From Candidatus Halocynthiibacter alkanivorans (GTDB taxonomy: Bacteria > Pseudomonadota > Alphaproteobacteria > Rhodobacterales > Rhodobacteraceae): a stretch of 64,000 nt of DNA. The stretch spans positions 62,001 to 126,000 of the forward strand of contig NZ_QOLB01000077.1 of NCBI RefSeq assembly GCF_003333265.1, given 5' to 3'. Made by a program: the position numbers and the translations under genes. Each line of letters opens with the position of its first letter. The stretch's first letter is position 1. The notes below the pieces were generated by a model, which ran no database searches, was not told where the DNA came from, and was given only the letters and a program-made list of their open reading frames with translations. Shown here one piece after another: positions 1-64,000 of this stretch.

Positions 1-329
1 ACCGCCAGGATCAGTAAAAAATCGGCCTCTCCGGTGGTATAATAACATTGCTGCACACAGGGGGCGTTGCGCATTTTGCGTTTGAAAGCATCCAGATGCG
101 CGCGGTTTTCACGTTCAAGGATCACCTCGACAACAACGGTCATTTCGCGGTTTAGTTTCGCCGGAGACAGCACCGCGATCTCGCGCTCGATCACGCCACT
201 TTCGCGCAGCTTTTTCAAACGTTTCTGAACCGCAGGCGGCGACAGGCCCACATCCTGGCTGATCGTTTCAGCGGTCAGGCGGGCGTTGTTTTGTACCAGC
301 CGCAGAATCTCAAGGTCTTTGTCATCCAT
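1..329 (-). CDS. Lrp/AsnC-family transcriptional regulator (C-terminus cut by window edge)
   Basis: The minus-strand frame starts MDDKDLEILRLVQ and carries the Lrp winged-helix segment (TAETISQDVGLSPPAVQKRL), followed by the start of the ligand-sensing RAM domain with the conserved phrase CVQQCYYTTGEADF. About 109 residues are visible, and the frame is open to base 1. An in-frame ATG nine codons upstream (base 356) is an alternative start, but family alignments normally begin at MDD. The gene is divergent from the M20/ammonia-lyase operon, which is the usual placement for an Lrp-type local regulator that senses an amino acid. By analogy with AsnC/DoeX of ectoine clusters it probably responds to the amino-acid intermediate of the adjacent pathway. 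That role is inferred. Confidence 0.9.
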   Translation of the reverse strand, partial: MDDKDLEILRLVQNNARLTAETISQDVGLSPPAVQKRLKKLRESGVIEREIAVLSPAKLNREMTVVVEVILERENRAHLDAFKRKMRNAPCVQQCYYTTGEADFLLILA

Positions 330-450
330 GTTCTGAAATTGATCGCAAACTGGCATGACTTCAATCAATTTCGTTCCATACCGGATGCTTTCAATGCCCA
401 TACTCCTGCAATCCCTGTAGTCTGTGTAGCGAATTAGTATGAGGGCCGTG

Positions 451-1596
451 ATGGACGAGTTTCACCAACGACTGACAGAATTGCGCCGTGATTTACACCG
501 CCGGCCTGAGCTGGGTTTTCAGGAAGACCGCACCCGGGCGGTGGTGGCGGATCAATTGCGCGCGCTTGGCCTGGAGGTGCATGAAGGTGCCGGCATTGTG
601 GGCGTACTGCGGGCGGGGCATGGCAACCGGGCGATCGCATTGCGCGCAGATATGGACGCGCTGCCCATCCGTGAGGCCACGCGCCATGACTACCGTTCAA
701 AAAACGACGGCGTGATGCATGCCTGTGGCCATGATGGTCATATGGCGATGCTGCTTGGCGCGGCGGAGCGCCTGTCAAAGGATGCCGATTTTGACGGTAC
801 TGTAGTATTCCTGTTCCAGCCCAACGAAGAGCACGGTCTGGGCGCGAAGGCGATGATTGACGAAGGCGTGCTGGAGCGGTTTCCGGTCGATGAAATCTAT
901 GCGATCCACAATTTCCCCGGCGCGCCGCTGGGTCAGGCCCTGACACGGCCGGGGCTGATCTGCAGCAGCGAGAGCCTGTTTGAGATTGCCATCACCGGCC
1001 AGGGCGGACACGCCTCGATGCCACAGGTCGGGGTGGATGCGATCACCGTGGCGGCGGAACTGGTGCAGGCTTTGCAAACCATTGTATCACGCAAACTGGC
1101 GCCCGGCGCCGGCGCGGTGGTTTCGGTGACCGAGTTTCTGACCGACGGGCAGCGCAACGTGCTTCCGGGGCATGTTACGCTCAAAGGCGATGCGCGTGCG
1201 CGCGGCGGCCAGGACCGTGCGGCCATCGAGCGCTTCATGCGCCAGATCGCCAACGGCATTGCCGCCGCTCATGGTGTCAGCATTGGGGTCACTTTCGACA
1301 CCGAATTCATCGAGACGATGAATGCCGACGCCCCCACCGAGGCAGTGGTCCGCGCCGCCCGCGCCATCGGGCTGGACACCATCCCGGACTGTCAGCCGAT
1401 GAGCTTTTCCGAAGATTTCGCCCATTTTTGCGCTGCAGTGCCCGGATGTTTCCTGCTTCTGGGTAATGGCACCGATGGCGCCCACGGGCAGCCGCTACAT
1501 GCGGCAGATTACGATTTTAACGACGCATTATTGCCAATTGGAACAGCCCTCTGGGCGCAATTGGTCCGGGACAGGCTCCCGCTGAGAAAGGACTGA
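451..1596 (+). CDS. M20D-family amidohydrolase (N-acyl amino acid/hippurate hydrolase-like)
   Basis: The protein has 381 residues, typical for M20D aminoacylases and hippurate hydrolases. The metal-binding motif HACGHDGHMAMLLGAA lies near residues 90-105, and the catalytic NEEHGLGAKAMI near residue 130. A lid-domain segment with GQGGHASMPQ follows, and the C-terminal SEDFAHF supplies the last ligand region. The family hydrolyses N-acyl or amide bonds of amino acids using two metal ions in the cytoplasm. I prefer ATG 451 because GAGGG at 441-445 gives a Shine-Dalgarno; ATG 439 is in frame but lacks one. It is first gene of a four-gene operon with the ammonia-lyase 4 bases downstream, so it may release a diamino acid from an acylated precursor. 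Confidence 0.88.
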   Translation: MDEFHQRLTELRRDLHRRPELGFQEDRTRAVVADQLRALGLEVHEGAGIVGVLRAGHGNRAIALRADMDALPIREATRHDYRSKNDGVMHACGHDGHMAMLLGAAERLSKDADFDGTVVFLFQPNEEHGLGAKAMIDEGVLERFPVDEIYAIHNFPGAPLGQALTRPGLICSSESLFEIAITGQGGHASMPQVGVDAITVAAELVQALQTIVSRKLAPGAGAVVSVTEFLTDGQRNVLPGHVTLKGDARARGGQDRAAIERFMRQIANGIAAAHGVSIGVTFDTEFIETMNADAPTEAVVRAARAIGLDTIPDCQPMSFSEDFAHFCAAVPGCFLLLGNGTDGAHGQPLHAADYDFNDALLPIGTALWAQLVRDRLPLRKD

Positions 1597-1600
1597 ACTG

Positions 1601-2791
1601 ATGGATATATTTGCAACTGCCAGGCTGGATTACGCCCCCGGAAACCTCCAGACGGGTGACGCGGCCAATCGCGTTCTGACGCAACAGGATTTTGACGCTG
1701 CAGTGACTGAGATCAGCGCCTGGGACGGCTATGCGCCGACCCCGCTGATCGCTCTGGCGGATCTGGCCGCCAAGCTTGGCATCGCGCGCATCGATTACAA
1801 ACACGAAGGTCCGCGCTTTGGTCTGGGCAGTTTCAAGGCACTTGGCGGCTCTTATGCAGCGCTGCGGGTTCTGCAGCGGGAGTTGTCGCGCCAGTCGGGC
1901 CAGGACGTCGCGCTTGCCGATATCCGCATGGGCAAGCATCGCGAGGCTTGCGGCGGCATCACCCTGGTCTCAGCGACCGACGGCAACCACGGCCGGTCTC
2001 TGGCCTGGGGCTGTCAACGATTTGGTGCGCCCTGCCGGATCTATATCCACGCGGAAGTCAGCGAAGGCCGGGCCCAGGCGATGCGCGATCTTGGCGCCGA
2101 TGTCGTGCGTATTGAAGGCGATTATGACGCTTCCGTTGCACTGGCGCGGCAAGAGGCCGAGGCCAACGGTTGGTTTGTGGTGTCTGACACCTCGTGGCCT
2201 GGGTACAGCGAACCACCACGTGATGTGATGGCGGGCTATGGCGTCATGACACGCGAAGCCAGCGACGCGCTGACACAGCCACCAACCCATGTGTTCCTGC
2301 AAGGCGGTGTTGGCGGCCTGGCGGCCTCGGTCGCGGCAGCGCTGCGCCAGTATTGGGGCGCGCAATCCCCGCGCGTGATCATTGTTGAGCCAGAGCGCGC
2401 CGCTTGCCTGATTGAGAGCGCCCGCAGAGGCAAAGCTACAACGGTCACAATCGTTGAGGAAACCATTATGGCAGGTCTGTCCTGTGGCGAGCCTTCCGAA
2501 ATGGCGTGGGAGATCCTGGCTGAGCAGGCCTCAGATTTCCTGACCATCCCGGACCAGATCGTCGCCCCGACCGTGCGTCTGCTGGCCCGCCCCATGGGCA
2601 ATGACCCCGTGGTTGAGGCCGGTGAAAGCGCGGTGGCTGGGCTGGCCGCGCTGATCGCCGCGCGACAGGATACCGCGCTGTCGGCAAAGCTTGGACTTGA
2701 TGCCGGGTCACGCGTGCTGCTGATCGGGTCCGAGGGAGTCACCGACCCGGCGATCTTTGCTGAGATCATGGCGGGGCGTGATGATGCGTGA
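1601..2791 (+). CDS. dpaL: Diaminopropionate ammonia-lyase
   Basis: This is a fold-type II PLP enzyme of 396 residues. It has the diaminopropionate ammonia-lyase signature FGLGSFKALGGSYA, with the PLP lysine at K79, and the motif ATDGNHGRSLAWG with D127, equivalent to the catalytic Asp of the E. coli enzyme. A glycine-rich phosphate loop (GGVGGLAASV) lies near residue 235. The family converts 2,3-diaminopropionate to pyruvate and two ammonia. The start has AAGGA eight bases upstream and lies 4 bases after the amidohydrolase stop, so the two are co-translated. In ectoine operons a threonine-dehydratase-like PLP enzyme (EutB) occupies the equivalent place; this one carries the DpaL motifs instead. 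Confidence 0.9.
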   Translation: MDIFATARLDYAPGNLQTGDAANRVLTQQDFDAAVTEISAWDGYAPTPLIALADLAAKLGIARIDYKHEGPRFGLGSFKALGGSYAALRVLQRELSRQSGQDVALADIRMGKHREACGGITLVSATDGNHGRSLAWGCQRFGAPCRIYIHAEVSEGRAQAMRDLGADVVRIEGDYDASVALARQEAEANGWFVVSDTSWPGYSEPPRDVMAGYGVMTREASDALTQPPTHVFLQGGVGGLAASVAAALRQYWGAQSPRVIIVEPERAACLIESARRGKATTVTIVEETIMAGLSCGEPSEMAWEILAEQASDFLTIPDQIVAPTVRLLARPMGNDPVVEAGESAVAGLAALIAARQDTALSAKLGLDAGSRVLLIGSEGVTDPAIFAEIMAGRDDA

Positions 2792-3950
2792 AGCACCTGC
2801 AAGAGGTTTTCCGGACACCGAGTTTGCCACCCGCCTGGCGCGGGCCCAGGCGCTTATGGCTGAGCAGGATCTGTCCGGAATTTTGCTTATGAGCGAAGCA
2901 GAAGTGCGCTATTTCAGCGGCTTCCACACTCTGTTCTGGCAAAGCCCGACCCGGCCCTGGTTTCTGTTCCTGCCGGCAGAAGGCAAACCGATTGCAATCA
3001 TCCCTGAAATCGGTGCGGCGCTGATGCGCCAGACCTGGATTGACGATATCCGCACCTGGAGCGCGCCCTGGCCCGAAGACGATGGGCTGAGCCTGTTGAG
3101 CGACCTGTTGTCACCTCTGGCGCAGGCAGGTGCCCGGATCGGGGTGCTGAAAGGTCATGAAACCGCGCTGCGCATGCCGCTTGGTGATTATGAAAGATTG
3201 ATTGCGGCGCTGCCAGGCCTGAAGATCGAGGATGCCACAGGGATCGTGCGCGCGCTGCGCATGGTTAAATCCCCGGCAGAAATCGAAAAGCTGCGCCATA
3301 TCTGCGCCATCGGTTCAGAGACATTCGCCGGCGTGCCAGAATTTGCCAAGAACGGCGTGCCGTTGGAGGACGTGTTCCGCAACTTTCGCCGCGAAGCGCT
3401 GCTGCAGGGCGCGGATGACGTGCCATATCTGGTCGGCGGCGCCGGGCCGGGCGGCTATGTTGATGTAATCTCGCCACCCTCGCGCCGCCCGCTTCAGCCG
3501 GGCGACATCCTGATGCTGGACACCGGCGCCACCTGGGATGGTTATTTCTGCGACTTTGACCGCAATTTCGCATTGGGCCACGCCGATGATCTGTCGCGCC
3601 GCGCCTATGATGTCTTGTGGCGGGCGACCGAAGCCGGCATTGCTTCAGCCCGCCCCGGCACCACCTGTCGCGAGTTATTTCAGGTCATGCAGGCAGTGAT
3701 TTCCGAGATGGACGACCAGGGCGGAGATGTGGGGCGGTTGGGCCACGGCCTGGGCATGCAATTGACGGAATGGCCGTCACATGCGGCGTTTGATGAGACT
3801 GTGATTGAAGAGAACATGGTGCTGACGCTGGAGCCTTCGCTTGCTTATGGCGATGGACATATCATGGTACATGAGGAAAACATCGTGATCCGGGCAAACG
3901 GGGCTGAACTTTTGACCCGCCGTGCTGCACCCGAATTGCCGGTGATCTGA
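2781..3950 (+). CDS. M24-family metallopeptidase (Xaa-Pro dipeptidase-like)
   Basis: A protein of about 389 residues with a creatinase-type N-terminal domain (residues 10-160) and a pita-bread M24 domain. All five metal ligands are visible: D247 in LDTGA, D258 in DFDRNF, H322 in GHGLG, E351 in TLEPS and E366 in HEENIVI. It should therefore be a true di-metal hydrolase, unlike the metal-free creatinase branch. Start codons ATG 2781 and 2784 both overlap the end of dpaL by about 10 bases behind a GGGGCG stretch, indicating translational coupling. M24 proteins serve as ectoine hydrolase (DoeA/EutD) in related operons. Here the substrate is unknown, possibly an imidic or amide bond in the compound that yields diaminopropionate. 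Confidence 0.86.
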   Translation: MMREAPARGFPDTEFATRLARAQALMAEQDLSGILLMSEAEVRYFSGFHTLFWQSPTRPWFLFLPAEGKPIAIIPEIGAALMRQTWIDDIRTWSAPWPEDDGLSLLSDLLSPLAQAGARIGVLKGHETALRMPLGDYERLIAALPGLKIEDATGIVRALRMVKSPAEIEKLRHICAIGSETFAGVPEFAKNGVPLEDVFRNFRREALLQGADDVPYLVGGAGPGGYVDVISPPSRRPLQPGDILMLDTGATWDGYFCDFDRNFALGHADDLSRRAYDVLWRATEAGIASARPGTTCRELFQVMQAVISEMDDQGGDVGRLGHGLGMQLTEWPSHAAFDETVIEENMVLTLEPSLAYGDGHIMVHEENIVIRANGAELLTRRAAPELPVI

Positions 3951-3961
3951 AAGGGCACGTG

Positions 3962-4708
3962 ATGAGACTGGATTTCGATACAGACGGTGGCATTGGCACA
4001 CGCGCGACGCTTGGGGTGATCGTTCTGGAGACCGACGAGACGCTGGAGCCCGAATTCGCCCGGATGACGGATCTGGACGGGGTCGCGCTCTATCACAGCC
4101 GCATTCCCATGGTGTCTGAAATTAACCCTGATACCCTCAGCCGGATGGCGCGCGACCTGCCCGCCTCAGTCCGGCTGCTGCCGCCGTCGCTGGCGTTCGA
4201 CGTGATTGGGTATGGCTGCACCTCGGCCTCCACGGTCATCGGATCGGAAAACGTCGCCCGCGCCGTACAATCGGTATTTCCAAACGCCCGGGTTACCGAC
4301 CCGCTTGCGGCCATTATTGCCGCAGCACGAGGCCTGGACGCAAAGCGATTGGGTTTTATCACGCCCTATGTGCCTGAAGTATCACAACAAATGCAGAGCG
4401 CGCTGGAACAGGCGGGTTTTGACATCGGCGGATTCGGGTCTTTTGAAGAGGGAAATGACCGGGTGGTAGCGCGGATTACCGAGCAGGCCATCATGGCGGC
4501 GGCAGTACGTGTGGCCAGTGCGGCACCCTGTGATGCCCTGGTGATTTCCTGCACCAATCTGCGCTGCCTGCGCATCATTCCCGAGATCGAAGCGCTCACC
4601 GGCGTGGCGGTGATATCGAGCAACCAGGCTCTGGCCTGGCACATGCTGCGGCTGAGCGGTATCGACGATGCACTGCCCGCCTTTGGCCGACTGTTCAGCA
4701 GATCCTGA
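3962..4708 (+). CDS. Asp/Glu racemase superfamily protein, maleate isomerase/EutA-like
   Basis: A 248-residue protein of the Asp/Glu racemase, maleate isomerase and arylmalonate decarboxylase superfamily. The two catalytic cysteines are present: C86 in YGCTSAS and C197 in SCTNLR. This two-cysteine arrangement matches maleate isomerase and the ectoine-utilisation protein EutA. ATG 3962 is preferred over the overlapping GTG at 3959 because AAAGGG lies seven bases upstream. It ends the operon, 11 bases after the M24 gene. The likely role is racemisation or isomerisation of a carboxylate intermediate in the cytoplasm. The exact reaction cannot be told from sequence. Confidence 0.82.
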   Translation: MRLDFDTDGGIGTRATLGVIVLETDETLEPEFARMTDLDGVALYHSRIPMVSEINPDTLSRMARDLPASVRLLPPSLAFDVIGYGCTSASTVIGSENVARAVQSVFPNARVTDPLAAIIAAARGLDAKRLGFITPYVPEVSQQMQSALEQAGFDIGGFGSFEEGNDRVVARITEQAIMAAAVRVASAAPCDALVISCTNLRCLRIIPEIEALTGVAVISSNQALAWHMLRLSGIDDALPAFGRLFSRS

Positions 4709-4945
4709 CGTTTGCCGGCATCTGGCCGGATTGCGTCGGACTAAGGCACTCAGTGATCGACGCCCACTTCCACAAACAGAGCGACGCCTGGGCACGGGAC
4801 TGATGTCGCTATCGTTTCGGTTTGCGAGGCCCGCCTGCCCGGTTTGCGGCCATACACTGGCATGTGCTGCAGCTTGCTGGCCAATCGCCAATGCCATGAA
4901 ATCGGTGCCAATACATGTGATAAAACTGCCCGGTTTGCATCGCCG

Positions 4946-5971
4946 TTATGAAAAATGAGGCGGGTTGAACGGCGTCACGATCTGAATATCGGAGACGTGC
5001 GGGGTTTCATCCAGTTGCATCAGCCTGTGGTACTGTGCAAATGCCAGAAACGCGTTCCGGATATCGGCACGGAGCTCATGATAAAGCACAAATGTCAGCA
5101 CCCCCTGTTCCAGCAAGCGTTTGTTTTCTTTATCGAGATCATGCGCGATGAAGACCTGAGGCCTGTGGCCCTGATCCGCCAAAATCTGCAGGATCGCCTC
5201 ATTGCCGCCGCCCATGGAATAGACGCCTTTCAGGTCCTTGACGTCAGAAACCATTTCCGCGACGTGGTTTATCATGTGCCAGGGCACCCCCGCGCCGCCA
5301 CTGGCGTCGATCAGCTCCACATCCGGACAATCACGTTTCATGACCTCTCTGAAGCCAGAATCGCGTTCTTCCTCGCCGAAAAAAGCGTGCTGGCTTTTGG
5401 TTGTCAGCACCGTGCCCGCCTGCCCACCCAGAAATTTCGCCATCAGGTAAGCGGCTGTGCGGCCGGCATTGGCATTGTCCAGGCCCACATAGGCCGTTCT
5501 TGACGAATTCGGAATGTCCGTCGCGAGAGTGACAACGGGAATTCCGGCGGCCGTCAATGCGTTCACCGCATCACAAATGCGTGGCAGATCGCGGGCTTTG
5601 AGACAGACGCCATGGCTGCCGCGTTTGCCAATGCGGCGCAATATTGCCAGCACATCATCTTCCGTCATAACCTCCTGAAAAATGAACCGGGGTCGAAAAA
5701 CACCGGCGCCCAAGGTGGGCAAGATGGTCTCGGCGGCGTGTTTTATTTCATCTGTAAAGCGGTTTGGCGCCTCGACCACAAAATCGATGAACAAACGCCG
5801 CCCCCGTGCGGACAACTGTGTTTCCTGCCCTTTCAACTCTGCGATCGCTGCGTGCACGCGCTGACGGGTCTGCGGGCTTACGTTTGGGCGGTCATTGAGC
5901 ACACGGTCAACTGTTGCGGTGCCGAGCCCGGCTTGAAGGGCAATTTCTTTGATTGGAAAGCGATGAGTCAT
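4946..5971 (-). CDS. LacI-family transcriptional regulator
   Basis: A 341-residue regulator with an N-terminal LacI helix-turn-helix (IKEIALQAGLGTATVDRVLN) and a periplasmic-binding-like effector domain (VVTLATDIPNSSRTAYVG, then NANAGRTAAYLMAKFLGG). ATG 5971 is chosen because the HTH begins directly after it; the frame extends upstream to 6064 but would overlap the divergent dioxygenase start. It is divergent from the PhyH-type gene with 82 bases between starts, so it probably represses that promoter and perhaps its own. The ligand is likely a sugar or sugar derivative, in keeping with the ABC operon nearby. The ligand is inferred. Confidence 0.88.
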   Translation of the reverse strand: MTHRFPIKEIALQAGLGTATVDRVLNDRPNVSPQTRQRVHAAIAELKGQETQLSARGRRLFIDFVVEAPNRFTDEIKHAAETILPTLGAGVFRPRFIFQEVMTEDDVLAILRRIGKRGSHGVCLKARDLPRICDAVNALTAAGIPVVTLATDIPNSSRTAYVGLDNANAGRTAAYLMAKFLGGQAGTVLTTKSQHAFFGEEERDSGFREVMKRDCPDVELIDASGGAGVPWHMINHVAEMVSDVKDLKGVYSMGGGNEAILQILADQGHRPQVFIAHDLDKENKRLLEQGVLTFVLYHELRADIRNAFLAFAQYHRLMQLDETPHVSDIQIVTPFNPPHFS

Positions 5972-6053
5972 TTGATGGATTATTGATGTGAATGCGCCGC
6001 CGGTACAAGCAGTTCTTCTGGTAGGTTCACCGCAGGACATAAGGAGATGAGAA

Positions 6054-7235
6054 ATGAACAGCACTGATGCCCGGCGTCCCGGCTATTACGCAGCAGATTA
6101 CTGCGATCTTGAGGCGTTTAAGGCGCTCACGTCACAGACACTCGATGGCTCCACTCTGCGGTTCGCCGCATCTGTTGAAAAAAACGTACCTGTCTATGAC
6201 ATAGATGTGCTGCGGCCCAGGTTTTCCGATCAGGAGTTTCGCTATCAAATCATGGCCGAATGGGCGGATATCCTGCAACACAGTGCCGGAGTACTGGTTC
6301 TGAAAAACGCCTATGACGACACGTCTGCTATCGACGCGGCAACGAAGGTCTATGAAGATATTATCGCGCGGGAAAAAGAAGCCCCAGGCGGCGGGGCGGA
6401 TCATTTTGCGGCCGCCGGGAAAAACGACCGGGTCTGGAATTCGCTGCAAAAACTTTGCGAGCACGCGCCGGAAACATTCGTTCAATACTTCGCCAACCCT
6501 GCAATCGACACCATGTGCGAAGCCTGGCTTGGCCCGAATTACCAAATGACTGCGCAGGTGAACCTGGTGCATCCGGGCGGCGGCGCGCAGCTGGCACACC
6601 GGGACTACCATCTGGGATTTCAGAGCGCAGGAATCAGCGCCACCTATCCGGCGCATGTGCATGACCTGTCGCCGCTGATGACGCTGCAGGGCGGCATAGC
6701 GCATTGCGACATGCCGGTTGAGAGCGGGCCAACCAGACTTTTGCCATTTTCGCAGCAATTCCGTTCAGGATATGCCGCCTGGCGGCGTGTGGACTTTCGC
6801 GCGCATTTTGAACAACATCACATTCAACTGCCCCTCAAAAAGGGGGACGCGATATTTTTCAGCCCGGCTTTGTTCCACGCCGCCGGAGCCAACGACAGCG
6901 AGGACATTCACCGCTTTGTCAATTTGCTGCAGATCTCATCACCCTTTGGACGCGCGATGGAGACCGTCAACCGCAAAAAGATGTGTCAGATCCTTTATCC
7001 GCACATCCGGAAGGCCTTTGAGAGCGGCGCGCTTTCGGAAAGCCGCTTGCAGGCTGTCATTGCTGCGAGTGCAGAAGGGTATTCATTCCCGACCAATCTG
7101 GACCTCGACCCTCCGGTTGGAGGGCTTGCACCGGAAACACAACAGGCCCTGCTGCACAAGGCGGTGCACGCCGGATGGTCGGAGCATGCCTTCAGCCGAG
7201 AGCTTACGGCACAAGAGGAGCGTAAAAGGGCCTGA
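6054..7235 (+). CDS. Phytanoyl-CoA dioxygenase (PhyH)-family Fe(II)/2-oxoglutarate oxygenase
   Basis: A 393-residue protein. The metal triad is recognisable as the HxD pair in AHRDYH (near residue 183) and the distal His in LFHAAGAN (near residue 280). A downstream Arg in IHRFVNLLQ probably binds 2-oxoglutarate. A strong ribosome site (AAGGAGATGAGAA) precedes ATG 6054. PhyH enzymes hydroxylate small molecules, often next to a leaving group. It lies between a LacI repressor and the sugar-kinase end of the ABC operon, convergent with the latter, so it may activate or trim the imported compound. Length is longer than the common 280-300 residues because of a C-terminal extension of about 80 residues. 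The substrate is unknown. Confidence 0.82.
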   Translation: MNSTDARRPGYYAADYCDLEAFKALTSQTLDGSTLRFAASVEKNVPVYDIDVLRPRFSDQEFRYQIMAEWADILQHSAGVLVLKNAYDDTSAIDAATKVYEDIIAREKEAPGGGADHFAAAGKNDRVWNSLQKLCEHAPETFVQYFANPAIDTMCEAWLGPNYQMTAQVNLVHPGGGAQLAHRDYHLGFQSAGISATYPAHVHDLSPLMTLQGGIAHCDMPVESGPTRLLPFSQQFRSGYAAWRRVDFRAHFEQHHIQLPLKKGDAIFFSPALFHAAGANDSEDIHRFVNLLQISSPFGRAMETVNRKKMCQILYPHIRKAFESGALSESRLQAVIAASAEGYSFPTNLDLDPPVGGLAPETQQALLHKAVHAGWSEHAFSRELTAQEERKRA

Positions 7236-7269
7236 GAAAGCGCTGCCGTCTCTGCGGAACCGGCAATGG

Positions 7270-7292
7270 CCGCGCAGATTAATTCTGCGCGG
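7270..7292. terminator. Terminator-like hairpin between convergent genes
   Basis: A perfect nine-base stem, CCGCGCAGA at 7270-7278 and TCTGCGCGG at 7284-7292, encloses a TTAAT loop. It lies between the PhyH-type gene and the 3' end of the kinase gene, so it could stop transcription from both sides. There is no clear T-run on either side, so the intrinsic-terminator call is moderate. Confidence 0.55.
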
Positions 7293-7354
7293 GAACCGCT
7301 GTTTTCGCGTGGCACCGAAATAAGTCTCACCAAAATCCGGTAAATCTCAGGGCG

Positions 7355-8239
7355 CTACGCCAGTGCGCGCCAGGCGTTAAATGCACCGGCGCCACCTTTG
7401 GCCTGCACCGCAAGCCGGCCGCATTGGTTGCCGCGTTCAAGACAGCGCGCGAGGGGGCCATTTTCCAACCAAACCGACAAGAAACCGCCAATAAAGGAAT
7501 CGCCGGCGCCGGTTGCGTCAACAACGTCGACCGGTTTTGATACCGCAGTCTGCCACCCCTTTGGGCCGAGCGCACGGGCACCTGAAGCACCGCATTTCAC
7601 CACGGTCAGCTTTGCAAGCTTCTCCGGCAGGCCCAGCGCGATCAGCCGGTCAAACTCCGTTTCATTCGGGAAAAATACATCCACGGCGGCAATCAGTGAA
7701 CTGACCCCGACTTGCCCCTGCATGACCTCGTCGTCCCAGCCGCAATCCAGCGAAATGCTCAGACCGGCATCCCGCGCCAGCGCAATCAACTCCGGATGTT
7801 CTGTCAGGCTGCGCAGCTCTCCGATGTGCAGATGGCGCGCACCAGACAGCGCTGCGGCCGTGATCGGCGGCATGGCATCCCCAGAGCGGTGGCTGAGAAA
7901 CGCCCGGTCGGTGTTGTCGCCGATGGCCACAGTGATCTGCGGACTGGCCCCTGCCTGGACCGCTTTGCTCAGCCGGGGATTGACGCCGCAGGTTTCGATG
8001 TCGCGTTGAACGATGGCGTCGAACGGCGCTGCGGGAAGCATCGCCATCAGAGACGCCGGACAGCCCAGCGCTTGCAAAGTTGCTGCGGTGATGAAAGCGC
8101 CGCCTCCGGCACAGAGTGTCAGGTGATCCGCAAACACTTCGGTGCCCAGCGTCGGCATGCGGGGAACAGGGGCGAAAATCAGGTCGCAATACAGCCGCCC
8201 GGCGCAAATAATTTCAGGACCTGCGGCATCTTTGCTCAT
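7355..8239 (-). CDS. PfkB-family carbohydrate kinase
   Basis: A 294-residue ribokinase-fold protein. The N-terminal substrate region holds LCAGGGAFITAATLQALG, and the C-terminal anion-hole/catalytic motif is DATGAGDSFIGGF near residue 240 with the catalytic Asp. It phosphorylates a sugar or nucleoside-like alcohol with ATP in the cytoplasm. It overlaps the ABC ATPase by four bases (ATGA) and is the last gene of the operon running down from the binding-protein gene at 13886. It therefore probably phosphorylates the imported sugar or the sugar released by the lyase or deacetylase encoded beside it. The sugar cannot be named. Confidence 0.88.
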   Translation of the reverse strand: MSKDAAGPEIICAGRLYCDLIFAPVPRMPTLGTEVFADHLTLCAGGGAFITAATLQALGCPASLMAMLPAAPFDAIVQRDIETCGVNPRLSKAVQAGASPQITVAIGDNTDRAFLSHRSGDAMPPITAAALSGARHLHIGELRSLTEHPELIALARDAGLSISLDCGWDDEVMQGQVGVSSLIAAVDVFFPNETEFDRLIALGLPEKLAKLTVVKCGASGARALGPKGWQTAVSKPVDVVDATGAGDSFIGGFLSVWLENGPLARCLERGNQCGRLAVQAKGGAGAFNAWRALA

Positions 8240-9291
8240 GACAGCGACACGCCACTGGCGGCATCAAACAGATGCAGATCCTCTGTGCGCGCCCCGAGAC
8301 CAATGGTTGCACCGACTTCTGGCGGCATGCGGCCATCGGCTCTGGCAATAACTTCACCATGTTCTGTCTCGACGTAGATTAGTGTTTCTGATCCCAGCGG
8401 TTCTCTGAGGCTGACGCGGCCCTCAAAAAGCGGGCGGATCTCATCAATATACAGGTCATTGGGACGAACCCCCAGCAGGACCTTGCCAACGGGAGACGCA
8501 GCCCAACGTCCGGCATCCAGGACTTTGCCCGCCAGGGTCAGCCCCTCAGCGCTCAGCTCTGCTGGCAGCAGGTTCATCGACGGGGCACCAATGAAACGCG
8601 CCACAAACGAATTAGCCGGGCTGTGATAAACCTCTTCCGGGGTGCCAACCTGTTGAATATGTCCGTCTTTCATAACAACAATACGATCCGCCATGGTCAT
8701 CGCTTCAACCTGGTCGTGGGTAACAAATACGATGGTATTTCCGACCCGTTGATGCAGTTTTTTGATTTCCAGCCGCATCTGGGTACGCAACTGAGCGTCC
8801 AGATTTGACAGTGGTTCGTCAAACAGGAACACTGCCGGGTCGCGCACCATCGCCCTTCCGATGGCCACGCGTTGGCGTTGCCCGCCGGAAAGCTGCGAGG
8901 GTTTGCGGTCCAGCAGCTCCACCATATCGAGGATACCAGCCACTTCCTGAATCCTTGCCTCTTTGTCGACCTTTGAGGCCTTGGACGAGCGCAGGCCAAA
9001 GGCGATGTTCTTTTTCACCGTCATATGCGGGTAAATCGCATAGTTCTGAAACACCATGGCGATGTCACGTTCTTTTGGCTCAAGATTGTTAACCTCACGG
9101 TCCCCAATCATGATCGCACCCGAGGAGACTTCCTCGAGACCGGCAATCAGCCGGAGCGTGGTCGATTTCCCGCAGCCGGACGGGCCGACAAAGACAACAA
9201 ATTCACCGTCTTCAACGTCAAGACTGATGCTGTGGAGCACCTCAGTCTGGCCATAGGTTTTTACCAGGTTGCGCAGGGCGAGATTGGCCAT
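8236..9291 (-). CDS. Sugar ABC transporter ATP-binding protein (UgpC/MsmK type)
   Basis: A 351-residue CUT1-type ATPase with Walker A GPSGCGKST near residue 36, signature LSGGQRQRVAIGRA near 133, Walker B VFLFDEPLSNLDA, H-loop FVTHDQVEA, and a C-terminal TOBE/MalK-like regulatory domain from about residue 235. It energises the two permeases and the binding protein encoded upstream. Spacing is three bases after the lyase gene and a four-base overlap into the kinase gene. The closely related family includes UgpC, MsmK and ThuK; sequence alone does not choose among their substrates. Confidence 0.93.
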   Translation of the reverse strand: MANLALRNLVKTYGQTEVLHSISLDVEDGEFVVFVGPSGCGKSTTLRLIAGLEEVSSGAIMIGDREVNNLEPKERDIAMVFQNYAIYPHMTVKKNIAFGLRSSKASKVDKEARIQEVAGILDMVELLDRKPSQLSGGQRQRVAIGRAMVRDPAVFLFDEPLSNLDAQLRTQMRLEIKKLHQRVGNTIVFVTHDQVEAMTMADRIVVMKDGHIQQVGTPEEVYHSPANSFVARFIGAPSMNLLPAELSAEGLTLAGKVLDAGRWAASPVGKVLLGVRPNDLYIDEIRPLFEGRVSLREPLGSETLIYVETEHGEVIARADGRMPPEVGATIGLGARTEDLHLFDAASGVSLS

Positions 9292-9294
9292 AGG

Positions 9295-10779
9295 TCAGAG
9301 CTCCGTAAGAGTGTTGAAGGCGGTCTGCAGATCTGCAGCGGCGGCAGTGCGACGGGTTTCACGGGTGCACTGTCGGGCGAGCAGATGCTCAAGGCCCGCG
9401 CTGCTGGCGTGCAAAGCGTGTTTCAAAGCCGCAGGTGCCGGCCCGCCGGTGCGGTCACGCCGCGCAACAAAAGTGTCGGCCGAGACCGCCAGTTGAAACG
9501 CAGTCTGCGTCAATTGGGTTTCCCGTCCCGTTTCGGCCACGAATGCCGCCGCGAAATCCTCATAGCCCTGCCCCAAAGCACAGGCCCGCGCGATAACGGT
9601 CCGTGCGGTATGCGCGGCAATCTCATGCGCTTGCCGGAAGCTGAGCCCCTCATCGCGCACCAGAGTATCTGCCAGTTCGGTAATGGTAATACAGGCGGCG
9701 TCGGTGATCTGAGACACCCGGTCCCCGTTGATACTGCAGGCAGGCAGAAATGAGGCCATCAGTTCCAGAACACGCCCGCCGCTATCGAAAGCCGCATAAC
9801 CCGCTTGCTGCACTTCGCCTTCGCTGTCGTTCATATCGGTGAAGGGCGTATTGTGCATCGTGTTCACGATCATATCGCAGCGCCCGACCGTGACCGACGC
9901 CATGTGGCGCATATGTTCAATCGGAACCGGATTGCGCTTTTGCGGCATGATCGAGCTGACCTGTACCAGCGCATTGGGCACATAGAGCTGTGCCACCTCA
10001 AAGGACGACCAGAACGCCATGTCCTGCACCACCCGTCCCAGGTGAAGGAAGACCAGCTTTACCGCCGAATAAAGCCCGGTGATGTAGTCGACACTGGCGA
10101 TGCAGCCATACGAATTCACCAGCGGGCCGGAAAACCCCAGCAATTCTGCCACCCGCTCGCGATTGACCGGAAAGCCCGAGGTGGTGATTGCCGCCGCCCC
10201 CATCGGGCAATGATCCAAACCGTCAATCGCTGCGCTGAGCCTGTCGGCATCCCGGAGCAGCACCTCGATCATGGCCGCAAGATAATGACCAAAGGTGGTG
10301 GGTTGCGCCGGTTGCCCGTGGGTATAGGCGACAATCAGCGTTTCAGACTCAATCTGTGCCTTTTCAATCAGCGCAGCAGTCAGCCGGGTCATCTGGGACA
10401 GCATGTGTTCCGCCCGTCTCTGCAGCGCCAGTTTGAACAGCGTATGATCCATATCGTTGCGCGATCGCGCCGTGTGCAGCGCGCCGCCCAGATCGCCCAG
10501 CCGGGTCCGGAGTTCCGCCTCGACCAGGAAGAAATAATCCTCATATTCACCGGTATAGGTCAAAGCGCTGATATCTGTATTGGCTTCTATGGCCGTCAAC
10601 GCATTGGCGATGTCCCGCCCCTGCCCTGGCCTCAGTATCCCGGTCTCAACCAACATCACCAGATGCGCCTGGTTCAGCGCACCCATAGACGCGGCATAGT
10701 TCCTCTTCACCCCTTCAAACAGAGGCGCAAGCACCGTGTCCTTATAGACGGGATCAGGAAACACACTTTTGTCAGTCAT
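9295..10779 (-). CDS. Argininosuccinate lyase-like protein (fumarase/aspartase superfamily)
   Basis: A 494-residue lyase. Motifs in order are HTARSRNDMD (near 100), AYTHGQPAQPTTFGHY with the catalytic His (near 155), PMGAAAITTSGFPVNRE (near 200), and the catalytic-serine loop VSSIMPQKRNP (near 280). The usual argininosuccinate lyase opening WGGRF is missing, and HTGRSRNDQ has become HTARSRNDM, so it is unlikely to be housekeeping ArgH. Family members eliminate fumarate or acrylate-type products from C-N bonds; some relatives act on N-succinyl compounds such as EDDS. It sits between the permease (four-base ATGA overlap) and the ATPase (three-base gap) of a sugar ABC operon, so its substrate is probably the imported molecule. 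Confidence 0.85.
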   Translation of the reverse strand: MTDKSVFPDPVYKDTVLAPLFEGVKRNYAASMGALNQAHLVMLVETGILRPGQGRDIANALTAIEANTDISALTYTGEYEDYFFLVEAELRTRLGDLGGALHTARSRNDMDHTLFKLALQRRAEHMLSQMTRLTAALIEKAQIESETLIVAYTHGQPAQPTTFGHYLAAMIEVLLRDADRLSAAIDGLDHCPMGAAAITTSGFPVNRERVAELLGFSGPLVNSYGCIASVDYITGLYSAVKLVFLHLGRVVQDMAFWSSFEVAQLYVPNALVQVSSIMPQKRNPVPIEHMRHMASVTVGRCDMIVNTMHNTPFTDMNDSEGEVQQAGYAAFDSGGRVLELMASFLPACSINGDRVSQITDAACITITELADTLVRDEGLSFRQAHEIAAHTARTVIARACALGQGYEDFAAAFVAETGRETQLTQTAFQLAVSADTFVARRDRTGGPAPAALKHALHASSAGLEHLLARQCTRETRRTAAAADLQTAFNTLTEL

Positions 10780-11654
10780 CCTTTAAGCCCCGCCATAACC
10801 ACGCCGCGAATGATGAAGCGCTGGAAGATTAAAAACACAATCAAGGTCGGAATGGTCGAAATTGCGGCGCCGGTCATGATCAGCTCCCAGGCGACATCAG
10901 CTTCGTCGCCAAAGCCCGACAAGCCGACCGGGATGGTGTACATTTCGGTCGAATTGGTCACGATCAGCGGCCACAGGAACGCGGTCCAGTTGCCAAGAAA
11001 GACAAAGATCGCCAGTGCTGCCAGCGCCGGTTTGACCAGCGGCATGGCCACCGTCCACCAGATCTGCAACTCGTTCAGCCCGTCTATACGCGCGGCCTCG
11101 ATAAAATCATCCGGCACCGATTCAAAAAACTGTTTCATTAGGAAGGTGCCAAACCCAGTCATCAGCCCCGGGAACATAATGCCCCAGTAGCTGTCCAGCC
11201 AGCCAAAGGACTGGCTCATCAGATACCACGGGATCACCAGCATTTCTGTGGGGATCATCAGGGTGGACAGGATCGCGACGAATACAAGTGTGCGCCCGGG
11301 AAAACGGAATTTGCACAGGGTGTAGCCAACCAGGCTGTCAAACAGCAGGTTTGATATCGTGGTCAGTGTGGCGATGATGCCGGAATTGATGAACCACATG
11401 TAAAAACGCCCGTCTTCCAGCACGAACAAGTAGTTGTCGAGTGTGGGTTCATCCGGGATCAGGTTCACATTATAGACCTCATGCGGCCATTTGAGCGAGG
11501 TCGAGATCATATAGGCGATCGGCATCACCATCAGCACACCGCCCGCAAAAAGCACCAGCCAGCGCAAGGTCTGAGCCATATTGCGATTGGCCGGGGCAAA
11601 TTTTTTGTCCAACAAGGCGGACGACGTCGCGCGGACGGCTTCTGCGCTGCTCAT
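10776..11654 (-). CDS. Sugar ABC transporter permease (MalG-like)
   Basis: A 292-residue integral membrane protein of the CUT1 family with about six transmembrane segments. The EAA loop coupling to the ATPase reads EAARIDGLNELQIWWTVAMPLVKPALA near residue 190 (EAAxIDG and PLxxPALA). The N-terminus carries a cytoplasmic stretch before the first membrane span (WLVLFAGGVLMVMPIAYMIS). It lies one base after the partner permease and overlaps the lyase gene by four bases. With that partner it forms the translocation channel for the sugar captured by the binding protein at 12621-13886. Confidence 0.92.
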   Translation of the reverse strand: MSSAEAVRATSSALLDKKFAPANRNMAQTLRWLVLFAGGVLMVMPIAYMISTSLKWPHEVYNVNLIPDEPTLDNYLFVLEDGRFYMWFINSGIIATLTTISNLLFDSLVGYTLCKFRFPGRTLVFVAILSTLMIPTEMLVIPWYLMSQSFGWLDSYWGIMFPGLMTGFGTFLMKQFFESVPDDFIEAARIDGLNELQIWWTVAMPLVKPALAALAIFVFLGNWTAFLWPLIVTNSTEMYTIPVGLSGFGDEADVAWELIMTGAAISTIPTLIVFLIFQRFIIRGVVMAGLKG

Positions 11655-11655
11655 A

Positions 11656-12549
11656 TCAAGTGCTCCTCAGCAGGCGCAGCTGGATCAGGCTGACGCAGAG
11701 TAGAATGGTGAACAACACCACGGTTTGTGCGGCGGCATAGCCCATGTCGAAACTATTGAATGCGGTGTCATAAATCATCAGTACCATCGGTTTGGTGGCG
11801 TTCAGCGGTCCGCCCGGATTATTGGTGGTCATGTTAAAAACATGGTCAAAAATGCGCAGAAACCCGATGGAGGAGAACACCACGATAAAAACAATCGTCG
11901 GACGCAGAAGCGGCAGCGTGATCTGGGTCAGTATGGTCCACCAGCCGACCCCATCGATGCGGGCTGCTTCATAATATGAGGTTGGGATGGCGCGGATCCC
12001 GGCCATGAAAATGATCACCTGAAACCCCAGACCGGCCCAGACCGCCGGCGCCAGAACAGCGGGCAGAGCGTTGGTGGTGGAATTCAGAAATTCAATCTGT
12101 GCGATGCCGAAACCAGCGAGAATATTATTGAACAGACCGATCGGAACCGCCTGATAAAACCAACGCCACACCCAGGCCATTGCAACCGCGCTGGTCATGA
12201 ACGGAAGGAAATACAGCATCCGCATAAATCCGTGCATAAATCGCACCTGGTCGAGATGGTAAGCGATCAGAAAGGACAGCACCAAAGACAGGGGTGTCCC
12301 GATCAGCAAATACGCAAACGTATTGCGGAACACCTTCCAGAACACCGGGTCGTTCCAGAGCTTGATGTAGTTGTCAAACCCCGTCCAGGTCCGGGCTCCC
12401 AGCAGATTCCATTCCTGAAAGGAAATCATAATAGCCGTCCCGGTCGGATAGAACCGGATCACCACATAAAACACCACCGGCACGGCCAGAAAGGTCCAGG
12501 CCCAGACAATCTGTTTCTGCCGAATGCTCAGATTGCGATATAAAGCCAT
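11656..12549 (-). CDS. Sugar ABC transporter permease (MalF/UgpA-like)
   Basis: A 297-residue CUT1 permease with about six membrane spans. The first is VWAWTFLAVPVVFYVVIRFY, and the EAA loop YYEAARIDGVGWWTILTQITLPLLRP lies near residue 195. It is the first permease gene after the binding protein, separated by 71 bases that contain a strong hairpin (12590-12614). The pairing with a MalG-like permease and a UgpC-type ATPase identifies a sugar or polyol importer in the inner membrane. Confidence 0.92.
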   Translation of the reverse strand: MALYRNLSIRQKQIVWAWTFLAVPVVFYVVIRFYPTGTAIMISFQEWNLLGARTWTGFDNYIKLWNDPVFWKVFRNTFAYLLIGTPLSLVLSFLIAYHLDQVRFMHGFMRMLYFLPFMTSAVAMAWVWRWFYQAVPIGLFNNILAGFGIAQIEFLNSTTNALPAVLAPAVWAGLGFQVIIFMAGIRAIPTSYYEAARIDGVGWWTILTQITLPLLRPTIVFIVVFSSIGFLRIFDHVFNMTTNNPGGPLNATKPMVLMIYDTAFNSFDMGYAAAQTVVLFTILLCVSLIQLRLLRST

Positions 12550-12589
12550 GGTGGTCCGTTCAGATCAGGGAATAACATTCAGGGAACGT

Positions 12590-12614
12590 CGCCCCGGGGT
12601 ACCGTCCCGGGGCG
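12590..12614 (-). promoter_or_regulatory. Intercistronic hairpin between binding-protein and permease genes
   Basis: Nine-base perfect arms, CGCCCCGGG at 12590-12598 and CCCGGGGCG at 12606-12614, enclose a seven-base loop. It stands directly after the binding-protein stop codon and before the permease gene. Such hairpins, known from malE-malF type operons, stabilise the upstream mRNA and partly terminate transcription, giving more binding protein than permease. That role is inferred from position and shape. Confidence 0.6.
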
Positions 12615-12620
12615 AAGCTG

Positions 12621-13886
12621 TTACTTAGAGTAGTATGTATCGAGGATTTTTTGCTCAGCCTCAGCAGCAATGGCCAGACTTTCCGCGACGGACTGACCTT
12701 CAAGATCGGTGCGGGCCACCATATCCACAAGCACCTGACGCTGGGAACTTTCATTGGCAAATATCGTGGTGCGGGCATAAGCCAGACCTTTGATAAACGG
12801 GCCGAAAACCGGATCATTTGCGTTCGCTTCTGTCATCCCCACAGAGGGTTTTGCCGGTAATTCGCCTACAACATCAAGCCAGATCTGCATCGCGTCATCA
12901 GAGGTAATATAGGACATGAACTTGAGCGCGGCCTCATATTTCTCACCCTCCGCTTTTGACGTCACCGCGTTCACCCAATAAGACGAATAATTGGACTTGG
13001 TCCCATCCACGGCGGTCGGCAGTTCTGCAACGCCCCATTTCAACCCTCTGATCGCATTCAGAGAGCCAATGCGGAACGAACCGTCAATGTGCATGCCGGC
13101 ACGACCGGCTTTGAACGCGGCCTGGGGCTCGTCCATAAAGCCCGACGCGGTCACGCCATATTCTTTTTCCAGATCGGTATAGAATTTCAGCGCCGCGGCG
13201 CCTGCTTCACTGTTATATCCTACAACCTTGTAGTCTTCATCATAGGGTGTGCCGCCGAACTGGCGCACCAGAACCTCGCGAAACCAGTGGTGATCCTGCG
13301 CCGTCATACCAGTGGTAATGCCCACCTGAGTGATATTGCCGGCGCCGTCACGTTTGGTCAGCTTTTGCGCGATCTCAACCAGTTCATCCAGGTTGGCGGG
13401 CGGTGCTTCGATACCGGCTTCGTCAAACAGGCGCTGATTGTAAAACAGCGCCAGGCTGCGCACCGCCGTCGGCAGCGCATAATATGCACCATCCTTTTTC
13501 ATCGCCTGAACCATCGGGAAAAAGTCACGGTCAATGTCAGACGGCGCAAAGGTATCGACGGGCAATGGCTGGATCAGACCGGCAGCAATGTAGTCGTTCA
13601 GCCAGCCATAAAACAGTTGCACAACATCGGGGCCTTCGCCGGCCGGAATAGCTGCGGCAACTTTGGTGCGGTAGTCCGCATAAGGAAAATGGGTCATTTT
13701 AACGGTGATGTCGGGGTTTTCCGCTTCGAACCCTTCAATCAACTGCTCCATTGCAGTGACACGTGCATCAAAAAAATATTGCCAGTACTCGATTTCCACC
13801 GGCTCTGCTGCAAGCGCAGAAGTCGCAAAAAGAGCTGAGGACGCGGTCAGACCGGCGAGTGCCAGTCCCTTGAGGTTCTTCATCAT
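12621..13886 (-). CDS. Extracellular sugar-binding protein of ABC transporter (family 1)
   Basis: A protein of about 421 residues with a Sec signal peptide (MMKNLKGLALAGLTASSALF, then ATSALAAEP with cleavage after ALA) and the MalE-like fold: VEIEYWQYFFDAR at the mature start, then GPDVVQLFYGWLNDYIAAG and AMHIDGSF-like motifs (GMHIDGSFRIGSL). ATG 13886 is chosen because CGGAG lies seven bases upstream and the signal peptide begins there; the frame is open further upstream. It opens the minus-strand transport operon and is divergent from the ROK regulator, with a candidate operator between them. It binds the sugar in the periplasm and passes it to the permease pair. Confidence 0.92.
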   Translation of the reverse strand: MMKNLKGLALAGLTASSALFATSALAAEPVEIEYWQYFFDARVTAMEQLIEGFEAENPDITVKMTHFPYADYRTKVAAAIPAGEGPDVVQLFYGWLNDYIAAGLIQPLPVDTFAPSDIDRDFFPMVQAMKKDGAYYALPTAVRSLALFYNQRLFDEAGIEAPPANLDELVEIAQKLTKRDGAGNITQVGITTGMTAQDHHWFREVLVRQFGGTPYDEDYKVVGYNSEAGAAALKFYTDLEKEYGVTASGFMDEPQAAFKAGRAGMHIDGSFRIGSLNAIRGLKWGVAELPTAVDGTKSNYSSYWVNAVTSKAEGEKYEAALKFMSYITSDDAMQIWLDVVGELPAKPSVGMTEANANDPVFGPFIKGLAYARTTIFANESSQRQVLVDMVARTDLEGQSVAESLAIAAEAEQKILDTYYSK

Positions 13887-13964
13887 GAGCTTTCTCCGAG
13901 TTGTTGATGTCTGGTTCCGCAAAATACCGGATACCGTGCAGCTTTTCGCTGTTCTGCAAACGGT

Positions 13965-14006
13965 ATTAACTCAAATAACTTGAACTATCAACTCATTTGA
14001 ATTAAT
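13965..14006. promoter_or_regulatory. Candidate ROK operator (AT-rich inverted repeat)
   Basis: ATTAACTCAAAT at 13965-13976 and ATTTGAATTAAT at 13995-14006 are inverted copies matching at 11 of 12 bases, about three helical turns apart. They lie in the divergent region between the binding-protein operon and the ROK gene, ending eight bases before the ROK start codon. ROK repressors such as NagC and Mlc bind AT-rich inverted repeats of this sort, sometimes with looping. Binding is inferred. Confidence 0.5.
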
Positions 14007-14014
14007 CCTGATCC

Positions 14015-15184
14015 ATGACATCATCGCCCCCCCATCAAGGCAGCAATGCCGAACGCTCCCGTTCCCGCAACCGCACCGCCGTTCTTGGCCAGATTCACCA
14101 TGCCGGCGAGCTGGGGCGGGCAGAACTGGCCCGCGCTCTGGACCTGAGTGTTCAGGCCGTCAGCAATATTATCGCTGACCTGCTGCAGGACGGGATGCTG
14201 GTCGAAAAAGGTGCCCGATCAGCCGGACGTGGTCTGCCTGCTGTTCAATATGGCATCAAACCGGAGGGCGGTTTCGCACTTGGCATTGAAGTACGCCCGA
14301 ATGTTATTTTTGCGGTGCTGCTGGACCTGACAGGCAAGGCTGTGTTCACCCGGCGCTCCGTGCTTAAAAGTGCGCGGCCCGAAGACGTCATTCTGGAAGT
14401 GACGCGCCTGCGGGATGCGGCGTTGACGGAGGTCCCAGCCGCAAAAGACCGGATGCTGGGCGCCGGTATCGTTATGCCTGGCCCCTTTGGCGCAACGGGA
14501 CTGTCCGGGCGTGAAACCGAACTGCCGGAATGGCAGAATGTGAACCCTGCAGAGCTGTTCCAGAACGCCCTGGGCCTTCCGGTTGAGGTCAGCAATGACG
14601 CCAATGCTGCCGCGATGGCGGAACGCATTTCCGGTTGCGCCCATGGGCTTGGCAGCTTTGCATACCTTTATTTTGGCACCGGGCTTGGCCTGGGGCTTGT
14701 GAGCCAGGGGCACTTGGTGCGCGGAGCTTTTGGCAACGCTGGCGAAATCGGCCATATCCCGGTTCCAACCCCGCTGGGGTCAGCGCCGCTCGAGACCCGG
14801 CTGAGCAGAATGTCGGTCCGGCACCAGTTGGAAATGTCCGGCCACAGCAATATTGACTTCGAAAAAATTGAAAAGCTTTATGCTACATCCGACCCGGAGC
14901 TGATGACCTGGCTGGGCAGCGCGTCAGATGCGTTAGGCCACGCCATGCAAATTATCGAGAACGTTTTCGACCCGCAGACCACGATCCTGGGCGGAGCGAT
15001 GCCAGACGCGGTGCTGCGGCATCTTGTGCGCAATGTGTCCCTGAACAACGCTTCAGTGTCCAGGCGCTCTGACAACCCGCTACCGCGGCTTCAATGCGGC
15101 GCCTCCGGCCGGCTTGTCGCGACCCTGGGCGCTGCGGCGCTTATTCTTAACAGCCGTCTTACACCACACGCCGCCACTCACTGA
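14015..15184 (+). CDS. ROK-family transcriptional regulator (NagC/XylR-like)
   Basis: A 389-residue protein with an N-terminal winged helix-turn-helix (RAELARALDLSVQAVSNIIADLL, shown across residues 30-55) and a C-terminal ROK sugar-kinase-like domain. The latter includes SNDANAAAMAE, YFGTGLGLGLV and GNAGEIGHIPV. The zinc-binding CxCGxxGC that usually follows GEIGH is absent; TPLGSAPLE stands there instead. It is probably a sugar-responsive repressor of the divergent ABC operon and of the downstream deacetylase gene, which starts 26 bases after its stop. The ligand is unknown. Confidence 0.9.
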   Translation: MTSSPPHQGSNAERSRSRNRTAVLGQIHHAGELGRAELARALDLSVQAVSNIIADLLQDGMLVEKGARSAGRGLPAVQYGIKPEGGFALGIEVRPNVIFAVLLDLTGKAVFTRRSVLKSARPEDVILEVTRLRDAALTEVPAAKDRMLGAGIVMPGPFGATGLSGRETELPEWQNVNPAELFQNALGLPVEVSNDANAAAMAERISGCAHGLGSFAYLYFGTGLGLGLVSQGHLVRGAFGNAGEIGHIPVPTPLGSAPLETRLSRMSVRHQLEMSGHSNIDFEKIEKLYATSDPELMTWLGSASDALGHAMQIIENVFDPQTTILGGAMPDAVLRHLVRNVSLNNASVSRRSDNPLPRLQCGASGRLVATLGAAALILNSRLTPHAATH

Positions 15185-15210
15185 TCACCGCCCAAGCCAT
15201 TGGAACGCAT

Positions 15211-17577
15211 ATGCCCCTGACCGATCTTGAGCGCATAACAGACGAGCGCATGACACCACAGATTCTGCAACTCTGGCGCGCACTCATGCCGTTGCAAAGT
15301 GTCATTTCATTTATGAGCACCGGCGCCCACCCCGACGATGAAAAATCGGAAATGCTGGCGGCGCTGTCGTGGCGCGATGGGTTTGATCTCAGTTATGCCT
15401 GCTCGACCCGGGGCGAAGGTGGCCAGAACGACATCGGAACAGAGACCAGCGAGGCCCTGGGCACCTTGCGCACCGCCGAAATGGAACGGGCCTGCGATAT
15501 ACTGAACATGCGGATGTACTGGCATTGCGAAAGCCCGGCGGACAGCATATTTGACTTCGGCTTTTCCAGGTCCGGGGTCGAAACCCTTACAAAATGGGGC
15601 CACGCCCGACTGTTGAAACGCTTTGTCGATATTGTCAGAACAGAGCGGCCTGACATTATGTGCCCGACATTTCTGGACGTTCCAGGGCAACATGGCCACC
15701 ATCGTGCCATGACACAGGCCGCGTTTGAAGTCATGTCTCTGGCCGCCGATCCTGCATATGATGACAGCACGATGCCGCCCTGGCGGGTTAAAAAACTCTA
15801 TCTTCCGGCTTTTTCCGGCGCAGGTCAGGCCTATGACGATGAAGTGCCGCCACCGCCCGCCACCCTGGTGATCGCGGCCAGTGGGCTTGAGCAGTACAGT
15901 GGCTGGAGTTTCGCACGTATTGGCCAGCAAAGCCGCGCGTTTCATCTGACACAGGCGATGGGGCGCTGGGTCGCTGCCGGCGAAGAACAGGACTGGCCAC
16001 TGCATCTGGCGAAGAGCCATGTGGCGGGTCCGGATACTGATCTGCACTCCGGACTGGCACGCACACTGGCGGACCTCAAAGTGCCGGAGATCAGCGCCAG
16101 CCTCCATAATGCACAGAGCCGGATTGTTGCTGCCCGCTCGGCCTTTCCGGACAGCCCGGTGATGCTGCGACATGCATCCGCCGCGCTCGCACATGTGCAA
16201 AAGGCCATTCACGACTGTCCTGATGATGCCCGGGATGAGGTTCTGCACAAGCTGACACGCAAAGAAACCCAACTCGCCGGTCTGATTGCTGTGGCAGCGG
16301 GCATTGAGGTTATCGCCCGCCTGGACCAGGATCACGTGCACGCCGGCGACGCTTTGCAGATGAGCACTGAACTGCGGCGCGGTACGGCGAGTGATGTGAA
16401 GCTTTCCACCGTGCTGCCACAGGGCTGGTCCCAGAATGGTGACAGACTGCAGACAGACCTGGACGTCCAGTTGAGCGATCCCTACCCTGCTGTCTATTTG
16501 CCAGACAGCCCACGCGAACCCTGCCTGTTGGTGACGGTGAACACACATGGTGTCAGCTCCGGGAGGCGGGTGGCATTTGAGACGCCGCCCATTGTACTGC
16601 CGTTACGTTGTGCCACCTTATCACCGGACAAAGACGTCCTGAACGCAGCCAGTTCAAACCGGAGTCTGGATATATCGCTGACCGACATGTTCCCGGTCAC
16701 GGCCCGGACTGCGCTGGTTTTGCCGGACAATTGGCAGGCGGTTCGCACTGATACCGGGTTCCGGGTCACAGCGCCCGCAGATGTCGCCGAGGGCCGCTAT
16801 TCGCTGACGCTGTTGCTCGACGGGCTACCGGCACAGCAGCTGCGCAAAATCGACCATGCACATATAGCACCCCGCGCGATAGCCAGCCCGGCAGAGGTTC
16901 AGGTCCAGGTGGTCAACGCCACCCTTCCGGAGGTTCGTGTTGGTTATATTGGCGGCGGCAACGACCGCGTCGACCACTGGCTCGACCGTCTGGGCGTAAA
17001 TGTCAGCACGCTCAGCGATGCGGAACTCATAAGCGACACGAAACTGGCATCATTTGACACGCTGGTCATTGGTATATTTGCGATGAAGTTCCGCAAGGGG
17101 CTGCAAAACCAGATGGCCAGGCTGCATAACTGGTGCGCACAGGGCGGCACCCTGATCACGCTTTACCACCGGCCCTGGGACAACTGGGACCCCGAGACTG
17201 TGCCGCCCAGGTATCTTGAAATCGGCCAGCCCTCACTGCGGTGGCGGGTAACGGATGAAAATTCAGCGGTCAATATCCTGCAGCCCGACAACCCGCTGAT
17301 GACAACGCCCAACCAGATCGGCAGCGCCGACTGGCGCGGCTGGCACAAGGAGCGCGGGCTTTATTTCGCTAAAAGCTGGGATCCCGCCTATGTGCCGGTA
17401 CTGTCCATGGCGGACCCGGAAGAACAGCCGCTGCACGGGGCGTTACTTGTCGCGGATATCGGCAAGGGCCGGCATGTGCATACGTCCCTGATCCTGCACC
17501 ACCAGATGGAAAAACTGACCCCCGGTGCCTTCCGGATCATGGCCAACCTTTTGGCCCGCCGAAATGAAGAGAAGTAA
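15211..17577 (+). CDS. Large PIG-L family deacetylase with C-terminal glutamine-amidotransferase-like domain
   Basis: A 788-residue protein. The N-terminal PIG-L/LmbE domain carries the zinc motif AHPDDE (near residue 33) and the second-ligand motif HGHHRAM (near 160). These enzymes remove N-acetyl groups from sugars such as GlcNAc-inositol or GlcNAc-malate. Residues 370-570 look like a beta-rich linker region. Residues from about 575 (VGYIGGGNDRVDHWLDRLG) resemble a ThuA/class-I amidotransferase-like fold. No signal peptide is visible, so it is probably cytoplasmic. It follows the ROK gene by 26 bases and is likely co-regulated with the sugar importer. This suggests that the imported compound is an N-acylated sugar. 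Function of the C-terminal domain is unknown. Confidence 0.82.
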   Translation: MPLTDLERITDERMTPQILQLWRALMPLQSVISFMSTGAHPDDEKSEMLAALSWRDGFDLSYACSTRGEGGQNDIGTETSEALGTLRTAEMERACDILNMRMYWHCESPADSIFDFGFSRSGVETLTKWGHARLLKRFVDIVRTERPDIMCPTFLDVPGQHGHHRAMTQAAFEVMSLAADPAYDDSTMPPWRVKKLYLPAFSGAGQAYDDEVPPPPATLVIAASGLEQYSGWSFARIGQQSRAFHLTQAMGRWVAAGEEQDWPLHLAKSHVAGPDTDLHSGLARTLADLKVPEISASLHNAQSRIVAARSAFPDSPVMLRHASAALAHVQKAIHDCPDDARDEVLHKLTRKETQLAGLIAVAAGIEVIARLDQDHVHAGDALQMSTELRRGTASDVKLSTVLPQGWSQNGDRLQTDLDVQLSDPYPAVYLPDSPREPCLLVTVNTHGVSSGRRVAFETPPIVLPLRCATLSPDKDVLNAASSNRSLDISLTDMFPVTARTALVLPDNWQAVRTDTGFRVTAPADVAEGRYSLTLLLDGLPAQQLRKIDHAHIAPRAIASPAEVQVQVVNATLPEVRVGYIGGGNDRVDHWLDRLGVNVSTLSDAELISDTKLASFDTLVIGIFAMKFRKGLQNQMARLHNWCAQGGTLITLYHRPWDNWDPETVPPRYLEIGQPSLRWRVTDENSAVNILQPDNPLMTTPNQIGSADWRGWHKERGLYFAKSWDPAYVPVLSMADPEEQPLHGALLVADIGKGRHVHTSLILHHQMEKLTPGAFRIMANLLARRNEEK

Positions 17578-17657
17578 GCGCAGTATGGTTTCGCCAGCAA
17601 CGCGGTATAAAACCCGGGAGCTCTGAGGCAGGGCGCTCGAAGCAGTCACGGCGATCC

Positions 17658-18950
17658 CTAATCAACCGGCAGACCGCTTGGCACTTTGGTGGGTTGACCC
17701 ATGGGCGGGTTCTGAACGGAACTGCCGGTCAGGCTCCCCAGAAAGTCGACCAGGTCCAGAATGTCTTTGTCCGCCAGATCGACATCGCCAATATCCCGGG
17801 CGCTCATTTGGCGCGCCATTTCGCGCTTGTCTTGCCAGATGATGAAATCGATTGCGCTCAGCCAGGGGACCACTGGCAGCGCAGCGTTCTCCGGTCGCCA
17901 GGCGGCCAGTGCACGGTCAGGGTCAAGATGCTGGCGGATAATGCCTTCAAGGCTCGGATAGGCGCCGTTGTGACCATAAGGCGCCGTCAAAGCCACATTG
18001 CGCAGCATTGGCGTGCGGAACCGGTAGGCGTCTTCCAGGGCATCGCTTTCACCCATGCGCCCGACGTCGCGCGCCATCGGATCAAATCTGCGGGTCCGCC
18101 CAGGCCCAAAGGGCGGCACTCCAATTGCATAGAACCGCTGATCGCTCATCAGTTTTCCGGAATGGCATTGTTCACAATTCCCACGCCCGTAAAAAATGTC
18201 GGCGCCACGCATTTGCGCAGTGGACAAGGCGCTGTCGTCGCCATTCAGCAATTGGTCAAACGGGCTGTCGATACTTTGCCATTCGGTGGCCATGAAAGCC
18301 GCAAGCGCATTGGCAATTTCAACAATGGTCACCTGTTCGGCAGCGTCGATATTGTCGAACGCGTCGACAAACAGGCCGCCATACTCTGGGATGACACGAA
18401 CGCGTTTCGCCAGGATGGGCCAGCCGGCGTCGATGCGGTCATGCAGCGCCCCGGAAATCTCGTTTTCTTTCGGATTTCCGGCCATTTCAAACTGGGCCAC
18501 CAGCGGAAAAACGGCCTGAGCGGCCAGGATCGAATTAAAACCCTGCGGCAACCACTCCTCTGCTGGTGAATTAAAGCCGTTTTCATAGCTGTCTGACCGG
18601 GACAGGCGACCGTCATGAAACAGGGTATCCACCTCCCGCGCGCCCAGATTCCACAATCCGGGGGCGTTGCGGGGGATCCGCTTTCGAATGCGACTTTCGC
18701 CACTGCCGGCGCTGCGTTCAGGCCCCAGGCCAACACCGCCTTCACCTATGCCAAGGGACAGGCCGTCTCCGGTGCCAAATTTCGGATGATGGCAAGTGGA
18801 ACAGCTAATATTTCTGTTCCCGGACAGAATTTTATCATAGAATAACAGCTGTCCAAGGGCCGCTTGATTGCGGTCAAATTCAAGAAAATCCTCTGCCCTG
18901 AGTGGCGGCGGAAACTCAGTGGCCCCGGCGGGACCACCTGCGATGATCAT
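17658..18950 (-). CDS. Di-heme cytochrome c peroxidase/MauG-family protein
   Basis: A protein of about 430 residues with two CXXCH haem sites, CSTCHH near residue 50 and CEQCHSG near 260, and the peroxidase/MauG features LGQLLFYDKILSGNRNISC, NAPGLWNLG, LFHDGR and TPMLRNVALTAPYGHNG. The family handles hydrogen peroxide or oxidises protein partners in the periplasm. The start is uncertain: ATG 18950 leaves only about ten residues before the mature-looking TEFPPP, yet the hydrophobic stretch LLGVMIIAGGPAGA continues upstream with no ATG, GTG or TTG. It is divergent from the Sel1 gene, whose start is only 30 bases away. A partner protein is not evident nearby. Confidence 0.85.
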   Translation of the reverse strand: MIIAGGPAGATEFPPPLRAEDFLEFDRNQAALGQLLFYDKILSGNRNISCSTCHHPKFGTGDGLSLGIGEGGVGLGPERSAGSGESRIRKRIPRNAPGLWNLGAREVDTLFHDGRLSRSDSYENGFNSPAEEWLPQGFNSILAAQAVFPLVAQFEMAGNPKENEISGALHDRIDAGWPILAKRVRVIPEYGGLFVDAFDNIDAAEQVTIVEIANALAAFMATEWQSIDSPFDQLLNGDDSALSTAQMRGADIFYGRGNCEQCHSGKLMSDQRFYAIGVPPFGPGRTRRFDPMARDVGRMGESDALEDAYRFRTPMLRNVALTAPYGHNGAYPSLEGIIRQHLDPDRALAAWRPENAALPVVPWLSAIDFIIWQDKREMARQMSARDIGDVDLADKDILDLVDFLGSLTGSSVQNPPMGQPTKVPSGLPVD

Positions 18951-18980
18951 GACCCCCAGAAGAACGCGGAGACCAGAAAA

Positions 18981-19451
18981 ATGCGCTACACCCTGTTGGC
19001 TTTGTGCCTGAGCCTGACGCCCGCTTTTGCCGAGATCGAAGAGGCGCGCGACCTGATGGAGGCCGGTAAATTCACCGAGGCGTATAGTGAACTTTGGCCA
19101 GCGGCCCGCTCGGGCAATGCCGATGCTGAAGAGCTTATTGGTGTGATGTATGCGATGGGACTGGGCGTGCAACGGGACGACCAGCGCGCATTTGAATGGT
19201 ATCTGCGCAGCGCCATGAAGGGGCATCCGGGGGCGCAATCGGGTGTCGGTTGGTATTATGAAGTCGGGCGTGGCATGCCGGCACCGGATCTGGTCCGCGC
19301 CTATATGTGGTACACGCTCAGCGCCATTGGAGGCGACCCGGACGCCGCCATTTCGCTGGAAGAAGTGGTCAAAAAGATGACCCAGGAGGAAATTGATAAG
19401 TCGCATATCCTGGTCAATGATTACAAAGTGTGGATGTACCCGTTTCGCTGA
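18981..19451 (+). CDS. Sel1-repeat (TPR-like) exported protein
   Basis: A 156-residue protein with a signal peptide (MRYTLLALCLSLTPAFA, cleavage before EIEEA) and Sel1-like repeats, seen in AEELIGVMYAMGLGVQRDDQ and AQSGVGWYYEVGRGMPAPD. It has GGAG nine bases before ATG 18981. Sel1 repeats mediate protein-protein contacts in the periplasm. The divergent MauG-like gene suggests a shared periplasmic role, but no function can be named. The frame is open to 18864 upstream; the signal peptide decides the start. Confidence 0.8.
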   Translation: MRYTLLALCLSLTPAFAEIEEARDLMEAGKFTEAYSELWPAARSGNADAEELIGVMYAMGLGVQRDDQRAFEWYLRSAMKGHPGAQSGVGWYYEVGRGMPAPDLVRAYMWYTLSAIGGDPDAAISLEEVVKKMTQEEIDKSHILVNDYKVWMYPFR

Positions 19452-19474
19452 AACGAACTACTGATTGTGCGCCA

Positions 19475-19547
19475 CCGCAGGCAAACCGAATCCGCCTGCG
19501 GCATTGCTTCGGCACGGTACCTGGGGGAGAATTGCGTCCCCCCCAGG
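19475..19547. terminator. Two adjacent hairpins between convergent genes
   Basis: Two perfect eight-base stems stand between the Sel1 gene and the TRAP binding-protein gene: CCGCAGGC (19475-19482) with GCCTGCGG (19494-19501), and CCTGGGGG (19520-19527) with CCCCCAGG (19540-19547). The second is followed by a short AT stretch. They are placed to stop transcription from both directions. Confidence 0.65.
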
Positions 19548-19552
19548 AGTAA

Positions 19553-20611
19553 TTAATTCAGATCAGCAGCGCGGGCAGCGCCGACTTCAGCTTCAGCCGC
19601 GGCAACAGCGTCGGTCAATGCAGTGAAGATTTCTTCGCCATTAGTCACATTGCCTTTGAACCAGTCATAAACAGGTGTGGCCGCGTCAGCGAAAGCGGCT
19701 TTCTGCGCCGGAGTTGGCACATAGAGGTCACCACCTCCTGCAACAAAATCCTGATAGGCTTGGATCGATTTACGTTTGGGAGAGGCGAAAGTCGCTTGCT
19801 GCAGCGCATAGAACCCGTCCACTACAACACCGCGCATGTCTTCTGGCATTGCCAGGAACTTTTCGTTCGACATCCACCACAGCGCGCCCATGTAGGCATG
19901 GCCGTCCAGCGTGACATATTGCAGACCCGCATCAGGGAATTTCATACCCATGATATCGGTGATGCCGTTTTTGGAGCCTTCAACCACACCGGTCTGGAAC
20001 GATGTGAACAGTTCAGGCCACGGGATCGGCGTTGGCGAGGCGCCGAGCGATTTGACCAGTTCCTGCGGCAGATCGGCCACCACGGTGCGGATTTTGAGAC
20101 CTTCCATGTCTGCAGGCTCGGCAACGCGGCGTTTGGTGTTGGCAAAGTTGCGCCAGCCACCGGTGTTGCCGATGGTCATCAAACGGATCGCCCCGCCTGA
20201 ATCAGCCAACGCCATTTCACGCATCTTGCGGGTGAAATCGCCGGACAAAACGTTTTCCGCAATCCGGTCGTCGGCCATCAGATACGGAAGATCCAGAACC
20301 TGTACATAAGGGAAAATCCCGGAGGCCCCGCCCGAGGTCGAGATGTAGACATCAATGGTGCCGTCGGCGACACCCTGCAAACATTCAGCGCCGTTCGAAC
20401 ACAGTTGCGTGCCGATGAACAGCTCCACTTCGATGGCCCCGTTTGACGCGGATTCAACATAGTTTTTGAACACGATGAGACCGTCATAGTCTTCGTCATT
20501 TTCATTGGAATTGGCCGTTGCACGAATGGTATATTCGGCAGCTGCGGCGCTGAGAGCGGAGCCGGCCACAATGGCCGCTACGGTCAGCGTTTTGAGGGTC
20601 GTCTTAATCAT
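19553..20611 (-). CDS. TRAP transporter substrate-binding protein (DctP family), system 1
   Basis: A 352-residue protein with a Sec signal peptide (MIKTTLKTLTVAAIVAGSAL, then SAAAAEYT) and the DctP fold: GADGTIDVYIS-type segment, MEGLKIRT near residue 170 and the arginine-bearing region that binds a carboxylate or sulfonate. It is the last gene of an operon that runs from the SsuD-like monooxygenase (25127) through aldo/keto reductase, flavin reductase, DctQ and DctM, with 26 bases after dctM. That context suggests a sulfonated sugar or another organosulfonate as ligand. The order Q-M-P differs from the P-Q-M order of the other two TRAP systems in the window. Confidence 0.9.
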   Translation of the reverse strand: MIKTTLKTLTVAAIVAGSALSAAAAEYTIRATANSNENDEDYDGLIVFKNYVESASNGAIEVELFIGTQLCSNGAECLQGVADGTIDVYISTSGGASGIFPYVQVLDLPYLMADDRIAENVLSGDFTRKMREMALADSGGAIRLMTIGNTGGWRNFANTKRRVAEPADMEGLKIRTVVADLPQELVKSLGASPTPIPWPELFTSFQTGVVEGSKNGITDIMGMKFPDAGLQYVTLDGHAYMGALWWMSNEKFLAMPEDMRGVVVDGFYALQQATFASPKRKSIQAYQDFVAGGGDLYVPTPAQKAAFADAATPVYDWFKGNVTNGEEIFTALTDAVAAAEAEVGAARAADLN

Positions 20612-20637
20612 AGTTGGTTCCTCCCTTTATACTCATA

Positions 20638-21927
20638 CTAGTTGGCAAACCCGGTCAGACGCGGGATTGTCATGGAAATGGCGGGGACATAGGTGATCAG
20701 AAAAATCACCAGCACTTCCACCGCCAGAAATGGCAGAATGGCGCGGGCAATGGCCTCGACCCGTTCGCCGGACACCGCCGAAGCAACAAACAGCACCAGC
20801 CCCATAGGCGGCGTGGCCAGACCGACGGTCAGGTTGACGCTCATAATGATGGCGAAGTGGATCGGATCGACACCAAGATCGATAAAGATCGGGCCCAGGA
20901 TCGGACCCAGAATGATGATCGCAGGCCCTGCGTCCAAAAACATGCCGACCACGAACAGCAGCAGGTTGATCAAAAACAGCAGCACCAGCGGATTGTCGGA
21001 CAGGGACAGAATAAACGTTGCAAGCTGTTCCGGCGCATGGCTCAGACTGACGACGGTCTTAAACGCCATCGCAGCGCCAACCAGCAGCAAAACAACGGAA
21101 GATATCAGACCCGCCCGGCTGAGAATACCGGGGATTTCACCCAGGGTAAGCGTCCGCAAGACAAAGAAACCGATGAACAACGCATAGGCAACGGCTACGG
21201 CCGCGGCTTCGGTCGGGGTAAAAACACCGGCGAGGATGCCGCCCAGAATGATCACCGGGGTGAGCAGCGGAAAAAACGCCTTTAATGAGGCCTTCCGGCG
21301 TTCGGGCCAGGTGTATTTCCTGCTGGCAACCGGAAAGTCATACTTGTCGGCCATGACTTTCACCACCAGCATCAGGCCAACGCCGACCAGGATGCCCGGC
21401 ACAATACCGGCCAGAAACAGAGCAGCCACGCTTTCGCCCATCACATAGGCATATATAATCATGATGCCTGAGGGCGGAATAATCGGGCCAATGACCGAGC
21501 TTGCGGCCGTGATCGCGGCGGAGAATTTACGGCTGTAGCCCTGTTTCTCCATCGCCGGGATCAGCATAGATCCAAGAGCAGACGTATCGGCTACAGCAGA
21601 TCCGGACAGCCCGGCAAACAGCATCGAGGACAAGATGTTCACATGCGCAAGCCCGCCGCGGAAATGCCCCATCAATGCCTGGGCAAATTCCACCAGACGC
21701 ATGGTAATGCCGCCCTTGTTCATCAGCTCACCTGCAAGCATGAAAAACGGGATCGCCATGAGAGGAAAGCTGTCCATACCGTTGTAAACATTACGGTAAA
21801 GCAGTGTGATGTCGCGTTCCTGGCCGTTCAGATACAACAGGATACCCGGCGCGGCCAACAGGCCAAAGAATACCGGAAGACCGATCATCAGAAAGGTCAG
21901 AAACACAGGAAGGAACCAAATCAGCAT
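20638..21927 (-). CDS. TRAP transporter large permease (DctM family), system 1
   Basis: A 429-residue protein with about 12 membrane spans and the DctM phrases MAIPFFMLAGELMNKGGIT, GLSGSAVADTSALGSMLIP and GPIIPPSGIMIIYAY. It is the sodium-coupled transport subunit in the inner membrane. Its start codon shares one base with the dctQ stop (TAATG), showing translational coupling. It belongs to the sulfonate-monooxygenase operon. Confidence 0.94.
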   Translation of the reverse strand: MLIWFLPVFLTFLMIGLPVFFGLLAAPGILLYLNGQERDITLLYRNVYNGMDSFPLMAIPFFMLAGELMNKGGITMRLVEFAQALMGHFRGGLAHVNILSSMLFAGLSGSAVADTSALGSMLIPAMEKQGYSRKFSAAITAASSVIGPIIPPSGIMIIYAYVMGESVAALFLAGIVPGILVGVGLMLVVKVMADKYDFPVASRKYTWPERRKASLKAFFPLLTPVIILGGILAGVFTPTEAAAVAVAYALFIGFFVLRTLTLGEIPGILSRAGLISSVVLLLVGAAMAFKTVVSLSHAPEQLATFILSLSDNPLVLLFLINLLLFVVGMFLDAGPAIIILGPILGPIFIDLGVDPIHFAIIMSVNLTVGLATPPMGLVLFVASAVSGERVEAIARAILPFLAVEVLVIFLITYVPAISMTIPRLTGFAN

Positions 21928-22520
21928 TAGTCAGCTCCTGCCGCGACTGAAGGGACAAAAATGGCCGGCAGCCGATCTGCGCCACCAAGCAGGCTTACAA
22001 AGGCGCGCAGCATCAGTTCAACATTCACCATGACCAGGAGGGTCACTCCAACGAGCAGCGAGGCCATCATCCATGAGCGGGGAACCCGCAACCATTCATC
22101 AAAGCTAAAAGACGTTGGGACATAGAGGGACGCTGTCGTAAAGCGACCACCAAAACCGGTGACTTCGCCCCAGCCAATTTTCACTGCAACAACCAGAACC
22201 AGCAGAGACAAGGACAGCAGAAACAGCGTCAGCACCTGACCCAGAACGCGCGGCAGAGCGGTCAGCAACATTTCGATCGAAACAAACCCTCCCCGGCGAA
22301 ATGCGGTGGGTGCCATCAGCCCGGTCATCCACATCATGCAGAACCGCGCGGCTTCGTCCGGCCAGGGCAGTGCATTGTTCAGGATATAGCGAAAGAACAC
22401 CTGCACCAGAATGGCCATAACCATCAGCGCGACGGCCAGAATGCCAATCGCGCGCCCGAGCTTCAACAGTTGCTCATTCACGAAGCTGATCGGTGCCAGC
22501 ACCGCCAGTAGTCCTCCCAT
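21927..22520 (-). CDS. TRAP transporter small permease (DctQ family), system 1
   Basis: A 197-residue protein with four predicted membrane spans and the DctQ segment VFFRYILNNALPWPDEAARFCMMW near residues 45-68. It couples the binding protein to the large permease in the inner membrane. It begins 47 bases after the flavin reductase gene, so the transporter is read with the monooxygenase genes. Confidence 0.9.
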   Translation of the reverse strand: MGGLLAVLAPISFVNEQLLKLGRAIGILAVALMVMAILVQVFFRYILNNALPWPDEAARFCMMWMTGLMAPTAFRRGGFVSIEMLLTALPRVLGQVLTLFLLSLSLLVLVVAVKIGWGEVTGFGGRFTTASLYVPTSFSFDEWLRVPRSWMMASLLVGVTLLVMVNVELMLRAFVSLLGGADRLPAIFVPSVAAGAD

Positions 22521-22567
22521 TTAACCCTCCCGGTTGTGGCATGGGGCGCCCCTGCCCCAATCTGTGA

Positions 22568-23083
22568 TTATGGTTGCGCGGCCAGCCCGTATTTTCCGGA
22601 GTAGAATGTCAGTGCATCGCCATCTCGCATTTCGGCCCGGTCGACTTCTCCGACCACAATCAGGTGGTCTCCGCCGTCGTAGCTCGCTGTTTTTGTGCAT
22701 TCGAACCGTGCCAGACAATCGTCAATCAGCGGCACACCATGTTCGTTGACGGTGTGCGGAATGCTGTCAAAAGCGTGGGCGTTTTGGGCGAAACCCTGGC
22801 ACAGTTCTGCCTGCTCGGCACTCAGTACATGGATAGCATAATGCTCTGCCGCTTCAAAATATGGGAAGCGGCGTGATGTTTTTGCCGGGGCCCAAAGTAC
22901 CAGAGCCGGATCCAGCGAAATCGACGAAAAACTGTTGGCGGCAATGCCGACCGGCCCGTCTGCACTTGCGGCTGTCACCACCGTTACCCCGGTTGCAAAG
23001 CGGCCAAACGCATCGCGCAACTGGCGCGTGTTGCTCGGTTCAGGTGCAAAAGCCACCGGCATATCCATCGACCCGTCTGGCAT
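22568..23083 (-). CDS. Flavin reductase (NAD(P)H:FMN), SmoA-like
   Basis: A 171-residue flavin-reductase-like domain protein: LRDAFGRFATGVTVVTA, GIAANSFSSISLDPALVLWAP, FECTKTASYDGGDHLIVVGEV. It supplies reduced flavin to a partner monooxygenase. Its start overlaps the aldo/keto reductase stop by one base (TGATG). A flavin reductase, an aldo/keto reductase and an SsuD-like monooxygenase in one unit is the SmoA-SmoB-SmoC set of the oxidative sulfoquinovose pathway described in Agrobacterium. Assignment to that pathway is by family and arrangement and is not proven. Confidence 0.85.
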   Translation of the reverse strand: MPDGSMDMPVAFAPEPSNTRQLRDAFGRFATGVTVVTAASADGPVGIAANSFSSISLDPALVLWAPAKTSRRFPYFEAAEHYAIHVLSAEQAELCQGFAQNAHAFDSIPHTVNEHGVPLIDDCLARFECTKTASYDGGDHLIVVGEVDRAEMRDGDALTFYSGKYGLAAQP

Positions 23084-23973
23084 CAGGCGACCTCGCGTCC
23101 CAGTGCCGCCTCGTAAAGACGGTACCAGGTGACCCGGTCGATCCGGACTTTGAGTGCGTCGGATATGCGCCCGATGCGCTCCAGATTGTTGGTGCCAAGC
23201 ACCGGCATCAGATTTGCCGGATGCGCCAGAAGCCAGGCAATCGCCACCGCGCTCCGGTCCACACCATTCTCCGCAGCAATCTCATCAAGAACCGCACCCA
23301 TCTGGCCTTCGGCCCCGATCAACGTGCCGCCACCAAGGGGCGACCATGCCATAACCGGGTGCCCCTGGCGTTGATGAAACGCCAGATCACCATTGGTGAA
23401 AGATGCGATTTCCCCAAGGCTGATTTCAATCTGGTTGCTGACGAGCGGCGTCTTCATGCCCGATTGCAGCAATTCCCAGTCCCAGGGTTTGAAGTTGGAC
23501 ACACCCACGGTCCGCACTTTGCCGCTTGTCACCAGATCATCCAGTGCAGCGCCAGTTTCATGATGATCCATCAACGGATCAGGCCGGTGGATCAGTAACA
23601 CATCGATGTGATCAATCGCCATGTCCTGCAGTGAATGTTCCACCGACTTTTCGATATGGGCGCGCGACGTGTCATAGTGTTTGACCCGAGTATCCGCATA
23701 GCGGCCTGCCGGGGCGACGATATCGCATTTGGTGATGATTTCCATCCGGTTACGCAGTGCCGGATTGGCGCGCAGGGCACCGCCCAGCACCGCTTCTGCG
23801 GCGTAACCACCATAGATATCCGCCTGATCAAAACTGGTAATACCCTGATCCAGACAGCTTTGTATCTTGGCCTCGACATGCGCTGGCGAGGTGTCGGTAT
23901 CATCGCCCAGACGCCACATGCCATAGATCAAGCGGCTGAGTGTCAGATCAGAAGAAAAGGTAATACGTTCCAT
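23083..23973 (-). CDS. Aldo/keto reductase, SmoB-like (6-oxoglucose reductase candidate)
   Basis: A 296-residue TIM-barrel reductase with the catalytic Asp and Tyr in FDQADIYGG (near residue 50), the Lys in IITKCDI (near 80), the His in LLIHRPDPL (near 125) and a C-terminal NADPH-binding segment (VLGTNNLERIGRI). It lies between the flavin reductase and the SsuD-like monooxygenase, sharing one base with each neighbour. In the Smo pathway SmoB reduces 6-oxoglucose, the desulfonated product, to glucose. Another aldehyde from a different sulfonate would fit equally well. Confidence 0.85.
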   Translation of the reverse strand: MERITFSSDLTLSRLIYGMWRLGDDTDTSPAHVEAKIQSCLDQGITSFDQADIYGGYAAEAVLGGALRANPALRNRMEIITKCDIVAPAGRYADTRVKHYDTSRAHIEKSVEHSLQDMAIDHIDVLLIHRPDPLMDHHETGAALDDLVTSGKVRTVGVSNFKPWDWELLQSGMKTPLVSNQIEISLGEIASFTNGDLAFHQRQGHPVMAWSPLGGGTLIGAEGQMGAVLDEIAAENGVDRSAVAIAWLLAHPANLMPVLGTNNLERIGRISDALKVRIDRVTWYRLYEAALGREVA

Positions 23974-25127
23974 TAACGGCGCACTCCATTGCCCAGCGGT
24001 GTGGCGGGCGTGTCAGCAGGGACGCGACCGTATTCATGCGGCAGCGAACAAGTTTTCAAATTTGGCAGGATGCGGGCGCCGAAGTGTTTGGCTTCTTCCA
24101 GATGCGGGTAGCCTGAGAAGATGAACGCCCGCATGCCCATTTTCTGATAGGTCTCAATTTTGGACATCACCTGGTCGGTAGAGCCGACCAGCGCCGCACC
24201 GCAACCAGACCGGGCCCGGCCAACACCGGTCCAGAGGTTGGGTTCAATATAACCGTACTCATCGGCAATATCGCGATTTTTGGACTGATGACTGACGCCA
24301 AGTGAGGTGGCATCCAATGCGCGCTCGCGGATCGCACGACCATAGTCATCGTCCAGTTTGGAGACGATGTAGTCGGCGTATTCCTGCGCTTCTTTTTCGG
24401 TGTCGCGCACGATCATGTGCACACGCAGGCCGTAGTCCAGCGTGCGGTCATATTTCTCGGCCACGGCATGGACCGCTTTCATGCGACCGGCAAGTTCATC
24501 AACCTTTTCAGGCCACATGAGGTAGACGTCGCAATGCTCGCCGCACAGCTCCAGCGCCGAAGGTGAATAGCCGCCAAAATAGAGCAGTGGCCCGCCGGTC
24601 TGGTAGGGTTTCACAGGATCCGTGGTCAGGCCCTGAAAATCGTAGACCTCGCCCTTGTGATTGATTTCGTCCTGGGTCCAGGCTTGCTTGAGAATTTCGA
24701 CAACTTCGCGGGAGCGCTGATAGCGAAACGCGCTGTCGGCTTTTTCCCCGGGGAAATCGGAGCTGATAATATTGACCGTCAAGCGCCCCTTCAGCATATG
24801 ATCCAGGGTCGCAATTGTGCGGGCCAGCATGATGGGCTGCATTTCGCCGCATCGCACGGCGGCAAGCAGGTTGATCTTGTCAGTGATCGGCGCACAGCCG
24901 GCGACAAAAGACAGCGTGTCCTGCCCCACCTGATACGAGGACGGACAAAGTATATTGCGAAACCCCTGCGCCTCTGCGGTCTTTACGATGTCCGAGCAAT
25001 GATCCCACGAGGCACGCAAATCGCCGTCAGGAACGCCCAGAAATTGATAGTCGTCCGAGCAGAGCGCGGCAAACCACGAGACCTCCGCGGCGTCCAGATC
25101 GGCCGATGTCACTGGAACGATGGTCAT
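23973..25127 (-). CDS. FMNH2-dependent sulfonate monooxygenase (SsuD/SmoC-like)
   Basis: A 384-residue bacterial-luciferase-like enzyme of the SsuD branch: DHMLKGRLTVNIISSDFPGE, SFRYQRSREVVEILK-type segment and the C-terminal EPNLWTGVGRARSGCGAALV and FIFSGYPHLEEA phrases typical of alkanesulfonate monooxygenases. It cleaves a C-S bond of a sulfonate using reduced flavin and oxygen, giving an aldehyde and sulfite. ATG 25127 is chosen because GGGAG lies seven bases upstream. It is first in the operon with the aldo/keto reductase, flavin reductase and TRAP genes and is divergent from a GntR regulator. The Smo-type context points to sulfoquinovose, but SsuD-type linear sulfonates remain possible. 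Confidence 0.88.
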   Translation of the reverse strand: MTIVPVTSADLDAAEVSWFAALCSDDYQFLGVPDGDLRASWDHCSDIVKTAEAQGFRNILCPSSYQVGQDTLSFVAGCAPITDKINLLAAVRCGEMQPIMLARTIATLDHMLKGRLTVNIISSDFPGEKADSAFRYQRSREVVEILKQAWTQDEINHKGEVYDFQGLTTDPVKPYQTGGPLLYFGGYSPSALELCGEHCDVYLMWPEKVDELAGRMKAVHAVAEKYDRTLDYGLRVHMIVRDTEKEAQEYADYIVSKLDDDYGRAIRERALDATSLGVSHQSKNRDIADEYGYIEPNLWTGVGRARSGCGAALVGSTDQVMSKIETYQKMGMRAFIFSGYPHLEEAKHFGARILPNLKTCSLPHEYGRVPADTPATPLGNGVRR

Positions 25128-25175
25128 CGATATTCTCCCGCGGTTGCATTCACTTTTAACTTGCCTAGCATCCTC

Positions 25176-25206
25176 AATAATGTAGATCAATGATGTATCA
25201 ATTATT
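25176..25206. promoter_or_regulatory. Candidate GntR operator
   Basis: A dyad AATAAT (25176-25181) and ATTATT (25201-25206) flanks the short palindrome TGATGTATCA at 25191-25200, and ATGTAGATCAAT/ATGTATCAAT form a near direct repeat. It lies between the divergent monooxygenase and GntR genes. Its position upstream of ATG 25229 favours that start for GntR over ATG 25190 or 25193, which fall inside the repeat. Confidence 0.4.
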
Positions 25207-25228
25207 TCTTCGACAGGCTGACGACGTT

Positions 25229-25939
25229 ATGACCCCTCCTACACAGAACCCGAATGCGCTTCCAAAATACGTGCAGATCAGCGAGTTCCTGATCCGTGAC
25301 ATTGCCGCAGGTCGGTTGATGGACGGCGAGCGGTTGCCGCCGGAACGTGAGATGGCTGAGAGACTGGAGATCTCGGTAGGTACTCTGCGTAAATCATTGG
25401 CAGAGCTAACGAAACAGGGGTTGCTGGAACGGATCCAGGGCTCCGGAAACTACATCCGGCACGGCAATATTGAAGACAGTGTTTATGCCATGTTCAGGCT
25501 GGAACTCTTGTCCGGCGGCGGCCTGCCAAGGGCTGACATTCTGGATCTTGAAACCCTTAAAAAACCCGCGGACCTGCCCAAATTCGGCACATCTGACACC
25601 GCGGCGCGCATTCGCAGACTGCGCTATCTCAATGATACAATTATCGCAGTCGAAGAGATCTGGCTCGATTCTGATGCCGGCGAGGTGCGGGCTGAGTCGT
25701 TGTCAGATTCGCTGTATCACTACTATCAGAAGCAGCTTGGCTTCTGGATCGCCCGCGCCGAGGACCGCGTTGGCATTGGTGCTGTGCCCGATTGGGCGCC
25801 CGGGTCATTTCCGCTGCGCCCCGGGACTGTCACCGGATATATAGAACGGATGAGTTGGGCCGACAAACCCGGTCCCGTCGAATATTCCCGCACCTGGTTT
25901 GATACGAATAAGGCGCTGTACGTGCAGCGTCTGAAGTAA
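25229..25939 (+). CDS. GntR-family regulator (HutC/UTRA type)
   Basis: A protein of about 236 residues: N-terminal winged helix (YVQISEFLIRDIAAGRLMDG, then PPEREMAERLEISVGTLRKSL) and a C-terminal UTRA effector domain (RRLRYLNDTIIAVEEIWLDS; GFWIARAEDRVGIG). Starts at 25190 or 25193 are in frame but lack a ribosome site and overlap a likely operator. It is divergent from the sulfonate-monooxygenase operon and ten bases ahead of the Gfo/Idh/MocA gene. It probably represses both and is released by a pathway sugar or its phosphate. Confidence 0.87.
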   Translation: MTPPTQNPNALPKYVQISEFLIRDIAAGRLMDGERLPPEREMAERLEISVGTLRKSLAELTKQGLLERIQGSGNYIRHGNIEDSVYAMFRLELLSGGGLPRADILDLETLKKPADLPKFGTSDTAARIRRLRYLNDTIIAVEEIWLDSDAGEVRAESLSDSLYHYYQKQLGFWIARAEDRVGIGAVPDWAPGSFPLRPGTVTGYIERMSWADKPGPVEYSRTWFDTNKALYVQRLK

Positions 25940-25949
25940 GGATTTGGGC

Positions 25950-27080
25950 ATGTCCAACACAATAAACTACGGCATCATCGGTTGTGGCATGATGGGCCAG
26001 GAGCATCTTCGCAATATCGCTCTGTTGCCACAAACCCGGGTTGCAGCGATCTACGAACCGGATGCAGATATGGCAGCCAAAGCGCTTGCCCTGGCCCCCG
26101 GCGCGCAGCTGGTTGCGTCTGTTTCAGAGCTTCTTGATGTTGCGGAACTCGATTGTCTGCTGATCGTCAGCCCAAATTATTGCCATGTCGGGCAGCTTGA
26201 GGAAATCAAAGCAAAACGTCCTTTGCCAATCCTGGTTGAAAAACCTCTGTTCACGGATCCGGAAGCAACAGCTCGCCTTGAAGCTTTCCGCAGCGGTTAC
26301 CCCGCCCCGGTCTGGGTGGCGATGGAATACCGCTATATGCCGCCAATTGCAGCCTTTTTAGTGGAAGCCAGGGCAGCGACGGGGGGCGTCAAAATGCTGA
26401 CCATCCGCGAACACCGGTTTCCGTTTCTGGAAAAGGTCGGTGACTGGAACCGGTTCAACAGCAATACCGGCGGCACTTTTGTCGAGAAATGCTGCCACTT
26501 CTTCGACCTGATGCGTCTGGTGATGCGATCCGAACCAGTACGGGTCATGGCAACGGCCGCTCAATCGGTGAACCATCTGGATGAAACTTACAACGGGCAA
26601 ACCCCCGACATCCTGGACAATGGTTATGTGATCGTTGACTTCGCCAACGGGTCGCGGGCGATGCTGGAACTCTGCATGTTTGCTGAGGGAGCGCAATATC
26701 AGGAAGAGGTATCCGCTATGGGGCCACTGGGCAAGATCGAGGCGCTTGTGCCCGGTCCGGGTCGTTTCTGGCCGGAGCACCTGGGCGCAGCCCCTGCCCC
26801 GCAGTTGATCCTCAGCCCAAGGTCGCCCAAAGGACCGGCGGCGCGCGACATCCCCGTGGACGAGGCCTTGTTGGACGCCGGAGATCACAATGGATCAACC
26901 TTTTACCAGCATGAAGGGTTTTTGGCACTTGTCCGCGGCGAAAAGGCCGCACCAGACGTGTCCTTTGACGACGGCTGGAAAGCCGTTGCTATGGGTATGG
27001 CCGCGCAAGAATCCGCTCGAACAGGTCAGGCAGTGACTGTCGGTGCAGAGGGCTTATTTCCGTTGTTTCCACCGGAGTGA
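25950..27080 (+). CDS. Gfo/Idh/MocA-family NAD(P)-dependent protein (dehydrogenase or NAD-dependent glycosidase)
   Basis: A protein of about 376 residues with the N-terminal dinucleotide-binding motif GIIGCGMMGQEHL, the EKP motif in ILVEKPLF (near residue 96), and the C-terminal domain segment FNSNTGGTFVEKCCHFFDLMRL with the catalytic-region His. AAGGA lies seven bases before ATG 25950; a TTG at 25944 is unlikely. It follows the GntR gene by ten bases and belongs to the sulfonate cluster. NAD-dependent sulfoquinovosidases (GH188) share this fold, so it could release sulfoquinovose from a glycoside, filling the gap left by the absence of a GH31 enzyme. A simple sugar dehydrogenase is equally open. 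Confidence 0.82.
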   Translation: MSNTINYGIIGCGMMGQEHLRNIALLPQTRVAAIYEPDADMAAKALALAPGAQLVASVSELLDVAELDCLLIVSPNYCHVGQLEEIKAKRPLPILVEKPLFTDPEATARLEAFRSGYPAPVWVAMEYRYMPPIAAFLVEARAATGGVKMLTIREHRFPFLEKVGDWNRFNSNTGGTFVEKCCHFFDLMRLVMRSEPVRVMATAAQSVNHLDETYNGQTPDILDNGYVIVDFANGSRAMLELCMFAEGAQYQEEVSAMGPLGKIEALVPGPGRFWPEHLGAAPAPQLILSPRSPKGPAARDIPVDEALLDAGDHNGSTFYQHEGFLALVRGEKAAPDVSFDDGWKAVAMGMAAQESARTGQAVTVGAEGLFPLFPPE

Positions 27081-27149
27081 CAGTGTCGGGTTTTCTCTGT
27101 CGCTCCAGCCTGGGTAAGCCCGGACCAAAGTCCAGGCCAATGAACCAGT

Positions 27150-28058
27150 CTAACTCTGGCTTTTCCTCAGCTTGCCGACATGAGCCAGGGTACGCCCGTC
27201 GGTAATCACCAGACCCAGTGCAATCAGGCCAAAGCCAGCCCAGGCTTCAGGCCCCAGACGTTCACCAAGGAATGCGACGCCAAGCCCGATGGCGAATGGC
27301 GGGATCAACAGGGTGACCAGCATAAGATTGGCCGATCCGGCACGCACCAGTATGGCAAAATATAGCAGGTAGGCTACTGCCGTGGACAGGATCGACAGAG
27401 AAAAAATCGATACCCACACCCCGGCGGACAGGTTCAGCACTGGCATTCCGTCCGACCAGATTGCGATTGGCATCATCAGAACAGTGCTTCCGGTGAGCAT
27501 TCCGAGTGCATTCATTTCCGGAGCGTTTCCGGCAAGGGTGATCTTTCCCCAGACGCTCGCGAATGCATAAGACAGGGCTGCGCCCAAAACGGCGAGCTGG
27601 GCCAGGTTCTTGGCGTCGAGCTGAGTGAGCGCGTCAAACCCCATGATCACAGAAACCCCGAGTACCCCCATAACGGCTCCGGCAATTTTTCGCGGCAGTA
27701 GCGGCTCATCTGCCAGCAACAGTCCCGCAACGACCGCACCAAAAACAGCGGTTGTGCCATTGAGAATGGACGCCAGGCTGCTGTCGATTGTTGTTTGCCC
27801 CCAGAAGATCAGCGAGAAAGGAATTGCATTGTTTAGCGCTCCCATGACGAGGTAGGCACCCCAGGTGCGCAGGGACACCGGAATGCTGACACCACGCCAG
27901 AGGACCACAAGCAACAGGACCGGAACAGCCAAAAATACGCGAAAAAGCGTTACGGTCAGCGGCGGCACCTCTTGCAGCGCGATTTCGGCAAAGAAGAAAG
28001 AGCCGCCCCAAACGGCTGCCAATGCCAGCAACATAAGGCCGGATATGCGATCAATCAT
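27150..28058 (-). CDS. DMT-superfamily transporter (EamA type)
   Basis: A 302-residue integral membrane protein with two EamA repeats and about ten membrane spans, starting MIDRISGLMLLALAAVWGGS with the family phrase AAVWGGSFFFAE, and a second repeat after NLAQLAVLGAALSYAFASVWGK. EamA proteins usually export metabolites or amino acids. It is convergent with the Gfo/Idh gene and stands alone. It may export a by-product of the neighbouring sulfonate pathway, but nothing in the sequence fixes this. Confidence 0.88.
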   Translation of the reverse strand: MIDRISGLMLLALAAVWGGSFFFAEIALQEVPPLTVTLFRVFLAVPVLLLVVLWRGVSIPVSLRTWGAYLVMGALNNAIPFSLIFWGQTTIDSSLASILNGTTAVFGAVVAGLLLADEPLLPRKIAGAVMGVLGVSVIMGFDALTQLDAKNLAQLAVLGAALSYAFASVWGKITLAGNAPEMNALGMLTGSTVLMMPIAIWSDGMPVLNLSAGVWVSIFSLSILSTAVAYLLYFAILVRAGSANLMLVTLLIPPFAIGLGVAFLGERLGPEAWAGFGLIALGLVITDGRTLAHVGKLRKSQS

Positions 28059-28330
28059 AGAAACGGTTTTCCTGTCGTTTAGGTTTCCTATGCCTTCTTA
28101 AACGAGGATCAGATCAGCACGACCCGATTCTTGCGCATACGTTCACAAACCCGCCGCGCCCAGGTCCCAACGCATAGCAATGCAACACGTGCCCGCTTGA
28201 CCAGTTCTCGGTTGACGCGACACAGCACCATTTCTGCCGGCCAGTGTCTGCAAACGCAGTCCCGGGTTTTCTGTCGGTGCCACATCCCAGCTTGCAAAGA
28301 CCTGGTGCCCCGCTCCAGCGCCTCACTGTA

Positions 28331-29227
28331 TTATCGGACAAGTCCTTTGCCGCCGATCACTTGCTCGCGCTCAAAAATCGCATCAACCAGATACCGGACA
28401 CAGACCCGGACGCGTTCGGTCGCAATCACATCCGGATGGGTCAGCGCCCAGGCGGGTATCGTCTTTTCTGGGCCCGCGCCCGGAAGTCGCTCCAGCCCCG
28501 GCTCGCTGTCGGCCAGAAAACACATGAGATAGGCAAATCCCAGGCCGGCCTTCACCGCATTGAGCTGCGCCAGCATGTCTGAGACGATGTGCTGGACTTT
28601 GCAGCCGGCATATGGCGTTTCCTGGCGCCAATGTGCCAGCACTTCCTTGCTGCCCAGCGCGATCCACCGGCCGTCGGGATCGGTGCCGGTCAGACAGTGT
28701 TTGTTGATGTATTCAGGGCTGGCGTAGATCGCGTTGCCAAAGTCAGGCAACCGGTGGGCTACCAGACTTTCGTCGGGCCGGGTCTGAAACCGGATCGCGA
28801 TATCCGCGTTGCGCCGCCTGAGATCCGCAACATCGAATGTCGCGTCTATTTCGATTTCGATCTGAGGGTAGAGTTCGGAAAACCTGGCAAGGATTGGCAT
28901 CAGCAAATGCTGCGCCAGCAGAGGCGGTGCCGAAATGCGCACCGGGCCCGACAACAGCGCATCCCGGCCAAATACTTCCCGCTCCAGACTGAGGATCTCG
29001 CTTTCCACCCGTTCGGCCCGCTCTACCATCGCTTCGCCGACTTCGGTCAGCACAAAGCCTTCCGGCTGGCGGATGAACAGCTTGATGCCAAGTTGCTCTT
29101 CCATCGCCTGAAGCCGTCGCGACACCGTTGAATGGCTGACGTTCAACAACTTTGACGCGGCCCGGACAGACCGCCCGCGCAGGATCGCAAGAAATTTGCG
29201 CAGGTCGTCCCATTCAAAGACTTTCAT
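28331..29227 (-). CDS. LysR-family transcriptional regulator
   Basis: A 298-residue LysR protein with the N-terminal HTH (FLAILRGRSVRAASKLLNVS, then HSTVSRRLQAMEEQLG) and a substrate-binding domain (GPVRISAPPLLAQHLLMPIL). It is divergent from the NmrA-like reductase gene with 163 bases between starts, so it probably activates that gene. No effector can be named. Confidence 0.9.
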   Translation of the reverse strand: MKVFEWDDLRKFLAILRGRSVRAASKLLNVSHSTVSRRLQAMEEQLGIKLFIRQPEGFVLTEVGEAMVERAERVESEILSLEREVFGRDALLSGPVRISAPPLLAQHLLMPILARFSELYPQIEIEIDATFDVADLRRRNADIAIRFQTRPDESLVAHRLPDFGNAIYASPEYINKHCLTGTDPDGRWIALGSKEVLAHWRQETPYAGCKVQHIVSDMLAQLNAVKAGLGFAYLMCFLADSEPGLERLPGAGPEKTIPAWALTHPDVIATERVRVCVRYLVDAIFEREQVIGGKGLVR

Positions 29228-29390
29228 GTGCTCACCTTTTGAAGTGCCAGTTCATTCCGCGCCCTGCACGCGGTGCAAAAACGGAACAGTTACGCGCAGT
29301 TATAGCCAGTTTCGAGGCAATATTGAACAGGCTATACCACTTTCAGACGAAACATTACGCCCTTGTGGCGGGAATTTACGGAGAGAAAAC

Positions 29391-30254
29391 ATGAAAAACG
29401 AAATCCTTGTCATCGGCGGGACTGGCAATACAGGGGCGCCGCTTGTTGATCTGTTGCAAGAAAGCGACCAGAGCTACCGCGTGCTGGTGCGCAACGATCA
29501 AAGCGAAGCCCGGCTGGCCGCCCGGGGCATCCCCACCCTGCGTGGCGCTCTGGGAGACTGGCCTGGTATTGAGGCCGCGCTGGCGGACGTGGACACGCTC
29601 TTTCTTGTCAGCAGCCCGGCTCCGGAAATGCTGGAACTGCACAAGCGCGTGATCGACCTGGCAGTGTCCACCGGTGTGCGCAAGATCGTGCGCCTCTCGG
29701 CTGAACCCGCCCGTGCAAGCAAAGGCATGGCGCTTTATGAGCAGCATGCAGAGGCGGATGAGTATCTGATGGCAAGCAGTATTGCTTATGTCATCCTGAG
29801 GCCGCATTATTTCATGCAAAATATCCCGCAGATGCATGCGGCCTTTATGCAGGACCAGAAGATGTTTGCGCAATACCTCGGGGAAACGCGCATCCCGATG
29901 GTCGACACGCGCGACATCGCACTGGCAGCATATCTGTGCCTGACGTCGGACGACTTCAACAACCGGATCCACTATATCACCGGCCCGGACACGATCAGCT
30001 TTTACGATGTTGCGACGTCATTTTCAAAAGCGCTGGACCAGCAGATCAGCTATGTCAGCCTGTCCTATGAGGATCAGAAAGCGGGCTTGTCTGCAGCGGG
30101 CCTGCCAGACTGGACCATCGACACTGTCATGACCCTGTTCAAACGCTGGGTTGACGTGGGCGAACATCCGGTAAGCCCGGATTTTGAGCAGATCACCGGC
30201 GTGAAAGCGATCAGCATCGATCAGTTTGCCGCCGACTTTGCGCCCAGCATGTAA
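29391..30254 (+). CDS. NmrA/QOR2-like NAD(P)-binding protein
   Basis: A 287-residue Rossmann protein: MKNEILVIGGTGNTGAPLV with the GGTGNTG dinucleotide motif, RKIVRLSAEPA, and AYVILRPHYFMQNI, typical of atypical short-chain dehydrogenases such as quinone oxidoreductase QOR2 and NmrA. GGAG lies eight bases before ATG 29391; the frame runs upstream to 29196 but overlaps the divergent LysR start. It may reduce a quinone or act as a redox sensor. It is paired with the divergent LysR gene. Confidence 0.85.
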   Translation: MKNEILVIGGTGNTGAPLVDLLQESDQSYRVLVRNDQSEARLAARGIPTLRGALGDWPGIEAALADVDTLFLVSSPAPEMLELHKRVIDLAVSTGVRKIVRLSAEPARASKGMALYEQHAEADEYLMASSIAYVILRPHYFMQNIPQMHAAFMQDQKMFAQYLGETRIPMVDTRDIALAAYLCLTSDDFNNRIHYITGPDTISFYDVATSFSKALDQQISYVSLSYEDQKAGLSAAGLPDWTIDTVMTLFKRWVDVGEHPVSPDFEQITGVKAISIDQFAADFAPSM

Positions 30255-30379
30255 AACACGGCCTTGGTCTGGCAATTCCAGCACTGCCCAGTGCCCTTAT
30301 TGCGGACACGGAGGGACGGCACTGCGCGGGCAAGGCACACATATTTAACGTGGCAAAGATTCAAAGTGATTGTGCGGAC

Positions 30380-30415
30380 GCGGCCCACAGCAAACAACAG
30401 AAAGTTGTTGGCCGC
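30380..30415. terminator. Terminator-like nested hairpin between convergent genes
   Basis: An outer stem GCGGCC (30380-30385) with GGCCGC (30410-30415) contains an inner stem AACAAC (30393-30398) with GTTGTT (30404-30409) and an AGAAA loop. It lies between the NmrA-like gene and the hydroxyacid dehydrogenase gene, which end towards each other, so it can serve both. Confidence 0.5.
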
Positions 30416-30436
30416 GCCCCCCTTTAGCCCACTATG

Positions 30437-31399
30437 TCATAGCAAGTCTCTGGGGCGTTGCCCGGCAAAAAAAGCGTCCAGGTTGTCCAGCGCCCGGAAC
30501 CCCATGGCGTCACGGGTTTGTGTGGTGGCGCTGCCGATATGAGGCAGCATGAAGACGTTCTGATACTGCGCCAAAACCGGGTTGCCGCCTGGCTCGGTTT
30601 CAAAACAGTCCAGACCCGCCGCTGCAATCTGACCGCTTTCAAGGGCGGCAATCAGGGCCCCCTCGTCAACCAGTGCACCACGGGCCGTGTTGACCATCAC
30701 CGCGCCCTTGGGCAAAAGTGCAAACCGTCCGCCATTCATCAGCCCCGTGGTCTCGGGTGTGGCCGGGCAGTGCAGCGAGAGGAAATCGGCCACGTGCAAC
30801 AGGCTTTCTACCGAAGCGTGATACGTCGCGCCTCCGGCTTGCTCAGGGCTCAACTCGCTGCGATTGTAATAATGCACCTCCATGTCAAACCCACGCGCCT
30901 TGCGGGCAAAGGCCTGCCCCACACGGCCCATACCAATGATGCCGAGACGGGCCCCTGTCACCTGTTTGCCAACCATGAAAGACGGGCTCCAGACATCCCA
31001 GTTGCCCGCGCGCACCAGCGTGTCGCCCTCAATCGCACGTCTGGCCGCTCCCAGCATCAGCAACATCGCAATCTCCGCAGTGGCATCAGAAAGCACATCG
31101 GGCGTATTGGTCACTGCAATGCCACGCGCCGCCAGCGCTGGCAGGTCGCAATGGTCGACCCCAACCGAATGGTTGGCGATGATTTTCAGCCGGGGGTCGA
31201 GGCGCGCAGCAACATCTGCGCTGAAATGTTCCGAGTGGCAGGGAATAACCGCATCGACCCTGGCGCTCATCGCGACGATGTCCGCATCACTGCTCAGACC
31301 GTCGGCCTCATTCAGGATCACCTCATAATCGCGTCGCGCCCGCTTAATCGTTGCGTCCGACAGTTTGCGGCTGATCCAAAGGCTGGGTTTCGCACTCAT
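30437..31399 (-). CDS. D-isomer-specific 2-hydroxyacid dehydrogenase (glyoxylate/hydroxypyruvate reductase-like)
   Basis: A 320-residue enzyme with the NAD-binding motif GIIGMGRVGQAFARKA (near residue 150) and the catalytic Arg (NTARGALVDE), Glu (CFETEP) and His (LPHIGSAT). It reduces a 2-oxoacid to the D-hydroxyacid or the reverse in the cytoplasm. ATG 31399 overlaps the stop of the 64-residue membrane protein gene as ATGA, which decides the start. It is the last gene of the TRAP-amidase operon, so the amidase product may be or become a 2-hydroxy or 2-oxo acid. Confidence 0.9.
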   Translation of the reverse strand: MSAKPSLWISRKLSDATIKRARRDYEVILNEADGLSSDADIVAMSARVDAVIPCHSEHFSADVAARLDPRLKIIANHSVGVDHCDLPALAARGIAVTNTPDVLSDATAEIAMLLMLGAARRAIEGDTLVRAGNWDVWSPSFMVGKQVTGARLGIIGMGRVGQAFARKARGFDMEVHYYNRSELSPEQAGGATYHASVESLLHVADFLSLHCPATPETTGLMNGGRFALLPKGAVMVNTARGALVDEGALIAALESGQIAAAGLDCFETEPGGNPVLAQYQNVFMLPHIGSATTQTRDAMGFRALDNLDAFFAGQRPRDLL

Positions 31400-31590
31400 T
31401 TGCGGCGCACGCATTCGTCCCAGAAGTCATAGACCACCAGGCTCAGCACAGCTATCGCGATAATCATGAAGGGCAGCCCGCCCGAAAACCCGGCGAACCC
31501 GGTCGAGATACTGTAGGACAGCCCACTAATGAAGGTGACCATAATTCCGGTGCCGATCAGCCCCACAATGAGTTTTGTTAAATATGACAT
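31396..31590 (-). CDS. Small two-span membrane protein
   Basis: A 64-residue protein with two hydrophobic segments (about residues 7-30 and 39-57) joined by a glycine-rich turn and ending in a charged tail (DFWDECVRRK). It is translationally coupled to the hydroxyacid dehydrogenase by a four-base overlap and lies 18 bases after the amidase gene. The tight placement supports a real gene. I do not recognise a family; a small accessory of the TRAP system is possible. Confidence 0.65.
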   Translation of the reverse strand: MSYLTKLIVGLIGTGIMVTFISGLSYSISTGFAGFSGGLPFMIIAIAVLSLVVYDFWDECVRRK

Positions 31591-31608
31591 CTGTCAGTCT
31601 TTCCTGAT

Positions 31609-32949
31609 TCAGGCGGCCGCAGCCGCAACATGTGTTTGAAACCATGCGGCAGTGCGCATCAGCTGATCATCGCGCTCAGCGGGCCCGATCAGCTGCACCC
31701 CGACCGGCAGCCCGGTTTCGCCAACCAGAAGCGGAATGGTGACGCTGGGCAGACCGGCCAGCGTCCACAAGGTGCAGAATATCGGATCACCGGTGCCGGT
31801 GCCAAACAGCGGTGCCTCCCCAGCGGCGGCCGGGGCAATAATTGCATCAAATTCCTGGAAAAATTCGGCAAAAAAGGCCTCCGCCGAAGTTTTGACCGCC
31901 ATTGCGTCCTCGTATTGCGCCTGGCTGATCTGACGGCCACGGGTGACGATGGGCTGCAGCGTGGGGCTGATCTGATCCCAATGGGCGTCAAATGTCGCAG
32001 CGAGATGCTGACAGATTTCAAATTCGTGGATGGTCCCCTGCACCGCCACCAGATCCGCCAGTTGCGCCGCCGGGTCCAGGCGCAGCAGATGTGTGCCCAG
32101 AGTTTCCTTGACGGCAGAGAGCCCCTCTTGTGTTGCTTCTGTCAGCCGGTCGTTGAACGGCAGATTGAACCAGGCGAAATCGGGCTCGACTGGCACTTGC
32201 TGGCCGCAGCCGTCATGTGCGGAGGGGCGTGGCCGGGCAAAGCAGAGCGGGTCAGTCGGGTCATAGCCGCTGATCACGTCAGACAGCAGCGCTGCATCTT
32301 CCAGGCTGCGGGCAAAACAGCCGACCTGGTCCAGCGACACGGAGGTTTGCAATATGCCCCGCCGCGAGATCATGCCGCGGCTTGGTTTAAACCCGTAGAC
32401 GCCGCAGAAGGAAGCCGGCCGGATCACCGACCCGTTGGTCTGGGTACCAATTGCCAGCGGCACCTGATGCGCGGCCACCGCCGCCGCCGAGCCACTGGAG
32501 GAGCCGCCGGGGCTGTGATCGGCATTGTGCGGATTGCGGGTCTCGCTGGGGTGAAGAAATGCCAGTTCAGTGGTGACCGTCTTGCCAAGCATCACCGCAC
32601 CTGCTTCGACCAGGCGCTCAACAATTGCCGCATCTGCCGCGGGCTGGCGGCCGGCAAAAATTGGCGTGCCACGCTGGGTGGGCATGTTTCTTGTGTCGAT
32701 GATGTCTTTCAACCCCACAGGCACCCCGTGCAAAGCGCCGATGGCACGGCCTGAGCGGCGGATATCGTCCATCCGGGCCGCCTGCGCGAGCGCGCCTTCG
32801 CGGTCCAGCCAGGCCCAGGCACCCAGCCCGGGCTCGGTCTTGTCGATCTGCGCGAGGCAAGCGCCCACCAGATCGACAGAACTTAACCGCCCTTCACGAA
32901 TTTCACGGGCCGCGTCAGTGGCGGACAAAAGATGAGGCGCGTTCTTCAT
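31609..32949 (-). CDS. Amidase-signature family hydrolase
   Basis: A 446-residue amidase with the Ser-cisSer-Lys triad context: VGLKDIIDT (Lys, near residue 80) and the signature PGGSSSGSAAAVAAHQVPLA with the two serines (near 150-175). It hydrolyses an amide to acid and ammonia in the cytoplasm. It overlaps the DctM gene by four bases (ATGA), so transport and hydrolysis are coupled. The substrate is likely a small imported amide of a carboxylic acid. Confidence 0.9.
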   Translation of the reverse strand: MKNAPHLLSATDAAREIREGRLSSVDLVGACLAQIDKTEPGLGAWAWLDREGALAQAARMDDIRRSGRAIGALHGVPVGLKDIIDTRNMPTQRGTPIFAGRQPAADAAIVERLVEAGAVMLGKTVTTELAFLHPSETRNPHNADHSPGGSSSGSAAAVAAHQVPLAIGTQTNGSVIRPASFCGVYGFKPSRGMISRRGILQTSVSLDQVGCFARSLEDAALLSDVISGYDPTDPLCFARPRPSAHDGCGQQVPVEPDFAWFNLPFNDRLTEATQEGLSAVKETLGTHLLRLDPAAQLADLVAVQGTIHEFEICQHLAATFDAHWDQISPTLQPIVTRGRQISQAQYEDAMAVKTSAEAFFAEFFQEFDAIIAPAAAGEAPLFGTGTGDPIFCTLWTLAGLPSVTIPLLVGETGLPVGVQLIGPAERDDQLMRTAAWFQTHVAAAAA

Positions 32950-34310
32950 GGCACGTATACTCCGAACAGGTAGTCAGGCAACCACAGGGCGATGCCCGGG
33001 AACTGATACATCAATACCATGGTCAGGATCACAATCCCCAGGTAGGGCATGATCCCCCTGAAAATCTCTACCAGTTCGATCTGCTTCTTCAACACCCCTT
33101 TCAGGTAATAGGCCGACATCGCCATCGGAGGTGTCAGAAAAGAGGTTTGCAGGTTCAGCGCCACCAACATGGCAAAGAAGTAGGGGTTGACGCCGAACGG
33201 TTCCAGCAGCGGCAGGAAAATCGGCACGAAGATGATCAGGATTTCCGACCATTCCAGCGGCCAGCCCAGGAAGAAGATGATCAGCTGCGCCAGGACCAGA
33301 AACTGCCAGGGTTCCAGATCCATGCCAATAACCCACTCCGAGATCAGCGATTCACCACCCAGATAAGAGAACACAGAGGCGAAGGTCCAGGAGCCGACAA
33401 ACAGCCAGCACACCATCGCCGTGGCCTTGGCAGTCAGGAACACGCTTTCCTTAAGTTTGGTCCAAGAAAATGATCGGTAGATCACCGCCAGAACCATGCC
33501 GCCCATGGCCCCCATCGCTGCCGCTTCGGCCGGGGTGGCCAGGCCGCCTAGAATGGATCCCAGCACCAGCGCAATAAGAACGGTCAACGGCACAAAAGAG
33601 ACCAGAAGGTCGAGGTAGATCTTTTTGGCTGGTGGTATGTCTTCCAGGTTTGGCTTGGGCGCCAGTGACGGCGTTATCAACACCCGCACGATCACGTAGA
33701 CGATATACAGCGATGCCAGCAACATCCCCGGAAACACCGCCGCCGCATAGAGCCGCAGGGGCGACAGGTTGCCGATCGCGGAATAAACGATCAGCATGAT
33801 TGAAGGCGGGATCAGAATCCCCAGTGTGCCGCCGGCACAGATAACGCCTGAGGCAAAACTGCGGTTATAATTGGCGCTTGCCATCGCCGGATAGGCCAGC
33901 AGCCCCATCAGTGTCACCACCGCGCCGACTATGCCCGAAGCCGTAGAAAACACCGCACAGGTCAGCAAAGCCGCAATGGCCAGCGATCCCGGTAAATTGC
34001 GCGCCGCCATGTAAAGTGAATAAAACAGCCGGTTTACGATATTGGCGCGCTCGACCACGTAGCCCATGAACAGGAACAGCGGGATCGCGACGAGCGTATC
34101 ATTTTCCATCACCGAATAAGTATTCTGGTTCAGGAGATAGAATATGTTGTTGCTGAAGAGATCAGAGAAGGTCTCGATACCGCCCTGATAATAAGCGTAA
34201 TACCCAAACCCTACGCCCATGGCGATCAGGGTAAAAGCGATGGGAAAGCCAAGCATTACCAGCACGATAAACAAGCCAAGCATAAAAATGGCGACTTCAG
34301 GGTTTGTCAT
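32946..34310 (-). CDS. TRAP transporter large permease (DctM family), system 2
   Basis: A 454-residue protein with about 12-13 membrane spans, with the DctM segments VAIPLFLFMGYVVERANIVNR and ICAGGTLGILIPPSIMLIVY. The length and sequence fit the larger DctM subgroup with an N-terminal extension. It stands 61 bases after the small permease gene and overlaps the amidase gene. Confidence 0.93.
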   Translation of the reverse strand: MTNPEVAIFMLGLFIVLVMLGFPIAFTLIAMGVGFGYYAYYQGGIETFSDLFSNNIFYLLNQNTYSVMENDTLVAIPLFLFMGYVVERANIVNRLFYSLYMAARNLPGSLAIAALLTCAVFSTASGIVGAVVTLMGLLAYPAMASANYNRSFASGVICAGGTLGILIPPSIMLIVYSAIGNLSPLRLYAAAVFPGMLLASLYIVYVIVRVLITPSLAPKPNLEDIPPAKKIYLDLLVSFVPLTVLIALVLGSILGGLATPAEAAAMGAMGGMVLAVIYRSFSWTKLKESVFLTAKATAMVCWLFVGSWTFASVFSYLGGESLISEWVIGMDLEPWQFLVLAQLIIFFLGWPLEWSEILIIFVPIFLPLLEPFGVNPYFFAMLVALNLQTSFLTPPMAMSAYYLKGVLKKQIELVEIFRGIMPYLGIVILTMVLMYQFPGIALWLPDYLFGVYVP

Positions 34311-34371
34311 ATTAATTTCTTTCTGAGAGCGCTTTGGTCCGTCGTCCGCCGGTTTTGCGGGCGGGCTGGTG

Positions 34372-34923
34372 CTATTCCATCAACAGGTCTTCGGTCTCTT
34401 TCACGTCATCAAGACGCTCCAGCCAGACCCCGGTCCGCATCGCTTTCCAACACCGTATCAACTCGGCCAGGCCCTGAAGCAACATCAGAGCACCCGCCAG
34501 CGGGATCAGGGTTTTAAAGAAATAGATCTGGATCCGCGCCGGGCTGTTCCAGCTCACTTCTTTATAACGCCAGCTGTCAGAGGCGATTTCCCAGCCGTAC
34601 CAAAACAGAGCCATCATGCCGGGAAAGAAGAAGAGCAGATAGAGGGTGAAATCCACCCGCGCCTGCCAACGGACTGAAAACAGCCGGTACAGCACGTCGC
34701 CGCGCACATGAGTGTCCTGGGCCAGGGCATAAGGGCCCGCCATCAGAAACAGGGCGCCATACATCTGCACCATCATGTCAAAGGCCCAGACCGTCGGCGA
34801 ATTTAACACGTAGCGCACGAACACTTCATAGGCGACCGACAGGGTCAGGATCAGGATACACCAGCCAAAGGCACGTCCCACCCACAGGCTCAGCCCTTCG
34901 ATTGCATGTACGAATTTTGTCAC
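34372..34923 (-). CDS. TRAP transporter small permease (DctQ family), system 2
   Basis: A 183-residue protein with four membrane spans and the DctQ phrase YEVFVRYVLNSPTVWAFDMMVQ near residue 30. It is located after the interrupted binding-protein gene with a strong hairpin (34958-34981) in between. It forms the membrane complex with the DctM protein encoded next. Confidence 0.9.
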   Translation of the reverse strand: MTKFVHAIEGLSLWVGRAFGWCILILTLSVAYEVFVRYVLNSPTVWAFDMMVQMYGALFLMAGPYALAQDTHVRGDVLYRLFSVRWQARVDFTLYLLFFFPGMMALFWYGWEIASDSWRYKEVSWNSPARIQIYFFKTLIPLAGALMLLQGLAELIRCWKAMRTGVWLERLDDVKETEDLLME

Positions 34924-34957
34924 GTCTGCTCCGTTTCGTTGCTGGTGTCACATAGAT

Positions 34958-34981
34958 GAGGGCCCACACAGATGGGCCCTC
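34958..34981 (-). promoter_or_regulatory. Intercistronic hairpin between dctP and dctQ genes
   Basis: A perfect nine-base stem GAGGGCCCA (34958-34966) with TGGGCCCTC (34973-34981) and a six-base loop. It lies just after the binding-protein stop codon and before the small permease gene, the place where partial terminators or mRNA-stabilising hairpins raise binding-protein output. Confidence 0.6.
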
Positions 34982-35006
34982 ACGCCTGCTCAGTCGTTGT
35001 CCCGGA

Positions 35007-36101
35007 TCAACCGAAATAGTGGTTGTAAGCCAGCTTGTAATCCGGCTGGTTCAGGTTCAGATAGCCCATGACATTCTTGGCATAGACCTTCTGGCTTTCG
35101 ATCACGCGGGCAAAGAAATCGTCCTCTGCGGAAATGCGGTCAACCACCACATCCCAGGCGAAAAGCTGGGCCGTCATGACATTGTCCGGTGTCCGGTGAA
35201 CTCTGACGCCCTGTTCATCGCGCAGGGTGGTCAGATCATCGGCGTACCGTTTGGTATTGTTCCAGTAGAAGTTGGAATTCTCGGCCTCTGAGGCGAATTT
35301 CAGAATCGCCTGAAGTTCCTCCGGCAGAGCCTCGTATTTCTTCTTGTTGAAGGTGATCTCGAAGAATTCCTGCGACTGGTGGAACGAAGCAAGATGATAG
35401 TCCTTGGACACATCCTGCATCCCAAAGTCACGGTCCGAAGTCGGGTTGTTGAACTCGGCTGCATCGATCAGACCGGACTTCATTGCTGGCTGAATCTCAC
35501 CGCCGGGAAGTTGCACAACTGACATGCCCATTTCCAGAAGAACGTCTGCAGCCAGACCAACGGTCCGGTATTTCAGACCTTTCAACTGGGACACGTCCTT
35601 GATTTGCTCTTTGAACCAGCCAAGCGGCTGCGCCGGCATCGGTGAGTTGAAAAAGGACACAACATTCAGGCCCAGGGTGGCCATCAATTCGTCAAACAAC
35701 TCCTGGCCACCGCCGTAGTTGACCCAGCCCAGAACTTCCTGCGAGGACCAGCCATAACAAGGTCCGGTGCCAAACAGCGAAGCGGCCTTGGATTTGGAGT
35801 ACCAGTAGGCCGGCACGTAATGGGCCGCATCCAGAACACCGCGGTGAACCGCGTCCTGCATCTGGGATGTCTTGACAACAGAGTCGACGCTCAACAGATC
35901 GATCTTAAGCGCATTGCCGGCCATAGCGTGAACGCGGTCCACATAGGACTGGGCGTTTTCAAGGAAAATACCGCCGCCCCAGGCCGCCTGCATTTTCTAT
36001 GTTGTGGTGTGATTTGCCGCAAGCGCTGGTGTTGCCAGAGAAGCGGCGCCAATCGCCGCGCTGCCGCGCAAGAAATTTCTGCGGTTCAAAGGTATTGTCA
36101 T
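35007..36101 (-). pseudogene. TRAP binding protein (DctP family), system 2, interrupted by an in-frame amber codon
   Basis: Reading from ATG 36101 gives a twin-arginine signal peptide (NRRNFLRG, then AIGAASLATPALA) followed by AANHTTT and a TAG at 35999-35997. The same frame then continues without stops as KMQAAWGGGIFLENAQSYVD and through a full DctP domain of about 330 residues to 35007. Homologues normally read TTWKMQ at this point, so a single TGG-to-TAG change explains the break. Re-initiation at ATG 35993 would give a protein with no signal peptide. All else is intact: the DctQ and DctM genes downstream and the arginine-containing LKGLKYRT binding motif. It may be a recent nonsense mutation, a suppressible stop or a sequencing error. 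Confidence 0.85.
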
Positions 36102-36375
36102 GTGTTCCTCCCATGGAATTAACAGACATTATGTCTTGGGTGTCAGAGGTTTATGGTCCCGATGGCGGGGGATTTTCAGTCCCGTCAAAAGTTCCCCCTC
36201 AGATCAGCGTGAGCCCCCAGGTCCTCAAAAATCCGAATATTAATAATTGGTAATATTTCACTGCTGAATATTGATCAGCTGCCCTGGACGGTCCTCCCCA
36301 ACATCCGTGCTGAAAACCTAACTCAGGCGGACAACATCGATCAACTCGACGAAACTGATAATGACGATCTGGAAT

Positions 36376-37299
36376 TTAGATGCTGATTTGTTGCTGACTC
36401 GCCAGCTCCGCTGCATTGCGGGCAATCTGCTTGCGCAACCACACCAACATGGCCGACTCATGTGTGCGTGATGTCCAGTACATATCCAGGTTAAACGGGG
36501 CCGGGAACGGACATGCCACACTGATAATATCGCCACTCAATTTGTCAGCAATTCTGCTTGGAACGGTCGAAATCATATCCGTTCCGGCCAGCAACATACC
36601 GATATCTGCAGGGCTTGGTATGCTTATCGATCTGTTCAATTCCAGACCTTTTCCTTCTAATTCAACAAGATAGAAAGACCGCCAGTTGTCACCGTAAGTC
36701 ACCAGCGCGTGATTGGCATTAACATAACGCTGTTCAGTCATGGTCTGGCTTGCCAAAGGATTTTGCTTGCACATGATGCAGACATAGTGGTCGGTGAACA
36801 GGCTTCGTTTGAAAAAACCACTCTCCTTGATGGTCATCGGACTCAGCAATATGTCGCTGTCGCCGCGTCTGAGACTTTGTTCCCCCTCGGTCAGGGACTG
36901 CACCATATTGAGATGAATGCCAGGAGCTTTCTGGCGCAGAGTTTTGAGCAACAATGGCAATAAGGTCGCACGTTCATAGTAATTGCTGGCAATGCTGACG
37001 CTGGCAGTTGAGGTGGCTGGGTCAAAGACGGGCGGCTCAATTAACCCGGTAAACTCCTCAAGCATCCCACCCGCTGCGCCGACAATCGAAATACAGCGGT
37101 CAGTGGCCACGATGCCGCTGCCCTGACGCACAAATAACGGATCGCCAAACACGGTGCGCAGGCGGTCAATGGTATAGCTGATGGTCGACTGGCCAAGATC
37201 AAGTCGCTCGGCCGCTAATGAAAAAGAACGGCACTCATATACGGCCCGTAAAGTACGCAAGGCAGCAAAATCGATGGAATATGGGTCTGTTTTTTTCAC
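36376..37299 (-). CDS. LysR-family transcriptional regulator
   Basis: A 307-residue LysR protein of the NodD/LinR-like subgroup: LRTLRAVYECRSFSLAAERL, then GQSTISYTIDRLR for the HTH, and the effector domain from about residue 95 (STASVSIASNYYERATLLPL). It lies upstream of, and on the same strand as, the interrupted TRAP-amidase operon with 274 bases between, so it is the probable regulator of it. No effector can be named. Confidence 0.88.
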   Translation of the reverse strand: MKKTDPYSIDFAALRTLRAVYECRSFSLAAERLDLGQSTISYTIDRLRTVFGDPLFVRQGSGIVATDRCISIVGAAGGMLEEFTGLIEPPVFDPATSTASVSIASNYYERATLLPLLLKTLRQKAPGIHLNMVQSLTEGEQSLRRGDSDILLSPMTIKESGFFKRSLFTDHYVCIMCKQNPLASQTMTEQRYVNANHALVTYGDNWRSFYLVELEGKGLELNRSISIPSPADIGMLLAGTDMISTVPSRIADKLSGDIISVACPFPAPFNLDMYWTSRTHESAMLVWLRKQIARNAAELASQQQISI

Positions 37300-37493
37300 A
37301 ATTGACTCTTTTCTGCCAAATAAGAGATCTGCTTAAAAACGTTTGTATGGGTGTCACGTAAAGTAATTTGATAAATTGCGCCCTGTCCTGTGCGCTTCTA
37401 AGTTCAGGCCTGCGCACTCCGGACCCGGGCTGAAGAGCCTTCAGCCCGCCTGGGCACTTTCGCGACCAAACAGGTTATTTCCGGTCGCTGAAA

Positions 37494-37919
37494 TCAACCG
37501 CCATCGGCGGTGAAACCGAGCGCTTCAATAGCAGCTACTGCACAAGCTTCGTCATTGTCAGAGGTGTCACCGGTGATCCCGACAGCCCCAATGATCTTGC
37601 CTCCTGATTTGACCAGAACGCCGCCAGGGGCCGGCACCAGCGACCCGGCTGCGATGCTGTTCATTGCCTGAATGAAACCAGGTTCCGTTTGCGCCCGGTT
37701 GAAAAGCGCGCGTGAGCCCAGGCCCATGCCGATGGCCCCGCGTGCTTTTCCCTGGGCAATTTCCGGGCGCAAATTGCTGACACCGTCTTCGCGAGCAAGC
37801 GCTATCAAAAACCCGCCCTTGTCCAGCACGGCCACAGTCAGTGGTTTCATAGCCGTTTTCTTGCGCCAGGCCAGGGCCTGCGAAATGATGCTCTGCGCCG
37901 TCTGTAAATCCAGTTCCAA
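37494..37919 (-). CDS. GlcG/HbpS-family protein (DUF336)
   Basis: A protein of about 141 residues: LELDLQTAQSIISQAL at the start, VAVLDKGGFLIALAREDG, then GGVLVKSGGKIIGAVGITGD near the end, all typical of the GlcG/HbpS family, whose members bind haem or degrade cobalamin-type or glycolate-related ligands. A TTG start at 37919 is chosen because a perfect AAGGAGG lies seven bases upstream; the upstream ATG at 37970 would add a poorly conserved leader. It is the last gene of the third TRAP operon. Such proteins often accompany glycolate- or hydroxyacid-oxidising systems, but the role is unclear. Confidence 0.82.
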   Translation of the reverse strand: MELDLQTAQSIISQALAWRKKTAMKPLTVAVLDKGGFLIALAREDGVSNLRPEIAQGKARGAIGMGLGSRALFNRAQTEPGFIQAMNSIAAGSLVPAPGGVLVKSGGKIIGAVGITGDTSDNDEACAVAAIEALGFTADGG

Positions 37920-37982
37920 GGGTGCTCCTCCTTCAGGGGGTTCGGATGACACGCATGTGCGACAAGTCACCGGACAAAAATC

Positions 37983-38768
37983 TCATTTTCCGGTCCACTC
38001 CGGTTGCGTTTTGGCCAGAAAAGCCTCCATGCCGATGCGGAAGTCTGCGCTCATGCAACAAGAGGTTATCAGATCCGCATATTCGACCTTAAGCGCCGCC
38101 CGGTTGCGGCGCATGGCCTCTTTTGTTGCGCGCAGGGTCAAAGGCGCCATGGCGCCAACATGGGCGGCCAGTTCTGCGGCGCGGGACAACAGAGCCGGCT
38201 CATCAGTCAGCACTTCACTGACCAGACCCGTGGCCAGCGCTTCATCCGCGCCAATAAGCCGGGCAGTAAAAATCATTTCGCGCACCCGCCCTGCCCCGAT
38301 CAGCTCCGACAGACGGGCGAGATTGCCGGCTGCCAGGCAATTTCCCAGGGTCCGGGCGATTGGAAAGCCGAATTTCAGACTGACTGAAGCGATACGCAGA
38401 TCACAGGCGGCCGCGATTGACGCGCCGCCACCGGTACAAGCGCCATTGATCGCTGCAATGGTGGGCAGCGGACAGCGCTCCACCGCGTCAAGAACATGGT
38501 CAATCTGCGCCTCATACTCCAGCGCGTCCTGCGCGGTTTTAAACCCGCGAAACTGCGTCATGTCGGTGCCTGCCGCAAACGCTTTGCCGCCCGCGCCTGA
38601 GATAACAACAGCCTTCACTGATCCGTCGGTTTTCACTCCGCTACAGAGTTCCGCAAGCGCGTTATACATCTCAAATGTCAGCGCATTCCGGGCCTCCGGA
38701 CGTTCAAATGTGATCCAGAGTATCCCGTTTCGCATTTCACTGTTTAAGTCGCCTAAGTTGCCTGTCAT
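37983..38768 (-). CDS. Enoyl-CoA hydratase/isomerase (crotonase) family protein
   Basis: A 261-residue crotonase: GILWITFERPEARNALTFEM, the oxyanion-hole segments KAFAAGTDMTQF (near residue 65) and GACTGGGASIAAACDLRIAS (near 105). The usual glutamate region reads GFPIARTLGNCLAAGNLARL, so the exact reaction is unclear. ATG 38768 overlaps the DctM stop as ATGA, which fixes the start; a longer frame upstream belongs to the shadow of dctM. It probably acts on a CoA thioester of the imported acid. Confidence 0.88.
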   Translation of the reverse strand: MTGNLGDLNSEMRNGILWITFERPEARNALTFEMYNALAELCSGVKTDGSVKAVVISGAGGKAFAAGTDMTQFRGFKTAQDALEYEAQIDHVLDAVERCPLPTIAAINGACTGGGASIAAACDLRIASVSLKFGFPIARTLGNCLAAGNLARLSELIGAGRVREMIFTARLIGADEALATGLVSEVLTDEPALLSRAAELAAHVGAMAPLTLRATKEAMRRNRAALKVEYADLITSCCMSADFRIGMEAFLAKTQPEWTGK

Positions 38769-40045
38769 CGGTAAAAATACTCCACCAGGAACATCGGCAC
38801 TGCAGGCACATAGGTAGAGATCATCAACACAAACAGAAGCACGCCGACAAACCATATATTGACCTTGGAGACTTCCCAGATATTGGCGCGTGCCACCGAA
38901 CAAGCCGTGATCAGAACAGAGGCCACAGGGGGCGTCTGCTGCCCGATGGCAAGGTTCAGCGTGACAACCAGACCAAAATGCACCGGGTCGATGCCTGCAG
39001 CGTTGATCAGTGGGATTACAATCGGGATCACCAGAATAATAGCGGCGGCGGAATGCAGGAAAAATCCAATGATCAGAAAGAAGAAATTCAGGATCAGAAG
39101 GATTGCCCATTGCTGCGTCGTGATCGAAAGAATGCTTTCGGCCAGTTGCTGCGGGATCTGGGCCCGGGTCAGAAACCCACCCATGAGAACAGATGCCGCA
39201 ACCAGCAACATCACCACCGCTGTTTGCATGCCGCCGTCCAGCATCGCTGTTCTCAGGTGCTTCCAGTTGATGTTGCGATACCAGGCGGAGACAACAACAG
39301 CGGCCAGAACGGCAAGCCCTGCGGCTTCGGTGGCGGTCACAAACCCGCCGAATATTCCGCCCAGGATGATCACCGGCAGGGTAAAAGCCGGCAGCGCATC
39401 CACAAAGGTCTCGCGTATCCGCGGGATATTGAACGCGTCTTCAGTCGGAAAATTATAACGTCGCGCAAAGAAATAAGCGACGCCCATGAGACCGCCTGCC
39501 CCCATGAGACCCGGCACCACCCCGGCGACAAACAGTTGCTCAACCGAGGTGTTGGCCGAGGCCGCATAGAGGATCATCGGAATGGAGGGCGGGATAATGA
39601 TGGCCAGAGAGGCGGACGATGACGTCACTGCGGCGGAAAACTCTTTGCTGTAACCGCGCTTTTTCATCTGTGGGATCAGGATCGAGCCCATGGCAGCGAC
39701 ATCGGCCACGGCAGAACCGGATATCTCGGCAAAAAACAACGAAACACCGATGTTGACCATCGCCAGACCACCACGAATGAAGCCAATCAGAGAGGTCACG
39801 AAATTGATCAGCCGGTCAGTGATGCCACCGGCGTTCATAATGGCGCCAGCCAGCACAAACATCGGAATTGCGATGAGTGAGAACTTGGTGGATCCGTCGT
39901 ACATATCCAGCGCAATGGTCACCAGACTGTCGGTGCCTTCGGTCGCCAGCAGGCCGATTACACCAGCCATTGCCAGCGCCACTGCAATTGGAACATTAAT
40001 AGAGATCATCAGCAGAAGCGCGACGAAAATAGCAGCCATAAGCAT
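38765..40045 (-). CDS. TRAP transporter large permease (DctM family), system 3
   Basis: A 426-residue protein with about 12 membrane spans and the DctM phrases IAIPMFVLAGAIMNAGGITDR, ISGSAVADVAAMGSILIPQM and LAIIIPPSIPMILYAA. Its start shares one base with the dctQ stop (position 40045) and its end overlaps the crotonase gene by four bases. It belongs to the operon that begins with the class V aminotransferase. Confidence 0.94.
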   Translation of the reverse strand: MLMAAIFVALLLMISINVPIAVALAMAGVIGLLATEGTDSLVTIALDMYDGSTKFSLIAIPMFVLAGAIMNAGGITDRLINFVTSLIGFIRGGLAMVNIGVSLFFAEISGSAVADVAAMGSILIPQMKKRGYSKEFSAAVTSSSASLAIIIPPSIPMILYAASANTSVEQLFVAGVVPGLMGAGGLMGVAYFFARRYNFPTEDAFNIPRIRETFVDALPAFTLPVIILGGIFGGFVTATEAAGLAVLAAVVVSAWYRNINWKHLRTAMLDGGMQTAVVMLLVAASVLMGGFLTRAQIPQQLAESILSITTQQWAILLILNFFFLIIGFFLHSAAAIILVIPIVIPLINAAGIDPVHFGLVVTLNLAIGQQTPPVASVLITACSVARANIWEVSKVNIWFVGVLLFVLMISTYVPAVPMFLVEYFYR

Positions 40046-40611
40046 CAGACAAGATCCTTGTTTTTTTCAAGCTCGGCTTCGACTTCTTCTTCAATTTCAG
40101 CATGTTCCAGCGATATCCCGGCACGGGACATCTTCCAGTAGTCAGGCAGGCTGAGGATCTGACACAGAATAAAAAGCAAAGCGCCGATGGGAATGACGGA
40201 TTGGGTCAGCTGAACCGGCACCCAGGTCAGCGAAATAAGCCGGTCACCGGCCAGCACTTCAAGCACCTGAAATCCGGCGCGGGCCATCAGGATAAAAAAG
40301 ACCAGTACAATGGCTTCGCCCAAAAGCAATGCCGCCATGCGGTACTTAACCGGCAGTGCCAGCATCACCGTGTCAAAGCCAATATGGCGGCGGTTCAGGG
40401 CCGCAAGTGCAGAGCCGTAATAGGTAATCCAGGCCAGCATGATTGCCGCCACCTCATCATACCAGGAAAAACTTTGCCCCATGAGCCGCGCAATGACGGC
40501 GAGCGTTACGGTCAGGGTCAAAAGCACCATAAGTGATATGGTTATCCATTCGAGGATCTTACCCAGCACACCGACTATACGGGGCAGCAAGGACATTGAG
40601 TGTCGTTCCAT
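40045..40611 (-). CDS. TRAP transporter small permease (DctQ family), system 3
   Basis: A protein of about 188 residues with four membrane spans and the DctQ segment SFSWYDEVAAIMLAWITYYGSA near residue 50, then an unusually acidic C-terminal tail (EIEEEVEAELEKNKDL). ATG 40611 has ACAGG six bases upstream; ATG 40596 is another option and the frame is open to 40671. It lies between a hairpin-bearing intergenic region and the large permease gene. Confidence 0.88.
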   Translation of the reverse strand: MERHSMSLLPRIVGVLGKILEWITISLMVLLTLTVTLAVIARLMGQSFSWYDEVAAIMLAWITYYGSALAALNRRHIGFDTVMLALPVKYRMAALLLGEAIVLVFFILMARAGFQVLEVLAGDRLISLTWVPVQLTQSVIPIGALLFILCQILSLPDYWKMSRAGISLEHAEIEEEVEAELEKNKDLV

Positions 40612-40704
40612 GTTGGGCCTGTCTTTTCGAAGATGTTGTATCAAATATCTGAAAATTCCGTTTGAACCCAACGCGTCGAAATCAGGTCAAAGGGCGGTAA
40701 AATC

Positions 40705-40729
40705 GGGTGGCAAGTGCGACTTGCCACCC
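40705..40729 (-). promoter_or_regulatory. Intercistronic hairpin between dctP and dctQ genes, system 3
   Basis: A perfect 11-base stem GGGTGGCAAGT (40705-40715) with ACTTGCCACCC (40719-40729) and a GCG loop. It stands nine bases after the binding-protein stop codon on the minus strand. This is the strongest of the three binding-protein/permease hairpins in the window and probably adjusts the ratio of binding protein to permease. Confidence 0.65.
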
Positions 40730-40737
40730 AAAGTAAT

Positions 40738-41721
40738 TCAGCTGGCGTCGGCCAGACCGAGCACAAGGTCGATCATTTCCTGACCGCCTTCAACTTCGTC
40801 CGCAAAGGCTTTGTAAATCGGCGCAGAGGCCTCAATGAAGGCCGCTTTATCCGCCTCATTCACCTGGACACCCGCCGCTTTGATCACGTCCAGCAACTCC
40901 TCTTCAAGCTGGGCCGCTTTCTCGTATGTGAAGTCCTGAGTTTCCCCCGCGCAGTCGATCAAACCCGCCTGAACGTCCGCTGGCAGCTTGGAAAAATACT
41001 TTTTGGACGCAAGAATATAGGCAGGTGTGTAGACATGCCGGGTGATCGAAAGATAGGTCTGCACTTCCTGGAATTTCGCCGATGCGATTTGCGCATAAGG
41101 ATTCTCCTGACCATCAATCACACCGGTCTGCAAAGCTGTGAACACGTCCGAGAACGCCATTGGTGTCGGGTTCGCACCGTATTCCTGGAACATTTTCAGG
41201 CGCCATACCCCGTTCGGTGTGCGCAGTTTAATCCCCTGCAAATCGGCCGGCACGTTGATGGGCCGGGTATTGTTGGTGATATTGCGGAACCCGTTTTCAG
41301 CCAGGCCCAGAATGAAATAGCCCTTCGCTTCGGCGGCGGCCTGAAACTCAGGCATCAACGCGCCCTGCACCCGGCGCATATGGTCGCGGTCCGAGATGAT
41401 ATAGGGCATTTCAAAAATGCCAAAAACATCGTCGACTGACGACATTACTGACGATGGCAGCGCAAAGTCGACCTGGCCCAGTTTGAGCTTCTGCAGCAGT
41501 TCTTTGTCCTTGCCAAGCTGCGAGGATCCAAAGGTCTGAACATCCACCTGGCCCTCAAGCGACGCGTTGGCGCATTGGGCAAAATAGTCCACGCTTGCTT
41601 CGAACAAGGAACCTGGCGCGCCCACATGGCCAAATTTCAGTTTCAGATCGGACCCGGCATAGGCGCCGCTGGCAAGCCCTGCCAATGCGGTCGCGGTGAG
41701 CAGTGTTTTTATAAATTTCAT
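40738..41721 (-). CDS. TRAP transporter substrate-binding protein (DctP family), system 3
   Basis: A 327-residue protein with a Sec signal peptide (MKFIKTLLTATALAGLASGA, cleavage near AYAGS) and the DctP fold: LGKDKELLQKLKLGQVDFAL, then LQGIKLRTPNGVWRL with the carboxylate-binding Arg region near residue 165. It follows the aminotransferase gene by 40 bases and precedes the permease genes. Its ligand is probably an amino or hydroxy acid, given the neighbouring aminotransferase and FAD dehydrogenase. Confidence 0.92.
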   Translation of the reverse strand: MKFIKTLLTATALAGLASGAYAGSDLKLKFGHVGAPGSLFEASVDYFAQCANASLEGQVDVQTFGSSQLGKDKELLQKLKLGQVDFALPSSVMSSVDDVFGIFEMPYIISDRDHMRRVQGALMPEFQAAAEAKGYFILGLAENGFRNITNNTRPINVPADLQGIKLRTPNGVWRLKMFQEYGANPTPMAFSDVFTALQTGVIDGQENPYAQIASAKFQEVQTYLSITRHVYTPAYILASKKYFSKLPADVQAGLIDCAGETQDFTYEKAAQLEEELLDVIKAAGVQVNEADKAAFIEASAPIYKAFADEVEGGQEMIDLVLGLADAS

Positions 41722-41761
41722 GCTTATTTCCTCCCAGTGGATTTACTTTGTTAAATACGCC

Positions 41762-42949
41762 TCACTCTGCCTGAACCTGCGACTGATCTACCTGGTGAAG
41801 CAGTTCCATGGCTGCGCTCACGCCCCCAGCGTTGTGGGGGATATTGGCCCTTTTCAGGCCCATTTCGACGCCGGCCAGAGTGGCCAGCAGCATCAGGTCA
41901 TTGAAGTCGCCCAAATGGCCGATGCGAAAGACTTTGTCGGCAACTTTTGACAACCCGTTGCCCAGTGAAATGTTAAAATGCTGCAATGTCACAGACCGGA
42001 AGTTGTCGGCGCTGTGGCCCTCAGGCATGACCACGGCGGTCAACACACCGCTTTCCTGGCCCTGTTTTGCGCAGAGCACATCCAACCCCCAGGCCCGCAC
42101 GGCGGCGCGGGTGGCTTTGCCGTGGCGCGCATGGCGTGCAAAGACGTTTCCGAGCCCTTCTTCGTGCAGCATATCCACGGCTTCGTTCAGGCCATAAAGT
42201 AGGTTTGTGCTTGGCGTATAGGGAAAATAGCCCTTTTCATTGGGGCCGACCATATCCGCCCAGTCCCAATAGGACCTTTGCAGTTTCGCGGACTTGTTCG
42301 CCGCCATTGCTTTGGCACTGATGGCGTTAAACGACAGGCCCGGTGGCAGCATCAGCCCCTTTTGCGAGCCGGAAATGGTTACATCCACCCCCCATTCGTC
42401 ATGGCGGTAATCCAGCGATGCCAGGCCAGAAATTGTATCGACCATGAGCAGCGCCGGGTGATTGGCAGCGTCGATTGCTTTGCGGACCGCGGCGATCGGT
42501 GACACTGACCCTGTCGAGGTTTCGTTGTGGACAACACAGACGGCTTTGATCTTGTGCTCGGTGTCTTCAGACAGACGGGCCTCAATCAGGTCGGGATCAG
42601 CACCGCCGCGCCAGTCACCGGCAATAAACTCTGCCTTGAGCCCGAGTTTCTCCGCAATCGTTTTCCACAGGGTGGCAAAATGGCCGGTCTCAGACATCAG
42701 GACACGGTCGCCCGGGGACAATACGTTCACCAGAGCCGCTTCCCAGGCGCCGGTTCCTGACGCAGGATAAATCACCACATGCTCGCTGGTCTTAAAGATC
42801 GTTTTCAGACCAGTCAGCGCCCGCAGTCCAACCTCTGCAAAATCGGGTCCCCTGTGGTCGATGGTCTGCCGCGATATCGCCTTTAATATGCGGTCAGGTA
42901 CCGCGCTCGGGCCCGGGATTTGCAGGAAATGAAGTCCGGCACGTCTCAT
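41762..42949 (-). CDS. Class V aminotransferase (alanine/serine-glyoxylate aminotransferase-like)
   Basis: A protein of about 395 residues: FLQIPGPSAVPDRILKAISR, TIDHRGPDFAEVGLRALTGL, and the PLP lysine in SGSQKGLMLPPGLSF near residue 195. These are hallmarks of serine/alanine-glyoxylate aminotransferases. ATG 42949 is chosen since homology begins there (MRRAGLHFLQ) with AGAGGA upstream; an upstream ATG at 43021 is not supported. It is first in the TRAP system 3 operon and is divergent from the FAD/Fe-S dehydrogenase. It would move an amino group from the imported compound to glyoxylate or a similar acceptor. Confidence 0.9.
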   Translation of the reverse strand: MRRAGLHFLQIPGPSAVPDRILKAISRQTIDHRGPDFAEVGLRALTGLKTIFKTSEHVVIYPASGTGAWEAALVNVLSPGDRVLMSETGHFATLWKTIAEKLGLKAEFIAGDWRGGADPDLIEARLSEDTEHKIKAVCVVHNETSTGSVSPIAAVRKAIDAANHPALLMVDTISGLASLDYRHDEWGVDVTISGSQKGLMLPPGLSFNAISAKAMAANKSAKLQRSYWDWADMVGPNEKGYFPYTPSTNLLYGLNEAVDMLHEEGLGNVFARHARHGKATRAAVRAWGLDVLCAKQGQESGVLTAVVMPEGHSADNFRSVTLQHFNISLGNGLSKVADKVFRIGHLGDFNDLMLLATLAGVEMGLKRANIPHNAGGVSAAMELLHQVDQSQVQAE

Positions 42950-43028
42950 AAAAATATCCTCTTGGTCTTTATATTTCTTCGCTCTGCCGGCCACTGAAGG
43001 AGACCAGCTGAACTTTACCATTGTGGAG

Positions 43029-43057
43029 ATGTAATTTTGAATTCATAATTAAGTCAA
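43029..43057 (-). promoter_or_regulatory. Candidate sigma-70-like promoter for the aminotransferase-TRAP operon
   Basis: On the minus strand TTGACT (43057-43052) and TTACAT (43034-43029) are separated by 17 bases within an AT-rich stretch. The -35 match is good and the -10 weak. It lies in the 144-base divergent region between the aminotransferase and FAD-dehydrogenase genes, where the GntR regulator encoded at 46004 may also bind. Confidence 0.35.
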
Positions 43058-43093
43058 CAAAAAATTCCGATACATCATCAACAGGGCGAAAAA

Positions 43094-45997
43094 TTGTCAG
43101 ACCTTGCTCAAATCCTTTCCAAACGTGTTCAGGGCGACCTGTTGTTTGATCCGTATTCACGCGGCAGATATGCGACCGACGCTTCCATTTACCAAATGAT
43201 GCCACTCGGAGTACTGTCGCCGAAATCCGAAGACGACATCAGCGCCGCCATCGATATTGCGCGTGAACAAGGCGTTTCGATCCTTGCGCGTGGCGGTGGG
43301 ACTTCCCAGTGCGGCCAGACAGTGAACACCGCACTGGTTCTGGATAATACCCAGTATTTCAACGAAATCCTGGAGTTGGATGTTGAAGGCAAAAGATGTT
43401 TGGTGCGTCCGGGTATTGTGCTGGACGACTTGAACCGGGCGTTAAAGCCCCATGGGCTTTGGTTTCCGGTCGATGTGTCAACAGCGTCCCGCGCGACCAT
43501 AGGCGGCATGGCGGGCAACAATTCCTGCGGTGGCCGCTCGCTGCGTTATGGGATGATGCGTGACAATGTGCTGTCGATTGACGCGTTTCTGGCGGATGGC
43601 AGCCAGCATCGCTTTGGCCTGGCGCAAAAGGATCAAAACCAACAGTACAGCCAATTGTCCAAGGACTTGTTTGCGCTGGGTGCGCGCGAAAAAGACGAGA
43701 TTGATGCGCGGTTTCCCAAGGTCATGCGCCGGGTCGGTGGCTATAATATTGACGCGCTGGTCCCTGACGCGGCGCCCAACAATCTGGCGCATTTGCTGGT
43801 CGGATCTGAGGGCACACTGGCCTACTCCACCGCTATCGAACTCAAACTCTGGCCCTTGATCTCAGACAAAGTCATGGGCGTTTGTCATTTCCCCACATTC
43901 TATCAGGCGATGGAGGCGGCACAGCATCTTGTCACGCTGAAACCGCTGGGCGTTGAACTGGTGGATTCGACCATGATTTCTCTGGCGCGGGACATCCCGA
44001 TGTTTCGCAAGACCATTGAGACTTTCGTGACTGGCGATCCCCAGGCGCTTTTACTGGTTGAGTTTGCGGAGGAAGACGCGGCGCAAAACGCTCTGAAACT
44101 GCGCCAACTGGATGAGATGATGGGTGATCTGGGATACTCATGGTCCGCCACTGGAGACAAATGGGGCGGCGTAACCCCGGTAAGTGACCCGGTATTGCAA
44201 AATCAAATCGCGGAACTTCGCAAGTCCGGCCTCAATATCATGATGTCGATGAAAGCCGCCGGAAAACCGGTGTCCTTTGTGGAAGACTGCGCGGTGGAAC
44301 TGCCGGACCTGGCCGAATACACCTCTGGTTTGACCGAAATTTTTGAAAAACATGGCACCAGGGGCACATGGTACGCACATGCCTCGGTGGGGTGTTTGCA
44401 TGTGCGCCCGGTTCTGAACCTCAAACTGGACCAGGACGTGAAAACCATGCGGGCGATCGCCGAAGAGTGTTTTGACCTGGTGGCACGTTACAAAGGGTCC
44501 CATTCCGGGGAGCATGGCGACGGTATTGTCCGTTCAGAGTTTCACGGAAAAATGTTTGGCGCCCGCATGGTTGCCAGTTTTGGTGAGGTAAAACAACACT
44601 TTGACCCAAAAGACCTCTTTAACCCCGGCAAAATCGTCTCTCCCCCGAAAATGGACGACCGGCGGCTGTTTCGCTATGGGCCGGACTATGCTGTTGCCGA
44701 TATGAAAACCGAACTGGACTGGTCCGCCTGGACCGGCGGCGGCGGAGGTTTTCAGGGCGCGGTTGAGATGTGCAACAACAATGGCGCCTGTCGCAAATTG
44801 AAGGGCGGCGTTATGTGCCCCTCATTTCGCGTCACGCGCAAAGAAAAAGATCTCACCCGGGGGCGCGCCAACACGTTGCGTCTGGCCATATCCGGGCAGT
44901 TAGGCGTTGATGCACTGAGCTCGGATGACATGGCGGAAACCATGAAACTGTGTGTGTCGTGCAAAGGCTGCAAACATGAGTGCCCGACCGGTGTCGACAT
45001 GGCACGCATGAAAATCGAGGTTCTGTCCGCACGGGCACAGAAAAATGGCATTGGCCTGCATGACCGGCTGGTCGGTTATTTGCCGCGTTATGCGAGTTTT
45101 GCCTCCCGGGTTCCGTTTTTAATGAACCTGCGCAACCGGATCCCTGGTCTGGCCCGGGTGCTGGAAAAAGGCACCGGGTTCACCGCGCAACGGGATCTGC
45201 CGATATGGAGCGCTAAACCTTTTAAAAACCGGGAGTTGCGCCAGAGTTCTGCACCGCAGGCCGTGCTGTTTGCAGACAGCTTCAACCGCTATTTTGAGCC
45301 AGAAAACCTGCGCTCGGCGATCCGGGTTTTGCAGACGGCGGGGGTCTCTCTGCAGATCGCAAAGCCCGCAGATGGCGGGCGCCCCTTGTGTTGCGGGCGC
45401 ACATTTCTGTCTGTGGGCCTGGTCAAGGAGGCCAGGGCCGAGGCACAGCGACTGGTGGAGGCTTTGATGCCCTATGTGGAACAAGGCTTGCCAATCATCG
45501 GGCTTGAACCAAGCTGCCTGCTGACACTGCGCGATGAAATCCCGGCGCTGCTGCCGGGCAAAGAAACCGAGCAACTGGCCAGACATGCGCGTATGTTTGA
45601 GGAATACATCGCCGATCAGAAGGATAATCCAGCTTTTAACCTCCCCTTGAAATCTCCGGCGAATAAAGTGATTTTACATGGTCATTGCCACCAAAAGGCG
45701 ATGGGGGTGATGCCGGCGATTGAACAGGTTCTGGATCTGTTGCCGGATACGGTGGTCGAGAAAATTGAAACGAGTTGTTGTGGTATGGCGGGTTCTTTTG
45801 GCTATGGTGCCGAAACTTACGAAACATCTCTGAAAATGGGCGAACTTGAGTTGCTGCCAGCTGTCCGCGGCGCTAATGCAGACGCAATAATCGTCGCTGA
45901 CGGCACATCTTGCCGGCACCAGATCGGCGATACTACCGAGCGCGAAGCGATCCACGTGGCACGTCTTTTGGAAATGGCTCTGATGCAGGACCTTTGA
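43094..45997 (+). CDS. FAD-linked dehydrogenase fused to a 4Fe-4S/CCG domain (D-lactate/D-2-hydroxyacid dehydrogenase type)
   Basis: A 967-residue fusion of GlcD-like and GlcF-like parts, similar in plan to E. coli YdiJ. An FAD-binding (PCMH) domain occupies about residues 30-240 (SILARGGGTSQCGQTVN), then an FAD-oxidase C-terminal domain (HSGEHGDGIVRSEF). Iron-sulfur cysteines lie near 560-575 (CNNNGACRKL) and 615-632 (CVSCKGCKHECPTG), and two CCG motifs follow (CCGRTF; CCGMAGSFGYG). It probably oxidises a D-2-hydroxyacid and passes electrons to quinone. The start is a TTG at 43094 behind AGGGCG; the first ATG would delete part of the FAD domain. It is divergent from the aminotransferase and is followed six bases later by a GntR gene. 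Confidence 0.88.
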   Translation: MSDLAQILSKRVQGDLLFDPYSRGRYATDASIYQMMPLGVLSPKSEDDISAAIDIAREQGVSILARGGGTSQCGQTVNTALVLDNTQYFNEILELDVEGKRCLVRPGIVLDDLNRALKPHGLWFPVDVSTASRATIGGMAGNNSCGGRSLRYGMMRDNVLSIDAFLADGSQHRFGLAQKDQNQQYSQLSKDLFALGAREKDEIDARFPKVMRRVGGYNIDALVPDAAPNNLAHLLVGSEGTLAYSTAIELKLWPLISDKVMGVCHFPTFYQAMEAAQHLVTLKPLGVELVDSTMISLARDIPMFRKTIETFVTGDPQALLLVEFAEEDAAQNALKLRQLDEMMGDLGYSWSATGDKWGGVTPVSDPVLQNQIAELRKSGLNIMMSMKAAGKPVSFVEDCAVELPDLAEYTSGLTEIFEKHGTRGTWYAHASVGCLHVRPVLNLKLDQDVKTMRAIAEECFDLVARYKGSHSGEHGDGIVRSEFHGKMFGARMVASFGEVKQHFDPKDLFNPGKIVSPPKMDDRRLFRYGPDYAVADMKTELDWSAWTGGGGGFQGAVEMCNNNGACRKLKGGVMCPSFRVTRKEKDLTRGRANTLRLAISGQLGVDALSSDDMAETMKLCVSCKGCKHECPTGVDMARMKIEVLSARAQKNGIGLHDRLVGYLPRYASFASRVPFLMNLRNRIPGLARVLEKGTGFTAQRDLPIWSAKPFKNRELRQSSAPQAVLFADSFNRYFEPENLRSAIRVLQTAGVSLQIAKPADGGRPLCCGRTFLSVGLVKEARAEAQRLVEALMPYVEQGLPIIGLEPSCLLTLRDEIPALLPGKETEQLARHARMFEEYIADQKDNPAFNLPLKSPANKVILHGHCHQKAMGVMPAIEQVLDLLPDTVVEKIETSCCGMAGSFGYGAETYETSLKMGELELLPAVRGANADAIIVADGTSCRHQIGDTTEREAIHVARLLEMALMQDL

Positions 45998-46003
45998 AGC
46001 GAT

Positions 46004-46693
46004 ATGATGGAAAAAACCGAAGCGAATATGATCGAAAGAAAATCTCTTCACCTGGAACTGGTGGAGCGTATACGGCCTCTGATCATTGACAGCCAGCTGG
46101 TGCCCGGACGCAAAGTGCCTGAAAAGGATCTGTGCGAGAGGTTTCAGGTATCGCGCACGCCAATGCGTGAAGCGCTTAAAGTGTTGGCGTCCGAAGGCCT
46201 GGTGCGGCTGGAGCCCAACCGGGGCGCCTGGGTCACCACAGTCACGACAAACGAGGTCAAAGAAGTCTTTCCGATCCTCGGCGTGCTGGAGGCCTTGTCA
46301 GGCGAGCTGGCCTGCAAATACATCACTGATGCTGAAATCCGCGAGGTGCGCGCGCTCCATGAGGATATGCTGCAAAGCTATCGTGCGCGCGATCTTGCGG
46401 CGTATTTCGAAAGCAACCAGAAAATACATCGCGCCATTCTTCTGGCCGCCAGAAACGACACCCTGACCAAATCCTGTCAGACCCTGTCAGCGCGTATGCA
46501 ACGGGCGCGCTATATTGCCAACATGTCCGAAGAACGTTGGGCAAATGCCGTCAGCGAGCATGAACAGATCATCAAGACCCTGGAAGCCCGCGACGGTCAA
46601 AGCCTGAGTGCAGTGTTGGTGGAACACATGAAAAACAAACAAGACTCGGTGCTTCGATGGCTGAGCACGACGCAAACCGACCAGGAGCTGTGA
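46004..46693 (+). CDS. GntR-family regulator (FadR/FCD type)
   Basis: A 229-residue protein: N-terminal winged helix (LVERIRPLIIDSQLVPGRKV; ERFQVSRTPMREALKVLASE) and an all-helical FCD effector domain (EVFPILGVLEALSGELACKY; NQKIHRAILLAARND; HEQIIKTLEARD) with the His ligands typical of metal-dependent carboxylate sensing. It starts six bases after the FAD dehydrogenase stop, so it is co-transcribed. It most likely regulates the divergent region at 42950-43093. MIERKSLH at 46028 is an alternative start. Confidence 0.9.
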   Translation: MMEKTEANMIERKSLHLELVERIRPLIIDSQLVPGRKVPEKDLCERFQVSRTPMREALKVLASEGLVRLEPNRGAWVTTVTTNEVKEVFPILGVLEALSGELACKYITDAEIREVRALHEDMLQSYRARDLAAYFESNQKIHRAILLAARNDTLTKSCQTLSARMQRARYIANMSEERWANAVSEHEQIIKTLEARDGQSLSAVLVEHMKNKQDSVLRWLSTTQTDQEL

Positions 46694-47053
46694 ACAATCA
46701 GCTGCACATGACCGCTCATGGCTGCACCGGAAATAAGAATCCGGAAGTTTTGACCTGAATTGCACGACCTCTTTGCCCGCTCTTCCGGCTATTGCTGAGA
46801 TTTCCGAACTGGTTCCCGGTCAGGTGCAGTAATCAAAAATCACCACAGCGAGACCGGCGGCGATATGCGATTTTATTTTGACGTCGTAGCGAGAGAACTG
46901 CCCCCGTTTTAAAGACTTCAGCACAGAAAACCGACGTCTGATGCACGAACCGCAGAAGGGGACACCTGCCTGCAGTCGACAAGATCACCGGGCGACTGTC
47001 ACGGCTGAAAATTCAGCGGCTCTCCAGACGCCCGCGTTTGTCACCAGCTTGGT
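46694..47053. other. Intergenic stretch without a clear gene; possible transposase remnant
   Basis: No intact gene is visible in these 360 bases between convergent genes. On the minus strand 46829-46945 reads as an open stretch with RRRFSVLKSLKRGQFSRYD and ends at a TGA, vaguely like the C-terminus of an IS-type transposase. No flanking inverted repeats were seen, so the remnant call is weak. Confidence 0.25.
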
Positions 47054-48262
47054 TCAAGGTGTTACATGTTGGTGCGACATGTCCAGGTGCAGTGCATCGT
47101 CCGTATAAGGGTGTGCACGCACCACATCCTCATTAAGCTCAATGCCCAGCCCCGGCGCGGACGGCGGAATGGCATAACCGTCCTCCCACCGGATTTGCGT
47201 TTTAAGAAAAGATCCCCAGGGCCCGTCAAATTTTCCGATAGATTCAAGGATCAGGAAATTGGGACTGCAGGTTGCGATCTGAATATTCGCAGCGGCGACA
47301 ATGGGTCCGCAATAAAGGTGCGGTGCGATCTGTACGGACCGCGTTTCCGCCATGGAGGCGATTTTTTTGGCTTCCAGCAGACCCCCTACCCGGCCCAGGT
47401 TCATTTGAAGGATGGACGCAGCACCGGCTTCAAGGACGCGGGCAAATTCGTGTTTGGTGCACAGCCGCTCCCCGGTGGCGACAGGAATCGAGGTGAAGCT
47501 GGCAACCTGCGCCATATCGGCTGGGTTTTCCGGCGGCACCGGCTCTTCAAACCAGAGCGGATCGTATTTTTCCAGCCGGCGTGCCAGCCGCTTGGCACCA
47601 GAGACGGTGAATTGACCATGGGTGCCGATGAGCAAATCAGCGCGCGTGCCGACGGCTTCGCGGATCCGTTTGCAAAACAGCTCGCAACGGTCCAGATCTT
47701 CCATCCGGGGCTGGTGTCCGTCAAAAATCGTGTAGGGTCCGGCCGGATCAAATTTGACGGCGGTGAAACCCTGTTCCACCACCTGCAACGCAGCCTCGGC
47801 CGCCATGTCGGGATCATTATAGACATTGGGACGTGTCGGGTCGGGATAAACATCGCCCTCGGCCGGATAGAGATAGGTATAGCTGCGCAAGCGGTCAGAA
47901 ACCTTACCCCCCATCAGCTCATAAACGGGTTTGTCAGCGGCTTTGCCAATGATATCCCAGCACGCCATTTCCAGACCACTAAAAATGCCCGCGACGGTGA
48001 CGTCAGGGCGCTGGGTAAAACCGCCGCCATAGGTCATGCGCCACATTTTCTCGATGTGATGCGGATCATTTCCGGCAAAATAGCGTGCGAAGGTATCTTT
48101 GGCCATTTCCGCCATCAGATGCGCCCCGAAGGTCGCGCCATAGATTTCACCCAGGCCGGTAATGCCGCAGGCCGTCTGCAGTTTCACAAATATAAAATAG
48201 CGCCCGCCGTGGCGCGGCGGTGGGTTGCCGACAACAAATGTCTCAATGGATTGAAGTTTCAT
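47054..48262 (-). CDS. Enolase-superfamily sugar-acid dehydratase (galactonate dehydratase-like)
   Basis: A 402-residue mandelate racemase/muconate lactonising-type protein. Motifs are AVKFDPAGPYT near residue 170, LLIGTHGQFT near 212, the metal Glu in WFEEPVPPENP near 240, ATGERLCTKHEF near 268, and PHLYCGPI near 317. In the first metal-ligand position (usually D-x-N/H) a Gly replaces the Asp while His is kept. Sugar-acid dehydratases of this group give 2-keto-3-deoxy acids. It is followed on the same strand by no gene but lies 304 bases downstream of the beta-hydroxyacid dehydrogenase. The substrate is a sugar acid, not further identified. Confidence 0.85.
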   Translation of the reverse strand: MKLQSIETFVVGNPPPRHGGRYFIFVKLQTACGITGLGEIYGATFGAHLMAEMAKDTFARYFAGNDPHHIEKMWRMTYGGGFTQRPDVTVAGIFSGLEMACWDIIGKAADKPVYELMGGKVSDRLRSYTYLYPAEGDVYPDPTRPNVYNDPDMAAEAALQVVEQGFTAVKFDPAGPYTIFDGHQPRMEDLDRCELFCKRIREAVGTRADLLIGTHGQFTVSGAKRLARRLEKYDPLWFEEPVPPENPADMAQVASFTSIPVATGERLCTKHEFARVLEAGAASILQMNLGRVGGLLEAKKIASMAETRSVQIAPHLYCGPIVAAANIQIATCSPNFLILESIGKFDGPWGSFLKTQIRWEDGYAIPPSAPGLGIELNEDVVRAHPYTDDALHLDMSHQHVTP

Positions 48263-48566
48263 AGCAACTTCCCTGTTGTTCCTGAAGTGGCGCGCCGGAT
48301 CATCCGCGTCGCCCCCTGGTTCGGTGGATCATGTCAGATGGATGTACGCACGAAAAGAGCACCCGACCGGCGTTTGTCACAAATTTTCTGGCGTCGTCAT
48401 GCGCCATATGACGAAAGCACCGGGCAACAGCCCTGGCCCCGCCCACCTGCTCCGCCAGTTGAGACCCGGCTACCGGTTGAGCCCTCGCCAGCGCACGGAT
48501 GATCCGGGTCAAGTGCGCCACTTTTGAAGGGATTATCATACGGATCTCCAGCTCCGGTTACGGCCG
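48263..48566. other. Intergenic stretch, no gene seen
   Basis: These 304 bases between the enolase-superfamily gene and the beta-hydroxyacid dehydrogenase gene hold short open frames on both strands, but none has a ribosome site together with recognisable sequence. The promoter of the dehydratase gene probably lies here. Confidence 0.4.
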
Positions 48567-49544
48567 CTATCGGGCCGCGCCTGCGTGGGCAGAACCGGGC
48601 GGTATGACTTCATAGCCCGGCTCTTCGACCTCATCATCCTGCATCTCATCCGGAAACCCGGGGGCGAGAATGTCGAGATTGGTTGCTTCTTCCAGACGGC
48701 GGATGATGTTGGGAGACAATTCACGCGACCCGTAACGTTTTTCGCCATCTTCAAAGATAGATTTCAGCACCGGCGAGACTTCCAGCGGCACACCTGCACG
48801 GTCAGCCACCTCCTGAAACAGGGTGATGTCTTTGACCACAAGGTCCATGGTGAAATTAATGTCGCGAGACCCGTTCAGGATCACCTGGCTTTCGGTTTCA
48901 TGGACAAAAGAATTGCCTGACGAGATGCGGATGGCTTCAAATGTGGTGTTCAGATCCATTCCGGCGGCCTTGGAGGTCACCAGGGCTTCACTCAGCGTCA
49001 CCAGATTGGCGGTCGCCAGATAGTTGGTCACAACTTTCAGAACCGATGCGCTGCCGACGTCGCCGGTGTGCAGGATGCGTCGCCCCATGGCTTTGAGCAC
49101 TGGCAGTGCGCGGTCAAACGTTTCGCGGTTACAACCCGCAAAAATTGAGATGTTTCCGGTGGCCGCGCGGTGGCATCCGCCCGAGACCGGGCAATCAATC
49201 GCCTCCGCCCCTGTGGCGCGGACCCTGGCTGCGATACGGCGGACCTCGCTTTCGTCTGTGGTGGACATTTCTGCCCAGATTTTGCCCGCAGACAGGCCCG
49301 TCAGCAGGCCGTCTCCGGCTTCCATCACCGCGGAACATGCTGCTGGAGACGGCAGGCAGGTGATGATCATGTCACAGGCCTCAGCCATTTTTTTCGGGCT
49401 GTCAGCCCACTCTGCGCCCCTGTCCAAAAACGGTTGTGCGGCCTTGCGGTCCAGATCACGGACAGTCAAGTCATAACCATTGCGTAAAACTGATCCGGCC
49501 AGTTTGGCGCCGACATTGCCAAGCCCGATAAATCCGATTTTCAT
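48567..49544 (-). CDS. NAD(P)-dependent beta-hydroxyacid dehydrogenase (3-hydroxyisobutyrate/tartronate semialdehyde reductase family)
   Basis: A 325-residue enzyme with MKIGFIGLGNVGAKLAGSVL at the dinucleotide site, the substrate-binding DCPVSGGCHRAATG near residue 120, and the catalytic Lys region VLKVVTNYLATANLVTLSEA near 170. The length exceeds the family's usual 290-300 residues by a C-terminal tail (DEMQDDEVEEPG) rich in acidic residues. It probably reduces tartronate semialdehyde or a similar product of sugar-acid breakdown. It is divergent from the LysR gene at 49681. Confidence 0.88.
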   Translation of the reverse strand: MKIGFIGLGNVGAKLAGSVLRNGYDLTVRDLDRKAAQPFLDRGAEWADSPKKMAEACDMIITCLPSPAACSAVMEAGDGLLTGLSAGKIWAEMSTTDESEVRRIAARVRATGAEAIDCPVSGGCHRAATGNISIFAGCNRETFDRALPVLKAMGRRILHTGDVGSASVLKVVTNYLATANLVTLSEALVTSKAAGMDLNTTFEAIRISSGNSFVHETESQVILNGSRDINFTMDLVVKDITLFQEVADRAGVPLEVSPVLKSIFEDGEKRYGSRELSPNIIRRLEEATNLDILAPGFPDEMQDDEVEEPGYEVIPPGSAHAGAAR

Positions 49545-49680
49545 GTGATTATCCCCCGTGTCCGTTTTGCTCCGCCGGTGTTTCCTCCGGTATGATAATT
49601 GCTAAGTTTGGCGCGTAGAGCTCGAAAAGAAAAACGATAAAACTATTGCTTAATGGTCAAAAATATTATGGCCTAACCCG

Positions 49681-50577
49681 ATGAAACATCGTCTCCCAAA
49701 TCTGACCTGGCTGCGCACATTTGAATCTGCTGCCCGCCTGCTTAACTTCACCGCAGCCGGCCGCGAACTAGGGCTGACCCAGACCGCCGTCAGTCTTCAT
49801 ATCAAATCACTCGAAGCGAGCCTGGGCTGCAAACTGTTCCTGCGTCAGCCACGCCGGCTGGCGCTGAGCGAAATGGGCGAAGCCTATGTCGGCTCCGTCC
49901 GCAGGGCGCTGGATGATATCAATATGTCAACCACCGGCCTGTTCGGATCCACAACCAAACACACGATTACGGTCAAAGCGCCGATCTCCACGGTGACCCT
50001 GTGGCTCGCGCCCTTGTTGCCGGATTTCCTCGACAAACACCCGGCAATTAACATCCGGCTCATTTCGCGGATCTGGGCGGACTCAATTGCGGATGAAGAT
50101 GTGGATATCGACCTGCGGCTGGGCTACGGCGACTGGCCCGGCATGAATATTGAAAAGCTTTCAGAGGAAACCATTGTGCCAGTCTGTGCGCGTTCTGCAG
50201 CGGAGAACATCAAATCGCCGGCGGATCTTCCTGGTGGAAATCTGATCCATATTCTGGGCTATGAAGACAATTGGGAGCGATATCTGTCTGCGCGGGGGGT
50301 GCAGATAAAAGAGGCCAATATCCGCTGTTGGGTTGATACCACCGCCGCCGCTTTTGAACTGGTCGCGGCCGATGGTGGCTATGCAACATTTTTGACCCGT
50401 TTTGCACAAAGCGCCGTGAGGCGCGGTTGTCCGGTGGCGATCGCCGGCCCCCCGATTGCGTTTCCACAGGCGCATTACATCACCGATGTGATTGGCCGCG
50501 GCCCGGTGAAGCCCGAGGTTGAGCTTTTTAAGTCCTGGCTGCGCGTCCGGTTAAAAGAAACAAAGCAAACCAGTTAA
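49681..50577 (+). CDS. LysR-family transcriptional regulator (GcvA/AmpR-like)
   Basis: A 298-residue protein: LPNLTWLRTFESAARLLNFT and LGLTQTAVSLHIKSLEASLG form the HTH, and the effector domain begins around residue 95 (HTITVKAPISTVTLWLAPLL). It is divergent from the beta-hydroxyacid dehydrogenase gene with 136 bases between starts and convergent with the aldehyde dehydrogenase gene. It probably controls the sugar-acid genes on one or both sides. Confidence 0.9.
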   Translation: MKHRLPNLTWLRTFESAARLLNFTAAGRELGLTQTAVSLHIKSLEASLGCKLFLRQPRRLALSEMGEAYVGSVRRALDDINMSTTGLFGSTTKHTITVKAPISTVTLWLAPLLPDFLDKHPAINIRLISRIWADSIADEDVDIDLRLGYGDWPGMNIEKLSEETIVPVCARSAAENIKSPADLPGGNLIHILGYEDNWERYLSARGVQIKEANIRCWVDTTAAAFELVAADGGYATFLTRFAQSAVRRGCPVAIAGPPIAFPQAHYITDVIGRGPVKPEVELFKSWLRVRLKETKQTS

Positions 50578-50642
50578 ATAAATCAATATCAGATACTTCA
50601 CGGGAAGTATTACCGCACTGCTTTATCTGTGCCGGAATTATA

Positions 50643-50670
50643 GCTGGCCCCGGAGCATTCCGGAGCCAGC
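50643..50670. terminator. Terminator-like hairpin between convergent LysR and aldehyde dehydrogenase genes
   Basis: GCTGGC-C-CCGGA (50643-50654) pairs with TCCGG-A-GCCAGC (50659-50670) around a GCAT loop, with one C-A mismatch. It is placed between two genes that end towards each other and may terminate both. Confidence 0.5.
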
Positions 50671-50699
50671 GACGGTGCTTCGAACGCGTTGAGCGGCAA

Positions 50700-52187
50700 T
50701 CACGTGTTGCTGAGGGTGATGCTCTTGACTTTGGTATAAGCATCCAGCCCTTCCCAGCCTTTTTCACGGCCATATCCGGATTTCCCGTTGCCGCCAAAGG
50801 GCAGTTCAACGCCACCCGCCCAATAGTCATTGATGGTCACCTGGCCGCAATCAAGGGCAGAGGCCATCCGCATCGCGCGTCCGACATCTCTTGTATAGAC
50901 GCCGGCGACCAGACCAAATTCGGTGCCATTCGCCAACCGGACCGCATCTTCTTCACTGTCAAAGACCTGTACTGAGAGAACGGGACCAAAAATTTCCTGC
51001 TGCACAGCCGGGTCGTCAGACGCAAGATCGGCGATGATTGTGGGCTCAAAGAACCAGCCCTTGCCCGTTGCGGGATCGGTGGTGGCATTGCCGCCGGTCA
51101 GGATATCGCATCCGCGCGCTTTGGCAGAGTCCAGATGGGACTGAATACGTGCAAGATGCAGGTCCGAATTGATCGCGCCCATGTCGGGATTACGCAGCCC
51201 GTGGCCAACCTGAATGGCCCGCGCCCTGGCAACCAGGCCCTCAAGCACTTCATCGCGGATGTTCCGGTGCACCAGCAACCGCGAACCGGCGGAACAGATT
51301 TGTCCCGCATTGGAAAAGATTGCCCAGAACGCCCCATCTATCGCGGCAGCTACATCGCAGTCTTCAAAGGCGATCAGCGGGGATTTTCCGCCCAGTTCAA
51401 GCGTCAGCCGCGTCACATTCGGTGCCGCGGCCTGAGCGACAGCGACTCCGGTGCCGACCGAGCCGGTAAATGTCAGTTGTTTGACCCGCGGATCAGAGAC
51501 CATCGCGGCGCCGGCCTGGCTCCCCAGTCCTGTAACCACATTGACCACCCCATCCGGCACGCCGGCTTCTGACAACAGCGCCGCCATGACCAATGCTGTA
51601 TAGGGGGTGGTTTCCGCTGGTTTCGCCACCACAGAACAGCCCGCCGCCAGTGCCGGGGCTACACCACGTGCAAAAGTGGAGGTCGGATAGTTCCACGGAA
51701 TGATGTGGCCGGTCACACCCACAGGTTCGCGCATGGTAAACGCAGTATGCGAGGACCCCAGATTGACGGAACGCCCGTCCAGCTTGTCTGCAGCACCGGC
51801 ATAATATTCAAACAGCCGCGCGGAACCGGCCACATCACCTTCGGCTTCGGCAAGGGTTTTGCCGGAATCCACACATTCCAGAAACGCCAGCCGCTCTGCA
51901 TTGGCCCGCAGGACCCGCGCCACCTCGTTCAGGATACGGCAACGTTCTGCTGGTTTGACGCCGCGCCAGTGCGCCGCGCCTTTCTCCGCAACGCCGATGG
52001 CCTTGTCCATATCAGCCGCAGTTCCCAGCGCAAACTCGCCAAAGGGCGTGGCCAGTCCAGGGTCAAAGGACTGCATCTTCTCACCGGAGCTGCCTTCTAC
52101 CCAGGAGCCGCCAATGAAGTGGCGGTCGGGAAGGTGGGCAATGGTGCCGGTGTCCAGGTAAGTGGTGGCAAATGTATTCTGGGTCAT
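50700..52187 (-). CDS. Aldehyde dehydrogenase family protein
   Basis: A 495-residue NAD(P)-dependent dehydrogenase with NYPTSTFARGVAPALAAGCS, the catalytic Glu in TLELGGKSPLIAF near residue 265 and the catalytic Cys in SNAGQICSAGSRLLV near 299. It oxidises an aldehyde to its acid in the cytoplasm. Its start overlaps the enolase-superfamily gene stop by four bases (ATGA). In the operon GMC oxidoreductase, dehydratase, aldehyde dehydrogenase it would act on the aldehyde made by the GMC enzyme or formed later. Confidence 0.92.
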   Translation of the reverse strand: MTQNTFATTYLDTGTIAHLPDRHFIGGSWVEGSSGEKMQSFDPGLATPFGEFALGTAADMDKAIGVAEKGAAHWRGVKPAERCRILNEVARVLRANAERLAFLECVDSGKTLAEAEGDVAGSARLFEYYAGAADKLDGRSVNLGSSHTAFTMREPVGVTGHIIPWNYPTSTFARGVAPALAAGCSVVAKPAETTPYTALVMAALLSEAGVPDGVVNVVTGLGSQAGAAMVSDPRVKQLTFTGSVGTGVAVAQAAAPNVTRLTLELGGKSPLIAFEDCDVAAAIDGAFWAIFSNAGQICSAGSRLLVHRNIRDEVLEGLVARARAIQVGHGLRNPDMGAINSDLHLARIQSHLDSAKARGCDILTGGNATTDPATGKGWFFEPTIIADLASDDPAVQQEIFGPVLSVQVFDSEEDAVRLANGTEFGLVAGVYTRDVGRAMRMASALDCGQVTINDYWAGGVELPFGGNGKSGYGREKGWEGLDAYTKVKSITLSNT

Positions 52188-53290
52188 GTTTCGAACTCAC
52201 TGACTTGATAGCTTGAACGGTCGAGCCATTCCGGGTTGATTTCGACGCCCCAACCAGGAGCGTCGGTGACTGTGGCTTTGCCATCAGTGATCTCATAGGG
52301 GCTGGAGACGAACAGATTTTGTTGCCAGGGGTAATAGTCCGCCCCTTCGATGGAAAACTCCAGATACTTGCCCGCATTAGGGATGGCGCGCAGCAGATGC
52401 ATGGTAAACAACGTCACCATCGACAGGTTCGCACAGTGGGGCGTACAGGGCAGGTCTGCGGCCTGGCCCATCGCTGCAACCTGCAGGGTGCGGTGCATGC
52501 CGCCCATATAGAGAATATCGGGCTGAATAATGTCGACGGCCCGCATGTCGATCATCCGGCGCCAGTGCTGGAAATCACAGTCTTGTTCACCGCCGGTTAC
52601 ATCCAGGGTCAAGGCGTCAGTGACCTGTTTGGTCTCTTCCATCAGCCAATACGGGCAAGGCTCTTCAAAATGCTCGACCCCGTTGTCTTGTAGCAATTTA
52701 CCCACTTCAATGGCACGGGGGGCCGAAAAACCAGAATTGCCATCCACCAGCAAGGACACTTTGTCCCCCAGCATTATCCGTACGGTCGGCACCACTTCCT
52801 CGGTGCGCCCGGGCCATTCGTCGATATCATGGCCACATTCGGCGCCAACGCGGAATTTGAACGCGTCAAACCCGTGTTTTTCCCGCAAAGCCAGCAACCG
52901 GTCTGCTTCGTCTCTTGCGGTGATGTCCCGCCGCATCGAGGACGCATAAGCGCGCAGCGGCCCGGCAGAACCGCCAAGCAGCTCGGCGACGGGCTTGCCT
53001 GCTTGTTTGCCGCGCCAATCCCAGATTGCCGTGTCCAGCCCCGCCAGGGCACGGCGCAGATATGAGCCGGGAAATTTATGCTCGCGTTCGGTAATTTCCA
53101 CGGTCAGCGCTTCCAGTTCCGACATATCCCGGCCCAGAGCCCAGGGGGCTATCTGGCGGTGAAACACCTGCACGGTTATATCAGAATGATAGGTCGAGAC
53201 CTGGCCCCAACCGGTACTGCCATCCTCGGCAGTGACGCGGATAAAACCGACAAACTCATTTGCAAAGCTCTCTAGCTTGATGATTTTCAT
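52184..53290 (-). CDS. Mandelate racemase/muconate lactonising enzyme-family dehydratase
   Basis: A 368-residue enolase-superfamily enzyme with complete active-site motifs: AFKFRVG near residue 147, VDGNSGF with the first metal Asp near 194, FEEPCPYW near 219, TGGEQDC near 245, and the catalytic His in PHCANLSM near 296. The KxR pattern and PHC motif place it near the mandelate-racemase subgroup of sugar-acid dehydratases. It lies one base after the GMC gene and overlaps the aldehyde dehydrogenase gene. The substrate is probably a sugar acid. Confidence 0.88.
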   Translation of the reverse strand: MKIIKLESFANEFVGFIRVTAEDGSTGWGQVSTYHSDITVQVFHRQIAPWALGRDMSELEALTVEITEREHKFPGSYLRRALAGLDTAIWDWRGKQAGKPVAELLGGSAGPLRAYASSMRRDITARDEADRLLALREKHGFDAFKFRVGAECGHDIDEWPGRTEEVVPTVRIMLGDKVSLLVDGNSGFSAPRAIEVGKLLQDNGVEHFEEPCPYWLMEETKQVTDALTLDVTGGEQDCDFQHWRRMIDMRAVDIIQPDILYMGGMHRTLQVAAMGQAADLPCTPHCANLSMVTLFTMHLLRAIPNAGKYLEFSIEGADYYPWQQNLFVSSPYEITDGKATVTDAPGWGVEINPEWLDRSSYQVSEFET

Positions 53291-53291
53291 G

Positions 53292-54896
53292 TTAGTGCCC
53301 TGCTTTCAAAATGAGATCTGCACCGCGATGGGCCAGCATCATGGTCGGTGCGTTGGTATTGCCTGAGGTGATATTGGGGAAGGCCGACGCATCCACGACC
53401 CTGAGCCCGCGCACGCCATAGACGCGCAGATCCGCATCCAGAACAGCACTGGCCGCGTCCGGTCCCATGCGACAAGTTGAGGTCGGGTGAAAGACCGTGC
53501 CGGCGCGGGCCCGAAAATCCGCGAGGATTTCCTCCCCATCCATTGTCATAAGATCTTGATCAACCGGCGCATCAACCAGTTTCTGCAACGCTGTGCTGCG
53601 CATGATCCGCTGACACAACCGGCCCGCCGCGATCACGTCCAGTTGATCTTTTTCTGTGGCCAGAGAATTGGGCGCGATCTGCGGCGCGGCGGCGTAATCC
53701 GGGCTTTGAATATCGATGCGTCCGCGACTGCTCGGGCGCGACGGCTGTGGCCCGATGATAAAGCCGGGAAACGGGTCGGGATTGATCGTGGTGCGTTTGC
53801 CATCGGTCCGGGTCTTGTAGGACACCGGGTTAAAATACAGCTGAACATCAGGTCTGGGTTGATCCGCTGTGCTGCGGAAAAAACCGCCACACTGGTTGAC
53901 GCTGAGCGCCAAAGGCCCCTTGCGTGTCAGCAGATACTGCAAGCCGGCGCCAAGTTTGCCGTACCAGGGGTGCAGCACGTTGTTCAGCGTCGGTTCAGTG
54001 GCCTTGAAATAATAGTTGATCGCCAGATGATCCTGAAGGTTCCCGCCCACATTCGGATTGTCGACAAGCACCTGAATGCCGTGGCGTTGCAACACATCCC
54101 CGGGTCCGATCCCCGACAATTGCAGGATCTGCGGCGAAGCAACCGCTCCGGCACTTAGAATAACTTCAGCGCGGGCCAGTAAAACGTCACCGTGTCCGGT
54201 TTCAACGCCGGTAGCGCGCCCCTCGTCGATGAGAACCCTCCGGACCGCCGTATTGATCCGTAAGCTGAGATTTTTCCGCCGCAAAGCGGGTTTCAGAAAG
54301 CCGCGCGCAGAAGAACACCGCCGACCATCAATGGTATTGATCCTGTAGGTCGTGGCGCCCTCTGGCTCTGGCCCGTTGCAATCACCGGTGAGCGGCATAT
54401 TCAGCTCCCGCATCGCCGCAAAATAATGCCGGTTCACCGGGTGGATCTGTTTTGATGTATCCTGAACATGGATCGGACCAGCACCAAGTCTGGTGCCATC
54501 AGCCTGGACGGAGGTTTCGATAGCATCGTAGTGACTGCGGACCCCGGCCCAGTCCCAGCCCGTTGCCCCTGCCGCCTGCCAGTCTTCAAAATCGCCCGGC
54601 AACCCGCGACAATATACCAGCGCATTAATGGAGCCCGAGCCGCCAACCAGCTTGCCGCGCGGCCAGTACCCAGCACGTCCGTTCAGCGTTTTTTCCGGTA
54701 CTGTGTCGAATTTCCAGTTCCGCTGCGGATCATGGAACAGTTTGCCATATCCCAAAGGCAACGACACCCAGGGAGATCTGTCACTGCCCCCCGCCTCAAG
54801 CAGCAACACAGTGATTTTGGGGTTCCGGCTTAATTTCTCGGCCAGAACACAGCCCGCAGAGCCGGCGCCAATAATGATATAGTCAAAGCTGTTCAT
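53292..54896 (-). CDS. GMC-family flavoprotein oxidoreductase (choline dehydrogenase-like)
   Basis: A 534-residue FAD enzyme: DYIIIGAGSAGCVLAEKLS at the N-terminus, WPRGKLVGGSGSINALVYCR (first GMC signature), ILSAGAVASPQILQLSGIG (second signature), and the catalytic His regions FHPTSTCRMG and NTNAPTMMLAHRGADLI. It oxidises an alcohol to an aldehyde. ATG 54896 is chosen because the FAD motif follows at once and GGGA lies five bases upstream. It is first in a tight three-gene operon with the dehydratase and aldehyde dehydrogenase and is divergent from a LysR gene. Confidence 0.92.
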   Translation of the reverse strand: MNSFDYIIIGAGSAGCVLAEKLSRNPKITVLLLEAGGSDRSPWVSLPLGYGKLFHDPQRNWKFDTVPEKTLNGRAGYWPRGKLVGGSGSINALVYCRGLPGDFEDWQAAGATGWDWAGVRSHYDAIETSVQADGTRLGAGPIHVQDTSKQIHPVNRHYFAAMRELNMPLTGDCNGPEPEGATTYRINTIDGRRCSSARGFLKPALRRKNLSLRINTAVRRVLIDEGRATGVETGHGDVLLARAEVILSAGAVASPQILQLSGIGPGDVLQRHGIQVLVDNPNVGGNLQDHLAINYYFKATEPTLNNVLHPWYGKLGAGLQYLLTRKGPLALSVNQCGGFFRSTADQPRPDVQLYFNPVSYKTRTDGKRTTINPDPFPGFIIGPQPSRPSSRGRIDIQSPDYAAAPQIAPNSLATEKDQLDVIAAGRLCQRIMRSTALQKLVDAPVDQDLMTMDGEEILADFRARAGTVFHPTSTCRMGPDAASAVLDADLRVYGVRGLRVVDASAFPNITSGNTNAPTMMLAHRGADLILKAGH

Positions 54897-54998
54897 AGCG
54901 ATCCCAATTGTTCTTTTCCGGTATGTGCGAGGGGTGTGAATATTCAAAACTAAAAATTATTTGGTTTAACCACGAATAAATTTGAAGTAGAAGCTGGC

Positions 54999-55892
54999 AT
55001 GACTTATCAGTTGCCGCCTCTGATCTGGTTACGCGCCTTTGAGGCTTCCGCCAGGTTGGGAAATTTCACCAATGCGTCCCGCGAGTTGCTGCTGACCCCG
55101 GCGGCAGTCAGCTATCAGGTGCGCGCATTAGAACAGCACCTCGGCTATGCCCTGTTTGAACGCGCGCACAGATCGTTGCGCCTGACGCGGCTGGGCCACA
55201 CCTATCTGCCCTCGGTCAGCAAGGCATTTTCTGACTTGTCGGTTTCAACCATGAGCGTATTTGGCACCCGTGACCGTCGGCCGCTGCGGTTCCGCTGCCT
55301 GAACAGCTTTGGGCATCTGTTCATGATCCCGCGCTGGAAGATCTTTCGCGAACGCTACCCAGATATCGATCTGCAAATGATCTCCGCGTCCTGGTCCGAA
55401 ACGCTGGACAATGAAATGCTGGGTCTTGATATCCGGTTCGGCGATGGCCGTTGGCAAGACGGAACGGTTGAGTTGTTGCTCAATGAGCCCATCATCCCGG
55501 TGTGCCACCCCGACCTCGCATTGCATGATATTGATAAGCCGCTAAACCTTCTGGCCGATGCGCCCCGTATCGACATCATGGGGGTGATTGATACCTGGGA
55601 AAACTACTTTCGCCAGCACAACATCAAGGGCAAAGCACGCGATCCCGGATTGCAGGTTGATCAGTCTGTTTCTGCTCTGGAACTGGCAGCGCAGGGATTG
55701 GGGCACAGTCTGGTCCTGCAGAGTTTTGCCCAACCCTATCTGAACTCAGGTCAGCTGGTCCGCTCCTGCTTCGTGCCGATGAAAACCCAGAACAGTCATT
55801 ATGTTGTCTATTCCGGGCCACGGAAAAGCCTGCCGGTCGAAGCCCGGATTTTCTGTGACTGGCTTGCAGATGAAATGGGGGGAACGGATTGA
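54999..55892 (+). CDS. LysR-family transcriptional regulator (GcvA/AmpR-like)
   Basis: A 297-residue protein related in plan to the regulator at 49681: LPPLIWLRAFEASARLGNFT, then LLTPAAVSYQVRALEQHLGY for the HTH, and an effector domain from about residue 90. It is divergent from the GMC-dehydratase-aldehyde dehydrogenase operon with 102 bases between starts, so it is the likely activator of that operon. Confidence 0.9.
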   Translation: MTYQLPPLIWLRAFEASARLGNFTNASRELLLTPAAVSYQVRALEQHLGYALFERAHRSLRLTRLGHTYLPSVSKAFSDLSVSTMSVFGTRDRRPLRFRCLNSFGHLFMIPRWKIFRERYPDIDLQMISASWSETLDNEMLGLDIRFGDGRWQDGTVELLLNEPIIPVCHPDLALHDIDKPLNLLADAPRIDIMGVIDTWENYFRQHNIKGKARDPGLQVDQSVSALELAAQGLGHSLVLQSFAQPYLNSGQLVRSCFVPMKTQNSHYVVYSGPRKSLPVEARIFCDWLADEMGGTD

Positions 55893-56072
55893 ATGACGGG
55901 GAACTCGCCTGATGCAGCGGATCGGGACAGGGCACTATAATCGTCTGCATGGGTCCGCAAGTTTGCCGGCTCAGGAGCCAGTTGTTCTGTTCCGGAAGGA
56001 ACGCCTGCAGCGGCAAGGCCCGCGCTGGCCTGCCAGAGCATGCGGGACGTCACATGCTGATGCGCTGCGCGC

Positions 56073-56693
56073 TCAGCCCCAGCCGTAGTTGAAACTGACG
56101 CTGATCCGTTCATCATCGGTCATGTTCATCGGCACTTCGTGGCGCAACCAGCTTTCCCATAACAGAACTTCGCCAGCCTCAGGAGCGACATAGATGAAAT
56201 TGCGCAATTCGGGCCGCGCGTCAGTTGTGCGCGTGGGGGCGGCCATCATCATCGCCGACCGTGGGTCTTCAAATTTGATGGCACTCGCGCCTTCGGGCAT
56301 TGAGACATAGGTGGTGCCGCTGATCACACTGTGCGGATGCAGATGCGACGTATGCACACCACCTGTCGGCAAGATGTTGATCCACAGCGAGTCCAGTTTG
56401 ATCTTTTTGCCGTCCAGGTCAAATTGCAGGTCTTTGACAAACGCCGCGACGTGTTTGTCGAGCACTTTGACCAAATCCTTGAAGATCGGAAACCGCCAGC
56501 CCAGATCGACCAGCGAAGCATAGCTGGTATAACCCGGAAATCCGTTTTCCTCGCACCAGTCCTGCCCTGCCTCATCATCGTCGGCAATCGACAGGCAGGA
56601 GGTTTCAAGTTCTGCCGTATCCACCGACTTGCCGAATTCGGTCAAGGCAGCGCGGTAGAGGCGGGTAACGAAAAGAGAATCTATCTGTGACAT
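56073..56693 (-). CDS. Putative 2OG-Fe(II) oxygenase (TIGR02466 family)
   Basis: A 206-residue protein with the family core SLWINILPTGGVHTSHLHPH, then SVISGTTYVSMPEGASAIKF and WLRHEVPMNM, and a final RISVSFNYGWG. The histidines in HTSHLHPHS and LRHEV and the Arg near the end are the expected iron and 2-oxoglutarate ligands. ATG 56693 (MSQIDSLF) is chosen by homology. It is divergent from the decarboxylase-like and tyrosinase genes and follows a short unrecognised frame (56701-56973) by seven bases. The substrate is unknown. Confidence 0.85.
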   Translation of the reverse strand: MSQIDSLFVTRLYRAALTEFGKSVDTAELETSCLSIADDDEAGQDWCEENGFPGYTSYASLVDLGWRFPIFKDLVKVLDKHVAAFVKDLQFDLDGKKIKLDSLWINILPTGGVHTSHLHPHSVISGTTYVSMPEGASAIKFEDPRSAMMMAAPTRTTDARPELRNFIYVAPEAGEVLLWESWLRHEVPMNMTDDERISVSFNYGWG

Positions 56694-57096
56694 AGTCTGC
56701 TCATAGCCCAGCCGCCCCTGCATAGCGAGGGGGATATTGAACGTTCTGCAAACCCGGGACCGGTGCGCATGTGCCTTCTAACTCAGACAGAAATGTATCG
56801 GATAGCTGCACCAGGTTCTCACGGCTGTGGTGGAGCGGCAGGCCGGCCTCGGCACCGAAATTCCCTTCATTTCGAATGATCGTTGTGGACTGCGGCATTT
56901 GCCAGCCAACACGCTTTGCAGACACAGCACTAAAAAATGGGCCGCACAGGTCGTCGGCAAAAAACGTAAGCATGCATAATTGGTGCAAAAACGAACGACT
57001 CACGCTATAGTTGAGCAATTCGATCGACCCCATTTTATCGTAACCATTTATGCCCCAACCGTTTTCTTGTCTCGGGCAGCCATAAGGAATTTTCTT
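56694..57096. other. Divergent intergenic region upstream of the decarboxylase-like gene
   Basis: These 403 bases separate the TIGR02466 gene from the decarboxylase-like gene and include the possible small frame at 56701-56973. The last 120 bases are visibly richer in A and T than the surroundings and should hold the promoter for the decarboxylase-tyrosinase pair. No strong operator symmetry was seen. Confidence 0.4.
56701..56973 (-). CDS. Possible small protein, unrecognised
   Basis: A 90-residue open frame (MLTFFADDLCGP...) ends seven bases before the TIGR02466 gene in the same direction, and its codon choice in the second half looks coding (NEGNFGAEAGLPLHHSRENL). A 65-residue form from ATG 56898 is possible. 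No ribosome site is evident and I do not recognise a family. It may be the coding part of an operon with the oxygenase, or chance. Confidence 0.35.
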   Translation of the reverse strand: MLTFFADDLCGPFFSAVSAKRVGWQMPQSTTIIRNEGNFGAEAGLPLHHSRENLVQLSDTFLSELEGTCAPVPGLQNVQYPPRYAGAAGL

Positions 57097-58290
57097 ATGA
57101 CATCAATTTCAACATTAAAAATCCAAGATTCCAACCAATCGGTCCTTACACCAGCGATGCAATTACTCATCGACGAGCTGTGCGTAATCACCTCAAACCC
57201 TGTGGTCGAGGCGGCCTATAATGATGCCATAGCACATGTCGCCCCCTATACAGAAACCGGTGAAGCAAACCCCTGGGCAGGCCAGACGATCGACTATTTT
57301 GTCGACTATTTTGCGGCCTGGTTCACGTTCTTGCCGCAGCCAAGTGGCGGGCTGGGCAAAATTGTGCCTTTTACCTATTTCTACCTCAACAACGAGGTCG
57401 CCTATGCTTTTCTGAACACATTCAAAAGCCGTTCAGAAAGTGCCGACAGTTATACCCGTGAAGTGTTCAACTGGACGGTGAAATTCATCAAAGCGCGGGG
57501 TGAATTCATGGATTCACCTGCGTCATTACAATACTTGGACGAATGGCTGGCTGATCCGGCCACACAGATTGACGACTTCATCGTACCGGAAGGCGGCTTC
57601 AAGTCATTCAATGCGTTTTTCACCCGCGAGTTGAACCCGAACAAAAACGCCCGGCCCGTCGCAGCACCCGATGACGCGGGCGTTCTGGTGGCCTCGGCGG
57701 ATTCTGAGATCAACTTCATCCTTTCGGATTTGACACTGACCCAGAAGATGAATGTCAAAACCCGACAGCTCAACGTGCTCGAATTGTTGAACCAGTCTGA
57801 ATTTGCGCACCATTTCGAGGGTGGAACTGCAGTGTCCTGCGTGCTGATGCCCGGGAACTACCACCGCTACCACGCCCCGGTGACCGGCCAGATTGTAGAA
57901 GGCGCGGGGGTGCCTGGCATCTACAATGGCATTACTGATGGCGAACACTGGTTCAACCAGATTTTTAATGTCGGCGAAAGCACCACCAATTTCAGCGTAT
58001 TTGAGGACTTTCACCGGGCTTATTACATTATCCGGACCCAGGCGCATGGTTATGTCGCTGTGGTGCCCGTCGGATTGAATACCATCAGTGCGCTCACGCC
58101 GTCGCTTGTCGGAAAATCGTCAACCTATGTTCCACCAGGTGGCACACCTGTTCCGGTCATCAAGGGCGAGGAACTTGGTCATTTCGCCTACGGCGGATCG
58201 CTCAATATCCTGCTGTTTCAAAAAGGTGTGATGACATCGGTCTCAGTGCTGATGGGCAGCAGGCTTGGCACGCTCGGCAAACCGGCCTGA
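57097..58290 (+). CDS. Phosphatidylserine-decarboxylase-like protein (PsiD-type amino-acid decarboxylase candidate)
   Basis: A 397-residue protein of the pyruvoyl-dependent phosphatidylserine decarboxylase superfamily. An N-terminal extension of about 160 residues, absent from true PSDs, precedes the core: FKSFNAFFTRELNP (near 168), VASADSEINF, MPGNYHRYHAPVTGQI (H256, H259), and the self-cleavage site GHFAYGGSLNILLF with GGS at 366-368 instead of the usual LGST. The extension, YHRxHAPVxG and HFxxGGS are shared with the fungal tryptophan decarboxylase PsiD. ATG 57097 has AAGGAA seven bases upstream. A tyrosinase gene follows 68 bases later, so an aromatic amino acid is a plausible substrate. 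No membrane segment is evident. Confidence 0.8.
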   Translation: MTSISTLKIQDSNQSVLTPAMQLLIDELCVITSNPVVEAAYNDAIAHVAPYTETGEANPWAGQTIDYFVDYFAAWFTFLPQPSGGLGKIVPFTYFYLNNEVAYAFLNTFKSRSESADSYTREVFNWTVKFIKARGEFMDSPASLQYLDEWLADPATQIDDFIVPEGGFKSFNAFFTRELNPNKNARPVAAPDDAGVLVASADSEINFILSDLTLTQKMNVKTRQLNVLELLNQSEFAHHFEGGTAVSCVLMPGNYHRYHAPVTGQIVEGAGVPGIYNGITDGEHWFNQIFNVGESTTNFSVFEDFHRAYYIIRTQAHGYVAVVPVGLNTISALTPSLVGKSSTYVPPGGTPVPVIKGEELGHFAYGGSLNILLFQKGVMTSVSVLMGSRLGTLGKPA

Positions 58291-58358
58291 CAGCCTGCCT
58301 CCCTGCCCCACTGTTGGCCAGAAATATTTCATTTTGTATTTAGTAAGGAGCAATTCAG

Positions 58359-59939
58359 ATGACATCCGCTCAAACAATTGGCGTTCGCCGCTCTGTTCAG
58401 GACCTGCAGCAAGACTACGACAACGGCATTAAGCAACCTCTGGAAGACGTGGTCCGCGCCTGGAAAGGCATTAAAGAGCTTTCGCCAGACGATCCGCGCT
58501 CATTTTTTATGCTCGCTGGTTATCACGGTGAGCCCTTCGATTTGCGGCCCGCGGTTGACAAGCTGACTGAGACGGACATTTACAGCTACTGGGGCGGCTA
58601 TTGTAACCACGGCAACGTTCTGTTCCCCACCTGGCACCGCGTCTATGTGAAAAAGGTGGAAGAGGCGCTTCAGAGCATCGTGCCCGGTGTGATGATGCCC
58701 TATTGGGACGAAACCGACGCCGCGTCCCTTGCCTGTGGAATCCCGGATGTTCTGACCGCCGAACAGTTTCTCCTCGATGGGGAATTGATCGACAACCCGC
58801 TGAAATCATACACGCTTCCTGAAGAGTTGAAGGATGACTACTGGGGAGACAATCAGAACGGCGAACACGCGCCCTACTATAAGCCAGCAGGCTATGAAAC
58901 CGTGCGATACCCACTGTCAGGTCTGGTCGGCAACCCGAAAGACCTGGCAAAAACCAAAGCGCATAATTCGGACTATCCGGATCCGGCTGAACGGGTGAGC
59001 TTGCTGAATGACAATGTCATGACCTGGCTGCACGGCGGCGATCCGACGCCAGAAAACCCAGATCCCCACGGGGTCGGCATATACGCCAAATTTATCGATT
59101 GCCTTCGTGCGCCAAATTACACCGTCTTCTCCAATGTGACCTCAGCAGGCGCGTGGAACTCCGCCAGTCAGCCATATGCCGTGCCTCTGGAGTCGCCACA
59201 TAATGATATTCACTTGTCGGTCGGTGGTTTTGACCTGCCCTATCCCCAATTTGGCGGTGAAGGCTCAACTTCTGGCCAGGTTGCCGGCGCCAACGGGGAT
59301 ATGGGCGAGAATAATACCGCCGCGCTCGATCCGATCTTCTTTTTCCATCATTGCAATGTCGACCGGATGTTCTGGCTCTGGCAGAAGCGCAATCCAGACC
59401 TGAAAGTTGAAATAATTTCCGGATACGCTGGCACAAACTCCTCTGACAGCCAGGGGCCGACGCCCGGCGTTGCGCCGGATACACCGCTCACAACAAGCTC
59501 GCCTCTGGCGCCTTTCCGCAAGGCCAACAGCCAGGAATATTACAGCTCTGAGGACTGTATCGATACAGAGAACCAGCTTGGATATACTTATGGGCCCGGC
59601 TCGCTTGAGGAGTTGCCAGATCAGGCCCAGACGAAAAGTACCGGGGACGTTCTGACGGTGACAGGTGTCAACCGGGCGCATTTGCAAGGTTCGTTCATAA
59701 TCACCGCGCTGGCCAGAATTGGTGATCGGGTGGAATTTCTGGGCTATGAAAGCGTGCTGAGCCGCTGGAACGTTGATGGCTGCGCAAATTGCCAGACCCA
59801 TCTGGACGTCAGCGCGCATTTTCCGCTCGATATGCTATCAAACAGCGAAATCGCAAGCGCGACATTTGAGGCGACGATTTCTCATCGTGGGGAAAGCCTG
59901 CCTGCCTCAGTTCAGCTCGAGCTTTCTGTGAACGACTGA
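58359..59939 (+). CDS. Tyrosinase/polyphenol oxidase, fungal-like type with C-terminal domain
   Basis: A 526-residue type-3 copper enzyme. CuA ligands are H56 (AGYHGEPF), H84 (YCNHGN) and H93 (FPTWHR); CuB ligands are H281 and H285 (SPHNDIHLS) and H330/H331 (FFFHHCNVDRMFW). C82-x-H84 can form the Cys-His thioether known in fungal tyrosinases. The catalytic domain ends at the Y409-T-Y411 motif, followed by a C-terminal domain of about 110 residues with a C475-x-x-C478 pair, like the copper-loading CXXC of fungal proenzymes. No signal peptide is seen, so it is probably cytoplasmic. AAGGAG precedes ATG 58359. The gene follows the decarboxylase-like gene and should oxidise phenols to quinones. 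Confidence 0.9.
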   Translation: MTSAQTIGVRRSVQDLQQDYDNGIKQPLEDVVRAWKGIKELSPDDPRSFFMLAGYHGEPFDLRPAVDKLTETDIYSYWGGYCNHGNVLFPTWHRVYVKKVEEALQSIVPGVMMPYWDETDAASLACGIPDVLTAEQFLLDGELIDNPLKSYTLPEELKDDYWGDNQNGEHAPYYKPAGYETVRYPLSGLVGNPKDLAKTKAHNSDYPDPAERVSLLNDNVMTWLHGGDPTPENPDPHGVGIYAKFIDCLRAPNYTVFSNVTSAGAWNSASQPYAVPLESPHNDIHLSVGGFDLPYPQFGGEGSTSGQVAGANGDMGENNTAALDPIFFFHHCNVDRMFWLWQKRNPDLKVEIISGYAGTNSSDSQGPTPGVAPDTPLTTSSPLAPFRKANSQEYYSSEDCIDTENQLGYTYGPGSLEELPDQAQTKSTGDVLTVTGVNRAHLQGSFIITALARIGDRVEFLGYESVLSRWNVDGCANCQTHLDVSAHFPLDMLSNSEIASATFEATISHRGESLPASVQLELSVND

Positions 59940-60444
59940 GCGGTGAACGTGCCTTGAGGCGCGCAGGGCTGACAGGACAACCTGCAAGTTCGAACGGCCG
60001 TCGTGTGCCCTGATATCGGTGCTACCGGCACCCTCTCCCCGTCCGGCGCACCTGCTCCGGACGGCCCTCTCAGCTAGTTCTCCGCAACTTCAGGGGAACC
60101 TCACGCTTCAATTCCGGCTCTGCGCTCCGTCCGGACGTTTGCGGTGACCGGGCAACCGAATTGGAACCCGGGCCAACTTTGGCCGCACCTTGTTGCAGTG
60201 CTTTGCCGCCTCCAGTTACAATAATAGCGGGGCACAAAAGGGCCTGGCGGCACTGCGACAAATACGCGTGCCGGGGGGGCGAAAACGGTGACCATCTGGT
60301 CGGATAATTTGCTCCGGATTCGGTCTGTTCCGACAGTGAATGCCGCCAGGCCATTGCCCCTCAGTGCTGCGCCAGCGCTGCAGATGCTTTCCCATAATAA
60401 AAAATCATTGCAATTAATTTGGGTCCTCCCTATTCAGGCCAAAG
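59940..60444. other. Intergenic stretch, no gene seen
   Basis: About 505 bases between the tyrosinase stop and the cobalamin riboswitch. A minus-strand frame of 94 codons (60070-60354) has no ribosome site or recognisable motif. The promoter for the riboswitch transcript should be in the last AT-rich part (about 60390-60430). Confidence 0.4.
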
Positions 60445-60638
60445 ATGGTTCCCGGACGCCACAGGCATTATTCGGGATGAAAAGGGAACGCGGTGAGGTG
60501 TAGCCAGCAGGCGCCAATTCCGTGACTGCCCCCGCAACTGTAAGCGGCGAGCAACCTTGAGTATCTCCACTGAAATGGCCTTGGGCTGTTTTGGGAAGGA
60601 TCAGGGAAGCAGCGACCCGCGAGTCAGGAGACCTGCCA
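60445..60638 (+). ncRNA. Cobalamin riboswitch
   Basis: The region has the ordered features of a cobalamin aptamer: GGTTCCC near 60447 pairing with GGGAAC near 60484, GACTGCCCCCGCAACTGTAA around 60523-60543, CCACTG near 60567, GGGAAGG, and the B12 box AGTCAGGAGACCTGCC near 60622-60637. It lies upstream of the DUF1636-ABC operon and should repress it when adenosylcobalamin is plentiful. Confidence 0.95.
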
Positions 60639-60734
60639 TCTTATATTCACTCATCCCGGGCGGGGAGTCCGGTAGGAGGCTAGAGATGGTCAAACTGCGC
60701 CTGTCGCATATACATATCGGTCTGTTACCACCCC

Positions 60735-60753
60735 CGCCCTCATGCGGAGGGCG
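60735..60753 (+). promoter_or_regulatory. Hairpin hiding the ribosome-binding site of the DUF1636 gene
   Basis: CGCCCTC (60735-60741) pairs with GAGGGCG (60747-60753) around an ATGCG loop. The right arm overlaps GGAGG, the probable ribosome site for ATG 60762, so folding would block translation. This is a likely expression platform for the riboswitch about 100 bases upstream. Confidence 0.5.
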
Positions 60754-60761
60754 CCTCAGAG

Positions 60762-61160
60762 ATGGCTACGAAACACCGGATATTCATCTGCACATCATGC
60801 CGCGCCAAAGGCGATCCCTACCGACCCGGCGCTGATCTGATCAAGAAGTTGCAAACGGCATTTCAGGCAGAGAATACTCTGGGTGCCAAAGATTTCGAGA
60901 TCAGCTCTGTGGACTGCATGGCGGGCTGCGACAGCCCCTGCACGCTTGGATTTCAGGCTGCGGGCAAAGCCAGCTACCTGTTTGGAAACATCGATCTCAA
61001 CACCGATATTGCGGCGGTGGTGTCATTTGCGACCCTGTATCATAACCTGCCCGACGGCTGGTGCAGCGGCGGGCTATATCCGCGCAAACTGCGGCTGAAC
61101 ACGCTGGCCCGCATCCCGGCTATGACGGTGCAACACACCCCGGGCGGAACGTTGTCATGA
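60762..61160 (+). CDS. DUF1636 family protein (cysteine-rich, cobalamin-regulated)
   Basis: A 132-residue protein with cysteines C10, C13 (ICTSCRAKGD) and C52, C56, C60 (VDCMAGCDSPC), a pattern like thioredoxin-fold ferredoxins, and the phrase YLFGNIDLNTDIAAVVSFA. The family is often encoded beside B12 or metal uptake genes and may bind a metal or an iron-sulfur cluster. It is first in the riboswitch-controlled operon and overlaps the ABC ATPase gene by four bases (ATGA). Function is not established. Confidence 0.85.
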   Translation: MATKHRIFICTSCRAKGDPYRPGADLIKKLQTAFQAENTLGAKDFEISSVDCMAGCDSPCTLGFQAAGKASYLFGNIDLNTDIAAVVSFATLYHNLPDGWCSGGLYPRKLRLNTLARIPAMTVQHTPGGTLS

Positions 61161-61930
61161 GCGCCGCGAGCCTGTCGGTGCGCGACCTGAGCTGGGGCCC
61201 CGGGCGCGGCACAACGCTGTTGCACCCCACAAGCTTTGACGTTGCTCCGGGCAAGGTGCTGGCGGTGGTGGGCGCCAATGGTGCCGGCAAATCAACCCTG
61301 CTGCGGCTGCTCTACCGCTTTCTGAAACCAACCAGCGGGAAAATCCTGATCGGCGGAGACGACCTGTGGCGGTTGGATGCACGCGCCGCGGCCCGCCGCA
61401 TTGCCGCTGTATTGCAGGAACAGCCAACCGATTTCGCCCTGACGGTGCGCGAAATCGTGGCGCTCGGCCGCACGCCGCATCGCAGCGGCTTTGCCACAGG
61501 TTCGCGGCGTGACCGTGAAATCATTGACCACGCCATCACTGAACTCGGCCTGTTTGAATTCGCCAGCCGCGATTTTGGCACGCTTTCGGGCGGCGAACGA
61601 CAGCGGGTGATGGTGGCGCGCGCGCTGGCACAGGAGCCGGAAGTGCTGATCCTGGATGAGCCAACCAACCATCTCGATATCCGCCATCAGCTAGAAGTGC
61701 TGCATCTGGTCCGCACCCTGGGTCATACCATCATCACCAGCCTGCACGATCTGAATTTTGCCGCCCGTTATGCCGACAAGATCCTGATGCTGTCACACGG
61801 CCAGCCGCTGGCCTTTGGCACGCCAGACGAGGTGCTTTCCGAAGCGCTGATCGCACGCGCGTTCAACGTCGGCACCAAAATACAAACGCTGAACCCCGGC
61901 GGGCAGTCACATTTTTCTTTTCACCTGTAA
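61157..61930 (+). CDS. ABC transporter ATP-binding protein (BtuD/FecE type)
   Basis: A 257-residue ATPase: Walker A VGANGAGKST (near residue 38), Q-loop VLQEQPTDFALTVREIVALG, signature TLSGGERQRVMVARAL (near 143), Walker B VLILDEPTNHLDI, H-loop ITSLHDLNFAA. The type is that of B12, haem and siderophore importers. ATG 61157 overlaps the DUF1636 stop. The cobalamin riboswitch ahead of the operon makes B12 or a related corrinoid the most likely substrate. Confidence 0.92.
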   Translation: MSAASLSVRDLSWGPGRGTTLLHPTSFDVAPGKVLAVVGANGAGKSTLLRLLYRFLKPTSGKILIGGDDLWRLDARAAARRIAAVLQEQPTDFALTVREIVALGRTPHRSGFATGSRRDREIIDHAITELGLFEFASRDFGTLSGGERQRVMVARALAQEPEVLILDEPTNHLDIRHQLEVLHLVRTLGHTIITSLHDLNFAARYADKILMLSHGQPLAFGTPDEVLSEALIARAFNVGTKIQTLNPGGQSHFSFHL

Positions 61931-61947
61931 CTCACTCGGAGAACCCC

Positions 61948-62886
61948 ATGAAAATATTCCCCCTCATTGTCGGCATGACACTCGCGGCCGGCCCCCTCTT
62001 TGCCCAATCCGTCACGGTGCAGAGCTGCAACCGCCAGGTGACGTTTGAAACGCCGCCCCAGGCAGCGATTTCAAACGACGTCAACCTGACGGAAATGATG
62101 CTGGTGCTCGGGCTTGCGGACCGCATGGTCGGTTACACAGGTGTTTCAGGCTGGAAGACGCTGGACGAGAGAATGCGCTCTGGCGTGAAAGAACTGCCCG
62201 AACTGGCTGAACGTTATCCGACCAAAGAAGTGTTGATCGGCGCCGATGCTGATTTCTACTTTGCCGGCTGGAACTACGGCATGAAGGTCGGGGGCGAAAT
62301 CACCCCGGAAAGCCTCGCGCCCTTTGGCATCCAGGTCTATGAACTTTCTGAAAGCTGCATCTTTGTCGGTGACAAGGACAAAGTCTCGATGGAAGATATG
62401 TACCGGGATCTGCGTAATCTTGGGAAGATTTTTTCGGTCAGCGACAAAGCCGAAGCGCTGATTTCTGGCTATCAGGCGGAGCTCGCGTCCTTTAGCGCCG
62501 AACTGGACCCGACTGCAGAGCCGCTGCGTGCCTTTGTCTATGACAGCGGCGAAAAAACACCGTTTACCGCCGGACGCTACGCGATGCCAACCGCGCTGAT
62601 CGAAGCGGCAGGCGGCGTTAACATCATGGATGATTTCGAAAAAAGCTGGGCCACTGTCGGCTGGGAAGCCGTCGTAGAGCGCAATCCGGAAGTGGTGGTT
62701 ATCATCAATTATGGCGATGTCACCGCTGAGCAGAAACGGGACTTCATGCTGAGCAACCCGGCGTTCGCAGAAATTGATGCGGTCAAAAACAACCGGTTTG
62801 TCACCCTGGAATATGTGGAGGCCACTCCGGGGCCGCGCAATATTGAAGCGGTCAAAAAGCTGGCGCAGGGTTTCTGGGGGAACTGA
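61948..62886 (+). CDS. ABC transporter substrate-binding protein (BtuF-like)
   Basis: A 312-residue periplasmic binding protein of the BtuF/FhuD fold with a Sec signal peptide (MKIFPLIVGMTLAAGPLFAQ, cleavage near FAQS), a VNLTEMMLVLGLADRMVGYT N-lobe and a GRYAMPTALIEAAGGVNIMD-type segment that joins the lobes, ending WATVGWEAVVERNPEVVVII. It lies 17 bases after the ATPase gene. With the cobalamin riboswitch upstream, corrinoid capture is most likely, though iron-chelate binding is possible for the family. Confidence 0.9.
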   Translation: MKIFPLIVGMTLAAGPLFAQSVTVQSCNRQVTFETPPQAAISNDVNLTEMMLVLGLADRMVGYTGVSGWKTLDERMRSGVKELPELAERYPTKEVLIGADADFYFAGWNYGMKVGGEITPESLAPFGIQVYELSESCIFVGDKDKVSMEDMYRDLRNLGKIFSVSDKAEALISGYQAELASFSAELDPTAEPLRAFVYDSGEKTPFTAGRYAMPTALIEAAGGVNIMDDFEKSWATVGWEAVVERNPEVVVIINYGDVTAEQKRDFMLSNPAFAEIDAVKNNRFVTLEYVEATPGPRNIEAVKKLAQGFWGN

Positions 62887-62890
62887 TGAC

Positions 62891-63958
62891 ATGATGGAAA
62901 GGACCAACACGCGACCTGCCCCGACAAAAGCGTTTCGCAGAACTGGCGTCATGCCGGCCCTTCTGTTGGGCGGGATCATTGTGCTGGTCCTTTCGGTCTC
63001 TTTTGCGGTGAGCGTCGGCTCCATTGCGATCCCAGCCTCCACTATCTGGGGAGTCGTACTGAACAAAATCGCGCCCGACATGATCGAGCCCACCTGGTCC
63101 CGCGGGCGCGAGGCTATCGTCTGGCAAATCCGCCTGCCCCGCGTGCTGCTGGCCAGTTTCGTCGGCGCCGGGCTGTCGCTTGTCGGCGCCAGTCTTCAGT
63201 CCGTGACCCGCAATCCGCTCGCCGATCCTCACCTGCTGGGCATAAGCTCGGGTGGCGCTTTTGGCGCCATTCTCGCCCTGATGCACACCGGTATGATTTT
63301 CGGCGCATTGACGGTGCCGATTTTCGCATTTCTCGGCGCCCTTGCCGCCACCGGGCTGGTGCTGGGTGTGGTTCAGTTTACCAGATCCACCGGCGCCGAC
63401 AGGATGATCCTTGCAGGTGTTGCAGTGTCATTTGTGGTGATGTCCGCGGCCAATGTTCTTGTTTTTCTGGGCGACCCTAAAGCCACCAATACGGTGGTGT
63501 TCTGGATGCTGGGCGGGCTTGGCCTGGCGCAATGGTCAAACCTCGTTTACCCGCTGACAATCCTCGTTGTTTGCGGCACCTATTTCTGGGCCAAATCCGG
63601 AGAGCTCAACGCGATGACCGTCGGGGATGAAACCGCTGCCTCGCTGGGGATATCCGTGACGCGGCTGCGGGTTAAAATATTCGTGGCAGGGGCGCTTTTG
63701 ACCGGCATTATGGTGGCGTTTTCCGGCGTCATCGGTTTTGTCGGCTTGATGGTGCCCCATATTGTGCGCATGCTGGTCGGCGGTGACTATGCCCGCATCC
63801 TGCCAGTGTCGGCCCTGCTTGGAGCAATATTTCTGATCTGGGCGGATATTGCCGCCCGCACAATCATGGCACCTGAGGATATTCCCATTGGTATTGTTAC
63901 CGGTTTGATTGGCGGCGGCTTTTTCCTGTGGCTGTTGGCGCGACAAAAACGTCGCTGA
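62891..63958 (+). CDS. ABC transporter permease (BtuC/FecCD family)
   Basis: A 355-residue protein with about nine to ten membrane spans. Family segments are WQIRLPRVLLASFVGAGLSL, SVTRNPLADPHLLGISSGGA and GFVGLMVPHIVRMLVGGDYA. It forms a dimeric channel with the ATPase encoded upstream. ATG 62891 is preferred, with GGGGGAAC upstream and four bases after the binding-protein stop; the frame is open upstream to 62774 inside that gene. It is the last gene in the window; the final 42 bases hold no recognisable gene. Confidence 0.92.
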   Translation: MMERTNTRPAPTKAFRRTGVMPALLLGGIIVLVLSVSFAVSVGSIAIPASTIWGVVLNKIAPDMIEPTWSRGREAIVWQIRLPRVLLASFVGAGLSLVGASLQSVTRNPLADPHLLGISSGGAFGAILALMHTGMIFGALTVPIFAFLGALAATGLVLGVVQFTRSTGADRMILAGVAVSFVVMSAANVLVFLGDPKATNTVVFWMLGGLGLAQWSNLVYPLTILVVCGTYFWAKSGELNAMTVGDETAASLGISVTRLRVKIFVAGALLTGIMVAFSGVIGFVGLMVPHIVRMLVGGDYARILPVSALLGAIFLIWADIAARTIMAPEDIPIGIVTGLIGGGFFLWLLARQKRR

Positions 63959-64000
63959 CAAGCACGAAAACACTGTTTTCAACTGGGGCGCGGGCGGCCA

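Follow-up and report, generated by a model that had tools for sequence, protein, structure and literature searches.

The described enzymes closest to the decarboxylase studied here are the Psilocybe L-tryptophan decarboxylase PsiD, a PsiD-like arginine decarboxylase of A. oryzae and the phosphatidylserine decarboxylase (PSD) of E. coli. PsiD (8x4q, 8zia) shares with our protein the whole-chain fold, the GGS cleavage motif and a YHR-HAPV stretch but belongs to another clade; our protein lacks a PF12588 match, and where PsiD has ACES and GGSS (the latter named in PMC6121855) it has ADSE and GGSL. The A. oryzae enzyme (9jer, 9jf5; its identity as an arginine decarboxylase is taken from the PDB titles) has the same fold at 20% identity but is a PsiD-clade member. 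E. coli PSD (6l06, 7cnw, 7cnz) resembles our protein in the catalytic domain (Z about 16) and in the Asp and His motifs but is shorter, with a match limited to the catalytic part. Its cleavage motif is LGST, which is also found in the PSD-related rows of our motif table, whereas our protein has GGS. The neighboring tyrosinase has its counterpart in btTyr of B. thailandensis (5zrd), with which it shares 60% identity, the conserved His residues, a C-terminal extension and two activity-controller residues. No description of a decarboxylase-tyrosinase pair was found among the literature matches listed.

Layout of the locus

The window, as we call the whole 64,000-nucleotide stretch of Candidatus Halocynthiibacter alkanivorans DNA that was analysed, encodes a 397-aa pyruvoyl-type decarboxylase followed after 68 bases by a 526-aa tyrosinase. 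The features of the locus are as follows:

56073-56693, divergent: TIGR02466 oxygenase gene (profile match)
57084..57089, plus strand: Shine-Dalgarno-like AAGGAA 5' of the decarboxylase ATG at 57097 (read in the sequence)
57097..58290, plus strand: PSD-fold pyruvoyl-type decarboxylase, 397 aa (PF02666 without PF12588; trees; fold model)
58192..58200, plus strand: predicted Gly-Gly-Ser self-cleavage site, residues 366-368 (alignment, motif table)
58291..58358, plus strand: 68-base intergenic gap with AAGGAG at 58345-58350 and no terminator-like site
58359..59939, plus strand: type-3 copper tyrosinase of the B. thailandensis (5zrd) kind with a C-terminal extension, 526 aa (PF00264, PDB match, alignment)

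This gene order had been claimed in the first-pass annotation, and the PF02666 and PF00264 matches confirm it, as a score of 287.5 bits against a cut-off of 62.5 does for the divergent TIGR02466 oxygenase. The start that it gave at 56701 was wrong: the decarboxylase begins at ATG 57097, or alternatively at TTG 56980. By inspection, a Shine-Dalgarno-like AAGGA precedes the starts of both the decarboxylase and the tyrosinase, and the two genes may be co-transcribed as a unit. Promoter- and terminator-like sites around the pair occurred only at the counts seen in shuffled sequence, and the repeats found were short pairs of a chance-like kind, none of them framing the two genes. A small minus-strand ORF at 56701-57033 was rejected as a precursor peptide; it had no significant relative among the compared loci, window copies aside. 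The GC content is 52.5% for the decarboxylase, 55.2% for the tyrosinase and 55.0% for the oxygenase, compared with 56-62% in six of seven neighbors, and the lower values of the pair fit transfer weakly. No multicopper oxidase was present among the seven neighbor proteins scanned in the window; such oxidases are encoded elsewhere in the source genome.

Family and fold of the two enzymes

The decarboxylase matches PF02666 at 109.2 bits (cut-off 22, E 2.8e-31) and carries a Y-G-G-S motif. Gly366, Ser368, His256 and His259 are invariant across 20 aligned sequences, the window protein included, and Ser368 would become the pyruvoyl group after the predicted self-cleavage. Judged by eye, the protein has no signal peptide. 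A segment at residues 270-310 is conserved among close relatives and differs from both PSD and PsiD. At E 0.1, PF12588 was not matched by the N-terminal extension of the decarboxylase; it was likewise not matched in clade members L002, L003 and L005, and was sub-threshold (E 0.04-0.05) in two of five more distant members (L008, L010). All four plasmid PsiD-clade proteins matched PF12588 at 3.7e-34 or better.

As the first-pass annotation had held, the decarboxylase is not an ordinary PSD. It falls far short of the NCBIfam PSD equivalog cut-offs (best 102 of 371 bits; TIGR00163 61.5 of 111.75), the housekeeping PSD of the source genome sits on another contig, and the window protein lies in a separate clade. 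To build the trees, 111 ORFs were found and 88 kept once contained duplicates and ORFs shorter than 200 aa had been dropped; removing L035, L037, L039 and L042 and adding four reference rows gave a first tree of 88 rows. The final tree holds 51 of the 88 rows, picked by hand, with the source genome's own PSD and L038 (long branches) among the rows excluded; the fragment L006 is absent from every tree. Four separate groups were recovered, including the window clade (96/91), a PsiD clade without the window protein but with the A. oryzae arginine decarboxylase inside it (100/98), and the PSD rows, which split off at 99/96. Within its clade the window decarboxylase is sister to one from Nitrospira (98/95). 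The tree is unrooted, and the branch that sets PsiD apart in it (98/92) leaves the window clade together with the PSD clade, the two being neighbors. Because L018, which belongs to the PSD group together with L055, carries GGS as the window protein does, GGS versus GST is not a clean separator of the groups.

Topology tests, on groups named after inspection of the earlier 88-row tree, rejected moving the window protein alone into nine LGST-type PSD rows (p 1.6e-8) or alone into the PsiD clade (p 1.1e-4); a third test, which united the entire window and PsiD clades, gave no rejection (p 0.066). Direct PsiD membership of the window protein is rejected on this placement and on the missing PF12588 match, and the placement in a PsiD/PF12588 clade that had been expected for it fails. 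In the final tree, the decarboxylase thus falls into an unnamed clade that is distinct from PSD and PsiD alike.

A structure model of the decarboxylase (pLDDT 79.6) predicts a PsiD-like helical N-domain joined to the catalytic domain. The highest Z score, 21.4 over 293 residues, was that for the A. oryzae arginine decarboxylase, tied with PsiD at 21.1; both matches span residues 19-366. The best match to E. coli PSD reached Z 16.2 over residues 125-366 only. The model thus supports a whole-chain fold that is PsiD-like and nearer to PsiD and the A. oryzae enzyme than to E. coli PSD. A profile comparison of the N-domain with PsiD, which had no working control, was weak (79.6%). The first-pass annotation had described a PsiD-like N-terminal extension with a GGS site; the GGS motif and PF02666 family stand and the likeness of the N-domain is seen in the predicted fold, but the PF12588 match is missing.

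The tyrosinase matches PF00264 (E 1.3e-42), and its closest solved relative is the bacterial 5zrd (E 2.4e-202), so that of the earlier label "fungal-type tyrosinase" the noun holds and the adjective is loose. His 56, 84, 93, 281, 285, 330 and 331 are identical in all seven aligned sequences (window plus six relatives), and we take the six copper-binding His residues to lie among them. Asn and Leu follow the first two CuB His residues and match the activity-controller residues tabulated for btTyr in PMC10526336. A Burkholderia cepacia tyrosinase, whose sequence was not aligned to that of the window, is described as oxidising tyramine, dopamine, tyrosine and DOPA (PMC9189705).

Association with phenol oxidases

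The decarboxylase adjoins a tyrosinase in the window and at three other loci (L001, L003 and L097), from two Nitrospirota and the cyanobacterium Adonisia, with gaps of 68, 16, 186 and 16 bases, respectively; the 186 bases at L003 depend on the ATG chosen. A laccase-like multicopper oxidase also lies beside the decarboxylase at these three loci. In a set of 245 genomes of Nitrospirota, the decarboxylase had close homologues, at 70% identity, in two and the tyrosinase occurred in two; these were the same two genomes, with the genes adjacent. Of the 19 genomes or records in which a clade member occurs, 4 have a full-length tyrosinase and 15 lack one. In two Bacteroidota clade members, a protein of 584-587 aa takes the place of the tyrosinase; neither Pfam (over cut-off) nor the PDB gave a match to it, and the model of the 584-aa protein (pLDDT 35.6) was not used. 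Tyrosinases also occur apart from the decarboxylase: two B. pyrrocinia plasmids carry one with no annotated decarboxylase adjoining, and two genomes from another family of the window's class have one with no decarboxylase nearby.

A failure of the pair to recur in other genomes had been named beforehand as evidence against the arrangement; since it recurs in other phyla, that outcome did not arise. The 60 other relatives searched, 36 of them in the window's family, had no close decarboxylase and only one match at 29% identity. The window tyrosinase groups with that of Adonisia and with 5zrd, unlike the decarboxylase tree, and a single clade of paired tyrosinases was rejected (AU p 2.9e-5; BtTYR was labelled "alone" in this test, its genome context being unseen). 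Given the differing gene order at the paired loci and the conflict between the two gene trees, the pairing probably arose, or exchanged partners, on more than one occasion, and it appears that distantly related bacteria combined these two enzyme types independently. For the same reasons, carriage of the pair as one whole mobile unit is not supported, and the repeats do not frame it. Such probable repeated assembly is good evidence that the recurrent association with phenol oxidases reflects a functional link.

Proposed pathway and alternatives

The pair points to a route, so far undescribed, by which an amine would be made and then oxidised, and an aromatic-amine pathway is plausible. Our preferred reading, held tentatively, is a two-gene amine-making and oxidising unit, most likely taking tyrosine or DOPA to an amine quinone. 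The decarboxylase would self-cleave at Gly367-Ser368 to form its pyruvoyl cofactor and would form an amine from a soluble amino acid, with tyrosine to tyramine or DOPA to dopamine as the most likely route. The type-3 copper tyrosinase would oxidise the phenol to an o-quinone, and the amine quinone may then polymerise to a melanin-like pigment or serve in cross-linking. In the two Nitrospirota and Adonisia, the laccase-like oxidase could carry the oxidation further, and would do so outside the cytoplasm should the signal-like start that was judged by eye be genuine. It is possible, if doubtful, that these loci represent a bacterial catecholamine-pigment system, in which a new-clade pyruvoyl Tyr/DOPA decarboxylase and a tyrosinase, with laccase in some lineages, make a polydopamine-like material, and which the window lineage, Nitrospirota and a cyanobacterium assembled more than once.

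The first-pass annotation had supposed that the PsiD branch decarboxylates aromatic amino acids; this is too broad, because Ps. cyanescens PsiD is described as not accepting Phe, Tyr or 5-HTP (PMC6121855) and the second member with a solved structure, from A. oryzae, is an arginine decarboxylase. This A. oryzae enzyme, which has the same fold, favors a non-aromatic product such as agmatine, putrescine or cadaverine, with the tyrosinase linked through amine-quinone coupling or a stress response. So does a relative of the PF12588 type, encoded on an E. cancerogenus plasmid, that adjoins a basic amino acid/polyamine antiporter. The plasmid relative, however, belongs to another clade at 25% identity, and the recognisable recurrent partners of close members are phenol oxidases; we consider this reading unlikely, though it carries some weight.

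The adjacency of the pair and the distinctive segment at residues 270-310 would also fit a decarboxylase that works downstream of the tyrosinase and steers the pigment chemistry, its substrate being dopachrome, some similar carboxylated product of oxidation or a different phenolic acid. We know of no PSD-fold enzyme with such an activity, and this order of events is improbable. Slightly less probable again is a diverged phosphatidylserine decarboxylase with the tyrosinase as an unrelated neighbor. The PF02666 match, the unrooted tree, in which the branch to PsiD leaves this clade together with PSD, and the near-equal profile E-values for PsiD (5.7e-31) and PSD (4.5e-30) are in its favor, but the equivalog scores, the separate PSD of the genome and the repetition of the pairing across phyla oppose it, as does the rejection of a placement within LGST-type PSDs, a test that moved only the window protein out of its clade.

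The oxygenase, which scores as a TIGR02466/PF13759 member, had been included in the original arrangement and is probably a bystander on genomic distribution. It was matched in 27 of 61 genomes, the source genome included, and in 18 of 60 others at 56-80% identity. Four flanks of relatives' oxygenases (the oxygenase ORF in two of them being detected by blastn only) held no decarboxylase or tyrosinase match, the oxygenase alone matching window proteins, and the other paired loci had no oxygenase match. A three-gene unit tailoring a peptide or amine, which draws on a divergent adjacency seen in the window only, is highly improbable because many relatives that lack a close decarboxylase have the oxygenase, and the small upstream ORF is not conserved.

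If the pair does make and oxidise an aromatic amine, it would provide bacteria with a pyruvoyl-enzyme route to catecholamine-type pigment, and a clade now filed in databases under phosphatidylserine decarboxylase would gain a biochemical identity. Since the association recurs with changed partners, the question of substrate is open to direct testing.

The decarboxylase-tyrosinase pair and its surroundings

Both genes of the pair run from ATG to stop, and a Shine-Dalgarno-like sequence precedes each start.

Genes of the pair and the adjacent oxygenase
56073-56693, divergent from the decarboxylase: oxygenase, TIGR02466
57097-58290, plus strand: decarboxylase ORF, ATG to stop, 397 aa, PF02666
58359-59939, plus strand: tyrosinase ORF, ATG to stop, 526 aa, PF00264

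The first-pass annotation had placed the tyrosinase 68 bases after the decarboxylase and a TIGR02466 oxygenase gene divergently beside them, and both were confirmed. Its start at 56701 falls inside the 403-base region between oxygenase and decarboxylase and was moved to the decarboxylase ATG at 57097. The oxygenase had also been mentioned alongside the pair. It was matched in 27 of 61 genomes (its own included), at 56-80% identity in 18 of the 60 others; no close decarboxylase was found in those 18, and four oxygenase flanks fetched from relatives gave no match to decarboxylase or tyrosinase. Given this pattern, the oxygenase was dropped as a partner and is treated as a bystander. In one relative's genome (L126, 5879-9853) it lies ~1.5 kb from ribosomal-protein-like genes S8, L5 and L6 (by eye), a setting different from that in the window.

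Elsewhere in the window, 49681-55892 holds a possible catabolic set: between two LysR regulators lie genes for aldehyde dehydrogenase, a member of the enolase superfamily and a GMC oxidoreductase (aldehyde dehydrogenase and first LysR identified by eye). A cobalamin riboswitch (60429-60654; RF00174, 134 bits) lies ahead of a DUF1636 protein (60762-61160), with ABC uptake genes for an ATPase, binding protein and permease (by eye) also downstream.

Placement of the decarboxylase

The decarboxylase had been described as carrying an N-terminal extension like that of PsiD, the Psilocybe L-tryptophan decarboxylase. Pfam returned PF02666 but no match to PF12588, the PsiD N-domain, at E 0.1. By phmmer the top match was PsiD (3.5e-10), followed by E. 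coli phosphatidylserine decarboxylase (PSD; 4.7e-7), and a 20-row profile scored the two almost equally (5.7e-31 vs 4.5e-30); sequence alone therefore cannot choose between them. The protein falls far under the cut-off for NCBIfam PSD equivalogs, and a second PF02666 protein, a 231-aa open frame, is encoded on a different contig of the same genome. An AlphaFold model built from 20 sequences (pLDDT 79.6) matched PsiD (5.5e-14) ahead of the PsiD-like A. oryzae arginine decarboxylase (4.6e-11) and PSD (1.1e-9) in Foldseek, with VIA-align Z scores of 21.1 for PsiD, 21.4 for the A. oryzae enzyme (a tie) and 16.2 for PSD. In the model, the PsiD and A. oryzae matches also take in the helical N-terminus from residue 19 onwards, so the extension is supported by predicted fold but not by PF12588. 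Profile comparisons of the N-domain, run without a working control, linked it clearly with a third bacterial clade (98.2%); the link with the PsiD clade was weak, at 79.6% and 60.2% in two runs.

An unrooted tree of 51 hand-picked rows and 220 catalytic-domain columns resolved four groups, named after inspection of a first tree, each of which a single branch separates from the rest.

Groups in the decarboxylase tree (rows; branch values)
Window clade: 17 rows; 96/91
PsiD clade: 14 rows; 100/98
PSDs: 11 rows; 99/96
Third clade: 9 rows; 100/99

The window clade and PSDs are divided from the PsiD and third clades (98/92). AU tests rejected the window protein alone within nine PSD rows (1.6e-8) or within the PsiD clade (1.1e-4), and did not reject the whole window clade joined with the PsiD clade (0.066). 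The protein thus stands apart from true PSDs, but in a separate clade (96/91) and not inside the PsiD clade. The GGS cleavage motif noted earlier recurs across nearly all window-clade and PsiD-clade rows shown (L009 has GSS), and in L018 and L020 although these fall on the PSD side. Short PSDs carry GST (L019, L022, L025, L030, L040) or, with one glycine fewer, GSS (L031). ACES or ACEA is present in 12 of 14 PsiD-clade rows, and (A/G)D(S/T)E occupies the same place in the 8 closest window-clade rows. Together, tree groups, AU tests and motifs assign the decarboxylase to an unnamed clade separate from the PSD and PsiD groups. We infer that this clade functions in the manner of soluble amino acid decarboxylases of the pyruvoyl type.

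Occurrence and partners of the clade

Six peptide patterns, run against a single genome for each species, yielded 40 decarboxylase loci, and those of at least 60% identity came from Nitrospira, Saprospiraceae, Adonisia, Formosa, a Saprospirales and Anammoxibacter (a fragment, L006). G606 (Nitrospirota) and G761 (phylum of Formosa) came from additional searches, and the close members, window included, number nine. Within the Adonisia phylum the decarboxylase was found in 7 of 339 genomes (one close), within Nitrospirota in 7 of 245 (two close) and within the Formosa phylum in 30 of 345 (two close). The tyrosinase was found in 3 of 398 genomes of the window's phylum and 2 of 270 of its class (own genome counted), and in 2 of 245 Nitrospirota, the same two with a close decarboxylase. 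Simple counting gives p 3.3e-5 for this coincidence, a descriptive value because the two are near relatives.

A tyrosinase adjoins the decarboxylase in four of the nine: the window, Nitrospira (L001), the cyanobacterium Adonisia (L003) and G606 (L097), from neighbourhoods of 43 loci (yielding L001 and L003) and 10 loci (yielding L097). The pair thus recurs in other genomes. Among the 61 relatives, the decarboxylase was found in two (its own genome and one 29% match). Of 19 genomes or records searched across the wider clade, that of the Anammoxibacter fragment included, 4 hold a full-length tyrosinase of the same kind, always beside the decarboxylase. Weak partial matches lie elsewhere in G000, G065 and G606, and two third-clade genomes searched gave no match.

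Other neighbours were also seen. In Formosa (L004, 4179-5933) and a genome of the same phylum (L098, 9474-11237), a protein of 584-587 aa immediately precedes the close decarboxylase homologue; the two copies share 62% identity, and the one in L004 has no Pfam family above cut-off. Two more distant members (L008, 5788-8474; L100, 7803-11645) show a signal-peptide-like start (by eye), and near the decarboxylase lies an FAD amine-oxidase-like protein, whose matches to the models TIGR01377 and N-methyltryptophan oxidase stay below cut-off.

In L001, L097 and L003 a multicopper oxidase also adjoins the decarboxylase, and its closest PDB relatives are laccases (L001, 1e-29; L003, 4.7e-18). In the two Nitrospirota the genes run oxidase, decarboxylase, tyrosinase, and in Adonisia tyrosinase, decarboxylase, oxidase. 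The two Nitrospirota oxidases share 93% identity, those of Nitrospira and Adonisia ~31% over 304 residues. The window decarboxylase is sister to that of Nitrospira (98/95). In a tyrosinase tree of eight rows, a small number, the window groups with Adonisia and B. thailandensis btTyr (5zrd) on one side (100/99), and the Nitrospirota, B. pyrrocinia, G048 and G1215 (the last two from another family within the window's class) form the other; a single clade of the four paired tyrosinases was rejected in this tree (p 2.9e-5). A single origin followed by several losses may account for the pair. Judging from these sequences, it probably formed more than once or had partners replaced, and either repeated formation or replacement points to selection for the combination.

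Substrates

The closest solved relative of the tyrosinase is 5zrd (60% identity). The His positions that we take to be copper ligands are conserved in 7 of 7 aligned tyrosinases. Asn and Leu follow the first two CuB His in all seven, as tabulated for btTyr (PMC10526336). A B. cepacia tyrosinase, whose sequence is outside this comparison, is described in PMC9189705 as active under acidic conditions towards tyrosine, DOPA, tyramine and dopamine, so the proposed second step would be chemically ordinary.

The first-pass view that the PsiD branch in fungi decarboxylates aromatic amino acids goes too far: in PMC6121855, Ps. cyanescens PsiD showed no activity towards Phe, Tyr or 5-HTP, and 9jer, the A. 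oryzae enzyme, is an arginine decarboxylase by its PDB title. On Enterobacter cancerogenus plasmid pUPC1 (L110, 498-7194), a PF12588-type "PSD family" protein directly follows a basic amino acid/polyamine antiporter; a YfdX protein and an efflux pump lie upstream. The arrangement resembles an acid-response unit made up of an amino acid decarboxylase and its antiporter, and the antiporter neighbour favours amino acid substrates, though not aromatic ones, for the PF12588-type clade. In the window clade, an aromatic substrate is suggested solely by the phenol-oxidase partners.

No description of the pair was found in the open-licence literature among the matches listed. Both enzymes belong to known superfamilies; what appears new is the repeated partnering of an uncharacterised decarboxylase clade with oxidases.
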